DNA of 64,000 bases from Paralichthys olivaceus (lineage: Eukaryota; Chordata; Actinopteri; Pleuronectiformes; Paralichthyidae). Position 1 is the first letter of the stretch, and each line of letters begins with the position of its first letter. The notes beneath the pieces are model-generated. The model did not search any database. It was not told the origin of the DNA and saw only the letters and a program-made list of their open reading frames with translations. The DNA is taken from NCBI RefSeq assembly GCF_024713975.1, contig NC_091094.1, positions 10,153,001 through 10,217,000 on the forward strand. The letters are read 5' to 3'. The translations under genes and the position numbers were made by a program. Shown piece by piece: positions 1-64,000 of the stretch.

Positions 1-136
1 CCTTTGAACATTGAACACTAAAATCCGTTCATCCTTGAGTACAAGTGTGTGAAAGTGTGCACCAATTTGAAGGTCAGGTCTTTTGTTTACAGCACATCGA
101 CACTGGTGATGCTACTTGAAAGCAAAAGCTTGCAGT

Positions 137-160
137 GGATATTATCTCCAGATAATATCC
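137..160. repeat. Perfect 10-bp inverted repeat with 4-bp loop
   Basis: GGATATTATC at 137-146 is followed by a TCCA loop and its exact reverse complement GATAATATCC at 151-160. A third copy of the half-unit, GGATAATATC, occurs at 282-291. It overlaps the left edge of the interspersed repeat at 159-330 and may be part of that element. Confidence 0.7.
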
Positions 161-330
161 TGCTGTATTCCCACATGGGCTCACTTGGGCATTTTCCTGA
201 GTTTCTACTGGGGGCTGGCAGAAGAAACTCCAGAGACTGTCTGGAGCAACTGACATTTGCACTTTCACATACAGCCCCTCTGGATAATATCAAGAGAATA
301 TCTGGAGTTCAGTGCATGTCTGAGAGCAGC
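159..330 (+). repeat. Short copy of an interspersed repeat (copy A)
   Basis: The start (CTGCTGTATTCCCACATGGG, then GGGGCTGGCAG and TGTCTGGAGCA) and the end (ATCTGGAGTTCAGTGCATG) match, in the same order, the two ends of the longer element at 2623-3062. Copy A lacks the middle of copy B, so it looks like an internally deleted relative. I do not recognise the family, and no coding capacity is visible. Confidence 0.55.
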
Positions 331-699
331 AGACGGACGGACTGGTGGACGGATGGACAGTCATAAGGAGGGACAGGCAGTCCAACAGAAAACACAAACC
401 ATAATTCTACAGCCACAGCTATTGTTGCCACAGAGCCATAAAAATAACAACATACAATTTTTACAGTTAATCTTCATGAGACGTTAATCTTCAGGTGATT
501 CATTATCTAAAGTTGGAGCATATGTCCCAGATTTCACACAGATTAAAAGTCATGGCTGAGCAATGCTTTCATTTATCTGCCCTTTCCCACTTCTGAGTTC
601 ACTTCATTGTTCATGACTGAGTCAGATAGTATGATCACGATTTCCACTGCATGCCAAGCTCATCTTTCAGCAGACCCACATTTAACATGGAGTTACACA

Positions 700-775
700 A
701 GTGCTTGTGTCTGTGTGTGTCTGTGTGTGTTTGTGTGTGTGTGTATATGTGTGTGAGAGTGTATGTGTCTGTGTA
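700..775. repeat. TG-rich simple sequence
   Basis: Imperfect (TG)n run interrupted by TCTG, TATA and AGAG. Reading frames across it are low-complexity and are not genes. Confidence 0.8.
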
Positions 776-2622
776 ATGTGAGTGGTTGCAGCTATGTTGT
801 TGCTGCTGCTGCACACTGAGCCTGGAGGAGATATCAGGGTGTTGAGTGTGAAAGTGATAGAGACTAGTGAAATACCCACATGGACCCAGACGTGTGTGTG
901 TGTGTGGTGGTGGTGGGGGGGTATAGATAAGGCACCTGGGGCCTGTCTGCATCTGAAATCTGATGAACTGATTAAAACAGAGTCTGCAGCCACTCTGGTG
1001 GTGCAGTGGTGTTTTAACATCAGCATTCACCACCACCTTCATTTAAGTTTAGCATGTTGGAACGCCAATGCTCATACATGTTAATATTCCAGGTACTTGG
1101 TTTGAAATCCATTTACTTGACACATTTAAATTTTAACTTGATGATGTGGAAGCGTGGAAAAGTTAGCCGCTTGGATTAATGGAATATAGGATGTATCCTC
1201 TTTGGAACATGCATGTATGATTCCATGGCAATCCATCCCTTCATTCGTAATCACAGTGTTGAATGGATGGAGAGAACAGGAAGCATATCCAAAAGAAAGT
1301 AAATAAAACAATGTCAAGTGTCACAAGTGACAGGAGGATGTTCTTCGTGTGCCCGTGTGGGTTTGTCTCTGTTTTCTTCTCACGGTCCGAACATGCAGGA
1401 TTCCAAATTGTGTGTAGGTGTGAATGTGAGTGTGAATGGTTGTTTGTCTTTATTTGTGAGTCATGTAATAGACTGTATGGTGCCCAGGGTTAACCCCACC
1501 TCTCACACAATGTCAGCTGAGACTGTGTCCAGTTAAAGGACTGCTGATAATGGACGGATGAATGATTGTCAGCACTGAAGCAAAAGCAGTGTACGGCAGC
1601 ACACTGTGAAAACCATGTTTGACAGTGTTTTATAACCCCATCCTCAGTCATCATCCTCATTCAGACAAAACACAACACACAGCAGCCTCATTACACTGCA
1701 CTCACGCTCATGTGTTTTTTCATTCAGGGGTGTGTGCAGTGACCCCAACACCCTCCTTCCACAATCCTGTCTACCCCTCCCCCTCCATCCAACCAAACCC
1801 CTACAAACAGACACACTCAATCCCATCTTCGTTCACTCCTCCCCCCACTCTGATAGGAGTCACATCCCTGCTTATACAGCCGCGGCAAAAGTGACAGAGC
1901 GACTGGAAAACAATGTGATAGAATTTAAGAGGAACATCACACAATTCAGAGCAGCATGAATTCTGTGAATATCACAGAATTATACCAGAAAGAGACGTAC
2001 GTATGTGTAAGAGTCCAGGATTATCTCATTTTAATGTATGACTGACAACCTGAAAACATGATTAAGTCCAGTATTCTTCAGTCTGGCGTCCCCATGCTCT
2101 TTCACTCGCAGCTTGTTAAATACTATTTTGGCCGTTTTTTATGTTTTACATTGCAGGATCACATGCTCCTCAAGCATTGACACAACTCCCCAACTTCTGT
2201 AAAACTAAAAAATCACCTCATTCCCTCTCAAAAGTTCACTAACATATGGCGGAATACAAACTCAATGTTACCTACACACTCAAATAATACACGCAATAAA
2301 TCTGCAAAAGCATATTCAGTAAAGGCCTTTTCCTCGTTTTCCAGGAAATGTCCAAACACAATTTTCCGGACATTTCTGGACTTTGTCTTTCACATGAAAT
2401 CTCTGCTATACTTACATTATTTTCTTTTTACTCAGCACATTGAAAAAAACACCGGCCCTTATGACCAAAAGCTTCTGAGCCTTGTTTATCTGCGTCTGTA
2501 TGGCGCCTCTTTTTCATCCTGAGATATTTGCTGCATTAGTTTTGTTTTTCCCAGATTTGCATCTGTCATTGTTAGAAACATCATCATCACTCACTCACTC
2601 ACTCTAAGTCTTCCTGGTGTTT

Positions 2623-3062
2623 CCCTGCTGTATTCTCATATGGGTTCACTCTGACATGTTCAGGACATTTTACTTTGGGGCTGGCAGGAGAAGTTCAGGA
2701 AATTGTCTGAAGCATCTGACTCAGACATTTGCGTCCTCACCCTCGGTCTGTGGAGGGGGCTCGGAGAGGTGATTGGCACAGCTGGGACTAGTTGCCCAAT
2801 CAAATCTCCTTGATTTAAAAGGCTGCAACTGAGCTGCCACACTGGGGAGAGACTTCCTGAGAGCAGAGCGGCACAGCTGCACCCAGGCTAAACTAGCTGG
2901 CAGGTTTAGTGTTTGTCTGTGATTTCATAAGAATATGCTGAAAAGTAACTGGTTTGTCTCTGGCTGTTGTGGTGACACCCTGGTGGCATCGTCACATGCC
3001 ACTCAGGCCCTCAAGAAAATTTGAGGAAAATGACTGGATATCAGTGCATGCATGGAGGCAGC
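2623..3062 (+). repeat. Long copy of the same interspersed repeat (copy B)
   Basis: It begins CCCTGCTGTATTCTCATATG and ends near GGATATCAGTGCATGCATGG, paralleling copy A at 159-330. The extra middle includes a segment around 2840-2880 with GCCACACTGGGGAGAGACTT. It is about 440 bp, non-coding and of unknown family. Two copies within 3 kb of one intron suggest a dispersed element. Confidence 0.5.
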
Positions 3063-5971
3063 TTAAGACATTTCAGTCATGTTTCAGTAAATCTAAAGGA
3101 AAGAAAAAAGTGGGAAACACAGTTAGATGTTATCCATAAGGTGCATCCACATCCATGTGTAAAAGACCCAAATTAGCTTTTTAGCATTCCTCTTCAAGAG
3201 GAATTTAAACAGCAGATAAAAACTTTTTCAAAACCAAACCCTTCCTTGGAATTTTCCTGGCGTAGATATTTAAACCATTAAAGTTTGTGAAAGGATGAAC
3301 CAGTCACACCCCAAATATTTCCAATATTTCATTTCCTAACCATCTCAGTGGATGCCTTCTAATCTGCCTGCTCACACCCTTTAACATCTCTCCAGCTCAG
3401 AGCAGTGTGAGGCTGCAGCTCTTTGTGGAGCTACAGGATCAGCATGGGGGCCAGGGGCTCTCTAGGCCTTCTGTTGTTGCCTGAGGCAAGACTGTGACCT
3501 CTGACCTGCACACAGACTCACTTACACACACATACATGCAACATGTGCAAGCATGCAGACATTAACAGAAGTGCAGAGTGTGGAAATAACCTGAATTTAT
3601 AGACACACACACATACACACAAATATGCACATTTGAGGATACACACCAGACAACAGAAGGCTGTGCAGCAACTGTGTAAACTATGGATAGACTCACTGAC
3701 TGCAGCCTGTCCAACAACATCCACTGAGACAATCGCTCCCATAAAACTAAGCTAAAGAGCCCGTTCCAGAGAATCCCCGCTCACACCTGACCCCAGCTTC
3801 TGCTTTCAGTGGAGCTGATGAGAAAACAGCAGGTGAGAATGATGTGACCAAGTTCTGAATCATCTTGTTCGTAACATCTCAACTCTCCTGCTTCAGAGGA
3901 GAGGAGAAACAGGTTTGGTTATGCACAAATAATGTGAGAGAGAGACAGAAACAGCTGCCAGTCCCTGCAAGAACCCCTTTGGGATATTGAGGTTCACTGC
4001 CCACGGATGTGACTCAGCTTCCTCCTAAAGCGATTTGTTAAACAGGCATCGCAGAGGGCACTTTGGTCTTCATTCATGAAACTTAAACATTTACCGTATT
4101 AAGCCTCTTTCAACATCAGCCCAACAGCAAAAGTGTATTTCAGGAAGGTTGAAAGTATAAACTCCATTTTTTCCTGTGTATTAGAGGACAAAGGTAACTC
4201 CATCCTCACTTCACATGCATCTTTAACAACCCCTGAGCTCACCACCTGCCCCACTACTGATCAATACATGAATGGCTGTTTCCAGGCAGAGCTGAGGTAA
4301 TGATTGGCCCTCAGGTCCAAAGTGAAGATGACACAGCCCTGACACCGTCCCTCCCCTGCTTCCTTTTAATCTCCTCCTTTTCTCCTTCCCCCTTATCCAC
4401 TCATCCATCTATTGATTTGACTGTATAGACACTTACTCAGTTCTCATATTACACCTTCAGTTGCTCTGTCGGTCCTGTTCTTATTGTCGTTCTTTAAAAG
4501 AGGCAATTACAACATGGTTCAGTTAAGGTCATGTGCGTCATCCATTTTTTCAGGTTTCCACATCTCAGAAAATGAGAGAGAACAAAGAGCAGAGACAGCG
4601 AATAATTTCTCACCCAATTCCAAATTAAGCCTGAAGTGAGCGTCTGCTAATTTCCACTTTAACATTCAGGTCATATTGACATGCATGTGGCTTAAAAAAC
4701 CCTGCGGCTCACCCCCAACAAAATTTAGATAATTATTTGTAGGGTTGAAAGTTATGTTCCCTTGTAGCTAAGGTAATTCTCCTGGGTCTACTTGATGTCG
4801 TCTTGTATTGACTTCACTGAGATGAAAAAGCTTCCAAAATAATGTATTTAACAACACATGGTGTATTTTTGTCTGTTCCAAAAAGACCCTGGACATTAAT
4901 GAAAGGTTTTTATTAAACTGACACAATATTATCTCACATTCAGTCGAGCTAATTCAGCCCATAACTGATGGAGGAAATTATAAAAGGGGCTCACATGCAC
5001 AACAAAACCACAACATCCACAATTTGATTCATGGCCACCGGACCCCCTCAGTCTCCCTGCTCATGTTTCCTGTCTCTCTTCTGTCCAACATCAGCAAAAT
5101 GTCAAAAAGTAATCTTGCAAAAGATATATATATATATACAGCTTTTGAGTCTTGGAGTAGTTAGACCATTTTAGATTATCCAACAAAATTGAGCAACAAA
5201 TCTTTTTTAATAATATAAACAAAAAGCCTCCACATTCTTTGCAATTTCCTGTTTCTTTCTGCTTTTATCTCTGATGTCAGTTCAGTATCAGTTCTCAGTG
5301 AAGCTGCCACCCACTGATTGATTAACCTGCATCTTTATCAGCCCGACTGCCTTCAAATGCACACAAACACACACACGTGGGCAAACTTACACACACACAT
5401 TCTCCCCCTCACACGCACACACAGATCTTTAATCAAAGGGATGGCCTGCCATGATTTATTCATCCCTGCAGCTCCCGTTCCCATCAGACCCTCTCCCCCT
5501 CCCCCACACACAGATCATATGATATTCATAGTCACGTCAAGGTAATGCATTAGCAGGTACTTTATCAAGCAACAGGCAAAGCAAGCAGGTCTAACACAAG
5601 CAATTCACACCAAACATAACGATTAGCTGCTCTGATAACGCAACGAAACATCAGCCGACATCTTGACATTCTCAGATGACCCCATGTGTTTATCTCCTGA
5701 AGTGAGGATGCAGAATCAGCTCCTGCTTCTTCTATACGAAACTATGCATTTTCTTTTCAGCATCTCCATCAGGTCTCAGTTGCATTTTTCCCCCTGACTC
5801 TGCAGATTGTCCCTTTCACTCCAGCGAACACGTGGTCCGCAGAGTAATATTCCTGAAAGCTCGGGGCCAGGCAGCGCTGCTCCCCATCGAGCTTTTGTCC
5901 AAACCGAGGCAGTGGAGGAATGGGAGAATGCTAAATAGACAGAGAGTAAGTGGGAGGTAGTAAAGAGCATT

Positions 5972-5973
<2 letters not shown>

Positions 5974-6033
<60 letters not shown>
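5974..6033. repeat. (TG)n microsatellite, about 30 units
   Basis: Uninterrupted GT dinucleotides. A short GA run follows at about 6185-6201. This is likely length-polymorphic. Confidence 0.97.
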
Positions 6034-6036
<3 letters not shown>

Positions 6037-8665
6037 AGACTGTCAAGGCCATGCTATATACCCTTTGCTCTTTCTGATTTCTCAAGCGCTGCGACAGGGT
6101 GAGTTCCTACATTTACGAGGCTTTCACATGAATGGCGTGAGAGACTTAGCAACAAGAGTTACTGTGGGACAAACTGAAAAAGAAGAGAGAGAGAGAGAGA
6201 GTCATGAATTGAATTAGGGAGGAGAAAAGGGGAAGGTTCATTCTCAACTGTTAAGCCGGGGGCTTAAAAGGCAGTTTTTATTCAGCTATTTTAATGCTAA
6301 TCAGGAGACATTCTTCTTTGGGATATAAATGTGAGATGCAGTTATGCTGAGTCCCATTTTAACACAATAATGTGTACATATGTAAAATGGCACTGTAGTG
6401 TCCAGAGGATATTGAGTTTGTCTTCTAATCCATCTCCAAGACAGCACATTAACCATAATGTGTAACTATTGTTTCAAAACAAAAACATGTTATCTCTAAT
6501 TGACTTAAAGTGTCAATAAGAGCACTGCTGTGTTTCTTATCTTCTGCATTTGACTTCACCTTCAATCTCTGTAACCTTTCAGAGAGGTCGTCCAAAAATG
6601 ACTTCCATGCACCACTCTTGTTTTTAAGTTGTGCTAATCAAGCCTCTAGTTCAATAAGAGGATTTGTTCAGCTTCAGAAACCTTATGGTGGATTCTTACT
6701 CAGCCAGTGAAACCAAACTGCAGTCTTCATGTCTGGGCTTATATCAGCTATCTGCAGCCTGCTACCAGTGAGACTATTCTGGCTCAGAAAGAAAAACCAG
6801 GTCCAGAGTAAACATGAACCTTGTTGCAACCTGAGACTTTCCACTTTCTCTGTGACAGCAAGGCAACACAGCCAGTTCTAGGTCTACTGACGCACTGATA
6901 AATCACAGTCTGACAATATTGTTAGTGACACTATCATGCTGGACTCAAAACAGAAAAAAATCCTTGTTTAAATGTATACATTTTTCGGAGAAAAAAAATA
7001 TTCAGAGAAAGAGACGAGAACCGGTCCATTAGGTTTCTCTCAAGACAAACAAAACAACAACAGATGATTTGTGACAGAGCTGGCTTCCCCCACCTTTGTT
7101 GATGCACTCTAATACAGAACCTTTACATTAAATCACGAGGTCAATTTAAAAAAAGACATGGAAATGGAAAAGCTGGAGGTTTTCCAGCCTGTAAGACTAT
7201 GTTGGTGGATATGATTTACAGGCCTGTGGCATTAACCTATACATTTATATCTGCAGAATGCTTCATGCTTTATCACGCTACCATGGGGCTGTGGTATGTT
7301 GATGTAGGACATTAAAGCCTGCTGTACTATTATACTGAGTCTCAGTGTTTTCAGGCAGAACAACAGGGTGGTTCTAGGGACTGAAGCATCAATCTAACAA
7401 TCTTTGGTCCTGATTAAAATATTTAAACAAATATTAAATGAATTACCTTGAAATGACTTTGTCAAACTGGTATTTGTCCATTGTTACCAAATACCATTAA
7501 AGGTAATGACCCATCAGGTCCTGAAAAAGGTTCTATCCAACCCAATATGATGAAGAATACCAGGTCAGACATTATATCATTCTCAACCAACTTTGATTTT
7601 TCAATTTGATTTCGTCAACCCAGTAAACAACATTCATCTGGCTACAGGAGCCCTTTTGCTCAAACTTGCAGAATATGCCTTTTACTTGGTTGAAATAGAG
7701 TTTGGGTCACGTTGCTCCCACAAATAAACCACTCAAGCATTTGTTTGTGACTAACCACTAACTGTAAAGGGGTCTCAGTGCAGCTGCTTGATTTCCACAC
7801 CCAAGTATGATTGCTGCGGTCAGATCTGTACAAACTCTACATGCCAAGCAGGAAAACAAACCAGAGTCTGGTTCAAATGAATGACACAGTTTGGACAATC
7901 TACTTTGAAGTCAAAATGTAATATACAGTCTTTGTCCATTCCCATCACAACTTATTCTCCTTTTTCAATAGTTATCATATATACACCAGTATTTACCTGT
8001 TGCAGGTTATCTGGCTGATCTACAACAGAACAGAACAAAACCTGCAGTAGCTGTGTTCAGGAACACTGGCAGTAGAGGGATTAAGGTCAGGGGGCTTCCT
8101 GTCTTCACCAGGCAATGAAACTATTCGTGGAAGCACGTCTCATAGCAGTACAAATAGCAGACCCACACATAACTCAGACTCAAATACCCTCTCATCTCAT
8201 CCTCTGTCTGGCATCAGCAGTAGCACAAGAAGCCCCCTAAGTTCAGCTTGGGGCCTCAGCTTCAGGACGACAACAACCACACGGATAATACAGAAATTTT
8301 GCAGAAGTCTGAGATGCCACATCAAGGCTCTGTGTGTGGCATACTCCTACTTCCTCCTGACATGTCACTGAGCGGGATCTCCTTACAGGACGTCAATCAT
8401 CATGAGATCATTGTGTCATGAGGGTTGACCTTTGCCTTGGTCTTTGGTACCACATTGAAAAGGAAACGGATGGAATTGAAACAACCACAATCTGAACTGA
8501 GTAGATACTGTAAAGTTGAACAAAGACGCTCATTCCATAAACCTGACATATCTGTTCGTGTAGTTGACTTTCCGTTTCCTTGTGCAGCTTTGCTTTGAAG
8601 AAATAAGCATAAGTTCTCTGAGGCTTTAGTATGACAGAGTATAAGGGTCATAGTCAAGAAAGAGT

Positions 8666-8866
8666 TCAAGAATAGAGATGTAATATTACAAGAGTAAAGT
8701 TGTAATGTTGTTTGTAATAATATGAGAATAAAGTCATAATTTAAGGAGAAAAAAAGCCATATTTGGAGAAGAAAAGAAAATCGGAACTAATCAGCAAGGA
8801 AACCCTGGTATTCTGACATATGTATTGTTATGACTTTATTCTCGAAATCTCTATTTTTCTCCCTCT
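8666..8866. repeat. Palindromic AATAAAGTCATAA-type repeat
   Basis: The left side (8666-8750) holds degenerate tandem units of the kind GAGAATAAAGTCATAA and TAATATTACAAGAGTAAAGT. The right side contains the exact 16-bp reverse complement (828-843 past 8000, i.e. 8828-8843, against 8724-8739). Tandem AATAAAGTCRTAATATTAYGAG-like units in inverted orientation are a familiar repeat type in teleost DNA. Non-coding. Confidence 0.65.
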
Positions 8867-11476
8867 AAGAGGCTCTAGTACACACTTGAGAAATCAGCCT
8901 CAAACCCAAAGGATGTGTAACTCTACAAGAGCGACTGTATGACTAAGCTGATCTGTACGAGCACTTTAACAATAAAAGGCTGCGTGATACAATCGTGAGT
9001 AAGCACAGGACAGCACATCAAAGCACATATATCATTTTCACCCTTGAATCCGGCGGCATGACACAATAAATGAGACACAGTGTGGCCACAGGCGACAGTA
9101 ACACAAACCTCCGAGACACAAAGAGAAAATGAGTCCACAGCGTCTAATTACAGTAGGTTTCAGGCAAACTGTTTCATGACAGTATATCAGATATGAGCAG
9201 AGATGATAATGGGACAACCTTGGAAAATAAGCTCCCTGATCTGAGCTGTAATAGCACAGAGAGGGTACTATCATAATGCTTAATGGAAAATGTATTATTC
9301 AGACAGGAAACATAATTGCTCTGTTGCTACCTGAATAATACATTATCTGAAACTGTAACAACAGAAACTCCAAATATTCTGAACTCCAAATATTCCATCT
9401 ATTCTTACCAGGGATGCGGAGGTTTGAGGGGCCTGCAAATTTACATTGTTTATTAGTGGTTGTTTTATGATCTCAAATAATTATATTCACACTCACTACA
9501 TTAATTTTTTATGTCTTTTAAACTACATGAATAAATGAAAAAAAGCATATTTGTCTAAAGAGTCATTGACAACTTTAACTTAGCAGTAGTTTTAATCAAT
9601 ATGTTTTTGTATCAAATGAAAATATGAAAAGTACTATGGCAATGTGAAAGGGGTTTGTTTATGGTGATGAATCTAGAAAAGGATTTTCAACATCACCTTC
9701 AGCTCCACTCGGCTTTAGAAAGCTTTAGACTAACGTCAGCTAATGCATCATGAAGCAGTTTTAGTGAACAAGCACTAAATATCAACTGTTTATTATCTTC
9801 TCAGCACCAGTCACAGGTATCACCTATAGCTGGTGAACATAATGGAGCGTTCAGCATCTAAAGATTCAGAAATGTCCCTTAGTTGCTGGTGGAGACCAAA
9901 AATAAAGGGTGAATATTGAACTTCAATGTACTTATATTCATCTTTCGTCTTTCATGATGATGCTGGATATAACTAATAAAATAAAAGCATATGCTAATTT
10001 GCCAATTCCTGTTAAAAGGTAATGATTTATTGGAATGTGTTTAAAACTTGTAACTGCTGCTCCGAGATCAACAAAAAGTAAGTTATAGCTTAAATGTTCC
10101 TCTATCAACTGAGAACACATTCTACTTTTACATTTAAAAGCAAATCAGACTATCTGAGAGATTATATTTTTTACAGAGCAAAAACCTTAAAGTTGGGGAA
10201 GAAGAATTTAAAAATAACGGAAATGTTTACAGTTAATGAAATTAATAAAAAGTTAGGAATCCAGGCGATGCAATCATTTTGTTGTCAAATGTTTCTTGGG
10301 CAGGGGGCACATTGGCTCATGACCTCAGTCTTTCTACAGCAAATGATGTACACGTGCAGCAGGTGTGATGTCACCACATACAGGAAGTGGAATTATTCAC
10401 ACCACTCTCTTCCAGTAGGTGCATCACATCAGGTTAGACTCATTTATTGACCATCCCCTGGCACTATCAGCTCCTCTGATGCAGTGTGGGCTGTTTCTCT
10501 GCTGCAGCACTTAAAGCTCATGGTCAGTTTTTAAAATAAGTTCCAGGAATACTGCTGGACGGCGAGCAGCAGGTTTCAGAGCGGTGACACGACTCTCACT
10601 GACTGACTGTGTGACTGCTGATGTCACTCCCCCGGTCTTACCAGGCGACAGGGTGACTGCAGCCGCTGTTAAACTGAGGAACTGACTGTTAAATATGGAG
10701 CTCTAAAACAGGGACCTTTAGTAAATGAACTCCCATTTTGCTTTGAGTTATACCACACATCAGTGTTGCATACTTTGAGCTATTTTAAGTAACTTTTTAT
10801 TTATTCAGCTCCATATTTCCAAGGCAAATATTGTACTTCAAACACTTATTTCACAAGTACGATTACTCGTTACAGATTTTACATAATAATATAATTAAAT
10901 ATCATAATTATATACAATAACAATGATAATTTTATTATTAATTATTCATATTCAAAGTAATAATCTATAGTAAAATACTCACTGGGGCCATTTTACTGTC
11001 CAATAGACTGGACTTTTGATACTTTGCTATTTAATTGTAATGGAATGTGTTAAAGGATCAGACAATTTCTTCCATCACTTGTTAGAATATTATACATATG
11101 TATAAACAGTATGTATCTACGCAATGGGTTTATGCCTCATGTGTGATGCCGACACAGGCCTATGTGTTATTGATGTGGGCCAATTACGGAATTATTTTCT
11201 GTAGAACATCGTCAGAAATATCTCCATCCCTTCCTCCACTATCAGTTACAAACGTTTGAGGTAAAATAAGGTCAACCTCTTATTTTCAGCCCCACAGTTA
11301 ACACTTCTAAACATCTACAAGCAGATTTATTGTTATAATTTATTCCTAATTTCCGGAGGACTTGTTCCAGTCACACTGAAAAACACATCAAAATAGCTGT
11401 TGGCGAAGAGCAGATCAGAGAGCAGGGGACAATCACATGGACAAGCAAACAAACATGCCTCAGTCAGCCAACACAT

Positions 11477-11478
<2 letters not shown>

Positions 11479-11522
<44 letters not shown>
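11479..11522. repeat. (AC)n microsatellite, 22 units
   Basis: Uninterrupted AC dinucleotides. Reading frames on both strands that cross it are artefacts of the repeat. Confidence 0.97.
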
Positions 11523-11524
<2 letters not shown>

Positions 11525-12003
11525 TGGGACACTTTAGAGTCTCCTTTCTCTCTTCGTTCCATCTGAGGATCTTCAGCACCAGATCTGAGCTGCTCAATCT
11601 TTTTCTCCCTTTTACAGAAATCACTGCCCCTCCAGCTGATTCAGCAAAGCTTCTCTCATCCACTTACTGTAAATCATCATCTATTAACTCAGAGCTCAGG
11701 CTGCTCCCTCTCTCTCTCTGTACGTGGCTCACATAAACATGCTAAAACTCCTGCATCCAGCTCAGAGTTATGACTGTGGCAGATCCAAGGATTGGTGCAG
11801 CATAGAAATGCTGACTGTAGTGGCCACACAGCTAAAACAAAACCAGCTTTTACAGTGAAAATTCATGTTATTAGGAGCATTTTCAATTGTTTGTGTAGGA
11901 GCAGGTGCTGATACATGATCTCACACATTTAAAATGAGTGTGTAACCCAAAAAGTCAAAAATCACACAGGACACACACTCAATGCCACATCCGCCCCACT
12001 CAC

Positions 12004-12221
12004 CAGCTCTGAGGCTCAGGGGTAAGCTGCTGGTGGAGTGCTAGAGAGAAACCAAAGAAGGTGCCGTGGTCTCCCAACTTGTGCAGAGTGTGGGTCGTAT
12101 CCAGGTTGAAGCCCCACACTTGGCTTGTGAGGGTCAACAGCAGCCAGAGGAGGGTAGTCCAGCCATGAGAGGAGCAAGATGAGAGGGAGACGGTGTTCCC
12201 ATGTCCCACCAGTGCTGCCAT
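12004..12221 (-). CDS. itga7: Integrin alpha chain, first coding exon (laminin-binding group, itga7-like)
   Basis: This minus-strand exon begins at ATG 12221 and ends at a GTGAGT donor (plus 11998-12003). It encodes 72 residues plus two bases of the next codon. A hydrophobic signal peptide of about 36 residues (TTLLWLLLTLTSQVWG) is followed by mature FNLDTTHTLHKLGDHG, then FFGFSLALHQQLTPEPQSW. This is the N-terminus of the first FG-GAP blade of the integrin alpha-3/6/7 laminin receptors. FNLD-to-GFS spacing and the LHxQLxPxPQSW ending fit alpha-7 better than alpha-6, which has extra residues after FNLD. Alpha-7 pairs with beta-1 at the muscle cell surface. An in-frame upstream ATG at 12293 exists, but the 12221 start gives a normal signal peptide. 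The rest of the gene lies off the left edge. Group assignment is firm; the paralog is less certain. Confidence 0.75.
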
Positions 12222-12720
12222 AGCTGGGTGCAGGTCCTTCAGCAAAGCAAAGTTCAGCTCAAGAGGAAGCACAAAGGAGAAATAAGGGGGCAAATCCCTC
12301 GTGAGTGTCCTTTCCCTCCTTCCCTCTCCCTTGTTTCCAGTCCTCCCTCGCTCAGCCGTGCTGGCTCTCCACTCCGTTTGCTGCTGTCAGTCTGGAGAGC
12401 AGGCTGTGAAAATGTGGCTGCCGCTAGTATGTGTGTGAGTGTGTTTCTCCCTAGTGCATGTGCGCCTCCCCCCCTCCTCTATGCTCACAGGGAGACAGAG
12501 GACAAGTGCCTTGAATAGCCCGCTCACTCCTCCTCCCCCTCCCCTCTCTCTTTCAGCCTCCCCCACCCTCCATCCCTCCCTCCCTCTCCTTCTCTCAGCT
12601 GACATCAACACTCAAGGGACTGCTGCCAAAATACCAGGCAAGGTTGTCAAGATACTTGGAGGCTATTGAATAAAGAAGAGGGAGAGAGGGTGAAAAGACA
12701 GCAGACAGTTTTATCTGCGG
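12222..12720 (-). promoter_or_regulatory. itga7: Probable 5' UTR and promoter of the integrin gene
   Basis: Upstream of the integrin ATG the minus strand is GC- and purine-rich. The plus strand shows a nearly pure pyrimidine block at about 12517-12600 (repeated CCCTCC and CTCTCT). No TATA box stands out. Such GA-rich tracts are common near TATA-less vertebrate promoters. The transcription start cannot be fixed from sequence. Confidence 0.4.
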
Positions 12721-15700
12721 AGTTCACACGGCTCCAAACTGCAAAGCTCCTTCTGAGGCCACTGGTTGCTGCAGGTGCTTGTGGATCTGAGGAGACACAA
12801 AGAGGGACAAACCTGGAAGTTAGAAAGCAACTGAATAGACAGGTTGTTTTTTTTTTTTGTACTGCAGGACTCTGGAGCTTGGAAGGCCTGATATCTGACT
12901 TCTGGTGGCAGCGATCTGGAATGAATGTGGGAGACAAAAGGGGCCGAAATGTGCACAGTGACCCGGGAAACTTTATTACAGACCTTTTCTCTAAAGGCGG
13001 AGGGGGAGAAATGGATGAGCTGTGACAGAGAGAGGTTTAAACAGACATAATCAGGAAAATTGCAGGATTATGATGAAGCAATATCATCTGATCTGAAATG
13101 AATGACGTGTCTTATCTTAGATAATAGCTCAAACAGCACAGTACCGGTCTCACTTACAGACTCTCTGCATTGTCTCCATGAGCGCCATCCACAGCTGCTC
13201 CGGTTTAACCAGCTGATTTTTTTTGGTTTCTCTTGAGTCGAACTGCGTGCAGCTGTCAGTGAGTCACCTCAACTGTTCCACACTATAAACCTCACACTCA
13301 ACAGTTGCACTGACACAAACAGGTGAAATATTTAGTGTACAGGGTTTTCAGGAGGGTCTAACCCCCACAGCTTCTGGTGACTCTCTTATGAACGAGTTGA
13401 CTGTGGTTTTAAGTCGTCAAGGGGGAAGTGACTTGAAAAACAATCACTAGAGCCTGCCCAGGTCGAATATATCCAATATATTTTTCTCACATAGTCTTTT
13501 AGAGAATGTTGTAATAAAAGACCAAAAGCCATATTATCAAAAATCTTCGTAATCTTCCAATTTGGCAGCTGAGATTTTCATTTAAAGGTTTTCATTCGTG
13601 TTCTTGTTGCTACAAGTGCTCGATCAATATATCTATTATTCAAGTGATCCCAGGTGGCTGAATGGTTACTGGAAAATCCAAATGAAGGCTCAAAGATTTT
13701 ACATTAATTACAGAGCAATGTGGGGAACATGGCGTTAGATAATTATTAAACCTGAATGAACTTAGTTAGAGTGTTGACTAAAACACATTTAGGAGGATTA
13801 CCTGACATAAGATGAGTGTCTTGTCCTGAATGTCTCCACTCACCAGGTTCCAGGAAGGACGAGGTTGAACTCCTCATGTGATCAGGGTGGCATCATGAAC
13901 CAGCCTCTGGTTTCTGCCCCCTACTTTTCTTACGTGGTATTTTAAAAACAGCCCAGAGTTTTTATCTTTATTCACCATAGTGAAAATTCTGTCCATGATA
14001 TTTTTGTCTGCATCAAATGAATTAGTTCATTAATTTATTTAATGAATTAGTTTACCTCAATAGACAATTTACTTACATTCACTTTATCAAAAACCACAAA
14101 CATGTGCCTAATGTCAAAAAAAGGAAGTTCAGGAGCTTATAAAAGTCTTTAGGATTCATCCACTGGGGACCATGAATATCTGCACAGGCTGTTGTAGCAT
14201 ATAAATCAAAACAACCCTCAGAAGTTCAATCTTTTGTGACTGAAACTTGTTATCAGGTTTATTTATTGGGGGAAAAGATTTTAAAATATTCAGATATAAA
14301 TAAAGGCTGCATGTCTGATTGTGTTTCCATGCATGAAAGAAAATTCAGGAAGTCTCCATCTCTTTGCAGCATCATGGCCAGAGAAACACTGGGGAGTTGT
14401 TCCTCTGCCACATATAATTCACCACGGCAGAGCCCTGAATCCGATCAAAAAGTCGATTTTAGACTGATGTCCAATAACACAGTGTGTTCCTTGTCCATTG
14501 TCTGTGTGCCCGGATGTGAGATATTCTGTAAATACCACAGAGGTTTCCTCCAAGCAGAAGAAAAGGAATTAGGGGAGAGGAATGGAGTGGGATGCCGAGA
14601 AAATGCTGAAAATATCTTAATGGCTGCTCGGGCTGGAGGCCAGAAAAAGAATGCCTGCAGACAGAGGACAAGTAGGAGAGATAGAGAAGGAGAGAAGAGA
14701 GAGTAAGAAAGAGATGTGGGTAGAAGAAGAAAACAGCGATGGTGGGATGTAAAGATTTTCTGCCATGCTGGCCATGACTCTGGTATCTCTACACCATCGT
14801 GCTCATTAGCAGTTTGAGCCACACTTCAAGGAGAGAGCTTATTTTAGATGACAGGCAGGCGGCAGCAGCACATATGGGCAGGGTCATTTTTCCCGTTTGG
14901 AGCCCAGTCACGTCGATGACTGAAATAGCCGCAGTCAGCACAATTACTGTATTGATTAATGGATATAGAGGGGGGATGCTATAAGAGGGAGTGGCCGGAG
15001 TTATTATGGAATTAAATGCAAGCATGGCCACTCTGGCTGTTCAACCGCACATGATCCCAGAGTGGCTTTTTGTGGGTAAAACTATACAACTTTATGGATC
15101 ATATAACAAACACTGACTTCATTATAAGATGATTTATGAAGTAAGCTTATAGATTACAGAGTTTCTCCACTGCTTTGATGCACTGTTAGAAAATAAATTT
15201 GCTTTTACGGCGTGAAAAAAACTCTGTTTCCATGTGTCCAAAACTGCAAAGCTTCAATCGATGTTGTGTTCTGTTTATACATTTGTGTACATTTGTTGTA
15301 TACATGAAATATCACAATACTGTTCAGTTCAAACTTGTACTTGTACAGTGGATGAAAACAAGAGAAAACACATGAATTACAATTGGACATTAAAAAGGAA
15401 GAAATCATTAAATATTTAAGTATTTATGAATAGAGGAAATATATCAGATGTTGAAGAGAATAAATGGAAACACCTCATTCTCACACTTATATATTTGTTC
15501 TTTATTCTCACAAGTTGCCATTCTAGTAAAACCTTTAACTTACTTTAACAGCAGCTTCACCAATGCTCAATTGGTAAAGAATATTCACTCTCAGTACCCT
15601 TTATCACCGATACATGCCAGCAGTGGGAAACACATTTCAGATGACTCAAGACTTAAACCTCTGTCATGTCTCTTGTATTGTGCACCCTGGCTCAGTGACG

Positions 15701-15849
15701 TCTCAGCAAATAAACTTGCAATCCTGTGTAGCGGCTTCTCTGTACAAAAGTGGGGTGGTGGCGACCTCTAGTGGTAGTTTGAGTTCATAAAAAAAAGGTG
15801 AAATGGAATCGTAGGTCAACTGAGAGAATCTATACTTCAGGGCATCACT
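12721..15849. other. Intergenic, no gene seen
   Basis: There is no exon chain, recognisable protein domain or RNA gene. The longest open frame (14236-14706, plus) has no recognisable domain and overlaps a comparable antisense frame, so I treat it as chance. The block at 14830-15050 is non-repetitive and GC-balanced compared with its AT-rich surroundings; it could be a conserved non-coding element, but this was not tested. Confidence 0.5.
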
Positions 15850-16259
15850 TTTAATTATGATTCTAATAATATTTGTCAAGCAATATGAATGAATCTGGGT
15901 ATTACTGATAAATAATTAGCTTGCCTTGACAATGCTCTTCATCTGACTTGAAGTGTGTGTTTGATACTTATATCTCTCTTGAAATATATATTTTTATACA
16001 TTCAACACTAAAATACAAACATTATCATATTTTAAAATTGGACGCTGCTGAACAAATATAGTTTCTGAATAATTATAATAAGGGGTACACAGACAAAAAG
16101 GTGCAGCAATATGCAGCAAAGATTTCTGGTAGTTAAATTGCACTTTTACTCCAATTGAATATATTTAACTTGAATATGTTATCGCAGCTCTAATACACAC
16201 ATCCACTCACACACTCCCATGAGAAAGGTGCTGCAGTCCCCATGCGTCTGTTTATCTGG
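15850..16259 (-). other. Probable 3' UTR of the shisa5-like gene
   Basis: AT-rich sequence follows the TAA at 16262-16260. I see no AATAAA on the minus strand here. The variant ATTAAA lies at plus 15850-15855 (TTTAAT) and is the best candidate poly(A) signal, giving a 3' UTR of about 0.4 kb. The end is tentative. Confidence 0.35.
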
Positions 16260-18867
16260 TTAACTCTTTGGTTCAGCTCCCGTTGGGCCGTACGATGGGT
16301 TGTAGGGTGGATGTGCCATGTCGTCTGAATATGGTGGCGGTGGTGGATAAGACTCGCCAGGAGAATAAAGGGGGTTCATCGGGTGTCCCAGAGGAGATGG
16401 AACTGGAAAGTGAGCTGGATGAGCTAAAGAGGCAAAAATACACAGTTGGTGAATTGTTAGCCTGCTAAAAATGGATTCATTTTTTTGTTCTGTAACAATC
16501 ATGATAATAAAAAAATCATGAAAGGAGAAGGGTGTTGTTATTCTTTATTCTTGCTATTGTCAACATAGCCAATACTTCCCTACAGTGTCAGTAAACCTTC
16601 TATTCTCCTGTAGATGTTAATCTATAAATCAGTTTTAAAAATGACCCTAAACACCGGGGCACTGTAGTTTTTGGAAAATATTAGTCCATCAGCAATAAAT
16701 AGTGAATTTGTTTGGGATTATTTTAAAATGCAGATTAATCATATTAGCATTAGTGAGTCTTTACAGTAGAATGTTTGAGTGAGATTGATTTAAAATAATC
16801 TACGGTGGTGATGGTGGAACATGGCACTGGTGTGTTTTTAATAGTTTTTGGATAATATTTAAAAAGGTGATAATGGATATAACAGGCTTAAGTTACACAG
16901 GCACTAGATGTTAGCTGGATCAATTTATTTCTGGTTGTGTGTGTGTGTGTTTGTGTGTGTGCGTGTGTGTTGACCGTGCAAAAATATACTATATTACCAC
17001 GCCTTTATAAGCAACACCAACACTGACTCATTAATGGGAATCAAACAGCACTCACTTGCTTCCATGTATGAATGTGGTGGTGCTGTGGGTACAGGCAGGC
17101 CTCCATATCCATGCAGGGCAGGTACAGGCTGGTAGCCTGGGTAGTACTGATAAGGGGGGTGTGGCTGCCCAGGTACGTTGGCTACATAGGTGGTGGTTGC
17201 CACAGCTACAGGTGAAGTCATTGATTTAGTTTGACAATAGAGTAAACTGAGACACATTGTCATTTGTTGGAGAGATTCAACATTTTGGGAAACACACAAC
17301 TATAACTGGTTTCTTGCCACTGAAAGTTTATTCATCCACACTGGTTGAGCAACTGATCCAAGTCAAGGATTGACATTAACCGCTTCTCCTAAAATAGGCA
17401 GCATGTAATGTTATCACCTACAGCCATTGGGTTAAACGTCATATTTAGCTTAGCATACAGGAAGTGGAATCAAACATTTCATGTAGTATTTCCAAAAATG
17501 TTGAACTTTTCCTTAACTGTAACTGTAGTCACCATAGACTCTATTCAAAGATGGATGACACCTCTCCCCTTCTGCTCACTATCCAGAAATAAAGCTAAAA
17601 TAAGAAACGAATGCTGCCATCTTACTCATGTCTCATGCCAATAGACATCAAACATTTGAATAAAAAAGCTGAACATGCATTAGTGTGGTAAGAACTACCA
17701 AAATGACAGTTACCATCTTTGAGTAAAATGTATTTAACAACTCCATATTTAATCCACTAACATGGAGGAGGATTATGACATGTACCACAGCCAGCCACTT
17801 TTGGGGTGCAGTAATGTGACTCATCTTTAGATACAGTCTATAGTAAACAGCAGCACAGTCAGTACATTATAAAGTTTTACTGTGTAGTTGCCTGCACAGA
17901 GTAAACTCAAACAAAAAGAGTGGTCTTACTTTGGTTGCGTCTCTTTCGACACTTTTTGTAAATCAAGTAGATGATGAGAAACAAACACAGGACTCCAGCA
18001 AGACATGCAAAGGCGACTCCAAGGACTGCAGCAAGGTTGAGTGTTACTTTCACACTTCTAGAGCTGGGGGGGGGGGCAGAAACCTTTAGAAATGTTAATG
18101 AATGAATTTGATCTTTTTTTTAAACCTTTGACACATAGAGGTCACTTCAGAGGACAGCTATTGAAAAGATATTTTACAGCATATGCATGGGTATCCGTCC
18201 AGTTAAGTACATGTTTCTTCAAGTAAATACAAAAATGCATGGAAAAGCTGTTAAATGCCTAAAGAGGAGTAAAGATATAGAAAAAAATCCAGACTGAGGC
18301 TGTCATTATTCATGAAAGGGTTAATACTCAGAGTAGCCAGTGAACTGAAAAACTTTTAAAATCGTTTTATCAAAAAGAGACACTCATGTAAAATAACACA
18401 CCTGCGGCTACAGCCTCCTTGTTGCTCTAGTGTGAGAAGGTTGCTTTCTAGTCCACTGCAGCAGTATCTTGTGGTACAGTCTCCACAACAGTACCACAAA
18501 CCACATAGCTGAATTTTATGGTAGACACCATCCCTGTCCCAGTAGCTTCTGCACAAATCAGCTGAAAGATACACAGGTGTTGAGAGTGAGAGATTACATA
18601 GTTACAGAACAACAACTCCACAACTTTCATTTACATACAGTACATGTGAATACAAGCTCAAAACAGGTGTGATCACAAAAGTGTGGCACCCGATTATTAT
18701 TTCACGTTGCTTCAATGGATCATTTTCACTTGGTGACTATCTATAAATGAAGAGTCCTAATACCTGACACAACCTGAATAAATATCAAAAGAGAACTCAC
18801 CCCATACAGACGGGAGCAGGGTTAAACACAAAATACACACACGACTGGACAAGACAGTTGAAACCAT
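16260..18867 (-). CDS. Shisa5-like (scotin-type) single-pass membrane protein
   Basis: Five coding exons on the minus strand: 18801-18867, 18402-18561, 17930-18063, 17056-17205 and 16260-16414. They total 666 nt, or 221 aa plus stop, with intron phases 1,2,1,1 and GT-AG splice sites. Residues 1-22 form a signal peptide. Residues 23-75 form a short Cys-rich Shisa domain (LCRSYWDRDGVYHKIQLCG, then WYCCGDC and RYCC). A transmembrane helix (about 86-111) is followed by a basic stop-transfer KKCRKRR. The Pro/Tyr-rich tail carries PPPY at 196-199 and PPYN at 206-209, which are WW-domain ligands. Shisa5/scotin proteins act in the ER and endosomal membrane system and in p53- and interferon-linked apoptosis; the role of this copy is inferred only. 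It sits directly downstream of shisa5 in the same orientation and is probably its tandem duplicate. The tail is about 45 residues shorter than that of shisa5. Confidence 0.88.
17531..17846. repeat. MITE-like element with inverted ends in an intron
   Basis: The left end carries CACCATAGACTCTATTCAAAGATGG, typical of teleost repeats with an ATAGACTGTAT core, and the right end carries the inverted form AGATACAGTCTATAGT (about 17830-17845). The element lies in intron 3 of the shisa5-like gene. It is diverged, and precise ends and target duplication are unclear. Confidence 0.45.
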
Positions 18868-19104
18868 AACTGCAATACTCTGACTGAGACAACCATGCAG
18901 CCTGTCTGCCTGTACCACCCTGTAGCAAGTGACCCAACAGCATTCCTCAGTTCATGTGAAAGACATGCTGGAGAGTTCGTTCCAACGGCCAATGTTGCAA
19001 TAAAATAATGTACAACCGACCTAACCCTCTTGTTTTTTTATAGACTTTAATTTAATTTTAATTTAACTTTGTCCTTTTTGCTAAATAAAATGATCTGAAG
19101 ACGT

Positions 19105-19114
19105 GAAACTGAAA
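19105..19114 (+). promoter_or_regulatory. ISRE/IRF-type site upstream of the shisa5-like gene
   Basis: GAAACTGAAA matches the IRF core GAAANNGAAA. It lies about 240 bp upstream of the start codon (18867) of the shisa5-like gene. It is close to a second, richer IRF motif at 19146-19161. Confidence 0.45.
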
Positions 19115-19145
19115 GCAACTCATTCAGTGGAAACTCATTTGAATA

Positions 19146-19161
19146 TTTCAGTTTCTCTTCC
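19146..19161 (-). promoter_or_regulatory. ETS-IRF composite plus ISRE-like site
   Basis: Read on the minus strand this is GGAAGAGAAACTGAAA. It contains GGAANNGAAA, the ETS-IRF composite element, overlapping GAAANNGAAA, the IRF core. It is about 280 bp upstream of the shisa5-like ATG and 32 bp from the other IRF-type site. Such pairs are typical of interferon- or PU.1/IRF-controlled genes. Function is inferred. Confidence 0.45.
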
Positions 19162-19779
19162 TGTGAAATGAAGCAATAGGGTGAAGTAACCCAACCCAAA
19201 TGTCTCACCTGCCTCACCCACTCTCCTCTAATTCAAGCACTGAATCCCATGTGTCCGCTTTATTCTTCATATACTGTCTTAATAAATTAGAATACTTGAT
19301 TAATCATTGCCTCTATAATTATCACTTAATTACAAAGTACTGTATGTTTGCTTTGTTTTCATATATATTCATGTTTCTCTTTTTTATTTACACAGTGTTT
19401 GCATATTTGTTTCTGGTTTTAAGTTTGTCTAATTTTTAGCTTTATGTTGGTTTATATTTTGTATTTTTAAGATAATATACATTATTTTATGTTTATGTTG
19501 CATTTCTTTGTAACAGTCCTAAAAGCAGCTGGATTCCTAAATCTGGATCAATAAAGTATCTACATGTACCCATCAATCAATGAATCTTAAACTACAGAGC
19601 CGTTAGATGAATCCTGGTCGAAAAGTTAATTCATGGCATTAATGTGAGAGTAATTAATTCCCTCAATTTCAGATCAAATCTCTCAGTTCAGTAGCGTCCT
19701 TTTATTTGTTATAGTGTTATACTTGACACAAATCTACTTTCTGTTATATGCTGAAAATTCAATGATCAAAGTTGGGGGA

Positions 19780-21663
19780 AGCAGAAAATATATATTTTAT
19801 TGAACTCTGCAGGATAAGCAGTTTTTTTTAAACAAAATAAAAGTCATACATATATTCTCAAAGTTGCATCAATGGCAATTATTCTTCAGTGGGACACAGA
19901 TGGAACAAGAATGGCTATAATTCACAAATACAAAAGAGTCAAATTGCAGAATCAACACTGGCCAAAGGACGAAGTTCACAGACTTGAAACAAAAGTTGAG
20001 TCTATGATGAAATACAGGCAAAATGATTGGTCGAGGAGGGAACAAGCACATTCTCCACAAATACTACTTTGGATATGTCTGGCCACAGCATAGATGTGAC
20101 ATTCTGAAGAAAAATACCTGTGATACGAACATATTATGGAATTCTACTACTTTCTTTGACCACAATCAAAAGTAAAAAGTTGAAAAGTCAGGCATCTGGT
20201 CTGTCACATGAGCTGTGACTTCTTACAAGAAAAAAGGTCACTTTAGTCAAAACTATTTTCAAGTCATTTCAGTAGGCAGAAAGCAGAAGAGGCGGCTTCA
20301 CTGCAAAACACAAATGAAAACAAAGGGACAAAGCAAGAAAGGCCTTTTTTTAGATAGTTTTTTAGATCTAAACAATAAAAAAAATGACTCTAAAATCCTC
20401 ACTGTAACATTGGTACTATAAAATAAAATCTATGGTGAGAAAACAGCTTAAAACTGATGTGACGTGGCTAAATAATAGAACACTAAATATAAAAAGTGAT
20501 AAAAACAGTTTGGTTTGTAAGTAAAGGAGCAGAAAGGCTTCATGACTTTAAAGTACATGTTGAACATGATACACTGCAAAACATCGCCAGTTTTTTTAAA
20601 TTGAAGCCTTTATGAGGACAATTAGGTACAAGTAACAGAACAGTAACAGAAAAAGCAAACCAAACACTCCAGAATAAATAGAAAATTTGACTTTTAACAT
20701 GTTCTTTATGACATGCACACTGTTGTTTGATAAAGGTCATATGGCTAAGAAGGCACAGTTGCTGCTTGAGTTTCGCAGAATAGCTTTTATGAATGTTTGG
20801 TTGATTGAGTCAAAGCTGTCAAAGCATTTTACCTCAGTTAGACGTGCACGGCCGTAAGATGAGCAAACTAAAATGATTTAAAATAACTTGAGACATAAAA
20901 ACACATAAGGGTTCAATGTAAAGATGACCTCCCTTGTGAGCAAGGCTTATTTTTGTATGATGAATGTTCCCTTTTGTGAAGCAGTTAAACAACAACCCTG
21001 AAACCTCTGAATATCGGTAATTGACAATGACATGTTTCTTTTCTACGTCCTCCAGTGAGAAATAATACATATTTTATGGTCAGTACGCTGTACTAACATA
21101 TATAAAGCATTACACATCTACCAAACACCAGAGAAAGTACATGAGGAAAGAAAGGCTTAAAGCAATTTATCGGTCTGCAGTGAGGTCATGGCAAAAGACA
21201 TAAAAACTTCTCCCATATTTGAATGTGACGGATATAACTGAGGATGTTGGATTAAAGAGGTTGAGCAGTTTCAGTCGGTGCACGTCACAGACGAGGGAGA
21301 TGTTGAGGCCTGTTGAGAAGGCTGGAAAAATTACAAAGCACTTCATATACTTTTTTCAATCAGACTCAGTGGTTTTATGTTTAATTCATTAAGATGACTA
21401 AGTTGGAGCCATTGAGAAATAAAAAAAATAAAAGTAATCTCACCACTTCTCACCACTTCTATATCAAGTCCATGCAATACGAGGAAAGACGCGTCAACAT
21501 TTTCACATTACTCTTCTACAACGACAAATTCCCATATTAACACATGGATGAAGACCCTCTGGAACAACTTTCATCTTGGTTCAGATCGCACATTTCAAAT
21601 TATGCAAAGTTCCTAAATGCTGCAGCATGTTTAAAGTGGCTGAGATTGTGGCACTGTGGTCCG
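19780..21663 (-). other. shisa5: Probable long 3' UTR of shisa5
   Basis: The 1.9 kb between the shisa5 stop codon and plus 19796-19801 (AATAAA on the minus strand) has no coding exon. If this signal is the one used, shisa5 has a 1.8-1.9 kb AT-rich 3' UTR ending near 19780. Other signals inside could be used instead. Confidence 0.4.
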
Positions 21664-24600
21664 TTATCCAGTCCTGGGTGCGATATATTCTGGGTTGTAT
21701 GCAGGCTGCATATGGAAGTCTGTGTTGGCGGGTGGAGCCGCGGGCCCCTGCGTGGCAGGAGGCTGTAGAGGGTACGCTGGCTGGCTGGGGGAGAACGCAG
21801 CCTGGCTGTAAGGCATCGGGTTGGGAGGGTATGTGGGACAGGCTGCACAGAAAAAGGAAACAAGACATAAGAATGAAGGGGTTGAAAATGCTTATATAGT
21901 AACCACAAGTTCAGTTTTGCCCAGAGAAGTCACCATAAATGTGTAATTTCCTATTTTACAAAGTCCAGACATGACTAACTGTAAACCAGCAGCAGTTATT
22001 CCACCTCTGCTTCCGAATTCAGCTATTTAGGAAACGAAATTGCAGAATGAGTTTACTGTAATGTGTAATTTCCTTGTGATAAAGACTGCTTTCCTATAGC
22101 ATGCTGTGCGTTACTAAAACACTATACAATCACCAACTTTGTGTAATGAGAATTTTAATCCTAAAACTCTCTTTCTGTCCATTCCCCGTTTGAGAAAAAC
22201 TGCCGTCTTAAAATCGCAAACAGACAGCGATCATAAAAAACAAATGTGTTTTAACTGAGGAACATGAGTTTCATTTTTTTCCCATCATTTGCAACATCAG
22301 AAAAGCCAGGATGTGGCCACCTCTAAAAGAGTTGAGGAGTAGGTCTTCATTCATACTGTAGGTGGAGCCTATGTATTGAGTCATTTCACAAAAAGGCCAA
22401 TTTGCCACACCATGCCACTCTTCTCTGTAATCCAAAAACACTTTCATGTTGGGTAACATTACAGGCAGGGGAATTTTGTTACTGAATGCATGATGCTGCC
22501 CATTTATGTAGAAGGTTGAGCAGCTACTGAAGAAGAGGCCGTCTGTTTTTTTGTTTTGTTTTTTTAAATAGGAAAATGTATAACTTTTCACTTTTCTTCT
22601 TGTTTTCAAAGGTAATTTTTTTCTTTATCTTATCAATTAATAGTTTTCATCATTGTTTTTGCTTATGTTTAAACAGGACAACGTCTTTACCAGGACAACA
22701 GGCTGTTGTCACAATCATACCTGTCTCATTTTATCTAGGTCATCAAAAATAAACACTCACTGGCTTCCTGATATGTTGGAGGTGGCCCTGGTGTGAATGG
22801 CTGACCCTGGTAGGTTGTTGAGGGCATGGGTTGAGCTCCATACGCATGGGGCGTGGGCTGGCTGCCATATCCTGGCTGCACTGGTACGGGCTGGTAGGGC
22901 TGGTACTGGGGCCCCTGGTAGGACTGAGGATGGCTGGGTGTTGCAGTCTGCTGTTGAGGGTAATTCTGAGGAGTACTGGTGACCAGTGTTGTGTGGGTGG
23001 TAGTAGCTATCACAGCTGTAAGCAAAGTCAAAGCAGCAACAGGTGAGGACAAACATTTTGGAAATATATGCAGGCTTAAAAAGATCACTGGGGCTGACAG
23101 AATAAAACTATCCCCTAATAAAGAGTATGAACAACACTGTGATAAATGATGTCACTAGACTGACCAGCATTTGATTTTCAGATAATTACCCCCACTCCAA
23201 CAGTGGTGGTCAGATCTACTCATACAAAATGGAAAGTACAAATATTTACAAGAAAATAAAGAGAACTTCAGCTGGGGAAACAAAACTATAACGCGGTTTC
23301 AGGTTTCAAGGTAGATTTAAAACTTTGAGACTTTTTAAGACCGTGATGAATGAATTTTAAGACCGATGTCAAGTACAACAGATATAAAGGAATATCAGTC
23401 CCAGAATTAGCCTAGTAGAGAATTGCCCCCAAAAACACCAAATTATCTTGCAAAGTACATGAAGTCAGTATGTATCCATGGTCTTTCCCACAGCCCAAAT
23501 GGGTGCACTGAGATCAGTTCTGACCGGGGTATTTGTAGACTATTAGTTATTAGTTCCACGTGTTTAAATCTGTAGCTATGAGAAAGAAGTACACTTAAAA
23601 AAAACAACAGCTACAAATATTAAGGCCTTAAATTCAAATGATTGAGTTTTGGAATCTTAAGACCCCACAGAAGTCCTGTATTAAGCCAGCAAGAGAGTAA
23701 AAAAAACGAGTACTGTCCTATTAATGTTAACAAAATTCAGCATTTCTAAAATTATTGCACGCTTTTTCCGTTTCATTTAAATTTCTGCTCTAAAATTTCT
23801 CAACGTTTATCCAGTGCAAACTAGACAAGTGAGACAACAAAACGGAAAAGAGTGTGTTCAGATTTCATTTTGATTTATTAGTTCAACTGTCTTTTACTTT
23901 CATGTGAAATAGTCTCTCAGTTTGATAATCTATTCTCACAGTTTTTCTGTTATGTTATATACCACCAGTCAGAAAAAGGATGTTACTGCAGTCATAAACA
24001 TATAAATAAACACACCACCAAAACAGAGCAGAGACACAGAGAGGGGGAGCCATTACGACCACTTCCTGTAAATGACGTGGGAGGTTTTCCCCTCTGCGGT
24101 TGTCATGGAATCAATGAGTCAAACGAGGTGGAGCTCTCACATTCCTAGATGTGATCCCAACATGCATGAGCCCAATTCAGGGAATCCACATACTTGCTTG
24201 TGTAGCATGTGCCAGAGCACAGTGTCTGCATGGCACAATGTGAACAAGCTGACAGGGGTTTACATGACAGAGAGCCAACACAAATACACACACCGTTCAA
24301 GTGCTTTAAATAACATAAAAGTTCATGTATGTCTTTCTTAATATCTTAAACTCTTCGAAAGAGATTTGATGGACAGAGACAAAATGAAGATATAAGATCT
24401 GCCTCAGAGATGTAGATGAAAGTAAGAAAGAGGCTTTGTTACAAACCTCGAGGGAGTAATTTTCCGATTTTTCAGTCACCCTTAATGATGGGGTAGGTTG
24501 ACTAGTTTGATTCTGACGTCTTGTCTAAAAAATAAAAACCTTCTTGTGGGAACATGCAAGTTGCTCAAAAGCAGGAGTGGTCACAGCCAACAGCAGCAGT

Positions 24601-27600
24601 TGTTAAAACATAATGTCTGCTCAGATACTTCTTCACAGCCCTTGACTTGAATGAAAAACGTCTGCTTTGCAACTTTTGCTAGTGTCTCATTTAGTTGTGA
24701 TTTAAGGAACGTTAGAGCCGTTTGTTCTCTGTGTACCCAAAGTCTGTGTTGTTAGTAAGACCTAGTTACTGCAGTAATAAAAGTCATGTGGTGGGTAGGC
24801 CAACAAACCTCAAATGAGTTCCCTCATGTTCCACAATGAGACAAATACTCATACGGACACACTGGAAACCAAGAGTCTGACTTGGAATGGAGGGGGAAAA
24901 AAAATCAGACACTGCATGTAGGATTGAGAAGCTCTCAACATCCAGACAGCAATTCAAGAGATATGTTGCTTGTGTGAACCAGCACGTGTGTAGCATCATT
25001 TCGCAGCTGCAGTAGCAGCACATGTCTACAAGCTGTCAATGTATTTCTTATAGCTGTGAGTGAGTATTAACTGCCTGTTAATCGTCATCATTTCAGTTTT
25101 GGCACATGGATGTTTGTCACTGACTCTAGTCTTTGAGTAAACACATGGTCAATGCTCAGACAACTTTCCCATTCAAATGAAAGTGAAGGGGCCTCACACC
25201 TTGGACTAAATTCTCTTAAAACAGATAAAAAAATGGAAATATTTACATTTGAGAAGCTGACAACCCTATTTTTTCAATATTTTGACTCAGCAGCTAGCTA
25301 ACCACCAGTTAGCGATCAAGATACTTTGGCTTCACTTTTGAAGAGCAGCCATGTTGTCGATCTTTATATAATGTCTATAGCAGCATGCAAAATTATACCT
25401 TTCTTACATCCCTCTAGATAATTGGTTTTGGTGTTCACAGTAAATATCGACACTGCTAAGAAAATCAAAAGACAATTCATCAGCACCTCACTGAAAAATG
25501 TTTGTGCATGTATCAAAAAAAACCAAATAGAAAACAAGCATTCACTGTTGTCCATTTCAAGGCTGAATTGTTGGTGACGGGCTACTTACGTTGTGGCTTG
25601 CGGCACATTTTGTACAGGCAGCAGCAGGGACAGACACAGCAGCAGATGAGGGCGAGCAACGCGATGATGAGGCTGACAATACCGACGATCATGTGGACCG
25701 GTGAATAAAAATTCAAAATAGGCTCGACAGGACTGGAAAAAAACAAAACAGAAAAATGAATCACAGAAACATCCAAGTTGCCATTTCTTTACTGCTACAG
25801 ATTGATGCTGAATGACGTCAATTCTACATCATCGGTATAAGCTACACAAGCTAGCACTCCATGCATCAGCTACGCCTGCTGCTGCACACTAGAGAATAGT
25901 CGGCCTGACACCGAGTCCCATTCAGCGCTCCTGACAATCGCAGGGGCGTCGCTGATTTGAGGCTGATCTGAGCAGAATATCTGGCCAAATGATCCTGAAG
26001 ACTGACGGGTTGAGAGTCAGAATCTTCAAGTCATTGACTGAATCTGAGCCTCCCTGATTTCGAACATGTTTGATATAGATGACTTGAAACCAGGAAGACT
26101 CAAGTAGTTGTGAAAACAACAGCGACTGAGCGAGGGAGCTAAAGCCCACAATAGCCAATAAAGCAAGCTGATTGGGAAGCGTCACCAAACAGCTGTTGCG
26201 TTTGCATCCTTGTGTTTAGAACTAAAACATGGCTGCCTAAGACTGTGCCGGGTGCAGTGTAGACAAGGATGACAAAATTTGAGTGCTTGTTTTATGTGTC
26301 CTAATGTTGACACAGGACATTACACAAACAAACCCAGCTACCTGAGCAATCCGGCTTCATGTTTGTTTTTCAGTCACTGGAAACGTCACAGAAAACATTT
26401 GTATAAACACAAGTGACTGGTCATGCGTCTTGAAGAGATCCTCCGTGCATTCTCACCATAAAAAAATTAAAAATCAGTATGTTACTCTAGTGTGAAGCAA
26501 GCATTAGTTATAATGTGAAAGACTGCTGGTGCAAGGTTTAGCTGATTCACCCCAACTTCATGCTTGAAGACACTACTTCCTGTTTTTTAAGTGCATAACG
26601 AGCCGCAACAACACATCTCTACTATGATCACACAGTAACAGAGACACAATACAAAGACAATTCATAATAAAGAAGAGAATAAAATACAATACCAGTCTTC
26701 TTGTTGGTCCTCAGAAAGCTTCAAGTAACTGGTGTAACAACAGTATCTGTCGAGGCAGTTTCCACAGCAAAATCCAGAGTAGCATGATTTGTATGAGTGA
26801 TACACGTTGTTCAAATCTCTGTAGGACAAGCAGTCTGAATCCCTGCTGGCTGTAACAGAACAGAGACAGAAAGAAGAGAAGGGCAAGAAAAGGTTATTGT
26901 CGTTACCACCAAGGAGATGTCAGAGATGGTAGAATACACACACACACACACACAGATTAATGAAGCACGCTCTTGCCCAAAGCTGTTCAATGCTCATTTA
27001 GGACTTTATTTGATTTTCAAGGACAATCCAATAAAGTTGAAATGAATAGTTGATTAAACGACTTCCTGATGGAGAGAAATTCATCGCCAAATATTTTTTC
27101 AGAGACATGCCGAATAAATGTTGTGGTTTTTTAGGAAGGATGTAGTTGTCAGTGCTGTCCACTGTATTGCATTATACACAGATGTTGATTTCCTGTACTA
27201 ATACAGCAACCTGTTCACCCTGTTTACACTAAATTACAATTTCAACAAGCACAACAAGCTAAAACTCATAATAAGGCTCCCTTCTTGAAGCTTGATTTCC
27301 AGAGTCCACTCAGCTGGAAGCTTTAGTTTGTGGTATACCTTCAATACGAAATATATCACAGTAGAACCCAATGACCACACAGCTGAATCAACACAAAGAA
27401 AACTAAATAAAAATCAAACATTAGAACTTTCGTAAGGACAGGGTTTATTCCATGGCTGCTGCAGACGTTATAGGCTGTTTTCTATTATTGTTGTTCAATA
27501 CACTTATCCCCTCTTTTTAACTCTTTTCTCTTCGTTCTTCAGTGATCATTGATTGATTAAAGTCTCGAGACATCATTAGTTCCACTTTAAGTGATGAGAG

Positions 27601-28041
27601 GTCTTTAAAAAAAGGTTTAAGATCATTTGAAATAACACAAACACTGATTGCCAGCGAGTTGATTGGTTTAAGGTTAACCCTGTAATGTTTTTCTTTCTCA
27701 ACCTTCGTGTCACAAAAGAAGAGAACTGGGTTCGGTTGTTAATTAGTTGACAATCTAATATTTTTTTTAAAACAACCATTAGTTCCAGGTTATCTTCCCC
27801 CGGACAGCCCAGCTCAGCTCCGGAGCTAACGTCACTGACATCGCCCTGATTCTAAATATGGTGCGTTTGAATCCGCCACCGTTAAAGAAAAACACACAAT
27901 GCCCGAGTTCACGAAGCAGCACCGACGAAACTGACGATAAATACATGTTTAAAGTTTCCTAAATCCTCACTTACCGAACACATGAGGGGCCAGACAGGCA
28001 CAGAGGACCAGCACCACAACACCGCTCAGGCCTGACGCCAT
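21664..28041 (-). CDS. shisa5: Shisa5 (scotin) ER/endosomal membrane protein
   Basis: Five coding exons on the minus strand: 27975-28041, 26693-26849, 25590-25732, 22761-23015 and 21664-21842. They total 801 nt, or 266 aa, with phases 1,2,1,1. Residues 1-22 form the signal peptide (MASGLSGVVVLVLCACLAP). The Cys-rich Shisa domain (about 28-66) has CYSGFCCGNCLDRYCC. A transmembrane helix (about 89-109) runs straight into a CCCVCPCCCLYKMC palmitoylation-type cluster. The long Pro/Gln/Tyr-rich cytoplasmic tail (123-266) carries PPTY at 201-204, a likely WW ligand for NEDD4-type E3 ligases. Human SHISA5 is a p53-induced pro-apoptotic protein that is also interferon-inducible. Exon 1 length and all phases match the downstream shisa5-like gene. 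Intron 3 is 2.6 kb and carries repeats. The assignment to the shisa5 group is strong; the a/b ohnolog is unknown. Confidence 0.9.
23290..23710. repeat. Interspersed repeat with TTTAAGAC-type units
   Basis: The sequence has recurring ACTTTTTAAGACC, TTTTAAGACCGATGTC and CTTAAGACCCC strings with ACAACAGATATAAAGGAATATC, resembling a common non-coding teleost repeat. It lies in shisa5 intron 3. The boundaries are approximate. Confidence 0.4.
26936..26954. repeat. Short (AC)n microsatellite
   Basis: Nine AC units in shisa5 intron 1. Confidence 0.9.
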
Positions 28042-28310
28042 TTCTTCTCTTCGACAATCCCGGAATCAGGCTCAAAGGTGGGGGTCTCTCCGCGGAGAAC
28101 CGAGAGGAGGAGCTCCGGTCCGTTGGGCTGCTCCGGAGGAAAACCTCTGCCTGAAAAAGAATATCGAATTAATTCTCTAACAAAAGCCAAACGCCACGTT
28201 TTCACCAAATACTGAAACATTCTTTCAAAAATATGATCAATAATAAACTTACCGATTTGTTGGTGAGAGAGCGATGACAAAAAAGGCGCAAGACTGATCA
28301 CAGAAAGAGA
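28042..28310 (-). promoter_or_regulatory. shisa5: Shisa5 5' UTR with a small intron, and promoter edge
   Basis: Upstream of the shisa5 ATG the minus strand has an acceptor (TTCTTTTTCAG, ending at plus 28151) and, 102 bp further upstream, a strong GTAAGT donor (plus 28247-28252). This predicts a non-coding exon at about 28253-28310, a 102-bp intron (28151-28252) and a second exon 27975-28150 that carries the start codon. GAAAGAGAAG at 28303-28312 on the plus strand is one base off the IRF core. The transcription start is not resolved. Confidence 0.5.
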
Positions 28311-30957
28311 AGTTTGTGTTCATGTCCTTTTGCATTTTCTGATTCGAAAGGTAACATTTATGAAGGACCCAGACTTTGTTTCAATATTCTCTTTTTCTTT
28401 AATTGAGCTTTACATTATACAACAATATACGGTGGCCGAGAGGCTCTGTGATTTAAGAAAACACGTGCAAATAGAAAAAAATAAGAAAACAGACAACAAA
28501 TTTGCTGCAAAACGTCACAACACATGCAAGTTTAATGGAAATGTTTCCAGGGCACCCAAAAAAGTGATGAACTTGTCTGTAGTTCACTGCTTTGGGAAGT
28601 TATTGAAGTCTGCTGCTGGTCAGTGGTGAAGGAACTTCCAATCTATCTTTATTTATTAATTTACATTGTTAATTTATAATTATTTTGGTAAAAAAAATAT
28701 ACTCTATGCCTTACTGTGAGAAAGCTTTTTGGATGACACAAAAGATTTAGCAGGCCGATTATATACAAAGTTATATCATGTAAGCATGACTTTGTTGTCA
28801 TTTTGCATTTCTTTGTTTTCTGTCTCTTTTTAGTCGTGTCTCCTTGTATTTTGTGTAGTAGCTAGTTGTGTCCCTGAACATTTCCCACACTTTATGTATG
28901 CATTACTAGTTTGAAGTTTGTAATTGAAAAGAAAAGAAAAACTATTTGTTTAGTCACAGAAACAGTAAATATGTAAGCACAATAATAATACTTTAAACCT
29001 ACATTTTAAGTCAGTGTAGAAGAACAGGCCTCAAGGTAACAACGTGGCTGCCACTTCAAGATTCATGTTATAATTTATTTCAAACTAATTTCCACATAGT
29101 TAACCTGATGCCTACAGGTCCTTCAATGATTTAGGACCTGAGAATAGTTGCTCAGTTAGCCGACCCTGTCCAAAGGTGACTCTCTTTATATGTGTGCTTT
29201 ACCTGACCGTCCAAAACACAAAGAGGTTATAGTTTTACTTTAAGTCTGTATATGAGCTCTTACACATTAAAACAGCAGTTAAAGACTTATGGCTCTCTGA
29301 GCAGTGAAGTCACACATGTAACTTGTAATCTGAGCTTCTGTCCTCTTTGTAACCGTTCCAGCCGTGCATGCATGTGAGAACCCTCATGTGACCTCTTTTT
29401 TAACTCGAAAAAGTTTTCATTTGTGCTTTTTGTTGTGTGTTTATTTTACTGGGCTTCACAACTTTTGTTCTATCGGGGCCCATTACAATTTTTACTACAC
29501 ATAGGGCCACACTACACATATAATCACAATAACTTCTGTTATCCTTCTCATTGGTGAGGTGTTTGTTTTAAGAAGATGGTGATGATGTTGCTCACAGCTG
29601 GTTCTTAAGTTTTTAGGTAAATTATAGATAGCACTTTTCCAGTCTTATCGACCACTCAGTGCAGTTTACAGTAGAAGTTGCATTCACCTATTCACAATAT
29701 ATTCATACAGCACTTCAGACACCACTCTTCCATGTTGTAACAGGCATCACTGGAATTTGAAGTTCAGTGTCTTGCCCAAGAACACATCAGAATGCAGACT
29801 GTACTTGCTGTGGATCTAACCACTGACCTTTCGGTTACTGGACGACCCCCAATACTTCCTGAACCACTCAAGACTGTGTGTTTGCAAGAGTCTGTTTTGA
29901 AAAGTCTGTTTTGAAAAGAACTGCTCACAGTAGTAGGTTGTCTCAGAGATGGAAGCTTCAGTGCTCGTCTCCTCAGTGTGGAGACATCAGCAGTTGAACC
30001 TTTGAACCTTTGACATGATCTGTGCAGACGGAGGTTGTTTTACTTTATTTGGAGATAGTTGTTGTTTTGGAGCCCGGTGATGTAGGTTATCAGGCAAATC
30101 AGCTCTTTCCACCTAAAATAGCTTAATAGACTTTTCATGTCTTGTCACCAGTTGCCTGAGAATAGTTTTGCATATCACCAGTTTATTTGGATGTCACAGT
30201 AGGCTATTGTTCTAGCAGAATTTGAAAATGATTCATAGTGTTGCCACACAATGCACAATTATAAGCAGCTGGGAGAAATTCTCCCTCTGACCTTGTATTT
30301 AACTTTAACCCCAAAAAAAGTATCTTGGATAGGACAACATTCTCCGTCTACTTTCTTCCTTGACAGTCGCTACAATGCACATCAGCAATGATATGTGTAG
30401 TTAGGGTTTTACTCACCCTGGCAATGCCCTGATAGGCTTGCTAGGGACCATCCTAAAGTCTACAACTTATTTTATCACAGAAAAAAAAAAACAATAACTC
30501 TCATCAATTTCTTGTTTTTCTGAGTGATTTAAAACATTTTGAAAAACGAAAAAATCAACTAGCCTACATGAGATTTGACATTAGATTCCCCCTATAGTGT
30601 ATTAAAGGATACATGTATATAGTATGCAGTCTGACTGAAGTATTCTGGTGAATTTCAACAAAATACAATTTGCCACAGGTCGTCCAGGTAACATGGAGGC
30701 CAATTGTGCAAGTGTCTTAAGAGATCGGTAGGGGGCAGCAGAAGACAATGGCTGTCCATGTAAAGGAAGGAACTTGAAGGTGAAGTTCCAAACACACAAG
30801 ACTCCGTGAACAGATTCAGAGAGATAAAGATACAAACAGAAAGACACATGAAATAGCAAGTCTATAAAAACGTGTTTCAAGAAGTGATTCATTCATGTGT
30901 TCTTCCGGAGGCGTTGCATACCTGTGAGGTCTTTATTTTGTTCTTTATTAATTCACC
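28311..30957. other. Intergenic spacer between divergent shisa5 and alas1
   Basis: No coding exon is seen. It is AT-rich and holds one SINE copy at 29617-29871. shisa5 and alas1 are divergently arranged, with putative transcription starts about 2.8 kb apart. Confidence 0.6.
29617..29871 (-). mobile_element. tRNA-derived SINE, copy 1 (reverse orientation)
   Basis: Reading the minus strand, the right end gives a tRNA-like head (box B-like GGTTAGATCC after the CCGAAAGGTCAGTGG stretch). The body contains TTGGGCAAGACACTGAA and the tail ATAAGACTGGAAAAGTGCTA. Related copies at 39087, 41935 and 57168 share the tRNA-like head and GTCCAAGATACTGAACCCC-type body. It is diverged and inactive. Confidence 0.65.
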
Positions 30958-30958
30958 T

Positions 30959-31039
30959 GAACTGAAACGACCTTTAATCTGAATTGAACTGGAATGACCT
31001 TTAATCTTAATTGAACTGGAATGACCTGTCCTCCCCTGC
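30959..31039 (+). repeat. 27-bp tandem repeat with TGACCT half-sites upstream of alas1
   Basis: Three units start at 30959, 30986 and 31013. Each begins GAACTG and contains (T/C)GACCT; the third is truncated. Half-sites are CGACCT at 30968, TGACCT at 30995 and TGACCT at 31022, exactly 27 bp apart. On the minus strand the middle one reads TAAAGGTCA, which fits the ERR-type site TNAAGGTCA. The array ends about 60 bp before the TATA box. Confidence 0.8.
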
Positions 31040-31067
31040 GTGTGCCTGTGACGCGTTCGAACGAGAA

Positions 31068-31115
31068 TCTCGCGAGACTCGAGTTTGGTAACGCAGCTGA
31101 TATAAGCGCAGGCGC
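31068..31115 (+). promoter_or_regulatory. alas1: alas1 core promoter: TCTCGCGAGA palindrome, TATA box, NRF1-like site
   Basis: TCTCGCGAGA at 31068-31077 is a perfect match to the palindromic core-promoter element bound by BANP and Kaiso-type factors. TATAAG follows at 31101-31106, and GCGCAGGCGC at 31106-31115 is one step off the NRF1 consensus. The predicted transcription start is about 31131. NRF1 control of ALAS1 is established in mammals; here it is inferred. Confidence 0.6.
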
Positions 31116-31130
31116 GTCCTCGTCCCCTTC

Positions 31131-31285
31131 GTTCGTCCTCAGTGCGGGATAACGAAGCTGCTGCTCCGGCTCCTTAGACCCACCACACCCGAGTCCGTGC
31201 TTTTAACACCTCCACACACTGCTGCTGCCTTGACCGCTGCACGACCGATAAGCAGCACTGTGAGGTTTTTTTTCTCTTTTTACCG
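31131..31285 (+). other. alas1: alas1 non-coding exon 1
   Basis: GC-rich sequence from about 30 bp past the TATA box ends at a consensus donor (CCG/GTAAGT at 31286). Exon 2 begins after ATTCAG at 32497, leaving 30 nt of 5' UTR before the ATG. Intron 1 is therefore about 1.2 kb. The start is estimated from the TATA position. Confidence 0.65.
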
Positions 31286-32526
31286 GTAAGTTCCTTCTTA
31301 ATCGCCGCTTCATCTCCACTTCTGGTTGTAGCTTCCGGAGCTAATGCTAGCAGACTAGTTAAGGTGAAGACGGGGGGGGACGGGTTAAGGCGAAGCCGGG
31401 GGAGACGGGCTGATCGCCGGCTCATCTTCCTCCAGGGTCTCCAGACAACAATAGAACTTTAAATGTGTGGGGTTTTTTTTATGCTTCTCGTTGTGATGAA
31501 ACAGACGAGTCGTGACTCCAGTTCTCCTTGTGCGTAACAGCGCGTCAGAGCCAACTCGCTGGTGAACGTGACTGATACTTCTTTTTATAACCACAGAGAC
31601 CGAGCTGCCTTTAAAGCTTCGGTTGTTGTTGTGAGGATGAAACGACACCTTTGATAATGAAGGTTACATAAAATGTGACAGGATACAGTCTAAAGCGAAA
31701 CACATGGGTCGAATTAGAGGAAGGAAAATATGATTAAAATGAGCCTCGAGCTGTTTGGTTTTCTTATTGGCTCTAGTTTAAAGGGATCAAACTGGTTTGT
31801 GTCTACGTTTTATTTTTCATTACTAGTCCTCGAACATTGTCTTATAACTTGAAAAAGGGGGAAAAGTGCGTGTGTGATTAGTCTGTCGAGGAATGTGTGG
31901 ACCTGGCTCCAACTGGGGGAAAGGGTAAAACACTACGTAAGCCTCGTAAATTTCCATTTTTACGCAATCAAACTTAATCTGTAACGTGCTTTTTACACCG
32001 TAATGATCAAACACTTGTTGCAGCAAGTAGTAATTCATGAACTCCATGTGTTAATGGATACGTGACCTCAACTGGTATTCACTAAGCCACAGAACTATTC
32101 TGAAAATGCATTAATCATGATTTCTTATTAATCCTTAGCAACACAATCTCTTTGTATAGTGTGTTTGGACTTAGATTAAAGTTCTCATATCAGTCGATAT
32201 CGTTATTAATCATATGTTAATTTCTTCTAAAGTTAAAGAGGTTTTTTTAAGGTTGTAGTTTTTAACTCTTCTGTATGAGCAGGAATTTATACATCCCTGA
32301 GGTACATCATTCATGTGTAATGACTGTGCTTGCCCAATGCATAAGCATTATTTAAATATGTATTTGACTTGTGCTATTTTGCCTTTGGTGAAAAATTATT
32401 TTTTAAATAAAATTGTTTTATTGCCCCGTCCTTCATTTGAGCCCGTAGGAAAGTATTTTTTACTACTTGAAATAATCTTAAAACTATCTCATTCAGATCT
32501 CTGGACAATCATCACGACTGCCGACT

Positions 32527-35500
32527 ATGGATGTTATTTTGCGCCGCTGTCCGTTCCTGGCTCGTGTGCCCCAGGCATTTCTCCAACAGTCCAAGACATC
32601 TCTGGTTGTGTATGCCCAGCGATGCCCTATCATGATGGAGCTGGCCTCAAAGCCTATGGCTCCTGCGATGGTACGGGCCCTCTGCTCATCCTCCTCCAAC
32701 CACAGGACTGAGGACACCACATCTGCTGTCGAAGGTATTTAGCATTATTACAATGTAGTTGCATTATGTGTAAAGTAGTGAATTATCCAAGTTAATATAA
32801 TAAATAGATTATTGCTGACTATTGTTTTTAGGTTGTAAGTTTAGATAAACCCTAAGTTTTATAAAGTTTTAACTTATTTTTGTCAATTTGCAGGCCCCAA
32901 ACAAGAGGCGGAGCCCAACCGGCCTGCTGGTCACCCCATGCCACCCCCAGGCCAAGCTGTGGCCTCCAAATGCCCTTTCCTGGCTGCTGAGATGGGCCAG
33001 AAAAACAGCAGTGTGGTCCGCCAGGTTGGCATGGAGTTCCAGGAGGATGTTCAGGAAGTCCGCACTGTCCAGAAAGGTGAGAGTTGTTAAGAGATTTATT
33101 GGACTATGCTGTTTTACTCAATACTTTCGTCAGTATTTAATACTCTTCTGTTTTTTATTTTATTTAGAAGTTTCCCATAATCCGCTGAAGAAGCCATCCT
33201 TGGCCAGCACTATGCAGGGCACTGGAGGGGAGCCGACTGACATAATGAAGACCCTTTTGAAACAGAGACCTAAAAGGGTCTCCCACTTGCTCCAGGACAA
33301 CTTGCCAGGAAGTTGTAAGTTCTATGTAGGGGTTTTACCATGTCATAATGGAAAGATATTGACACAGACCCGTTTGTTAGGCAGGGAGGTTTGTTTACCA
33401 AACCCACTCGTCCAAGGGCTATATTTTCTATTCAATATTTAAAATTGTTTCTATGTTTTGGTGCCTCTTGAATTAGATAAACAAAAATTGTCATCACTTT
33501 TTCCTGTTCTCACAGTGTCCCGCTTCCATTATGATGAATTTTTTGAGAAGAAGATCGATGAGAAGAAGAGTGACCACACATATCGCGTGTTTAAGACAGT
33601 GAATCGCCTGGCCAATGAGTTCCCCATGGCCGACGACTTCACTGGCTCTCTTGCGGAAAAGAGGGAGGTGTCTGTGTGGTGCAGCAACGACTACCTGGGC
33701 ATGAGTCGACACCCTCGGGTCGTGCAGTCAATCATGTGAGTATTTGGGGTGGGGGCTTGTTTGTTTTTGTGATGCAGGGAAAAATACACCCGAAACAGTC
33801 CCTTGGGTTAAGATGGGTTGATATGTAATGGAAAAACCTGTTGCCTTTTACCTTTCGTCCCACTGAGAGTGCAGACAGGAAGAACCTGATAGGAGACACA
33901 ACACCTAATAATTGAATACAACCTGACACCCAGTCTGTTGTTTGTGTGGTTTAGATCGTACGTGGCCATAGTTCACATCTACACCCCATAGGCCCCAGTG
34001 AGGGTGTTTTGTTTTTCTCACAGCTTGCTTGAGCTTGCTCAGATCATATTCCCTGTGCAGCAGTAACACCGTTTCTATAATCATGGTGTCAATTACTCAG
34101 CATCTCCTGTGCTTAATCTAAAAATTTCCACCAGGTACCCTTTCTCAAATCTACATCTGACTTTAAAGTGTAAACCATCTTCCAAGTGATGCCTCAGAAA
34201 AATGGGACAACAACAATGTTCTTTCCTCCTTTTCCAGGGACACTTTACGAAAACATGGGTCGGGGGCCGGAGGCACCAGAAACATTTCTGGGACCAGTAA
34301 ATTCCATGTGGAGCTGGAACAAGAACTGGCCGACCTCCACAAGAAGGACGCTGCGCTGCTCTTCACCTCCTGCTTTGTGGCCAATGACTCTACCCTCTTC
34401 ACCCTCGCCAAGATGTTGCCTGGTATAAAAACATTCCCATAAGTTTGCTGTACAATAAATCTGACATTTCCCTAAATATTTCTAGCTGTCACTAAATAAT
34501 GGTGGTCCTTTATGATTGAAATGGTCACATTAATGCAAACCCTTTGAAAACATTTCCCATTCTCACCAGTTCTCTCAACTTTTAACTATTTTAGGTTGTG
34601 AGATCTACTCAGACGCAGGCAACCATGCCTCAATGATCCAGGGTATCAGGAACAGTGGTGCTAAGAAGTTTATTTTCCGCCACAATGATGTTGCCCATCT
34701 GCGAGAGCTCCTGCAGAAGGGAGATCCCAACAAACCGAAGATCGTAGCCTTTGAGACCGTCCACTCCATGGACGGTGAGTTACAGATGTTGACCCACACA
34801 TTTTGTCAATAAAACCTGGTTGTTGATAAATGTAAGAGATGGGATTTTACTTTTTGTAACTTTTCTCTCTAACCGTCTCTCTTGTAACACAGGTGCTGTG
34901 TGTCCGCTGGAGGAGATGTGCGACGTGGCCCACGAGTTTGGTGCCATCACGTTCGTAGATGAGGTTCACGCTGTGGGCCTGTATGGCGCCAGAGGCGGGG
35001 GCATCGGAGACAGAGATGGTGTCATGCACAAGATGGATATCGTCTCAGGGACACTCGGTCAGCATTTAATCTCAAATAGATAACTCATGGTATTATATGA
35101 ATCTTTTTGACCGTCAAGCCGAACTAAATGTTACAGAAACATTACTAGTTGTGTCAGTGAACGTGTCATGATCTAGGTTTTGAAGTGTTCTATATTTTTT
35201 ATGAACCAAAGACAAATGCTCTGAGAAATCCAGTTGATAGTTCCCTCATTTGTTGCGACGCTGTTGCAGGCTTTAGCTGTGTCACACATTATGCCAGAGG
35301 GCTCAAAGAAGCTGGAGCAGCTCTGTCGTTGCTAGGAGACTGTGGGCTTTTGTTGTTCACTTATTGAATTACCCGCTGTCTCTGTGTGTCTTTCAAGCTG
35401 AGGGGACAATTATTTCTGACTGAGAGCTCCACAGCTCTTGTACTTCTGCAGCAGCCATTTCACAGATCTAGTGTAGGATCAGAGTGGGAGGTTGGACCAC

Positions 35501-36536
35501 TACAGTGACCTCTTCAAGAATCGTAGTTCGAGGGATAGAAACCAATGTTTGTAGTGCTGTTCCATCAATTAGAATGAAATGATAACCACCTCTATGTCAC
35601 GTCCTCTTCCAGGCAAGGCTTTTGGCTGTGTTGGCGGCTACATCGCAAGTACCTCCGCTCTGGTTGACATGGTGCGTTCCTACGCCGCTGGTTTCATCTT
35701 CACCACCTCTCTGCCTCCCATGCTGTTAGCGGGAGCCCGACAGTCCATCCAGGTCCTCAAAGGGGAAGAGGGTCGCACTCTGAGACGCAAACACCAGCGC
35801 AACGTCAAGCTGCTCAGACAGATGCTGATGGACTCAGGGCTGCCTGTGGTGCACTGTCCCAGCCACATCATCCCCGTTCGGGTAATTCTAAATCTAGAGC
35901 CCAATTGAGCTCGTAGACAAAGATTAATAAATCAAAAATTAGGAAGATTATATTTGTGTCTTCCAATTGCCTCCACCCTAATCATTCGATTTGTTTTATT
36001 GTAATTTTCAGGTGTCAGATGCAGAGAAAAATACAGAAGTGTGTGACATCATGATGAGTCGTCACAACATCTACGTGCAGGCCATCAACTATCCCACCGT
36101 TGCCAGGGGAGACGAGCTCTTGCGTATCGCGCCAACCCCTCACCATACTCCTGAGATGATGAAATACTTTGTTGGTAAGATGGTGTTCTCGTCTTATTAA
36201 TATCAAACACGTTCAGAGAAATCTAACCACATGCTAATTTACAATGGCATTACATCTGCTTTTAAATGATGGTCCTGTTTGAACAGTGCACCTTTCAATA
36301 GAAGTAACTGTAGCTGTCTGTAGCTTTATCTTAGTAAATGTTAAATTAACCTTCTTCTCTGTCTCCCCTCCTCAGAGAGGCTGGTGCACACATGGAAGGA
36401 GGCAGGTCTGCAGTTGAAGCCCCACTCCTCGGCAGAGTGTACGTTCTGTCAGCAGCCGCTGCACTTTGAGGTTATGAGCGAGCGAGAAAAGTCTTACTTC
36501 AGTGGCCTCAGCCACCCTATCTCGGCCTGCGCATAA
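32527..36536 (+). CDS. alas1: 5-aminolevulinate synthase, housekeeping mitochondrial form
   Basis: ALAS1 condenses glycine and succinyl-CoA to 5-aminolevulinate in the mitochondrial matrix, using pyridoxal phosphate; this is the rate-limiting step of heme synthesis. Ten coding exons: 32527-32734, 32894-33076, 33168-33314, 33516-33735, 34238-34422, 34595-34774, 34893-35057, 35613-35881, 36012-36174 and 36376-36536. The frame is continuous, giving 626 aa (human ALAS1 has 640). Three heme-regulatory CP motifs are present at Cys8 ([10 protein letters not shown]), Cys33 (RCPIMME) and Cys96 (KCPFLAAEM), the signature of ALAS1. The glycine-rich loop is [10 protein letters not shown] (259-268). The cofactor-binding FVDEVHAVG has Asp397 and His400. 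The PLP Schiff-base lysine is Lys431 in GTLGKAFG, split by intron 8. The start matches the family N-terminus. The donor after exon 8 (GTCAGC) is weak but frame and protein continuity support it. Confidence 0.97.
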
Positions 36537-36710
36537 CCCTGCTCACCACAGCTGGCTGGAGACAGCACATATACACACAATACCCATTCCTTTATCACTG
36601 TCATAGAATGTATTAACTATCTTTGGTAAGTCCTCCTACACATATTATTTAAGATATTCTATGTTCAGATGTTCTATATACTCCAAATAAAATATGAGAA
36701 GAAAGATTCT
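36537..36710 (+). terminator. alas1: alas1 3' UTR and polyadenylation signal
   Basis: A short 3' UTR of about 170 nt contains AATAAA at 36686-36691, about 150 nt past the stop. Cleavage is expected near 36705-36710. Confidence 0.75.
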
Positions 36711-36821
36711 CTGTGTGATGTCTTTTCTTTTAAAAAGCAAATGTAACCTGGCAGAGTTGATGAGGAACCATGAAAAGAATATAGGACAAGATGGTGAATA
36801 TCTCCTGTATGTGCTACTGTC

Positions 36822-37418
36822 TTAAAGGGGAAGTTCGGTTTTTTGTCAACCTGGTCCTTATGTTTGGAGTAACTTGGAGTCCTTCGGACGCTTTTAGATC
36901 CACACGCGATCGGCGTATATCCATACAACGCAAGTGTTCGGGGCATCCACAATACAGCCTCTAAATAACGCATTATCTGCTGTGAAACTCTTTAAGGACT
37001 ATGAATCTCCAGCACTAGTCCCCTGTGAGTCTCGCCAGCCTCGGAGCTAGCGTTAGCTTAGCGAACCGAGAGCGAGTTGTCTTCCTGTTTAATCAACAAA
37101 TCGGTTCGCTAAGCTAACGCTAGCTCCAAGGCTGCTCGTTAGCCCGCTGAAGTTAGCTAGCCTTTAACCGGGTGAATACGCCAAGTATTCTGCCATGTTG
37201 CGCAAAACTAGCAGCAGCAAACACCGTGTAAACAAACACAGCTGATCGTCAGCTGATCTGTGGCTGCACGCCTCGGTGACGTCACCCCAGTGAAAGCCCA
37301 GGATGTAAACAAAGCAACTCGCTAAGCTAACGCTAGCCCCGAGGCTGGCGAGACTCACAGGGGACTAGTGCTGGAGATTCATAGTAAATAAAGTCCTTAG
37401 AGAGAACTTCTCCTTTAA
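36822..37418. mobile_element. TTAA-flanked fold-back MITE
   Basis: TTAA at 36822-36825 and at 37415-37418 flank terminal inverted repeats AGGGGAAGTTC (36826-36836) and GAACTTCTCCT (37404-37414), a 10/11 match. Inside, a long inverted repeat pairs about 36994-37063 with about 37318-37399. A third, partial copy of the CGCTAAGCTAACGCTAGC unit lies around 37107. The TTAAAGGRR-type ends resemble T2-type MITEs described in Xenopus and TTAA-targeting (piggyBac-like) elements. There is no transposase. It starts about 115 bp past the alas1 poly(A) site. Confidence 0.8.
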
Positions 37419-39086
37419 GTTCTTAATGCTACCACTGGTCGATGTTTTTGTATTTCTAATGTTGAATGGTAACATAGATGAGGCTTATTATAAAATGTGT
37501 TCAGATGATTGAAGATCATTGATGTAAGTATCTTCTCTATACTGGGTTAATGATGTTATGATCACGTCACAACAAGGTAGACAAAGTTACTGATGCTGAC
37601 AGAAAGACCACTTACAGAAAAATAGGACACGACAATTTGTCTGATTCAACACAAACGGCAAAATCTTTGTCACTGATGTTCGTGACCTATTTATTTCGAC
37701 CCCCTGGCCTACTTTTGTTTGTGGGAAATTTATTTAAAAAAAGAGTGTTTGCTAAAAAAAAAAATACTGTTTGTAACAAATTTGCACTGTGTCCATTTGG
37801 TAATAAAATTTCTGATACCCATTAGGAACTGTAATGGAAGAGGCTTGCATATTACGGCAAACCAACTTTAGGTTTGAATGGGACTGGCCCCTCTCAGAAC
37901 AAATTAGTATAATATAGTTGTAAATTATTTTTAGATATATGTTTTATATACTACGGAAACACAACACAATATTAATCCAGAACAGACGGGTTATAATAGT
38001 TTAAAAGAATCATTTCTCTGAGTAAAACGCAGTGTTTGTGCATTTTTTTCTATCTAGTGAAATGACCTGTCTGAGGGAGACCTACTAACCCACCGACCTG
38101 TAAATTAAGACAGGAGTGACATAAATGCAGCTATGTCACTTAATATGACCCAGATCCACTGAATAAAAGGTTGCACTGGTAACAGCAAAGCAAACGCACA
38201 TCCTCCAGATCCACTTAAGCCTCGCAGCGACTCAGGGGTCTTATGTTCACCATCGACCATGTGTTTGGACATAAAACCACACCAGCCTCTCCGTCCCTCA
38301 CCACACAGACCAATTGCAATTGTTTGTCTCTCGCTTTTAACAGCTCTTATTCATTCAGATGAGACGCTGTTGTAGAGTTTGCATATTCCAGTTTCCCAAG
38401 AATGAAGTTCAGGTGTTGAAAAGCCACAGTTGCATCACAGAGAGTCAGAGCTACTGTGAAAACAGAAGTAAGACTACTTTTTGTAAATTAGGTGACTTCT
38501 GCTTTCAGGTTGACTCTTGCATGACCTGTCTGTAACATCACAACATTTAATGGGATTTTTATTATAGTGTAATAACAAATGAAGATGATGCCTCACCTGC
38601 ATCATTACATTGTAGAATTTTATAATTATAATAATTATTTTATTTATAAAGCAGACTACTACACAAATACGTTTCATATCAAAGTAACATGCAAACACAA
38701 CAACGAGGGAAACTATGAAGACCTCATTCTTCTCTCTGGTTCAATAGTAATGTTGTATAAATATTCAGATTCACTCCTGTCACAGTTGTAATTTTGAAAT
38801 ACAGCAGTGTGACTGTGTACAGTAGAGCCACACTAACACAGTATTTCAATATCTTCTGGTTAATTGACTCCTCAGCTATTTTTATGTTCTCAACCATGTG
38901 ACTCACACCACTCCTCCTTCACACATGGATACATAAAAATAAACCCACGTGTCTAGTGCCAGCATTTAAAAATAAGATTCCAAACATTTAATTATACATG
39001 CATTCGCCATAAAATATTTGTTTGTTTGTGCAATAAACAGTCATAGAATTAGTGAAAGTAATATCAAATATCTTAAAAATGTGTTT

Positions 39087-39290
39087 GTGGCTGTGGTTCA
39101 GGAGGTAGAACGGGTCATCCACCAACCAGGAGGTCAGCAGTTTGATCCCAGTCCCAGTCTGCATACTGAACCCCGGTGTATACATGATAAAGTGTTGCAC
39201 GTAGATGCACTGTATGAGTGAATGGGTGAATGGCAAAACTGTACTGAACGTCACCAACTAGAAAAGCTCTTACAAAGAACTGTCCATTGA
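39087..39290 (+). mobile_element. tRNA-derived SINE, copy 2
   Basis: The tRNA-like head reads GTGGTTCAGGAGGTAGAACG at 39093-39112, with a box B-like GTTTGATCC at about 39140. The body contains CTGCATACTGAACCCCGGTG and the 3' part GTCACCAACTAGAAAAGCTC. It is the same family as the copies at 29617, 41935 and 57168. Confidence 0.7.
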
Positions 39291-39335
39291 TCTGGTGGTG
39301 AGGATCCTTCACAATCCTTTATAATAATCCCATTT

Positions 39336-39560
39336 TCACCACTGTCCATTTGTTTGTTGGTTTGTCTGTAGGTAAAATTACACAAAAACTACTGGACAGA
39401 AGGATGGATGTGGTACATCATCAAAGAACCCATTATATTTTGGTGCGCATCTGGATTAGGTGGCAGGAGACTGGTAATATTTCATTTTCTTTAATATTCC
39501 AACATTTTCACTCATTTTTCTGAGAATAATTCATGGATCTTGATGAAAGAACTAGATTGA
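39336..39560 (+). repeat. Diverged teleost interspersed repeat (copy 1)
   Basis: Characteristic strings are TTTGTTTGTTGGTTTGTCTG, ATTACACAAAAACTACTGGA, AGAACCCATTATATTTTGGT and TCATGGATCTTGATGAAAGA. This sequence type is a very common dispersed repeat in fish genomes. Related pieces are at 42195-42400 and 44285-44440 (inverted). Confidence 0.55.
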
Positions 39561-41934
39561 ATTCAAAGGGTCTCTTTAGCTTTGGCTAATATGTCTCTAT
39601 ATGTCTCTGCTGAGTGTTAAGGTTTGTTGTTTGGTTTATATATTGTTGGTAAACAGGATTACGCGAAAATAAAAACTATTGATTTCAATGGAATTTTAAG
39701 GAGTGTTTGAAGATGACCAGTTTGGATGGTGTGGGTCCACGGTTTCTAATTTTTTTGGTGGAGGTACAATTACTGAGTGTTATTCTAGAACTGTTACCAA
39801 ACTGAATCAACGTTTTCTGAGAGACAGTGTGGTTGAAGCATCTTCGTTAATTTGCAGCAGAGCAGGAACTGGCCTCAGGAGCCAACTGTTCTGGTCTGGC
39901 AATGTGACTGACAAAAATCTACATTTTGAATGGTAGCCTGTTGCCTCTCCTGTGTTGCAGGCAGGAGGAAACAGCCCCTGGCTACCGAGAAATGAACCGT
40001 GCAGCTCGACTGATTGAAAGATTTGTGTCTCTTCTACAAAGGTCACTTCCTCATTACACAGTGACAAACAGATGCCATTTAACTAGGCTCCACTGTACGT
40101 TTAGCAGATACACACACACACATTATGAATACACAATACATTAAACTTAGGAAATCTCTGTCTCTATCCTTGTCATCGTGTGTCTTTGTAGTTCTCTGGT
40201 ATTGTATGAATCTGATGAAAAAAGAATTACATTTTTTTATCTCAAGGATTTAAACATTCCTCAGTAATTTTCACGGAGTCGCCCTGGTCCCAGCTGGGTT
40301 TGGAAAACAATACATTCCTTATGAGGATTGCAGAGTCATCTTTCCAAATGAATTGAGTTTGAAATGTAACATGAGCGTCTCTTCCCTCTGTGTTCCCCCT
40401 GGAATTCAAAGAAGTAAAGCGGAGGTGTTATACTTTATTGAGGTCAGTAACCTCAGCTCTACATTTGATAGCTTAAAAATAGCTGCAAACAGACAATACA
40501 TAATAACATCAAATCCAAAAAGACAGTGATGCAGAGGGTAAACAACATATTTCAATGATTTAATAAAGTACCTCCATGGCTTTATTTAAATGGATATGAC
40601 TGATGAATTAATATACTGCTGGTTATATGCTCTAGGTCTTATTTGAATAGGAGTGGTAATTCTATCCGGTCTCGTGCTTCAGTTGTCTATGGCACTGACC
40701 TCATCTCTCTTTATCTGCCTCAGTGCAGCTGTCAGGGTCCAGATAACTGCAGGTCCTTGAGGCCTCCTGGAAAGCTACCATGTCACTGATTAGTTTGGAA
40801 GGTGAGGAGGGCATGTGTCTGCACCTAATGCGTGCAGTCATGTGCATATTAGAAAATGTACCAGAAGGATACACGAAGACTTGGGACAAAAGTTGTGGAA
40901 ATAATGTTTTTCTATGGAGGCCCAGGGAGTCTGATTGTGTTTGTAATGCACCACGTACATACAGCACAGAAACCATTCGAATCTTAACATGCTCACTTTT
41001 GCACAGTGACCAACTGTGTATGAGTTCAAAAATAATGTGCTATACAGTTTATGAGCTATAGAAGATCATTATCAGACCAAACAGTGCCTGTATACAGCAC
41101 AAACTCCAATTATATTCAAATCTGAACTCTGATCAGCCATGAATAGGTGCATTGTGGTGACACACACAATGAGTTATATACACTGATGTAGGCCATTAAA
41201 TGCTTATTTATGCAAATTGGCTGATTATCAAATAATCAACAAAATACATACAAATTAGACTTCAGTGTAAGGAAATGACATGGAAGCCCAGAGTAAAACT
41301 AAAAACACTCAATAATTCGTCCTTGTAGTGCAAATGTGTTGACATTGACCAACAAGGACAAGCGGTTATTGCACTGACGGTTGCACAATTGTTTTTTGAA
41401 ACACTGCTGCAAAGAATGAAAAAACCCCAGGAGAGCTGTAATCAAGACTTCCTGTTAAGGAAACCAGAAAGTTTGATGCACTAGATGATAAAAGCAAGTT
41501 ACAGCCACATCAGACATTCTTATTTTATAGCCTTGTTTCATCATTGCTTACTCGTCAAACAACTGATACCAAGTGCGTGCCACATGTAGTATTTACTGGG
41601 TGCAGCCATGGACTGTATGTGTGCAACACACAGCTACAATGATAAGCTTTGTTTATTTACTGCAGGTCTTTTTGTTTATGGCGGCAGAGGTCTCCTCTTT
41701 AGCATGAGACCCCAGAGGAATGAAACTCGGAATTCTGGCTGCTCAATGAACCCCACCCTGAGTGCATTGATTGAGGAATGAATGAGAATTATCTGTTTCA
41801 CTTATTAAGTGAGGCCTTTTCCAAAGTTTACTGACAACTGGATCATTAATTCAAAGAAGAATTATATGCTTCAACTGACAGGTCCTCAATTAAAATGAAA
41901 TGTAAATTGGACTGTGTTTATGTATATCAAATAG

Positions 41935-42125
41935 TTTTACAGTACAAGTCACATTCATGCACACATTCACACAGCACTTCTGTATGCAGCACACCATCTA
42001 TACACTGTAAGCACAACAGTCAGGGGCATATATTTGGGATATAGTATCTTGTCCAAGGACACTTCAGAATGCAGACTGGAGGAGCAGGAGATCTTCTGGT
42101 CAGTTGACAACGTCCTTCCTCCAGT
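41935..42125 (-). mobile_element. tRNA-derived SINE, copy 3 (reverse, degraded)
   Basis: The sequence shares ACATTCATGCACACATTCAC, CACAGCACTTCTGTATG and TTGTCCAAGGACACTTCAGA with the reverse-orientation copy at 29617. The tRNA-like head at the right end is strongly decayed. Confidence 0.55.
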
Positions 42126-42194
42126 TTAAATGAGAGAGAACTATATAATTCAGTACATAGTACAGGAAAATTGAGATTTTCTGTGGAAGACCCG

Positions 42195-42400
42195 TATGGG
42201 TCAGAAAATAATCCATAACAATTTGGCATGGATTCAGATTAGAATTTTTCTACATGGGACATTGTTTTTTTATTTTGAAAATCAGACACATTTAGGGGAC
42301 TGATCAACTGTGGGACTGTCAAATTAAGTGCAGATCCAAATAAAAATCCAAATATAGCAGATGTAAATGTGGTTTCTTGGAGCAATGTCCAAATTAACAT
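42195..42400 (+). repeat. Diverged teleost interspersed repeat (copy 2)
   Basis: It shares the CATGGATTCAGATTAGAATT, TTTAGGGGACTGAT and GTGCAGATCCAAATAAAAAT motifs with the repeat at 44285-44440 read on the opposite strand (ATTTGGATC, TCAGTCCCCTAAA). Confidence 0.5.
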
Positions 42401-43002
42401 GATAGTTTTAATGTGGAATTGACTGTTGGGGCTAAGCAGGCATTCAAGTTGGCAAACTCTGAACATGTTGGATCATATGTTGATTATAATATATGTCTAT
42501 GTCTAGTATACAAATCAAAAGTTCTTGCATGTCAACTTATTAAAGATTATTATAAAAAAATATCAGAACTCCCCAGAACTGTTGATAATCTGTCACAGAG
42601 CATGAGATATAGGGGTTTGAGATTGAAGCTGGCCTCATTCCTCGCTCACAGATATGGACATAGATGGCCAGTGTCCAGAATCACCAGCTGGACATTCCTC
42701 TCCCTCTGTGGCCTTTCACGTCCACTGTCCTGGTTTAGAAACACCTCTACAGACACACAAGGTCATGTTACAGATGAGGGCAAAACAGAGCGAACCTGAG
42801 AAAAAGAAAAACTCGAAAAACTTGAATATTTTCCAGTACTAAGCAATCTGTCATTATTATCGTAGCATTAGTGGTCATTGCAGGTAGGAAAACCTTTTAT
42901 TAAAAGTTTACCCTTGAGTTTTGTAAAAGTGAAATTGTATGTTAGTCATTTCGTGTTATTAATCATAATGGTAGTAGTTGTTGTTGTAGTATTTTGATAT
43001 AC

Positions 43003-43066
43003 TTCCTGTTTGGTTAAACAAGTCTGACCCTGGTGAACCCGAGTCAGACTTGTTTCACATCAGGAA
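43003..43066. repeat. Perfect long hairpin
   Basis: AAACAAGTCTGAC (43016-43028) pairs exactly with GTCAGACTTGTTT (43043-43055) around a 14-nt loop. A second outer pair, TTCCTG (43003-43008) and CAGGAA (43061-43066), extends the palindrome. Pairing of this length is unlikely by chance in a 64-bp stretch. It could be a small fold-back element or an RNA hairpin; nothing decides between these. Confidence 0.7.
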
Positions 43067-44284
43067 CAAGGATGTGTAAAAGTAATATAACTCTGGTAAA
43101 GGCCACACCTCCACAGTGCTGGTAACTTGTCAGTATTTAGTCCACACCTTCCTCTGCAGACTTCTGGTGTTCAATTCCAGTTCATTGTATTTTGGTTAAC
43201 AAAAGGCAATAGTATTTACTCATGCACATAAAAAGTTTTGGAACTAATAATAAGTAAGTAATAGTAATTATGGAATTTGACATTTTACGCTTTAAAATCT
43301 TAAACCTTGAAAATTTAAGAGAAATGTCAGAGTCAAGACATTTCTCCTATTACACACAGTAAAGTGGTAAAACAAACACAAACACAAGTTGTGTATTCTA
43401 TTGTGTGTTCTCAGTGACATAAAGAGCAGGAGTACAGTGTACTTGCATGTGCGTGACTCCAGTAGCCGAAGCTTGGATAAAGTCAGGCCAAGCAACATAC
43501 CGGTCTTCCTGTGTTTTATTATTGCCCTGCTGATAAAAATCAGTTAATTGAACAAATCTGTCACGCAAGTAATGCCACTACAGCTAAACAAGAGGAGTTT
43601 GATTTCACAAAATGCCCTTTTAGGGGCAGTGTGGTCTGTGTTGGTCCTGTGATAACACTGTCATGACTTTGTTCTCATGACTGCTTCTCCGTGTTCCAAC
43701 TTGTTTCAGATGAAAGGGTATCTGGCAAGAGACGCTGAACCTTTGCTACTATAACAAACAAGGCCACAGATGAGTGTGTTGGATCATTGACTGACTTTAT
43801 TTTACTGCTTTGTTTTCCATGTATCCAACTGTTCTTCCGCCATTCCTTCACAGAAGTCTTAACAAAGATAAGAAGACACCCTTCCTGGAAAACAGACATG
43901 AAACTATGCCTGCCTGGTAAGGTGGTGACGCCCTCATGCTGCACTTTAATTGTCACGTTTAACGTTCCCACTGCCAGTATTTTCTTCTTTCATCAGCTCT
44001 CAGTGTGGGAAATGAGAAACTGCAAAATGTACCTTCAAAGAACAAATCATAATTCAGTTCTGTAAATTTAACATTATCATTTTTCAATTATGTTAAGAAG
44101 CTAATTATGCTAACTTAATATAACTGTGCTTCAAAGTTCAGAAATGATTCAGTGTGACTCTGCTGCAGCTGATGTGTTTTAGAGACAAAGATAAATCCTA
44201 TTTTGTGGTTGTTTGTCATAGATTTCTTTTCTCCTTACTTTCATAAAGCAGAATCACTAAAACAGGATCAAAAGCACATTAAAA

Positions 44285-44440
44285 TTCACTAGTTCCAGAT
44301 TTTTATTTGGATCTACACACATAAATATCGTAAATATCAGTCCCCTAAACATGCCCGATTTTCTTCATCAAGATCCATGACGTCCCCGACTCATACTGCA
44401 TTCATCCACCAAGTTTCATGGAAGAGGGGATGATCCTGTG
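44285..44440 (-). repeat. Diverged teleost interspersed repeat (copy 3, inverted)
   Basis: CAGATTTTTATTTGGATC, TCAGTCCCCTAAACATG, TTCATCAAGATCCATGA and CATCCACCAAGTTTCATGGA are the reverse of motifs in copies 1 and 2. Confidence 0.5.
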
Positions 44441-47400
44441 TAATTATCACTTAACACTGGTAACAAAAGTGAGGCTCCTTTTCTTCCTAGTTTTCTTGAA
44501 TTTCAAAAATGTTACAATTGTTCACCTTATTGCTTGTTGGAGTCACACATCCTTCAAACAAAAAGCTCGGTTTGAATTTCATGAGCCCGGAAAAAGAAAA
44601 AGAAAACATTATTTCCTAACTTAGACAATGCAAACTGTGTTTTTGACACTGCAACCACAGTTATAGAAGGTCATACACTGAGCAGGTGTGCTGTGTGTCT
44701 GTAGGGAATACCCACATTATATATTGTATTTTCAAGTTATTTCCTTTTGTGCACAACTACTGAAGAAAACCGTGTTGTGACAGTGCAGGTCAGGAGCAGT
44801 TTAGTGCGTCTGTGAGTGTTGACATTTCCTCATTCTTGAGTTGTTTTACTTTTGTATCTGAAAAATGAAGCTAAAATAGATCACATTGTTGTGCCTTTAG
44901 ACTGACACTCATGATTTAACATGTGGAACAATGGAGTGAAATACCCTCTTTGCGTTTGTCAGGCTCTAAAGCAGCTGACAGCGTGCCTTTGAGCAAACGA
45001 GGAAGACGGATGTTGTGGAATGTTTCTCTCACGTAACTTATTCATTATCCAAATCTATTGTTAGAGACAAAGCAGCTGTCAAACATGGCAGATCTGTACT
45101 TTTCCACAAGAAGCCACCATGGGTGTGAGTCACAATTTGTTTTGTTAGAATCCAACACACCTCATCCCCAACATGCTGTCATCAGCAGACACTCATCTGA
45201 CAAACAAGGTTTCACACTAATTATTACGGAGTGAGATGAGTTGCTGTTTGAAGAACTACCAGTTAATAACATTTCCTCAGTCGCAGCTTCTATTTTAATG
45301 TCATTTTGTCTTCTGTAGCAAAATAACACCAGGGACTGATGATCCCAGGCAACATTGGGTGAGAGTCTGTGCTCAAGAGAGAAAAATGATAACGTGTACA
45401 ATCTCCTGCCTTACTACGTTTGGCCATGCTATCAGAATTTCATTTTTTTTCAAGATCAATTGCTTGTCTAATGTTGTCTAAGGTTATCGAGACGTACAGT
45501 TGTATATCATCAATGGTAGAAAACCTTGAGGGAGCATGTATTGATTAAATTATTTTAGGTTTGTAGCCTATATCCTACACTCTGGCCATTTAAAACAAGA
45601 TGTTGACACAGGGTCCTGCTACAAGACAAGTCCACGAGATGGGGGAATGAGGACCCATCATAGTTGATACTGGACTCCATTGGTGTTAATTTCTGACAAC
45701 TTTGTGTTTCATAAAAATATTTTGACCTGAATTCATTTAGCTTTACTCTACATCATAATATGGAGCAAAGCTGAGATCTGGGTGTGTTCGCAGAATGTGA
45801 ATGATTAAATTGTGGCTGACAAGATTCCAGTTACTTTATCTGCTCTTCCTCCCTCCTCCTGCTCTTCCTCATTCCATTCATCATCTACTGGAAATTAATT
45901 ATTTATAGTCATCAATAAAAAATATTTTCATATAACAGGTGTTGATTTATTGACTCGAATCATTTTGAAAGTTTCACTTCATGTTTATTGACATGAAAGT
46001 GATGATAACAAAAACAACAGCCTGATATTCAAATCACGTTCTGCAAATCTCACGAGACCAGGTACCACCAGGTACGGTATAACAACTGTGTATAACAGCG
46101 TTGTATTGCACAATGTTGTTTTCTACTGTAGTGTATCAAAAGTATTTATACTGCTTAACTATGACTGTAACGATGAAACAACAGAACGTAAAGACATGGC
46201 TCAGGCAGAGTGTAAAGCGTCCACTGTCCATTTCAATTATCTGTGTGAGGCTGTTATAACTTTTCTTTTAATTATTATAATAGTTTTTCTTCCAGGCAAT
46301 TGTATTGATTAAAGCCAAAACCGGTTGTGATTATATGTTTTAAAATGTCTGACAGTTGGGTTGAATTTGAATAAACACCTTCAACAAACAGGGAATATTT
46401 TCAATGGAGATTAGGGTAAGGAAGTACTTATGATTCAGAGAAAATTATGTGAACAAAAAGTTGTACGACTCATTAGATCAGAACAAGTCCGTTAGGTTTG
46501 GTTAACATAAATTGCTGAATGCCTGACGTACTCTGAAGGAAATATGTTAGAACGTAGAATGAGTTTTTTAGATTGATAGCAGATGCAGCTTGTTTCTGTA
46601 AATCTATCCTAAAATCAGATATGGGTTAGTGTGAAGATAACATGAAAACAACCTGTTAGCCCACAGTCTGTCATAATACACAAATACGAGCGAAGGAGGT
46701 TGACGTATTTGTGGTGGGTGAACTGCTGGATATGTGACATAACATTCTCACAATGGAAAAGGCCCACAGGGGATTTAGTTAAAGAAAGGGGTTGACATTG
46801 GACATGCAGCTAGTTAACTTGTGAAAACATTGTGTAACTCCTGTAAAGTAATAATAAATTATTTTTAAATTCAAAGTTAACAATGAGAGCAAAATATCAG
46901 CATGGAATGAGAAATCCAACTAACTGATGTTGACGCCGACTGTATGTAGGGTGTGATTTCCAAAGTATATGTATTAACCATGCAACCTCACAGCAATTCT
47001 GGTGTGGGAGGTTTTCAAGCATAGAAAACTATACCAATGCACAAAGAGTGTGAGGGATAGGGATTTCATTGGGGCTCAGCTGCTAAAAATTTTTGTGTCT
47101 TACCTTTCTATGTATGTATTCTATATGAATGCTGAATTGCTGGAATGTAATCTTTCAGCAGAGGATGAACTTATAGGGACTGTGGAGAAAATACTAATGC
47201 ATCATCATCATATCTTATCACACCAGGGCCGTATCCATTATAGGGCACTGTTATATGTCTCCTTTAGGGCCAAATATGGGACCCAGTGGGCGCCCACAGA
47301 GGATCAGGGAGTCTCGCCAGAGGAATACTGAACACTTCCCTGTCAATTCCCTACTTTTGTACGTTGTCTCTGGTTTTGCCTTCTTTCGGCCTTCGGGGGC

Positions 47401-47674
47401 AAGTAGCAAGCATTCTCACGTTGCCCCTGTTAATTTCTACCGGAGACCAGTTGCTACAACACGCACTGCGCCATATCCAAACAGGGGCGGTGAAGGTCAA
47501 ACCCTCGGCCCCTGGACAAGATGTTAAAGTTAAAGCAAAGTAGAAAAACCACACGAGTACTTTGATCCAGATAAACATATCAGTTGTGCAATACTAGAAT
47601 CAAAGCAAACAGTACAAAGGAAAGGTCACTGTCAGTTTGACATGATGTTACTGGAACTTTCCCAACCAAGAGCC

Positions 47675-47682
47675 TGACGTCA
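47675..47682. promoter_or_regulatory. poc1a: Full CRE palindrome upstream of poc1a
   Basis: TGACGTCA is a perfect palindromic CREB/ATF site about 420 bp before the poc1a start codon. Function is inferred only. Confidence 0.35.
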
Positions 47683-47869
47683 GTGCACTCCTGACATCTG
47701 GCGGTGAGAGTTTGTCACTGCACTTTGAAAAAATGGCCTGCACGAGGAACTTTAATCGATTATCTAGATCGATCGACTGATTCGATCATCTCTTTAATGG
47801 CCGTGGAGCATCTTCGTGCCACCACGCGTGTACACAGTTGACATGCGTTGTTTCTGTCGTCGGGGACGC

Positions 47870-48097
47870 TAAAGGTGCAGCGTCCCCTTTAAGAAGTCTG
47901 TCAGCTGCTCAGCGCGTGATCGCGGCGCGTAAACTGAACTGTGTTGTCGGCGGCTAGCTGTTAGCTGTTTGCAGTTAGCTTACATTAGCGCTGCTCTCGT
48001 TCTTTAGCGTTAACGAAGTAGGACGCCGTTAAATTTCGGTTGTGACGATCGGAGGAAACAACAAGAGGCTGCCTCTCCGGGTCTGTCTGCAGGAAAC
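47870..48097 (+). promoter_or_regulatory. poc1a: poc1a promoter and 5' UTR
   Basis: A GC- and CpG-rich block (GCGCGTGATCGCGGCGCG at about 47914-47931) precedes the first coding exon, and no TATA box is seen. Surrounding DNA is AT-rich, so this looks like a CpG-island promoter. The start site is not determinable. Confidence 0.5.
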
Positions 48098-51000
48098 ATG
48101 ACGGTGAGTGTGTCCACGGAGCTGAAGCTGGTTTGTGACCGGTAGTTTCACTACTTCAGTTCTAATGAAGAGTTAAAATCACTGAGAGTTAATATACATA
48201 TGTGAGCTTCCTGTTCAGCATGATCTTCCTGAGTGCTAGCCTCGGTTATTCACTAATAGACTGATTATATCATATATGATCATTCTATTATATTATAGCA
48301 ATTATAGAAATTACAATTATTTATCTTTTTCCCGGAGCTGCAGTTTCTTTTCTGTTGAACAACAAAAACACAAATAGAGTCCAGCTGTGAAATTCAGAAC
48401 TTGCCATTCAAAACAAAAACAACCGAAACAGTTTGAATCAACCTCTACTGCAAATACAAATCCTGTTCAGATGAAAAGCATCACATATTAGGAGCCTTTC
48501 TATTAGGTACATTATAAATGGACCTTTAATCACTCTTGGGTGCAATGTTTGTTAGAAATGAGGTTGTTGTTGATGATGTGTCTATGGAGTTGATTGCATA
48601 TTAATAATCATGTTATAAGTTTTCATACAGTTTCCATAAGTGCTCCACATGAATCATAGACGAACTGAACAAAACCATGTGCAGGTGCTGAGCAACAGAA
48701 CTGTCACAGAAATCAGTCCTTTGTTTCATGAAAAACCTTGTCTACTGTGTCACAAGTGAATTTCTACTTTTCAGCTGCACATTCACTGCAGTTGACGCAT
48801 TTAATAAAACACTGCTTGTGTAGTTGTGAATTTCACACAGGTTGTATGTTCAAACGTTATTTCATAAATTGTGCTTTTGAGAAAAGTCTCACACGTCATG
48901 TATGCTGATCAGTTAAGTCATTTTTTACTGATGGAGCGTTTCCAGCCCTTGGAAGCACATACACCTGCTACTGCCAAGTTGTCAGTGCAAAAGTAGATAC
49001 AGATAAATACAATCTGAAAAAAAGGGAAAGACATAAGATTGTGTTTAACAAACTGTAGGAAACAACTTTAAAGAACCAGCTAACTGCAGCAGAAATCCTG
49101 TTGTCCATGAAGATTATCTTTGTGCAAATTAATCAACACTGTAATCAGCTTAGATCAGATTGTTACCAGGTTTTAATCAGTTGTCTCCATAACGTATGTT
49201 TGCTTCAGTTTGTTAAGGTCCAAGTGTAATTTACGATCAAAACGTTTTTTTTATATTGATCAATTGTTTTGTAATGCTCACAAATAATGATTAATTTCCC
49301 ACAGAATCCAAATGTGTAAAGTTAAATGTGATGTGTTATAAAAAGCATTTACTTCTCATTTCTAAGAACATAAAAACATTAAATACTTGATCAATTTCAT
49401 TTTAGAAATGCATTTAGATCAGAATTCAATCATCAGTATAATTGCTTTTATTTTCTGTGGAATGATTGATCATTGCACTTCATTCTGGTCATCTAGTGGT
49501 GTGATAGTTATTTTTAGGTAATGGACTGAAATGATATGAACGTGGAATCAAGTTGGTGGTTTACAATAGTTGTATTTAATGTTTTGGAATATAAAAACAC
49601 AAAAGCATTTTAGAAAACAGTACAAAACTCTGATATAAACAACATGGCCCTCTCCCTTCACAACTCAGTTCATAACAACTCTCCGAGGGTCCCTTTCATT
49701 TCACTGCATTAACTCTCGACGCCATATTTGTCAAAGTGTCTCATGATGACTCCGAGCTCCAGCTCCACGGTCCCCATGGCTTCGGTGTGCAGTCTGTATC
49801 TATCCGCTCCGCTGTACACGAGCTCCGGACTGCGGAGCTGGGCTCCTCCGCCCACGAACATTTGTGCGACCTGCTCCTGCCAGGAGCCGAGCGGCCTCCA
49901 GGTCACACAGCTGACCCGGTGGTGTCCGGGGCTGGACGGGACGTGGCAGTACCCGTACCCGAACAACTGGCAGCGTCCGAACGAGTCCTGGTGCCACACC
50001 TGGAGATGAACCTTCGGCCAGCCTTGGATTCCCTTGGTCGCGTAGTGCAGATCGATCGGGTGGCTCCAGTACGCCATGTCTCCGGTTTGGGGGACATCCA
50101 CCTGGGTCTGACCCTCCTTCAGCCCGGACAGAAGCCGCCATGCTCCTCCCGTGTGAACTCCCCATTTGCAAAACAGGCTGTTCTGTGGGAAACCACTTGC
50201 CCCCACGATCTGGCCGATAACATGCAGCTCCGCCATGTCACAAGCGTCCCTTCGCACAAAAACATGCGGCGACAGAGAGCCTCTTGTCCCGGCTTTAACA
50301 GCTAACTGAGATTAGCAGCCTGCTAGCAACACAGCTCGCGTCTCCTTGGCAACTCTGATATCCTTGTACCCTCAGTTTGGTCTGTCAGGCAACACTTCCT
50401 GTCAGGCTGTTTTCACTGCAGGTAGTCTGAAGTAGGGTATAAAAGACACGAAGCCAAATTTGTGCCATATAAAGTCACAAACATAGTATATTTGGATGTT
50501 GGTATTCGTTTGGAGCAGTTGAAATTTTTATATTTTTTTTGTATTGTGCCTGACAGGCATTTGGCAGGGCACATTGATCTCTATATATGTTGTCCTTGTT
50601 ATGCACCGTTTCTAAAACATCACGTGGTCTGGAGACAAAACGACACATCACAATATGTTATTTCTTTATAATCAAACACTGACTTTGGCTTCAGTAGAAA
50701 ATTAGAGCCAGGTTGTTGGTTTCGTTTAAACAGCCTTTAATAGAGCATAAGAACAAATACACTGCGAAACAGCGCCCCCCCCGCGGCTTCCCAGCTTCAA
50801 CCAATGCTCTGCAGCAGAAAATGGCCAATACATTTGAATGCAAAAGTTTAAATGAATTATAAATGTTCCTCATTTCTAAGAAAAATTATGCACTGGTCCT
50901 TTTTTATTTTACAAACTTACATTACATTTAGCTGATGCTTTTATCCAAAGTGACTCACAATTACAATTAGTGCATCTGACAAAGGCTGGGATTCAAGCTG

Positions 51001-54000
51001 CTGACCTTCTGGTTGGAGGACAACTGCTCAAGCCCCTCAGCCACAGCTGCCCAGATTACTTTAAAACATGTAAACATGGATTGTTTCACATGCAAAAGTT
51101 TGTTCAACCTTCTAAGTCAGTTTTTTAAACAACAAACATTAGAGGAAAACTTATGTCCAAACATAAGGGCATGAAGAATCCAGGTCCAGGCCCTCAACGT
51201 GGTCTGAAAAATGTAAAAGGCCTTTATTGAAACAGGCTTGAAGCACCACCTCTCTCTTTAAGTCAGTACTTAGTTGGAACAAAGCTTTCTTTCTCTGTCT
51301 GGCTTTAATATCTCACGACTGCAGTCTCTTTGTCTCTCTTTTCCCACATAGTCGGATCCGACACTCGAGAGACATTTCAAGGGTCACAGGGACAATGTGA
51401 CAAGTGTGGACTTCAGCTGCAACATGAAACAGATTGGTAACTGTTACCTCCGTCTTCTTGTTTTATTTTCTTCAGTGCTTTCTCTGGTCACACACTGTGT
51501 TCTGCTCCCTCACCTGTGCCTCCTGCTCCAACAGCCACAGGCTCCATGGACTCCTGTGTGATGATCTGGAACATGAAGCCTCAGATGCGAGCGTATCGCT
51601 TTGATGGACACAAAGATGCTGTGACTTCTGTTCAGTTTTCTCCCTCTGGCCACCTTGTAGCGTCCGCCTCCAGAGACAAGACCGTACGTCTTTGGGTGCC
51701 CAGCAGGTAAGTTTTTATTTTGAACTTTTTCTGTTAGAAAACTGCCACGAATGACAATTCCTCTAACTCATAAAAGCAACAAAATGAGATGGTCTTGCAA
51801 AATTACAGTTCCCCTCTTGCTTCTACCAGCACAGAGGAAGGCTCGCGTTGCAGAACACTCACTGCTTTTTATTGTTGTCTTAAACTTTAATGTTGTTTTG
51901 GTGTTTGTGCACAGGAAAGCTGAGTCGACAGCTTTCAGGGCTCACACAGCTACTGTGCGCAGCGTTAACTTCTCTGGTGATGGACAGACTTTGGTGACAG
52001 CCTCTGACGACAAGACTATTAAAGTGTGGACGGTCCACAGGCAAAAGTTCCTGTTTTCTCTCAACCAGCACATCAACTGGGTCCGCTGTGCCAAGTAGGA
52101 TACAAACACACATACACACTGTTTTCACAATTAGCCATCAACTGCTGCTCCAGATAATTCGACTTTAGTTTACATATATTAAGATTCTATACATGTCTGA
52201 ATTGTTTTAAATCTTAAGTTAATAGGCCTACATGTAATTACTACAATTGTAGCTGGACACTTAGCTGAAAGTGAGTTTTTGATTTCTAAAATGTATTTCT
52301 TGCAGGTTTTCTCCAGATGATCGTTTGATTGTGTCATCCAGCGATGACAAGACTATTAAGTTGTGGGACAAGAACAGCAGAGAGTGTATTCATTCTTTCT
52401 ATGAACATGCCGGGTGAGCACTTAAGACCAGGCTGATGTGTATCTGTGTGGGTGAAAGAGATGCCCTAACGAAAGAGACCAAGGAGACCTTATATTCTGT
52501 GTTTATAAATGAACAGGATGTATAGGAATATATTATGTACTGTAGATCATCTATGTTTGATGTGGTGGATGGTTAGGGAGTCCATCATGTTAGATGATTT
52601 CATAGTATTTGCTTTTTTAGTTGCAACCAGGAATGTAATTTTAAATTGACTTGCATTTTTTAGCAAAAACAAGGACCAGAGTTGACTCATGATCAAACGT
52701 CCTCATTAAATACTCAGAATCACTCACAACATATTTCTGTTGGTATTGGTTTTAATTAGATTGGGTTAAAAAATATTGCCAGTCAAAATGTCCTCTGCTG
52801 GTGTTTTCCATCAACATTTCAGAACAGATGGTTTACGTTAGTTGAATGAACCTTCTGGAATGATTAATGTTAGATCTGTAAAAGTTTGACCAAATGCCTC
52901 ACTACATTATATCTTGTGTTTTCTTCCTCAAGTTATGCAAACCATGTGGACTTCCATCCCGGTGGAACTTGCGTTGCTGCTGCCAGTACTGACAACTCTG
53001 TTAAGGTGTGGGACATCAGATCCCATAAGATGCTACAACACTACCAAGGTAAAGACAATGAAGAAAAAACATATCTAGGTAGTATGTAGTTTATATAGTG
53101 GAGTCCTTTGCTACAGCAAAACCACAATTAGCATCCAATCAAAGCATTTTTGTAGTTTTGATTTGAAGTTATTATTTGTTTTAGCTAGTGCCCTTTTTTT
53201 AAACCTGTCTGTTTGGAATGGGCTGTGGTTATGCTGCTTGCAGCTTTCTTTCTGAAACTGCAGTAACTGAGCCGTGACAAATAAAGACCGACTGCTGGAT
53301 TCACTTCAGAGAACCCTGATACCTCTGCCGCACAAAGAGCTGCTCACCTGTGTATTCAGTTTGGTGAAGCTTCATTCAGTACACAGGGCCTGCACTGGAG
53401 AATCAATGGTGCCTGTCCAAATTGCACCAAATTCCACACTGCACTTTCTTTGACCTTTAACAAAACACATGTCAGGTGAGAAACTGATAAGATGAACTGT
53501 TCTCGAGATATGCGAGCTACAGACAGACCAAGAGATTTTTAAAACTTTTTAGATGGATTAGATAGATCAATGAAAAACCACATCAACCTCAAGTTTATTT
53601 AACTCTGTTGCCTTATACTCAATACATCAGTGAAACCACACGTGCCTATTTCAGATTGCTATTATTTGCTGGATCACTATCACTGTAAAGAAGGGAGATG
53701 TCTCTTTGATGGTGTCTCCTTTTCCCAACCCCACTGGAAAAGCTTATGTGCAAATGAATAACTGAAATAACAGCAAGATAAAATAAAGATTAAAGCTCAC
53801 GACTAAAAGTGGTAATCGATCAATCAATCAATTCATTTTGTCCTGCATATTCAATGAGGTAAATGTTGATGCCTTTTCTAACCTGCTGCCCGGCCTGATT
53901 GTTCTAATCAGCTCTTTTAAATGGATTTAAGCAGCGAGATCTAATAATGCGTAATCACATCTGTCTGAGGAGATGGAGCATGATGTTAAGAGCTTTTCCT

Positions 54001-57000
54001 CTGCTCTCCCCTGCACCGAGCTGCACTTCACATGCTGTACTTAATTATCTGTTTAACCAGCCTCAAGTGTTAAACTGTGGATTAGATGTGGTGTGGTTAC
54101 TGTTGGATACCCATGGGAATTATAACTCATAGTGGTAATGGCAAATGAATGTGTATAATGTAAGGTTAAAACCTCCTGATTGGAAAAGCCTTGGAAATAC
54201 GGCCTCTTTCAGGAGTCATGTACAAATAGTCTGTGTGGTGTTCAGTCCTCTTTGTCCTCCATCTGGTTTGGGTTAGTTGACTTTGCAAGGAAAATTTATT
54301 TTTGTAGTGAAATCATACACAGAGGTTATTCAGTGTGTACTACAGAAATGAAAGAAGCATAAAATGGAAAGAAAATTAAAAAAAACAGTAAAAACAATAA
54401 AAAGCAAAAATTATAAAACAGATTATATCTAATGTAAGTGTAAGATTAAGTGAAGGCACCACAGAATTAGTCATATCATAGACTTTTCAGCCTTTTAAGC
54501 CTTTTCTTGCAACTAGAGGAACCAGGATGGTTTTTTTTGTCGTGGCACGTTGCAGCCAGCAGAGGGACCGTGTCGCTTGTTGAATGTATTTATTTTGTCT
54601 CCTTCAAGAGGTCGTTCACCACATGTTCGAACAACCTCAAGTCTGGGGAAGTTTTCCTCACTTTCAACAGGCTACTATAGCTGTTGTAATTTGTGCTAAT
54701 GTAAACTTAATGATAAATCATTCTCTTGTTACACAGCAACTGGGGCTGCGGAATGTGCAGCACTGGGATCAGGGCAGCCATGTTAGCAAGCATCTGGCCT
54801 TGGCTGCTTTTGTGTCCTTGAGCAAAGCATTTACCTCTCAGTGCCTGAAGGGCTGGATATGACTTGGTCCTCAGATTTCCTGGAAAAAAGCATGAAACAG
54901 AAGCAAAGTACTCTGTGAGAATTAATTAAGTAGCTTAAGGTTGAATATGACCAACACTATATTATATATCATAATATTTTAAAGGATATTTATGGGATGA
55001 TAATAACAACAATAACAATAATAACCTTTTTGATACTGCACATTTCGAAATCCACATTACAGAGTGCTTTACAATGGGAGCAAAATAAAACAGACCAGTC
55101 ATCAGATCCTCATTAGTGATTACATGATATAATACTCCCTGTAATTATAATCTGTAATGATTAGAGCTGCAATGAAAAATTGATTAAGTACTTTGATGTA
55201 TTCTAACTTTTTTTAAATACCAAACATTTGATTATTCCATGTTACTAAATGTTTTGGAGTGTTGCTGGACTAAAAAACTGAAGACTGTAAATTGAGACTA
55301 ATATTTGTTATTAATCAATTATTAATGAAAACTTTTTTTTAAAGTAGCGCAAGTAAATATAACTGACCATGATTCAGCAACAATTGTCATTAATAATGAT
55401 GTTTAAAATTCTAGGACTAGGTTTCTTTCTCAAAATGTGAGTCTGATGTGGTTTTATATATATATCATATAGATTGTGTGTGTGTGTTTTTCCAGTGCAC
55501 AGTGGTGTGATGAACAGCTTGTCTTTCCACTCAAGTGGTAATTTCCTCATCACTGCATCCAACGATTCCACCATGAAGATACTGGACCTTGTAGAGGGCA
55601 AGCTGCTGTACACACTGCACGGACACCAGGTAGATACATACACAGACACACATGTGAAGACTGTTGTTATCCTACAGGATCAACTGCTGATGACCCAGTC
55701 GTGATCATGATAGTTCATGTCTGAAGTCTGTTCTCTCCTTCTGTTCCTGTGTATTTCTGTTTTCGTGTGTAGACAGTTTTGTGTGTTATGAGTGTGTTTG
55801 ACATCTCCTTTGTGCATGTTTGAGTCCCTGAAGTTTGTGTGTGACTGTGTGCATATGATGCCTTTTTTGTAAGAGGTGTATTTTAGTACTTGCCAGGCGA
55901 GCGGGCGGCCCACTCATGATGACTCATCTCAGGGTTGTTGGAAGGAAGCAGCACTGTTTGTGCCTCTGTTCTTCTGGATCTTCTCCTCCTCCTCCTCCTT
56001 CTCTTCATCCTCCTCTCTGTTTCTGTCCCAGGCTTTTAACATACCTCCCTTTCTGTCCTCGTGTTTTCTGGGGATGTTTTATTGTTGCCACCTTGATTTT
56101 CCTCTTCATCGTCGTATATTTGCACCTACAGTACATCCTCGCTTTCGCCTACATCTGATGTTAATGTTTGGCCCCCTTGGAGTAATTGTCTGGACGGCTC
56201 ACTGACGGTGCCAGTTTGTTTGAACAGCTGATGAACTGGCTCGTTGGCTAGTTTTGGAAACTGGTAGCTTGCCAGTACCACATGTGGTCCGTCTGTTTAT
56301 CTATCCCTCTCTACATGTCGCCTGTCTCTCATTGTTGTTCAGTCTTTTTTTTTTATTTGTCTGTGTCACCTGTGTTTCTCTCCATTTGCCAAGACTCTTT
56401 GTCAGATAAAAAAAAAAAGAAGCTCTTTTCCCCTTCTTTCTTCACACTTCCAAATTTGCCATCTCCTGCATCGTGTCTCCGTTTCTGTTTTTGGCCAAGT
56501 GGTGACTCCGCCAATCTGTTGGTGCTGGGAGCACACAGGGTGTTAATTGTCTCTCCAGTCGCATAGCTAGAGATGGAAGAGACCCCCATCTGTTCAATGC
56601 GGGTATGTGGGTTTATGTGTATTTATTTGTCGGCTTGTACGTGTTCTACTGTGTTTGTGTGGTGGCCTATGTGCATGAAATTTCCACAAAAACACACAAC
56701 GGCTCTGGGGGAGTGTTTTGCTGTTGGATCTGACAAATGTGTTGTTTACGGAGCCTCAGGAGGACCTTACCTGGCTGAATACAATCATGTTAATCTGGGT
56801 TTATTTGTCTCTCTGCCCCTCAGTCTCACAAGTATCTTTGCAGTATGATCCAGATCTTTTCAGGAAACTTCAAACATAAGTACACTTTAGCTTTGAATTA
56901 AAATGGAGATGCTAGTTTTTCATAATAAATGTGGTGATAGGATGGGAGATAAGACAATTAGGCATGACAAAAATAAAACTGACAGTCTTTATCTAGCTAC

Positions 57001-59443
57001 ATATAGGAAGAAAAGTTTGTTAGAAGCACTATAGACTAACGGTTTTTAAAGTGGGACCCATTTTTGTGTCATTCACATGTTTTCATGCTCTTTTTACCAC
57101 CACGGACTTATTAACATGCTAAAAATACAATGTAATGCACAAATAAAGGTAAAGTGAAACTTCTACTGTGGCTCAGGGGGTAGAGCAGGTTGTCCGCTAA
57201 CCGGAATATTGGCGGTTCGATCACAATCTTCCCCATTCCAATGCTGACGTGTCCAAGATACTGAACCCCACACTCTTTGTTCTTCTCTGCACATCTCTAT
57301 TTCCAATGTAAATGGAGACTTAAATAATCATTTGTTTTTACACTTCTCTAAAATTTAAATCAATTACTTTCCAAGCATTAAAGGTCTCCATCATTGCAGC
57401 ATAATCGCAACATTGGCGACGAAAGAGTTCTTCATGTGGATCAGTGATAAATCTGAAGTATTTCTGACTTTTCTTAGAAGTATATTATACATGAATAAAA
57501 CAACTTGTTATTGTTTGTGTTAGTCACATTTTTATGGAGAACAGCATGTAGGGCCTGTCTGGTTATTGCAAAGTCTTTTCATTTATCAGTACATGAAATG
57601 TGCCAGTTAAGTTCACTGCCCTGTCAGACTGTGTGTGTGTGTCTGTTTGTCTGGCCATGGTGAGTGCCAGCCTGGCAGCAGGCATTAGTCAGAGCAGAGA
57701 CAGAACATGCTGTCTGTCAGGCCGTCACGTTGCCATAGTGACACTGTCTGCTTCTCTCAGGTGCTTCTGGGAAACCATTCCTCACCCAAACCAGTCTGTC
57801 TGGGTGCCAGCCACAGGACACGGCTCCTTTTTCCTTTCCTGCAGAGTCTCTATCCATTTCTTTCCCCTCCTTTTGTTTGCTCTCTTCTTCATCTTCTCTT
57901 TGAACACAGTCAGAGAGCTCCGGCTGTAACAGTTGACCCCGTTGTACACTGTGAACCAGAGAAAAGAAGAAACCTCAAGAGAGTGCGATTTCTGAGTTCT
58001 TAAAGCCCAATCCTGTTTACGCTGCAGGTTAGAGCGCGCACATTCAACCACACGCGAGCAGCATGCCAAACTCCTGACATCCCCAGGTGATCCTTTTTGG
58101 CTCTGACCAAGTGTGACCTTACCCCACCTGAGTCTCTACCGTCTGTTATTGATTGCTCTGCTACAGTCTAGCACAGACAAACACACACAGGCACCTTTCT
58201 CTTTAGAGCAAGTTCACTTCCCTCACATATTACAAGCGTTCATTTTATTTCACAAGACCACAGATTCAGAAAACCTACCCTCTTAAAAATGTTTGTATGA
58301 TGTATTTTGTGAAATTATGTAATGTCTATTGTCTTGTATGTTTTACATTAGCACATACACTTGAGCATCAGCTCTTGTAAATTACTTAGCAGGAAAATAC
58401 ATTTTATTATTCATATGAATCAAGGTCACTGTGTAGAGGTTGAAAATATTGAATTCTTGAATTCAACACGTTTATGGCACAACTTTCATGGATGTTTCAT
58501 TTCATAGAACTGCAGTTAATCATTAAGCCCATAAGATCTTAAAAACCTGCAATATAAAGAATGTTCATCACCATTTTCTAAAGGTCAAGGTGATGTTTTT
58601 AAGGTCTGTGTTTTTTTCTTACCAACGGTTCAAAAGCCCCAAAGATATTCAGATCACTTTCACAGACAAAGGCAAGCAGCCAATATCCAGCATTAATTTG
58701 TAGCACAAGTTTTCTAATTAGTTTCTGATTAATGAGTCTGTCGATTGACTCATCAGTTATTTTAGAAATTGTTAAACCTCCCATTTGTACTGGCGTGGTA
58801 CGAATGAGGTGCAGATCTGCCCATGTTATGCTTTTGCTCCTCACGATCTATTTGACATTGATCTGGAACTCAAGGCATTGCAACAGTGAGATTGCTTTTT
58901 ATCTTCAACTTGAATATTGAGCAGCGCAGCATTTCAAGGTACGTGTCTTTGTAAGAAAGATAATGCAGAACTTGAGTATAATTCTATTTTTCTCCTCCAT
59001 TCTCCATCTCTTTATTTCTCTTACCCTCACTTCAGGGTCCCGTCACCTGTGTGGCCTTCTCCGGGACCGGAGAGTACTTTGCCTCTGGAGGCTCTGATGA
59101 ACAGGTTAATGACTGATTCTTTTTTCTAACTGATCCTAAAATATTTAACTTCATATTCCCAGAGTGATTTGCCTGCTTGTGTCTTGGTCGACATAGTTCC
59201 TGTGCCTTCCTCATAATGCTTGTGTTGATATTTACAATCTCTGAAACAAGAATAAAAGGAGTTGTTAAATAACATTTTATATTCACCCAACAGGTAATGG
59301 TGTGGAAAAGCAACTTTGACAGCAGCGACTGTGGTGACACCGTCAGGCTACAACATAAAACTACCTCCAGAATTCAGGCACCGCCGGCCAGCTCCACGGG
59401 TCAGCCAGACTTTAGCATGCAGCCACGTGTGCTCCACGGCCAG
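48098..59443 (+). CDS. poc1a: POC1 centriolar protein A, residues 1-340 (C-terminus off window)
   Basis: POC1 proteins are WD40 scaffolds of the centriole wall, needed for centriole stability, ciliogenesis and spindle function. Nine coding exons: 48098-48103 (only Met-Thr), 51352-51436, 51535-51706, 51915-52094, 52306-52413, 52933-53048, 55496-55629, 59036-59104 and 59294-59443. Together they give an unbroken 340 codons. Seven WD40 repeats are visible, starting [14 protein letters not shown] (11-24) and ending SDEQVMVW; repeat ends include TIKVW, TIKLW and SVKVW. The linker after repeat 7 (from about 295) starts, but the C-terminal coiled-coil POC1 domain is not in the window. Linkage to alas1, also seen at human 3p21, favours poc1a over poc1b. 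Exon 1 is predicted from a strong donor after ATGACG and a [10 protein letters not shown] continuation; it is the least certain exon. The acceptor before exon 6 is an unusual AAG. Confidence 0.92.
49575..49580 (-). terminator. b9d2: Candidate poly(A) signal of b9d2
   Basis: ATTAAA on the minus strand lies about 130 nt past the b9d2 stop codon. No AATAAA is nearer. This supports an independent transcription unit but is a short, common motif. Confidence 0.4.
49709..50236 (-). CDS. b9d2: B9 domain-containing protein 2, intronless, nested in poc1a intron 1
   Basis: B9D2 works with B9D1 and MKS1 in the MKS module of the ciliary transition zone, gating protein entry into the cilium. The frame is uninterrupted: 175 codons plus TAA, the same length as human B9D2. 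It begins [19 protein letters not shown] and continues [18 protein letters not shown], then [36 protein letters not shown] and the C-terminal [17 protein letters not shown]. The C2-like B9 domain spans about residues 2-118. An in-frame ATG seven codons upstream exists, but the family starts at MAE and that ATG has a good Kozak context (GACATGG). The gene lies antisense inside intron 1 (48104-51351) of poc1a. Human B9D2 has introns, so this copy may be a retrogene, perhaps the functional one. The intact frame argues against a pseudogene. Confidence 0.93.
50340..50353 (-). promoter_or_regulatory. b9d2: X-box-like RFX site upstream of b9d2
   Basis: Read on the minus strand this is GTTGCCAAGGAGAC. 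The first half-site GTTGCC is perfect; the second (GGAGAC) is imperfect against RGYAAC. It lies about 104 bp upstream of the b9d2 ATG, the usual X-box range for ciliary genes driven by RFX factors. Confidence 0.5.
50921..51055 (-). mobile_element. Second SINE-like family, one copy
   Basis: TTTAGCTGATGCTTTTATCC, AAAGTGACTCACAATTACAA and GGGATTCAAGCTGCTGACC match a widespread teleost repeat whose right end resembles a tRNA (TCAGCCACAGCTGCC). It lies in poc1a intron 1. Confidence 0.55.
53049..55495 (+). other. poc1a: poc1a intron 6
   Basis: About 2.4 kb of AT-rich intron with old repeat fragments, for example AATTGCACCAAATTCCACAC at about 53421 and a block near 55030-55100. No exon or RNA gene is seen. 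Confidence 0.6.
57168..57281 (+). mobile_element. tRNA-derived SINE, copy 4 (5' fragment)
   Basis: GTGGCTCAGGGGGTAGAGCA, the box B-like GGCGGTTCGATCAC and GTGTCCAAGATACTGAACCC identify the same family as the copies at 29617 and 39087. This copy has the best-kept tRNA-like head and lacks the 3' half. Confidence 0.75.
57729..57742 (+). promoter_or_regulatory. poc1a: X-box (RFX) motif inside poc1a intron 7
   Basis: GTTGCCATAGTGAC fits the X-box GTNRCC-N2-RGYRAC in both half-sites. It sits within a GC-richer, non-repetitive segment at 57600-57960 and could be an intronic enhancer. Function is inferred. Confidence 0.45.
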
Positions 59444-61691
59444 GTAAGTTCAGACAGCTGGAGACAAACACAATGAACTACTTTAAATTTGGTTCCAGCA
59501 TATTATGCATCCCTCTTGATCTTTTACATAAAAAAATGTTTTATCCCAGATTCCAACACATACCTGCACATAACACATATCCATTCCTTTCCCTTACATA
59601 CCTAACCCATTTATTATCACAATACTAATGTCCTCAGTAAAATATCTTCATTCACTCTATTTAGAGTTTATCTTGCCATGTTTATGTTTATTGAAAATTC
59701 AGTTTTGATTGTTTACCAATTTAAAGATGAGGTTTGTCAAATTTTGACTTTTGTTGAGCAGAATCATTCATATTATATCAGGAAGTATTTATGTATTTTT
59801 AACACTTCGTACTTCATCGGATACTTGGGCAGTGAAGATACAGTACAGACTGTAGGTTGCTGTGGACCTCTTATGCAGACTTTATACTCATACAGCTTTG
59901 AAACGCTCTCTTCCACACCTTTCCAACATCGGATATAGGAGGTCTGTGTCTGACCATCTCTGTGACTTTCAACTACAGACGTTTCGACAGTCACATCCAC
60001 TTCACTCAGTGACTGGTTATCTGTGTGAATGTGATAAAGGAGTAAATGATTGGACTTTTTTAATTTGCTCCAAAACTATTTGTGGCGCATGTGAACAACC
60101 AAATGCAACAATATGGTCTTCCTTTATTCCTGCTTTCAGGCTGTTTTCATAAAAACTTAATTTCTGGTGCAGTCTGACATCATGTCTTTAAAACTAGTTC
60201 TGAGAGACCACGAAGTTGCCTTTTACAACATATTGTCTCATATTTCAGTTGATTTAGTACTTTCGAAAATGTTCAGTGTTGAACTTTCTGATTTCTAGGA
60301 TTTCCATAAATGCAGCTGTTCTGAGACCAGTTTAGACCAGACACTTCAGTATGTGTCTACAATAACAACCAACAGTTTGGCGGTAATGAACAACACACTG
60401 ATGATTTACATATTACGTCTTAGTGTTGATTATAGTGCAGCCAAAATGTAAACCATGAAAATCTCTCATAAAGACTTCAAAATGTTGTGTGAGGGTCATT
60501 TAGTTGTTTGTTCTATTTTGTATGTTCAAACAAATGTACACAGAATACTGTACGTATGAAAGTACTCACTTCAGCGCAAAAAAGACTAATTGATTCATTA
60601 TGTACACATATTTCCATGCCTGTGTGCCAGCTTGGCTGAAAAACAAACATAAAGAGGCACGTGCACAGATGCCCTTCAGTATTTCATGCTGCCAGTGTGA
60701 CTGGCTTATTTCCTCGTGCATTTCCTTCATTTGAAGTCTGCAGTGTAGCCCGAAGCTACATTCTTATCTCACATGCAGAGCTAAAACATGCCTACTTTAT
60801 TCTATCTACACTTTGATACAGAGGAAGTTTTATTTCTACAAGTACTCGTTACTGGTGCTAAGTTACTCCTTATATTCATGTATGAAATGATTTTAGATTA
60901 TTGATTTATTGTCCCATACAATCTCATCTGATCGTCTCTTTTTAGGGATTTGTAAGTTAATAATAGATTGTTCTTATTCCTAATGTCACTGTAGCACATG
61001 TGAAACTGCACTATCCTTAATCATACGGTTTTTATTACATTTGACAACTAAAAGGTTGGGGTAATATCATGTGGGTTAATAAATGCCAAACTCAGTTAAA
61101 TTTGAAAAATATTCCGATGGAAATCAAACCTTCCGGACAACAAAGTCCATTAAGGGGCAGCATCTCCTCGATTTTCATGGCAGTAATTTAATCAAACATC
61201 ATTCTCTGTTTGTTTTTTGAAGAGTCTGTTTCACTCACTACTGTGTTAATGTGTCCAGGGAGAAAGAGTAGTTAATATACTGTCAAACAACTTTCTCCGG
61301 ATCCATTAAAGATAATATAACTTCTCAAACAAGAACATTTGAATGAATATACAGTTTCAAAAACATGGGTTGAAGAAGTTGTACACTTTTTTACTTGATG
61401 ATTGGTGATTCAGCCCATTTCTTTGGGTTTACTTCAGCTCTCTTCAAGCTGAATGTAATGCCAGAGTTAGATCTGATAGAGATAGAGCATGGTTACAACC
61501 ACTAAAGCTAGCTCAACACGCACTCGGTACACTAACATGCAAATCCGATACAGAGCTGCTGAGAACTGAGAACGATACTTGCCGTATCAACAAGCGCAGT
61601 GAAAGCATTATAAGTGATAAAAATTAATTGATGGTTTGATGTGCCATGGCAAAGTGTATTTTGTCCACATAATAATACAAAAGCATGTATT

Positions 61692-61694
<3 letters not shown>

Positions 61695-61728
<34 letters not shown>
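61695..61728. repeat. (AC)n microsatellite, 17 units
   Basis: Uninterrupted AC run in the last visible poc1a intron. Confidence 0.95.
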
Positions 61729-61731
<3 letters not shown>

Positions 61732-61866
61732 ACATACTTACAAACAAACACACACACTCAGGGTTTCAGAGGCTAAGTGGGAAACCTCAAGGAAAAGTTT
61801 CAATTTCAACCTCTTTGACATCTAGAGTTCTACTTACATCAGCAAGGACAGAGCCAAGGTCCTCAT

Positions 61867-61882
61867 ACACACACACACACAC

Positions 61883-61922
<40 letters not shown>
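61867..61922. repeat. Interrupted (AC)n microsatellite
   Basis: AC repeats are interrupted by ATAC units, about 140 bp right of the previous microsatellite. Confidence 0.9.
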
Positions 61923-61925
<3 letters not shown>

Positions 61926-64000
61926 CACACACTCATCCTGTCTCTCCTTTCTGTTATTGATCGCGCTGTTAGAAGTATGCATCCACCCGCTGCCTTTCCT
62001 GATCACTTTATCGGAGATCCAGACAAGCCCCATAATGACTCATAATCAAGTAATTTAGGGTGGTGTGATATTAAACTGGCACTGAATCTTAATTTCTCTC
62101 AACTCCTTCAGGTTAGTTTAAGCCTCGAAAACGTCTGACTTATCAGCAAATCTTAAAGACCATAGTACATGGTGCAGAGGATTAATCAATATATAAACAA
62201 AAGATGAATTTGATTGATGTGGATGGAAATTCCTCTTCGTCAGACTCATGAATTGTTGTGGTTGTTGAAGCTGCATAACAGCAGTAAAATGTTGCGTATA
62301 CATCTACTAAGAAATTACAACATTTTCTCGCAGAAAACAGAAGTAGATATTCCTCATTACGTTCAAAAACAAAATCATTTGCATCAGAAATCGTCATCAG
62401 TTTTTTGGAAGCATGTGTTGAAACAGCATCAACTACGTGATTATGTCTAGCATCTACTTATGATGTACTTGTTTTCTTAAAGCCGTCTGTGGAGCCTGTG
62501 GGTTTCGTCTTTTTCTCGCTGCTGTGATACAGGATTGTAAATGGATTTTATTAGCTCCTGCACTTGACAGCGTTTATTACAGCCTTGCCTCAAAGGGTGA
62601 TTATCAAAGGGGCAACTGAACCATGTGGAGAGAGATGATGAATGCAATGTATGAAACGTATTCTCTTATTCTGAGAACTACCGTTCTTGTAAAAACCCCA
62701 CTGAACCCTAACAGCAGTCTGAACCTTCAATACTAATGGAAAAAAACCAGCACTTTACATCTGCCGTCGTCGGCTGTCTGTCTTCTAAAAAAGATATGCA
62801 TGGATGAGACATGTGCTCCAGATATATTTTTACTGTATTTGATGTTTTTGAGTTTCACCCTAAGCACCAAATAATCACATTCAATGTTTTTGGCAGAGCA
62901 GATTCAGAAACCAATATTCTTTAAAGCCTGCCAGACAGAGAATGTTACTACCAAAGATAAAATTGCTATTAAATTGCTGCCATATTCAAGGCTATATCGT
63001 AGAAATATAGTCCTCCAGAGTCCTTGTATGTCTACTACTGTAAATAAATGAGAACACACTCAGACAGGTATAAATGAAAATGAAACATTAAAAGGAAATT
63101 ATGCTTCTGTAAATGGGGAAACAAAGTTCTTTGAACCGAGCCACAAAATCCCCATTTCTGTATTTAGACAACAGGGGGCGTTCCTGCTTGTTTGCAAGAA
63201 AGGCTGATGGAACCAGATGTGCCTCTCAGCTTCTTCCTCTGGTTCTGCTGGCTGCTCTCCCTCTTCTTGATTCTCGCCCCTGAGCTACACCATGATAGTA
63301 ATAAAACATAAAAAACATCGAAAAAACATTTTATTTTGCCAACTTCGTATAATAATATTTTTCTTGTTTTCCGTCGAAATTACATGTCTTCTTCAGTATA
63401 ATTTACTCGTTCCACTTTTCCATTACAGCTACACCACAGTAATAAGTAATTCTTAACGTCAGAGATATAATGGAGAAATATTGCCAATATTCTTCCTATC
63501 TAAATTAGCAAAACACAGTGTTGCTCCTTGTATCACTTGTGGTGTAGTGTTTATTACTTTTACTTATTGACGTTACTTTCCACAATGTTACAGATACAGA
63601 CTATTTAAATTTAAAAGGCTTATTGTTACTTTCTACATTAGAACAGTAACTCATAGTACCCTCAGGCTATAGACGCTCTGGATATTTCACACCATATTTC
63701 ATGTTTGGTCAGCTAGCCCTGTTTTTAGTGTTGTTGGCAATATGTGTTCATGAATTTGGAGGTTCATTTGGTGTCTAACTTCAGATATTAACAATATTTC
63801 TCCTGATTCAATTACTTACTGTCAGTAAATGTGCCCATGTGGGTTTTCTGTAGGTTGATCAATTCTTTCATGGCGACATCATTTCTTAAATACATCATCT
63901 CATTCTGGCAGATGTTTTTTTCTTTCTGAGATGGATATTTTTTGCAATGTTGAAGTTACACTTAACAGTTTAATTAATCAGTTTTTTGTGGATTTTGTTT

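What the first reader, a model, noticed from the sequence alone, without database searches (positions are those of the whole stretch)
49709..50236. Intronless, intact b9d2 nested antisense inside intron 1 of poc1a
A full-length B9D2 frame (175 aa, human length) is uninterrupted here, whereas the human gene is split. Retrotransposition into a centriole gene's first intron, with acquisition of cilium-type regulation, would explain this. A transition-zone gene housed in a centriole gene may share an open, cilium-regulated chromatin domain. Antisense overlap could also let the two transcripts influence each other.
Basis: partly seen in the sequence, partly recalled or inferred. Interest (0 to 1): 0.7.

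Follow-up and report, generated by a model that had tools for sequence, protein, structure and literature searches.

The report
Intronless b9d2 replaced its parent gene
In this fish genome the only gene found for the cilium-gate protein B9D2 is an intronless copy lying backwards inside the first intron of the centriole gene poc1a, most likely pasted in from messenger RNA and now doing the job of a lost original; a neat new case of a known kind of event.

Summary
Window 49709-50236 (minus strand) is an intact 175-codon B9D2 frame (Pfam B9-C2, E 6e-63), antisense inside the 3,248-bp intron 1 of poc1a, whose exons 1-5 splice into one open frame. In the whole genome (588 Mb, 25 contigs) B9D2 has one match at E<=1e-3: itself. 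A B9 profile search also finds pieces of the multi-exon relatives b9d1 and mks1, so a spliced second copy should have been seen. A tmem91-like gene, exosc5 and bckdha, neighbours of human B9D2, still lie together on another chromosome without b9d2. Human B9D2 has introns; Astyanax b9d2 probably does. A new chromosome with the coding introns gone points to retroposition, then loss of the parent. The copy has an X-box about 110 bp upstream, the window's only cluster of three RFX half-sites, and a poly(A) signal. The 500 bp upstream of poc1a hold no such site, though two half-sites lie about 650-680 bp upstream. Age, expression and antisense effects were not testable. No poly(A) tail or convincing target-site duplication was found.

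The parts
49709..50236 (-). b9d2 coding sequence, single coding exon, 175 aa
   Evidence: only match in the genome at E<=1e-3
48098..48103 (+). poc1a exon 1, coding part (Met-Thr), followed by donor gtgagt; CpG-rich sequence just upstream
48104..51351 (+). poc1a intron 1 (3,248 bp), host of b9d2
51352..51436 (+). poc1a exon 2
51535..51706 (+). poc1a exon 3
51915..52094 (+). poc1a exon 4
52306..52413 (+). poc1a exon 5; further exon pieces follow to about 59.4 kb
50340..50353 (-). X-box (RFX site) GTTGCCAAGGAGAC, about 110 bp upstream of the b9d2 ATG; fits the restricted consensus GYTRYY N1-3 RRHRAC
   Evidence: consensus from PMC2375033 (passages)
50325..50393 (.). three RFX half-sites GTTGCY (starts 50325, 50348, 50388), the only place in the window with three within 150 bp
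   Evidence: 12 of 2000 shuffles of the 200 bp upstream reach three
49575..49580 (-). ATTAAA poly(A) signal for b9d2, about 130 nt past the stop
49626..49636 (.). 11-nt direct repeat, possible but weak target-site duplication (other copy 50351-50361)
   Evidence: 191 of 5000 random loci reach 11 nt

Best explanation
This is the only b9d2 found in this fish, and it is a retrogene that replaced its parent. A spliced b9d2 mRNA was reverse-transcribed and inserted, antisense, into intron 1 of poc1a (inferred). There it works as its own transcription unit, with an RFX-type cilium promoter (sites shown, function inferred) and its own poly(A) signal. It makes the normal transition-zone protein B9D2, a B9-domain member of the MKS complex at the ciliary gate. 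The multi-exon parent was lost from the tmem91-exosc5-bckdha neighbourhood (absence shown in this assembly; order of events inferred). Intron 1 is spliced out of poc1a, so the host protein should be unharmed (inferred).
For: Intact 175-aa B9D2 with no coding intron. One B9D2 match in 588,085,608 bases at E<=1e-3. The PF07162 search at E<=10 gives 7 matches: this gene, 2 pieces on C15 and 4 on C5. Four of the 7 pass E<=1e-3: this gene, both C15 pieces and one C5 piece. C15 is mks1 and C5 is b9d1 by tblastn of recalled human sequence on the fetched loci. Sensitivity control by local tblastn, overlapping pieces of recalled human B9D2 against the window at a 588-Mb search size: 28 of 31 pieces of 25 aa, and all 29 of 35 aa, 27 of 45 aa and 24 of 60 aa reach E<=1e-3. 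bckdha at C11:21.656-21.660 Mb (named by recall), exosc5 at C11:21.6290-21.6315 Mb in six pieces and a tmem91-like gene at C11:21.6246-21.6268 Mb lie within about 35 kb; in the 200 kb around them the best b9d2 hit is 28% over 32 aa, E 0.18. Human B9D2 lies by TGFB1 and TMEM91 and has a first intron (PMC7252574). Astyanax b9d2 has a coding SNP at g.3893, too far for a 528-nt uninterrupted frame unless its UTR is very long (PMC6054784). X-box and half-site cluster. The 1,261-bp stretch 49440-50700 has one match in the genome as DNA, itself.
Against: No poly(A) tail and no convincing target-site duplication: the best repeat is 11 nt, reached by 191 of 5000 random loci, and it leaves the poly(A) signal outside. 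No relative with the parent gene could be compared. A parent in an assembly gap, or missed by the search tool's loose first look, is not excluded; three of four b9d1 pieces stay above E 1e-3. RB-family matches are not on C11, so the Astyanax gene, which shares a scaffold with rb1, is not shown to sit in the same neighbourhood. No expression data. The X-box consensus appears in 98 of 2000 shuffles of the 200 bp upstream, and its source says that one X-box does not predict RFX control (PMC2375033).
Confidence: 0.87

Rival explanations
1. b9d2 moved into poc1a as DNA with its introns and lost them later in place (for example by recombination with its cDNA).
For: The retroposition hallmarks (poly(A) tail, target-site duplication) are not convincing.
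Against: Needs two rare events, a gene move and the loss of all coding introns, where retroposition needs one. No piece of the old neighbours came along: recalled EXOSC5, TMEM91 and TGFB1 and a fish bckdha piece give only four hits of 14-21 aa at E 0.086-0.75 in the window.
Confidence: 0.08
2. A silent or redundant retrocopy, with a working spliced b9d2 elsewhere.
For: Most retrocopies are dead (general knowledge); expression of this one is untested.
Against: No second copy at E<=1e-3 in the genome, nor at E<=10 in the profile search, although spliced relatives are found; frame intact with 129 of 174 identities to recalled human B9D2.
Confidence: 0.03
3. The intronless nested form is ancestral for fishes or vertebrates, and other lineages gained introns or moved the gene.
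For: Gar, shark and most teleost genomes could not be compared here.
Against: Human B9D2 has introns and lies on 19q13; Astyanax b9d2 looks multi-exon; the human-like neighbourhood is kept on C11 without b9d2.
Confidence: 0.02

Closest known systems
Amphioxus SYCP1 retrogene replacement (PMC5803294; abstract and section list seen)
   Same: A single-coding-exon retrogene became the only copy after loss of the multi-exon parent.
   Different: SYCP1 shares a bidirectional promoter with a neighbour and gained a multi-exon 5' UTR; b9d2 here is nested antisense in an intron and has RFX-type sites of its own.
Teleost intronless rhodopsin (PMC6650399, PMC11461388; starts of abstracts in the search listing)
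   Same: A retrogene took over a main role of the parent in teleosts.
   Different: There the intron-bearing parent survives as exo-rhodopsin; here no parent is found.
Mouse chagun: processed Cenpw cDNA inserted in Poc1a exon 8, LINE-1 mediated (PMC4619696; abstract and section list seen)
   Same: A retrocopied mRNA landed in the same host gene.
   Different: In chagun it lies in an exon, has target-site duplications and disrupts Poc1a; here it lies in an intron, is an intact gene, and the poc1a frame is intact.
European sea bass single-exon genes (PMC8207432; passages seen)
   Same: 1,585 single-exon genes reported in one fish; some are nested genes.

Membership tests
B9D2 (B9-C2 domain, MKS complex) | Full-length B9-C2 domain | tested here: met
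   PF07162, residues 4-164, profile 1-166 of 166, E 6.3e-63
B9D2 (B9-C2 domain, MKS complex) | Closer to B9D2 than to B9D1 | tested here: met
   129/174 against 56/179, human sequences recalled; separate b9d1 and mks1 loci exist
B9D2 (B9-C2 domain, MKS complex) | Protein sits at the ciliary transition zone | not testable with these tools
   Needs imaging; the mouse protein is described there in PMC4635004 (passage)
Retrogene | Intron-free copy of a gene that has introns elsewhere | tested here: met
   Frame uninterrupted; intron in human and, by gene span, probably in Astyanax
Retrogene | New chromosomal place unrelated to the parent's | tested here: met
   C2 against the tmem91-exosc5-bckdha cluster on C11; that this cluster was the parent's home rests on the human gene order
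Retrogene | Poly(A) tail remnant and target-site duplication | tested here: inconclusive
   No tail seen; 11-nt repeat reached by 191 of 5000 random loci; decay is expected in an old event
Retrogene replacement (orphan retrogene) | Parent gene absent | tested here: met
   One match in the genome, PF07162 at E<=10, sensitivity control; assembly gaps not excluded
Retrogene replacement (orphan retrogene) | Expressed and carries out the parent's function | not testable with these tools
   No RNA data; intact frame, promoter-like sites and poly(A) signal only
RFX target gene | X-box near the start, conserved across species | tested here: inconclusive
   X-box and half-sites present; conservation could not be tested

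The most novel reading that the evidence does not exclude
After the parent was lost, b9d2 and poc1a became a locked ciliary module: leftward transcription of b9d2 inside intron 1 of rightward-transcribed poc1a ties the amount of a centriole protein to that of the ciliary gate, so that RFX-driven b9d2 transcription tunes poc1a during the switch from centriole duplication to cilium building.
Probability: 0.08. Interest if true: 0.65.

Novelty: new member of a known kind. Interest (0 to 1): 0.42.

Why it matters
B9D2 is a core ciliary-gate protein and (recalled) a human ciliopathy gene. Its only copy found in this fish seems to descend from a reverse-transcribed message, so a structural gene of the cilium can be handed over to a retrocopy and keep its full frame. 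If shared by other fishes it is a clean character for dating the event. It is also a practical warning: knocking out or editing b9d2 in such a fish touches poc1a as well, and splice-blocking reagents for the coding exons will have nothing to act on.

Tried and rejected
Target-site duplication: AACTCTGATAT at 49626 and 50351 flanks the gene, but 191 of 5000 random loci in the window reach 11 nt, it overlaps the X-box by three bases, and no poly(A) tract was seen; not claimed.

Shared promoter with poc1a: not supported. The poc1a exon 1 lies about 2.1 kb from the b9d2 ATG; its 200-bp and 500-bp upstream stretches have neither X-box nor half-site; no alternative coding exon 1 near b9d2. Against this: half-sites at 47420 and 47450, about 650-680 bp upstream of the poc1a ATG, and one at 48691 in intron 1, and a further restricted-consensus match at 51120-51133 in intron 1, near exon 2.

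RFX tests were made in several forms, after seeing the sequence: GTNRCC N0-3 RGYAAC with up to one mismatch (12 and 13 hits on the two strands of the window), arm mismatches in the 300 bp upstream of b9d2 (20 of 500 shuffles reach the observed two), restricted consensus (17 in the window; 98 of 2000 shuffles of 200 bp), half-sites (12 of 2000 shuffles). They are suggestive and not corrected for the number of forms.

Poly(A) signals: besides ATTAAA at 49580 the minus strand has AATAAA at 49452; the plus strand of intron 1 has AATAAA at 48803 and ATTAAA at 49378, so early ending of poc1a transcripts is not excluded.

Relatives in other collections: in genome contigs 8 stretches and in viral contigs 1 stretch matched a pattern, none confirmed, as expected for bacteria, archaea and viruses. 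PDB: no match at E<=1e-3. Rfam at gathering scores and tRNA: nothing in the window.

Literature: ten searches, of which six showed only the top of a longer list (20 of 233, 15 of 1,133, 20 of 101, 25 of 46, 15 of 21, 10 of 4,035). No title or abstract start that I saw describes an intronless b9d2 or b9d2 inside poc1a. Only open-licence PMC text, without supplements, was searched.

Astyanax b9d2 shares a scaffold with rb1 and dlat. Listed RB_A matches lie on C15, C2, C7 and C1, none on C11, which does not confirm that the Astyanax gene sits in the exosc5-bckdha neighbourhood. The dlat request did not complete, nor the genome-wide TGFB1 request; in the 200 kb on C11 recalled mature TGFB1 has no match at E<=1.

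Full report
What is there. The minus-strand frame at 49709-50236 encodes 175 aa without an internal stop. It matches the Pfam B9-C2 domain end to end (E 6.3e-63). The gene is b9d2, with one uninterrupted coding exon.

The host. The plus strand carries poc1a. A six-base coding exon 1 (Met-Thr) at 48098-48103, with a gtgagt donor and a CpG-rich upstream stretch, joins exon 2 at 51352 and exons 3 to 5 into one open frame beginning [16 protein letters not shown]. It is identical to recalled human POC1A at 142 of 179 aligned columns; over the part for which I recalled POC1B the figures are 72 of 88 for POC1A and 56 of 85 for POC1B. Later WD-repeat exon pieces reach about 59.4 kb. Intron 1 is 48104-51351, 3,248 bp, and b9d2 lies in it antisense. 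No other phase-0 coding exon 1 of up to 120 nt with a GTRAG donor was found in 50237-51300, so a head-to-head arrangement is unlikely.

Is it the only b9d2? The window's own genome, 588,085,608 bases in 25 contigs, was searched in six frames. The protein has one match at E<=1e-3, the window copy. The B9-C2 profile at E<=10 gives seven matches: this gene, four pieces on C5 and two on C15. Four of the seven pass E<=1e-3: this gene, both C15 pieces and one C5 piece. On the fetched loci, recalled human B9D1 matches the C5 locus in six pieces, and a recalled piece of human MKS1 matches the C15 locus in three. So spliced B9 genes show up piece by piece, though weakly for b9d1, whose match to the profile is more distant than a second b9d2 would be. 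As a further control, overlapping pieces of recalled human B9D2 were run by local tblastn against the window with the search size set to 588 Mb: 28 of 31 pieces of 25 aa, and all 29, 27 and 24 pieces of 35, 45 and 60 aa, reach E<=1e-3. This control does not include the search tool's loose first look. A second b9d2 no more distant than human should have been seen unless it lies in a gap. As DNA, the 1,261 bp from 49440 to 50700 match only themselves.

Where the parent was. Human B9D2 lies by TGFB1 and TMEM91 on 19q13, has a first intron, and spans about 9.8 kb (PMC7252574, passages). EXOSC5 and BCKDHA as next neighbours are recalled. In this fish bckdha (named by recall), exosc5 and a tmem91-like gene lie within about 35 kb on C11, with a SAP-domain gene (hnrnpul1-like by recall) and opa3 some 45 kb further. 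In the 200 kb fetched there the best b9d2 hit is 28% over 32 aa, E 0.18, and recalled mature TGFB1 has no hit at E<=1. The window in turn holds no piece of the old neighbours beyond four hits of 14-21 aa at E 0.086-0.75. In Astyanax mexicanus, a published table places a coding SNP of b9d2 at g.3893, on a scaffold with rb1 and dlat (PMC6054784, passages). For a 528-nt coding sequence that means introns or very long UTRs; I take the g. numbers to count within the gene, as the crb2a and atoh7 rows of that table suggest. Against a simple picture: the listed RB-family matches in the present genome are not on C11, so I cannot show that the Astyanax gene occupies the exosc5-bckdha neighbourhood.

How it works. 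A place on another chromosome together with loss of the coding introns is best explained by one retroposition event, with later loss of the parent. The hallmarks of a young event are absent: no poly(A) tract was seen, and the best flanking repeat (11 nt) is reached by 191 of 5000 random loci. The copy has control parts of its own. On its sense strand GTTGCCAAGGAGAC (50353-50340) fits the restricted X-box consensus of PMC2375033 (passages), about 110 bp from the ATG. Seventeen such sites occur in the window on both strands, and 98 of 2000 shuffles of the 200 bp upstream have at least one. Three RFX half-sites fall in 150 bp, the only such place in the window; 12 of 2000 shuffles reach three. 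These tests were chosen after looking, and that paper says that a lone X-box does not predict RFX control. Rat B9d2 is named among cilium genes of a set in which 38 of 42 were bound at regions with RFX motifs (PMC8346558, passage). A poly(A) signal ATTAAA lies about 130 nt past the stop. The 500 bp upstream of poc1a hold no X-box or half-site; two half-sites lie about 650-680 bp upstream. Regulation borrowed from poc1a is therefore not supported, but not excluded. Whether the retrocopy carried part of its promoter along or gained it later cannot be told.

Shown: intact frame, nesting, single copy in this assembly, kept old neighbourhood without b9d2, RFX-like sites. Inferred: retroposition, order of events, expression, function at the ciliary gate (the mouse protein is described there, PMC4635004, passage), no harm to poc1a. 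Untested: age, selection, antisense effects.

What is known. Retrogene replacement is a known kind: amphioxus SYCP1 (PMC5803294, abstract) and, with the parent kept, teleost rhodopsin (abstract starts in a listing). A mouse mutant, chagun, has a processed Cenpw cDNA in exon 8 of Poc1a that disrupts the gene (PMC4619696, abstract and section list), a mirror image of the present case. In ten paper searches, six of them with capped lists, no title or abstract start that I saw describes an intronless b9d2 or b9d2 inside poc1a. I rate it a new member of a known kind, with moderate interest because a core ciliary gene seems to rest on it alone.

Noticed in passing
window 50920-51060: A stretch that resembles a widespread teleost repeat (SINE-like, by recall) lies between b9d2 and poc1a exon 2.
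   Followed up: no
window 35573-35908: An open frame that I read as an alas1 exon (by recall) lies upstream of poc1a on the same strand; in human, by recall, ALAS1 and POC1A are neighbours but face away from each other.
   Followed up: no
window 22735-23151 and 16994-17299, minus strand: Proline- and tyrosine-rich open frames that look like exons of shisa-type genes (by recall).
   Followed up: no
L014-L033 (G000 C11:21560001-21760000): Recalled mature TGFB1 has no match at E<=1 in the 200 kb around the tmem91-exosc5-bckdha cluster, so tgfb1 too may have left this neighbourhood or diverged; the genome-wide request did not complete.
   Followed up: partly
window 49709-50236: b9d2 has GC3 of 0.76 in a 40% GC window, higher than five poc1a stretches measured (0.46-0.65); a sixth row was read in the wrong frame and is left out.
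   Followed up: no
window 48803 and 49378, plus strand: AATAAA and ATTAAA signals in poc1a intron 1; early polyadenylation of poc1a inside this intron is conceivable.
   Followed up: no
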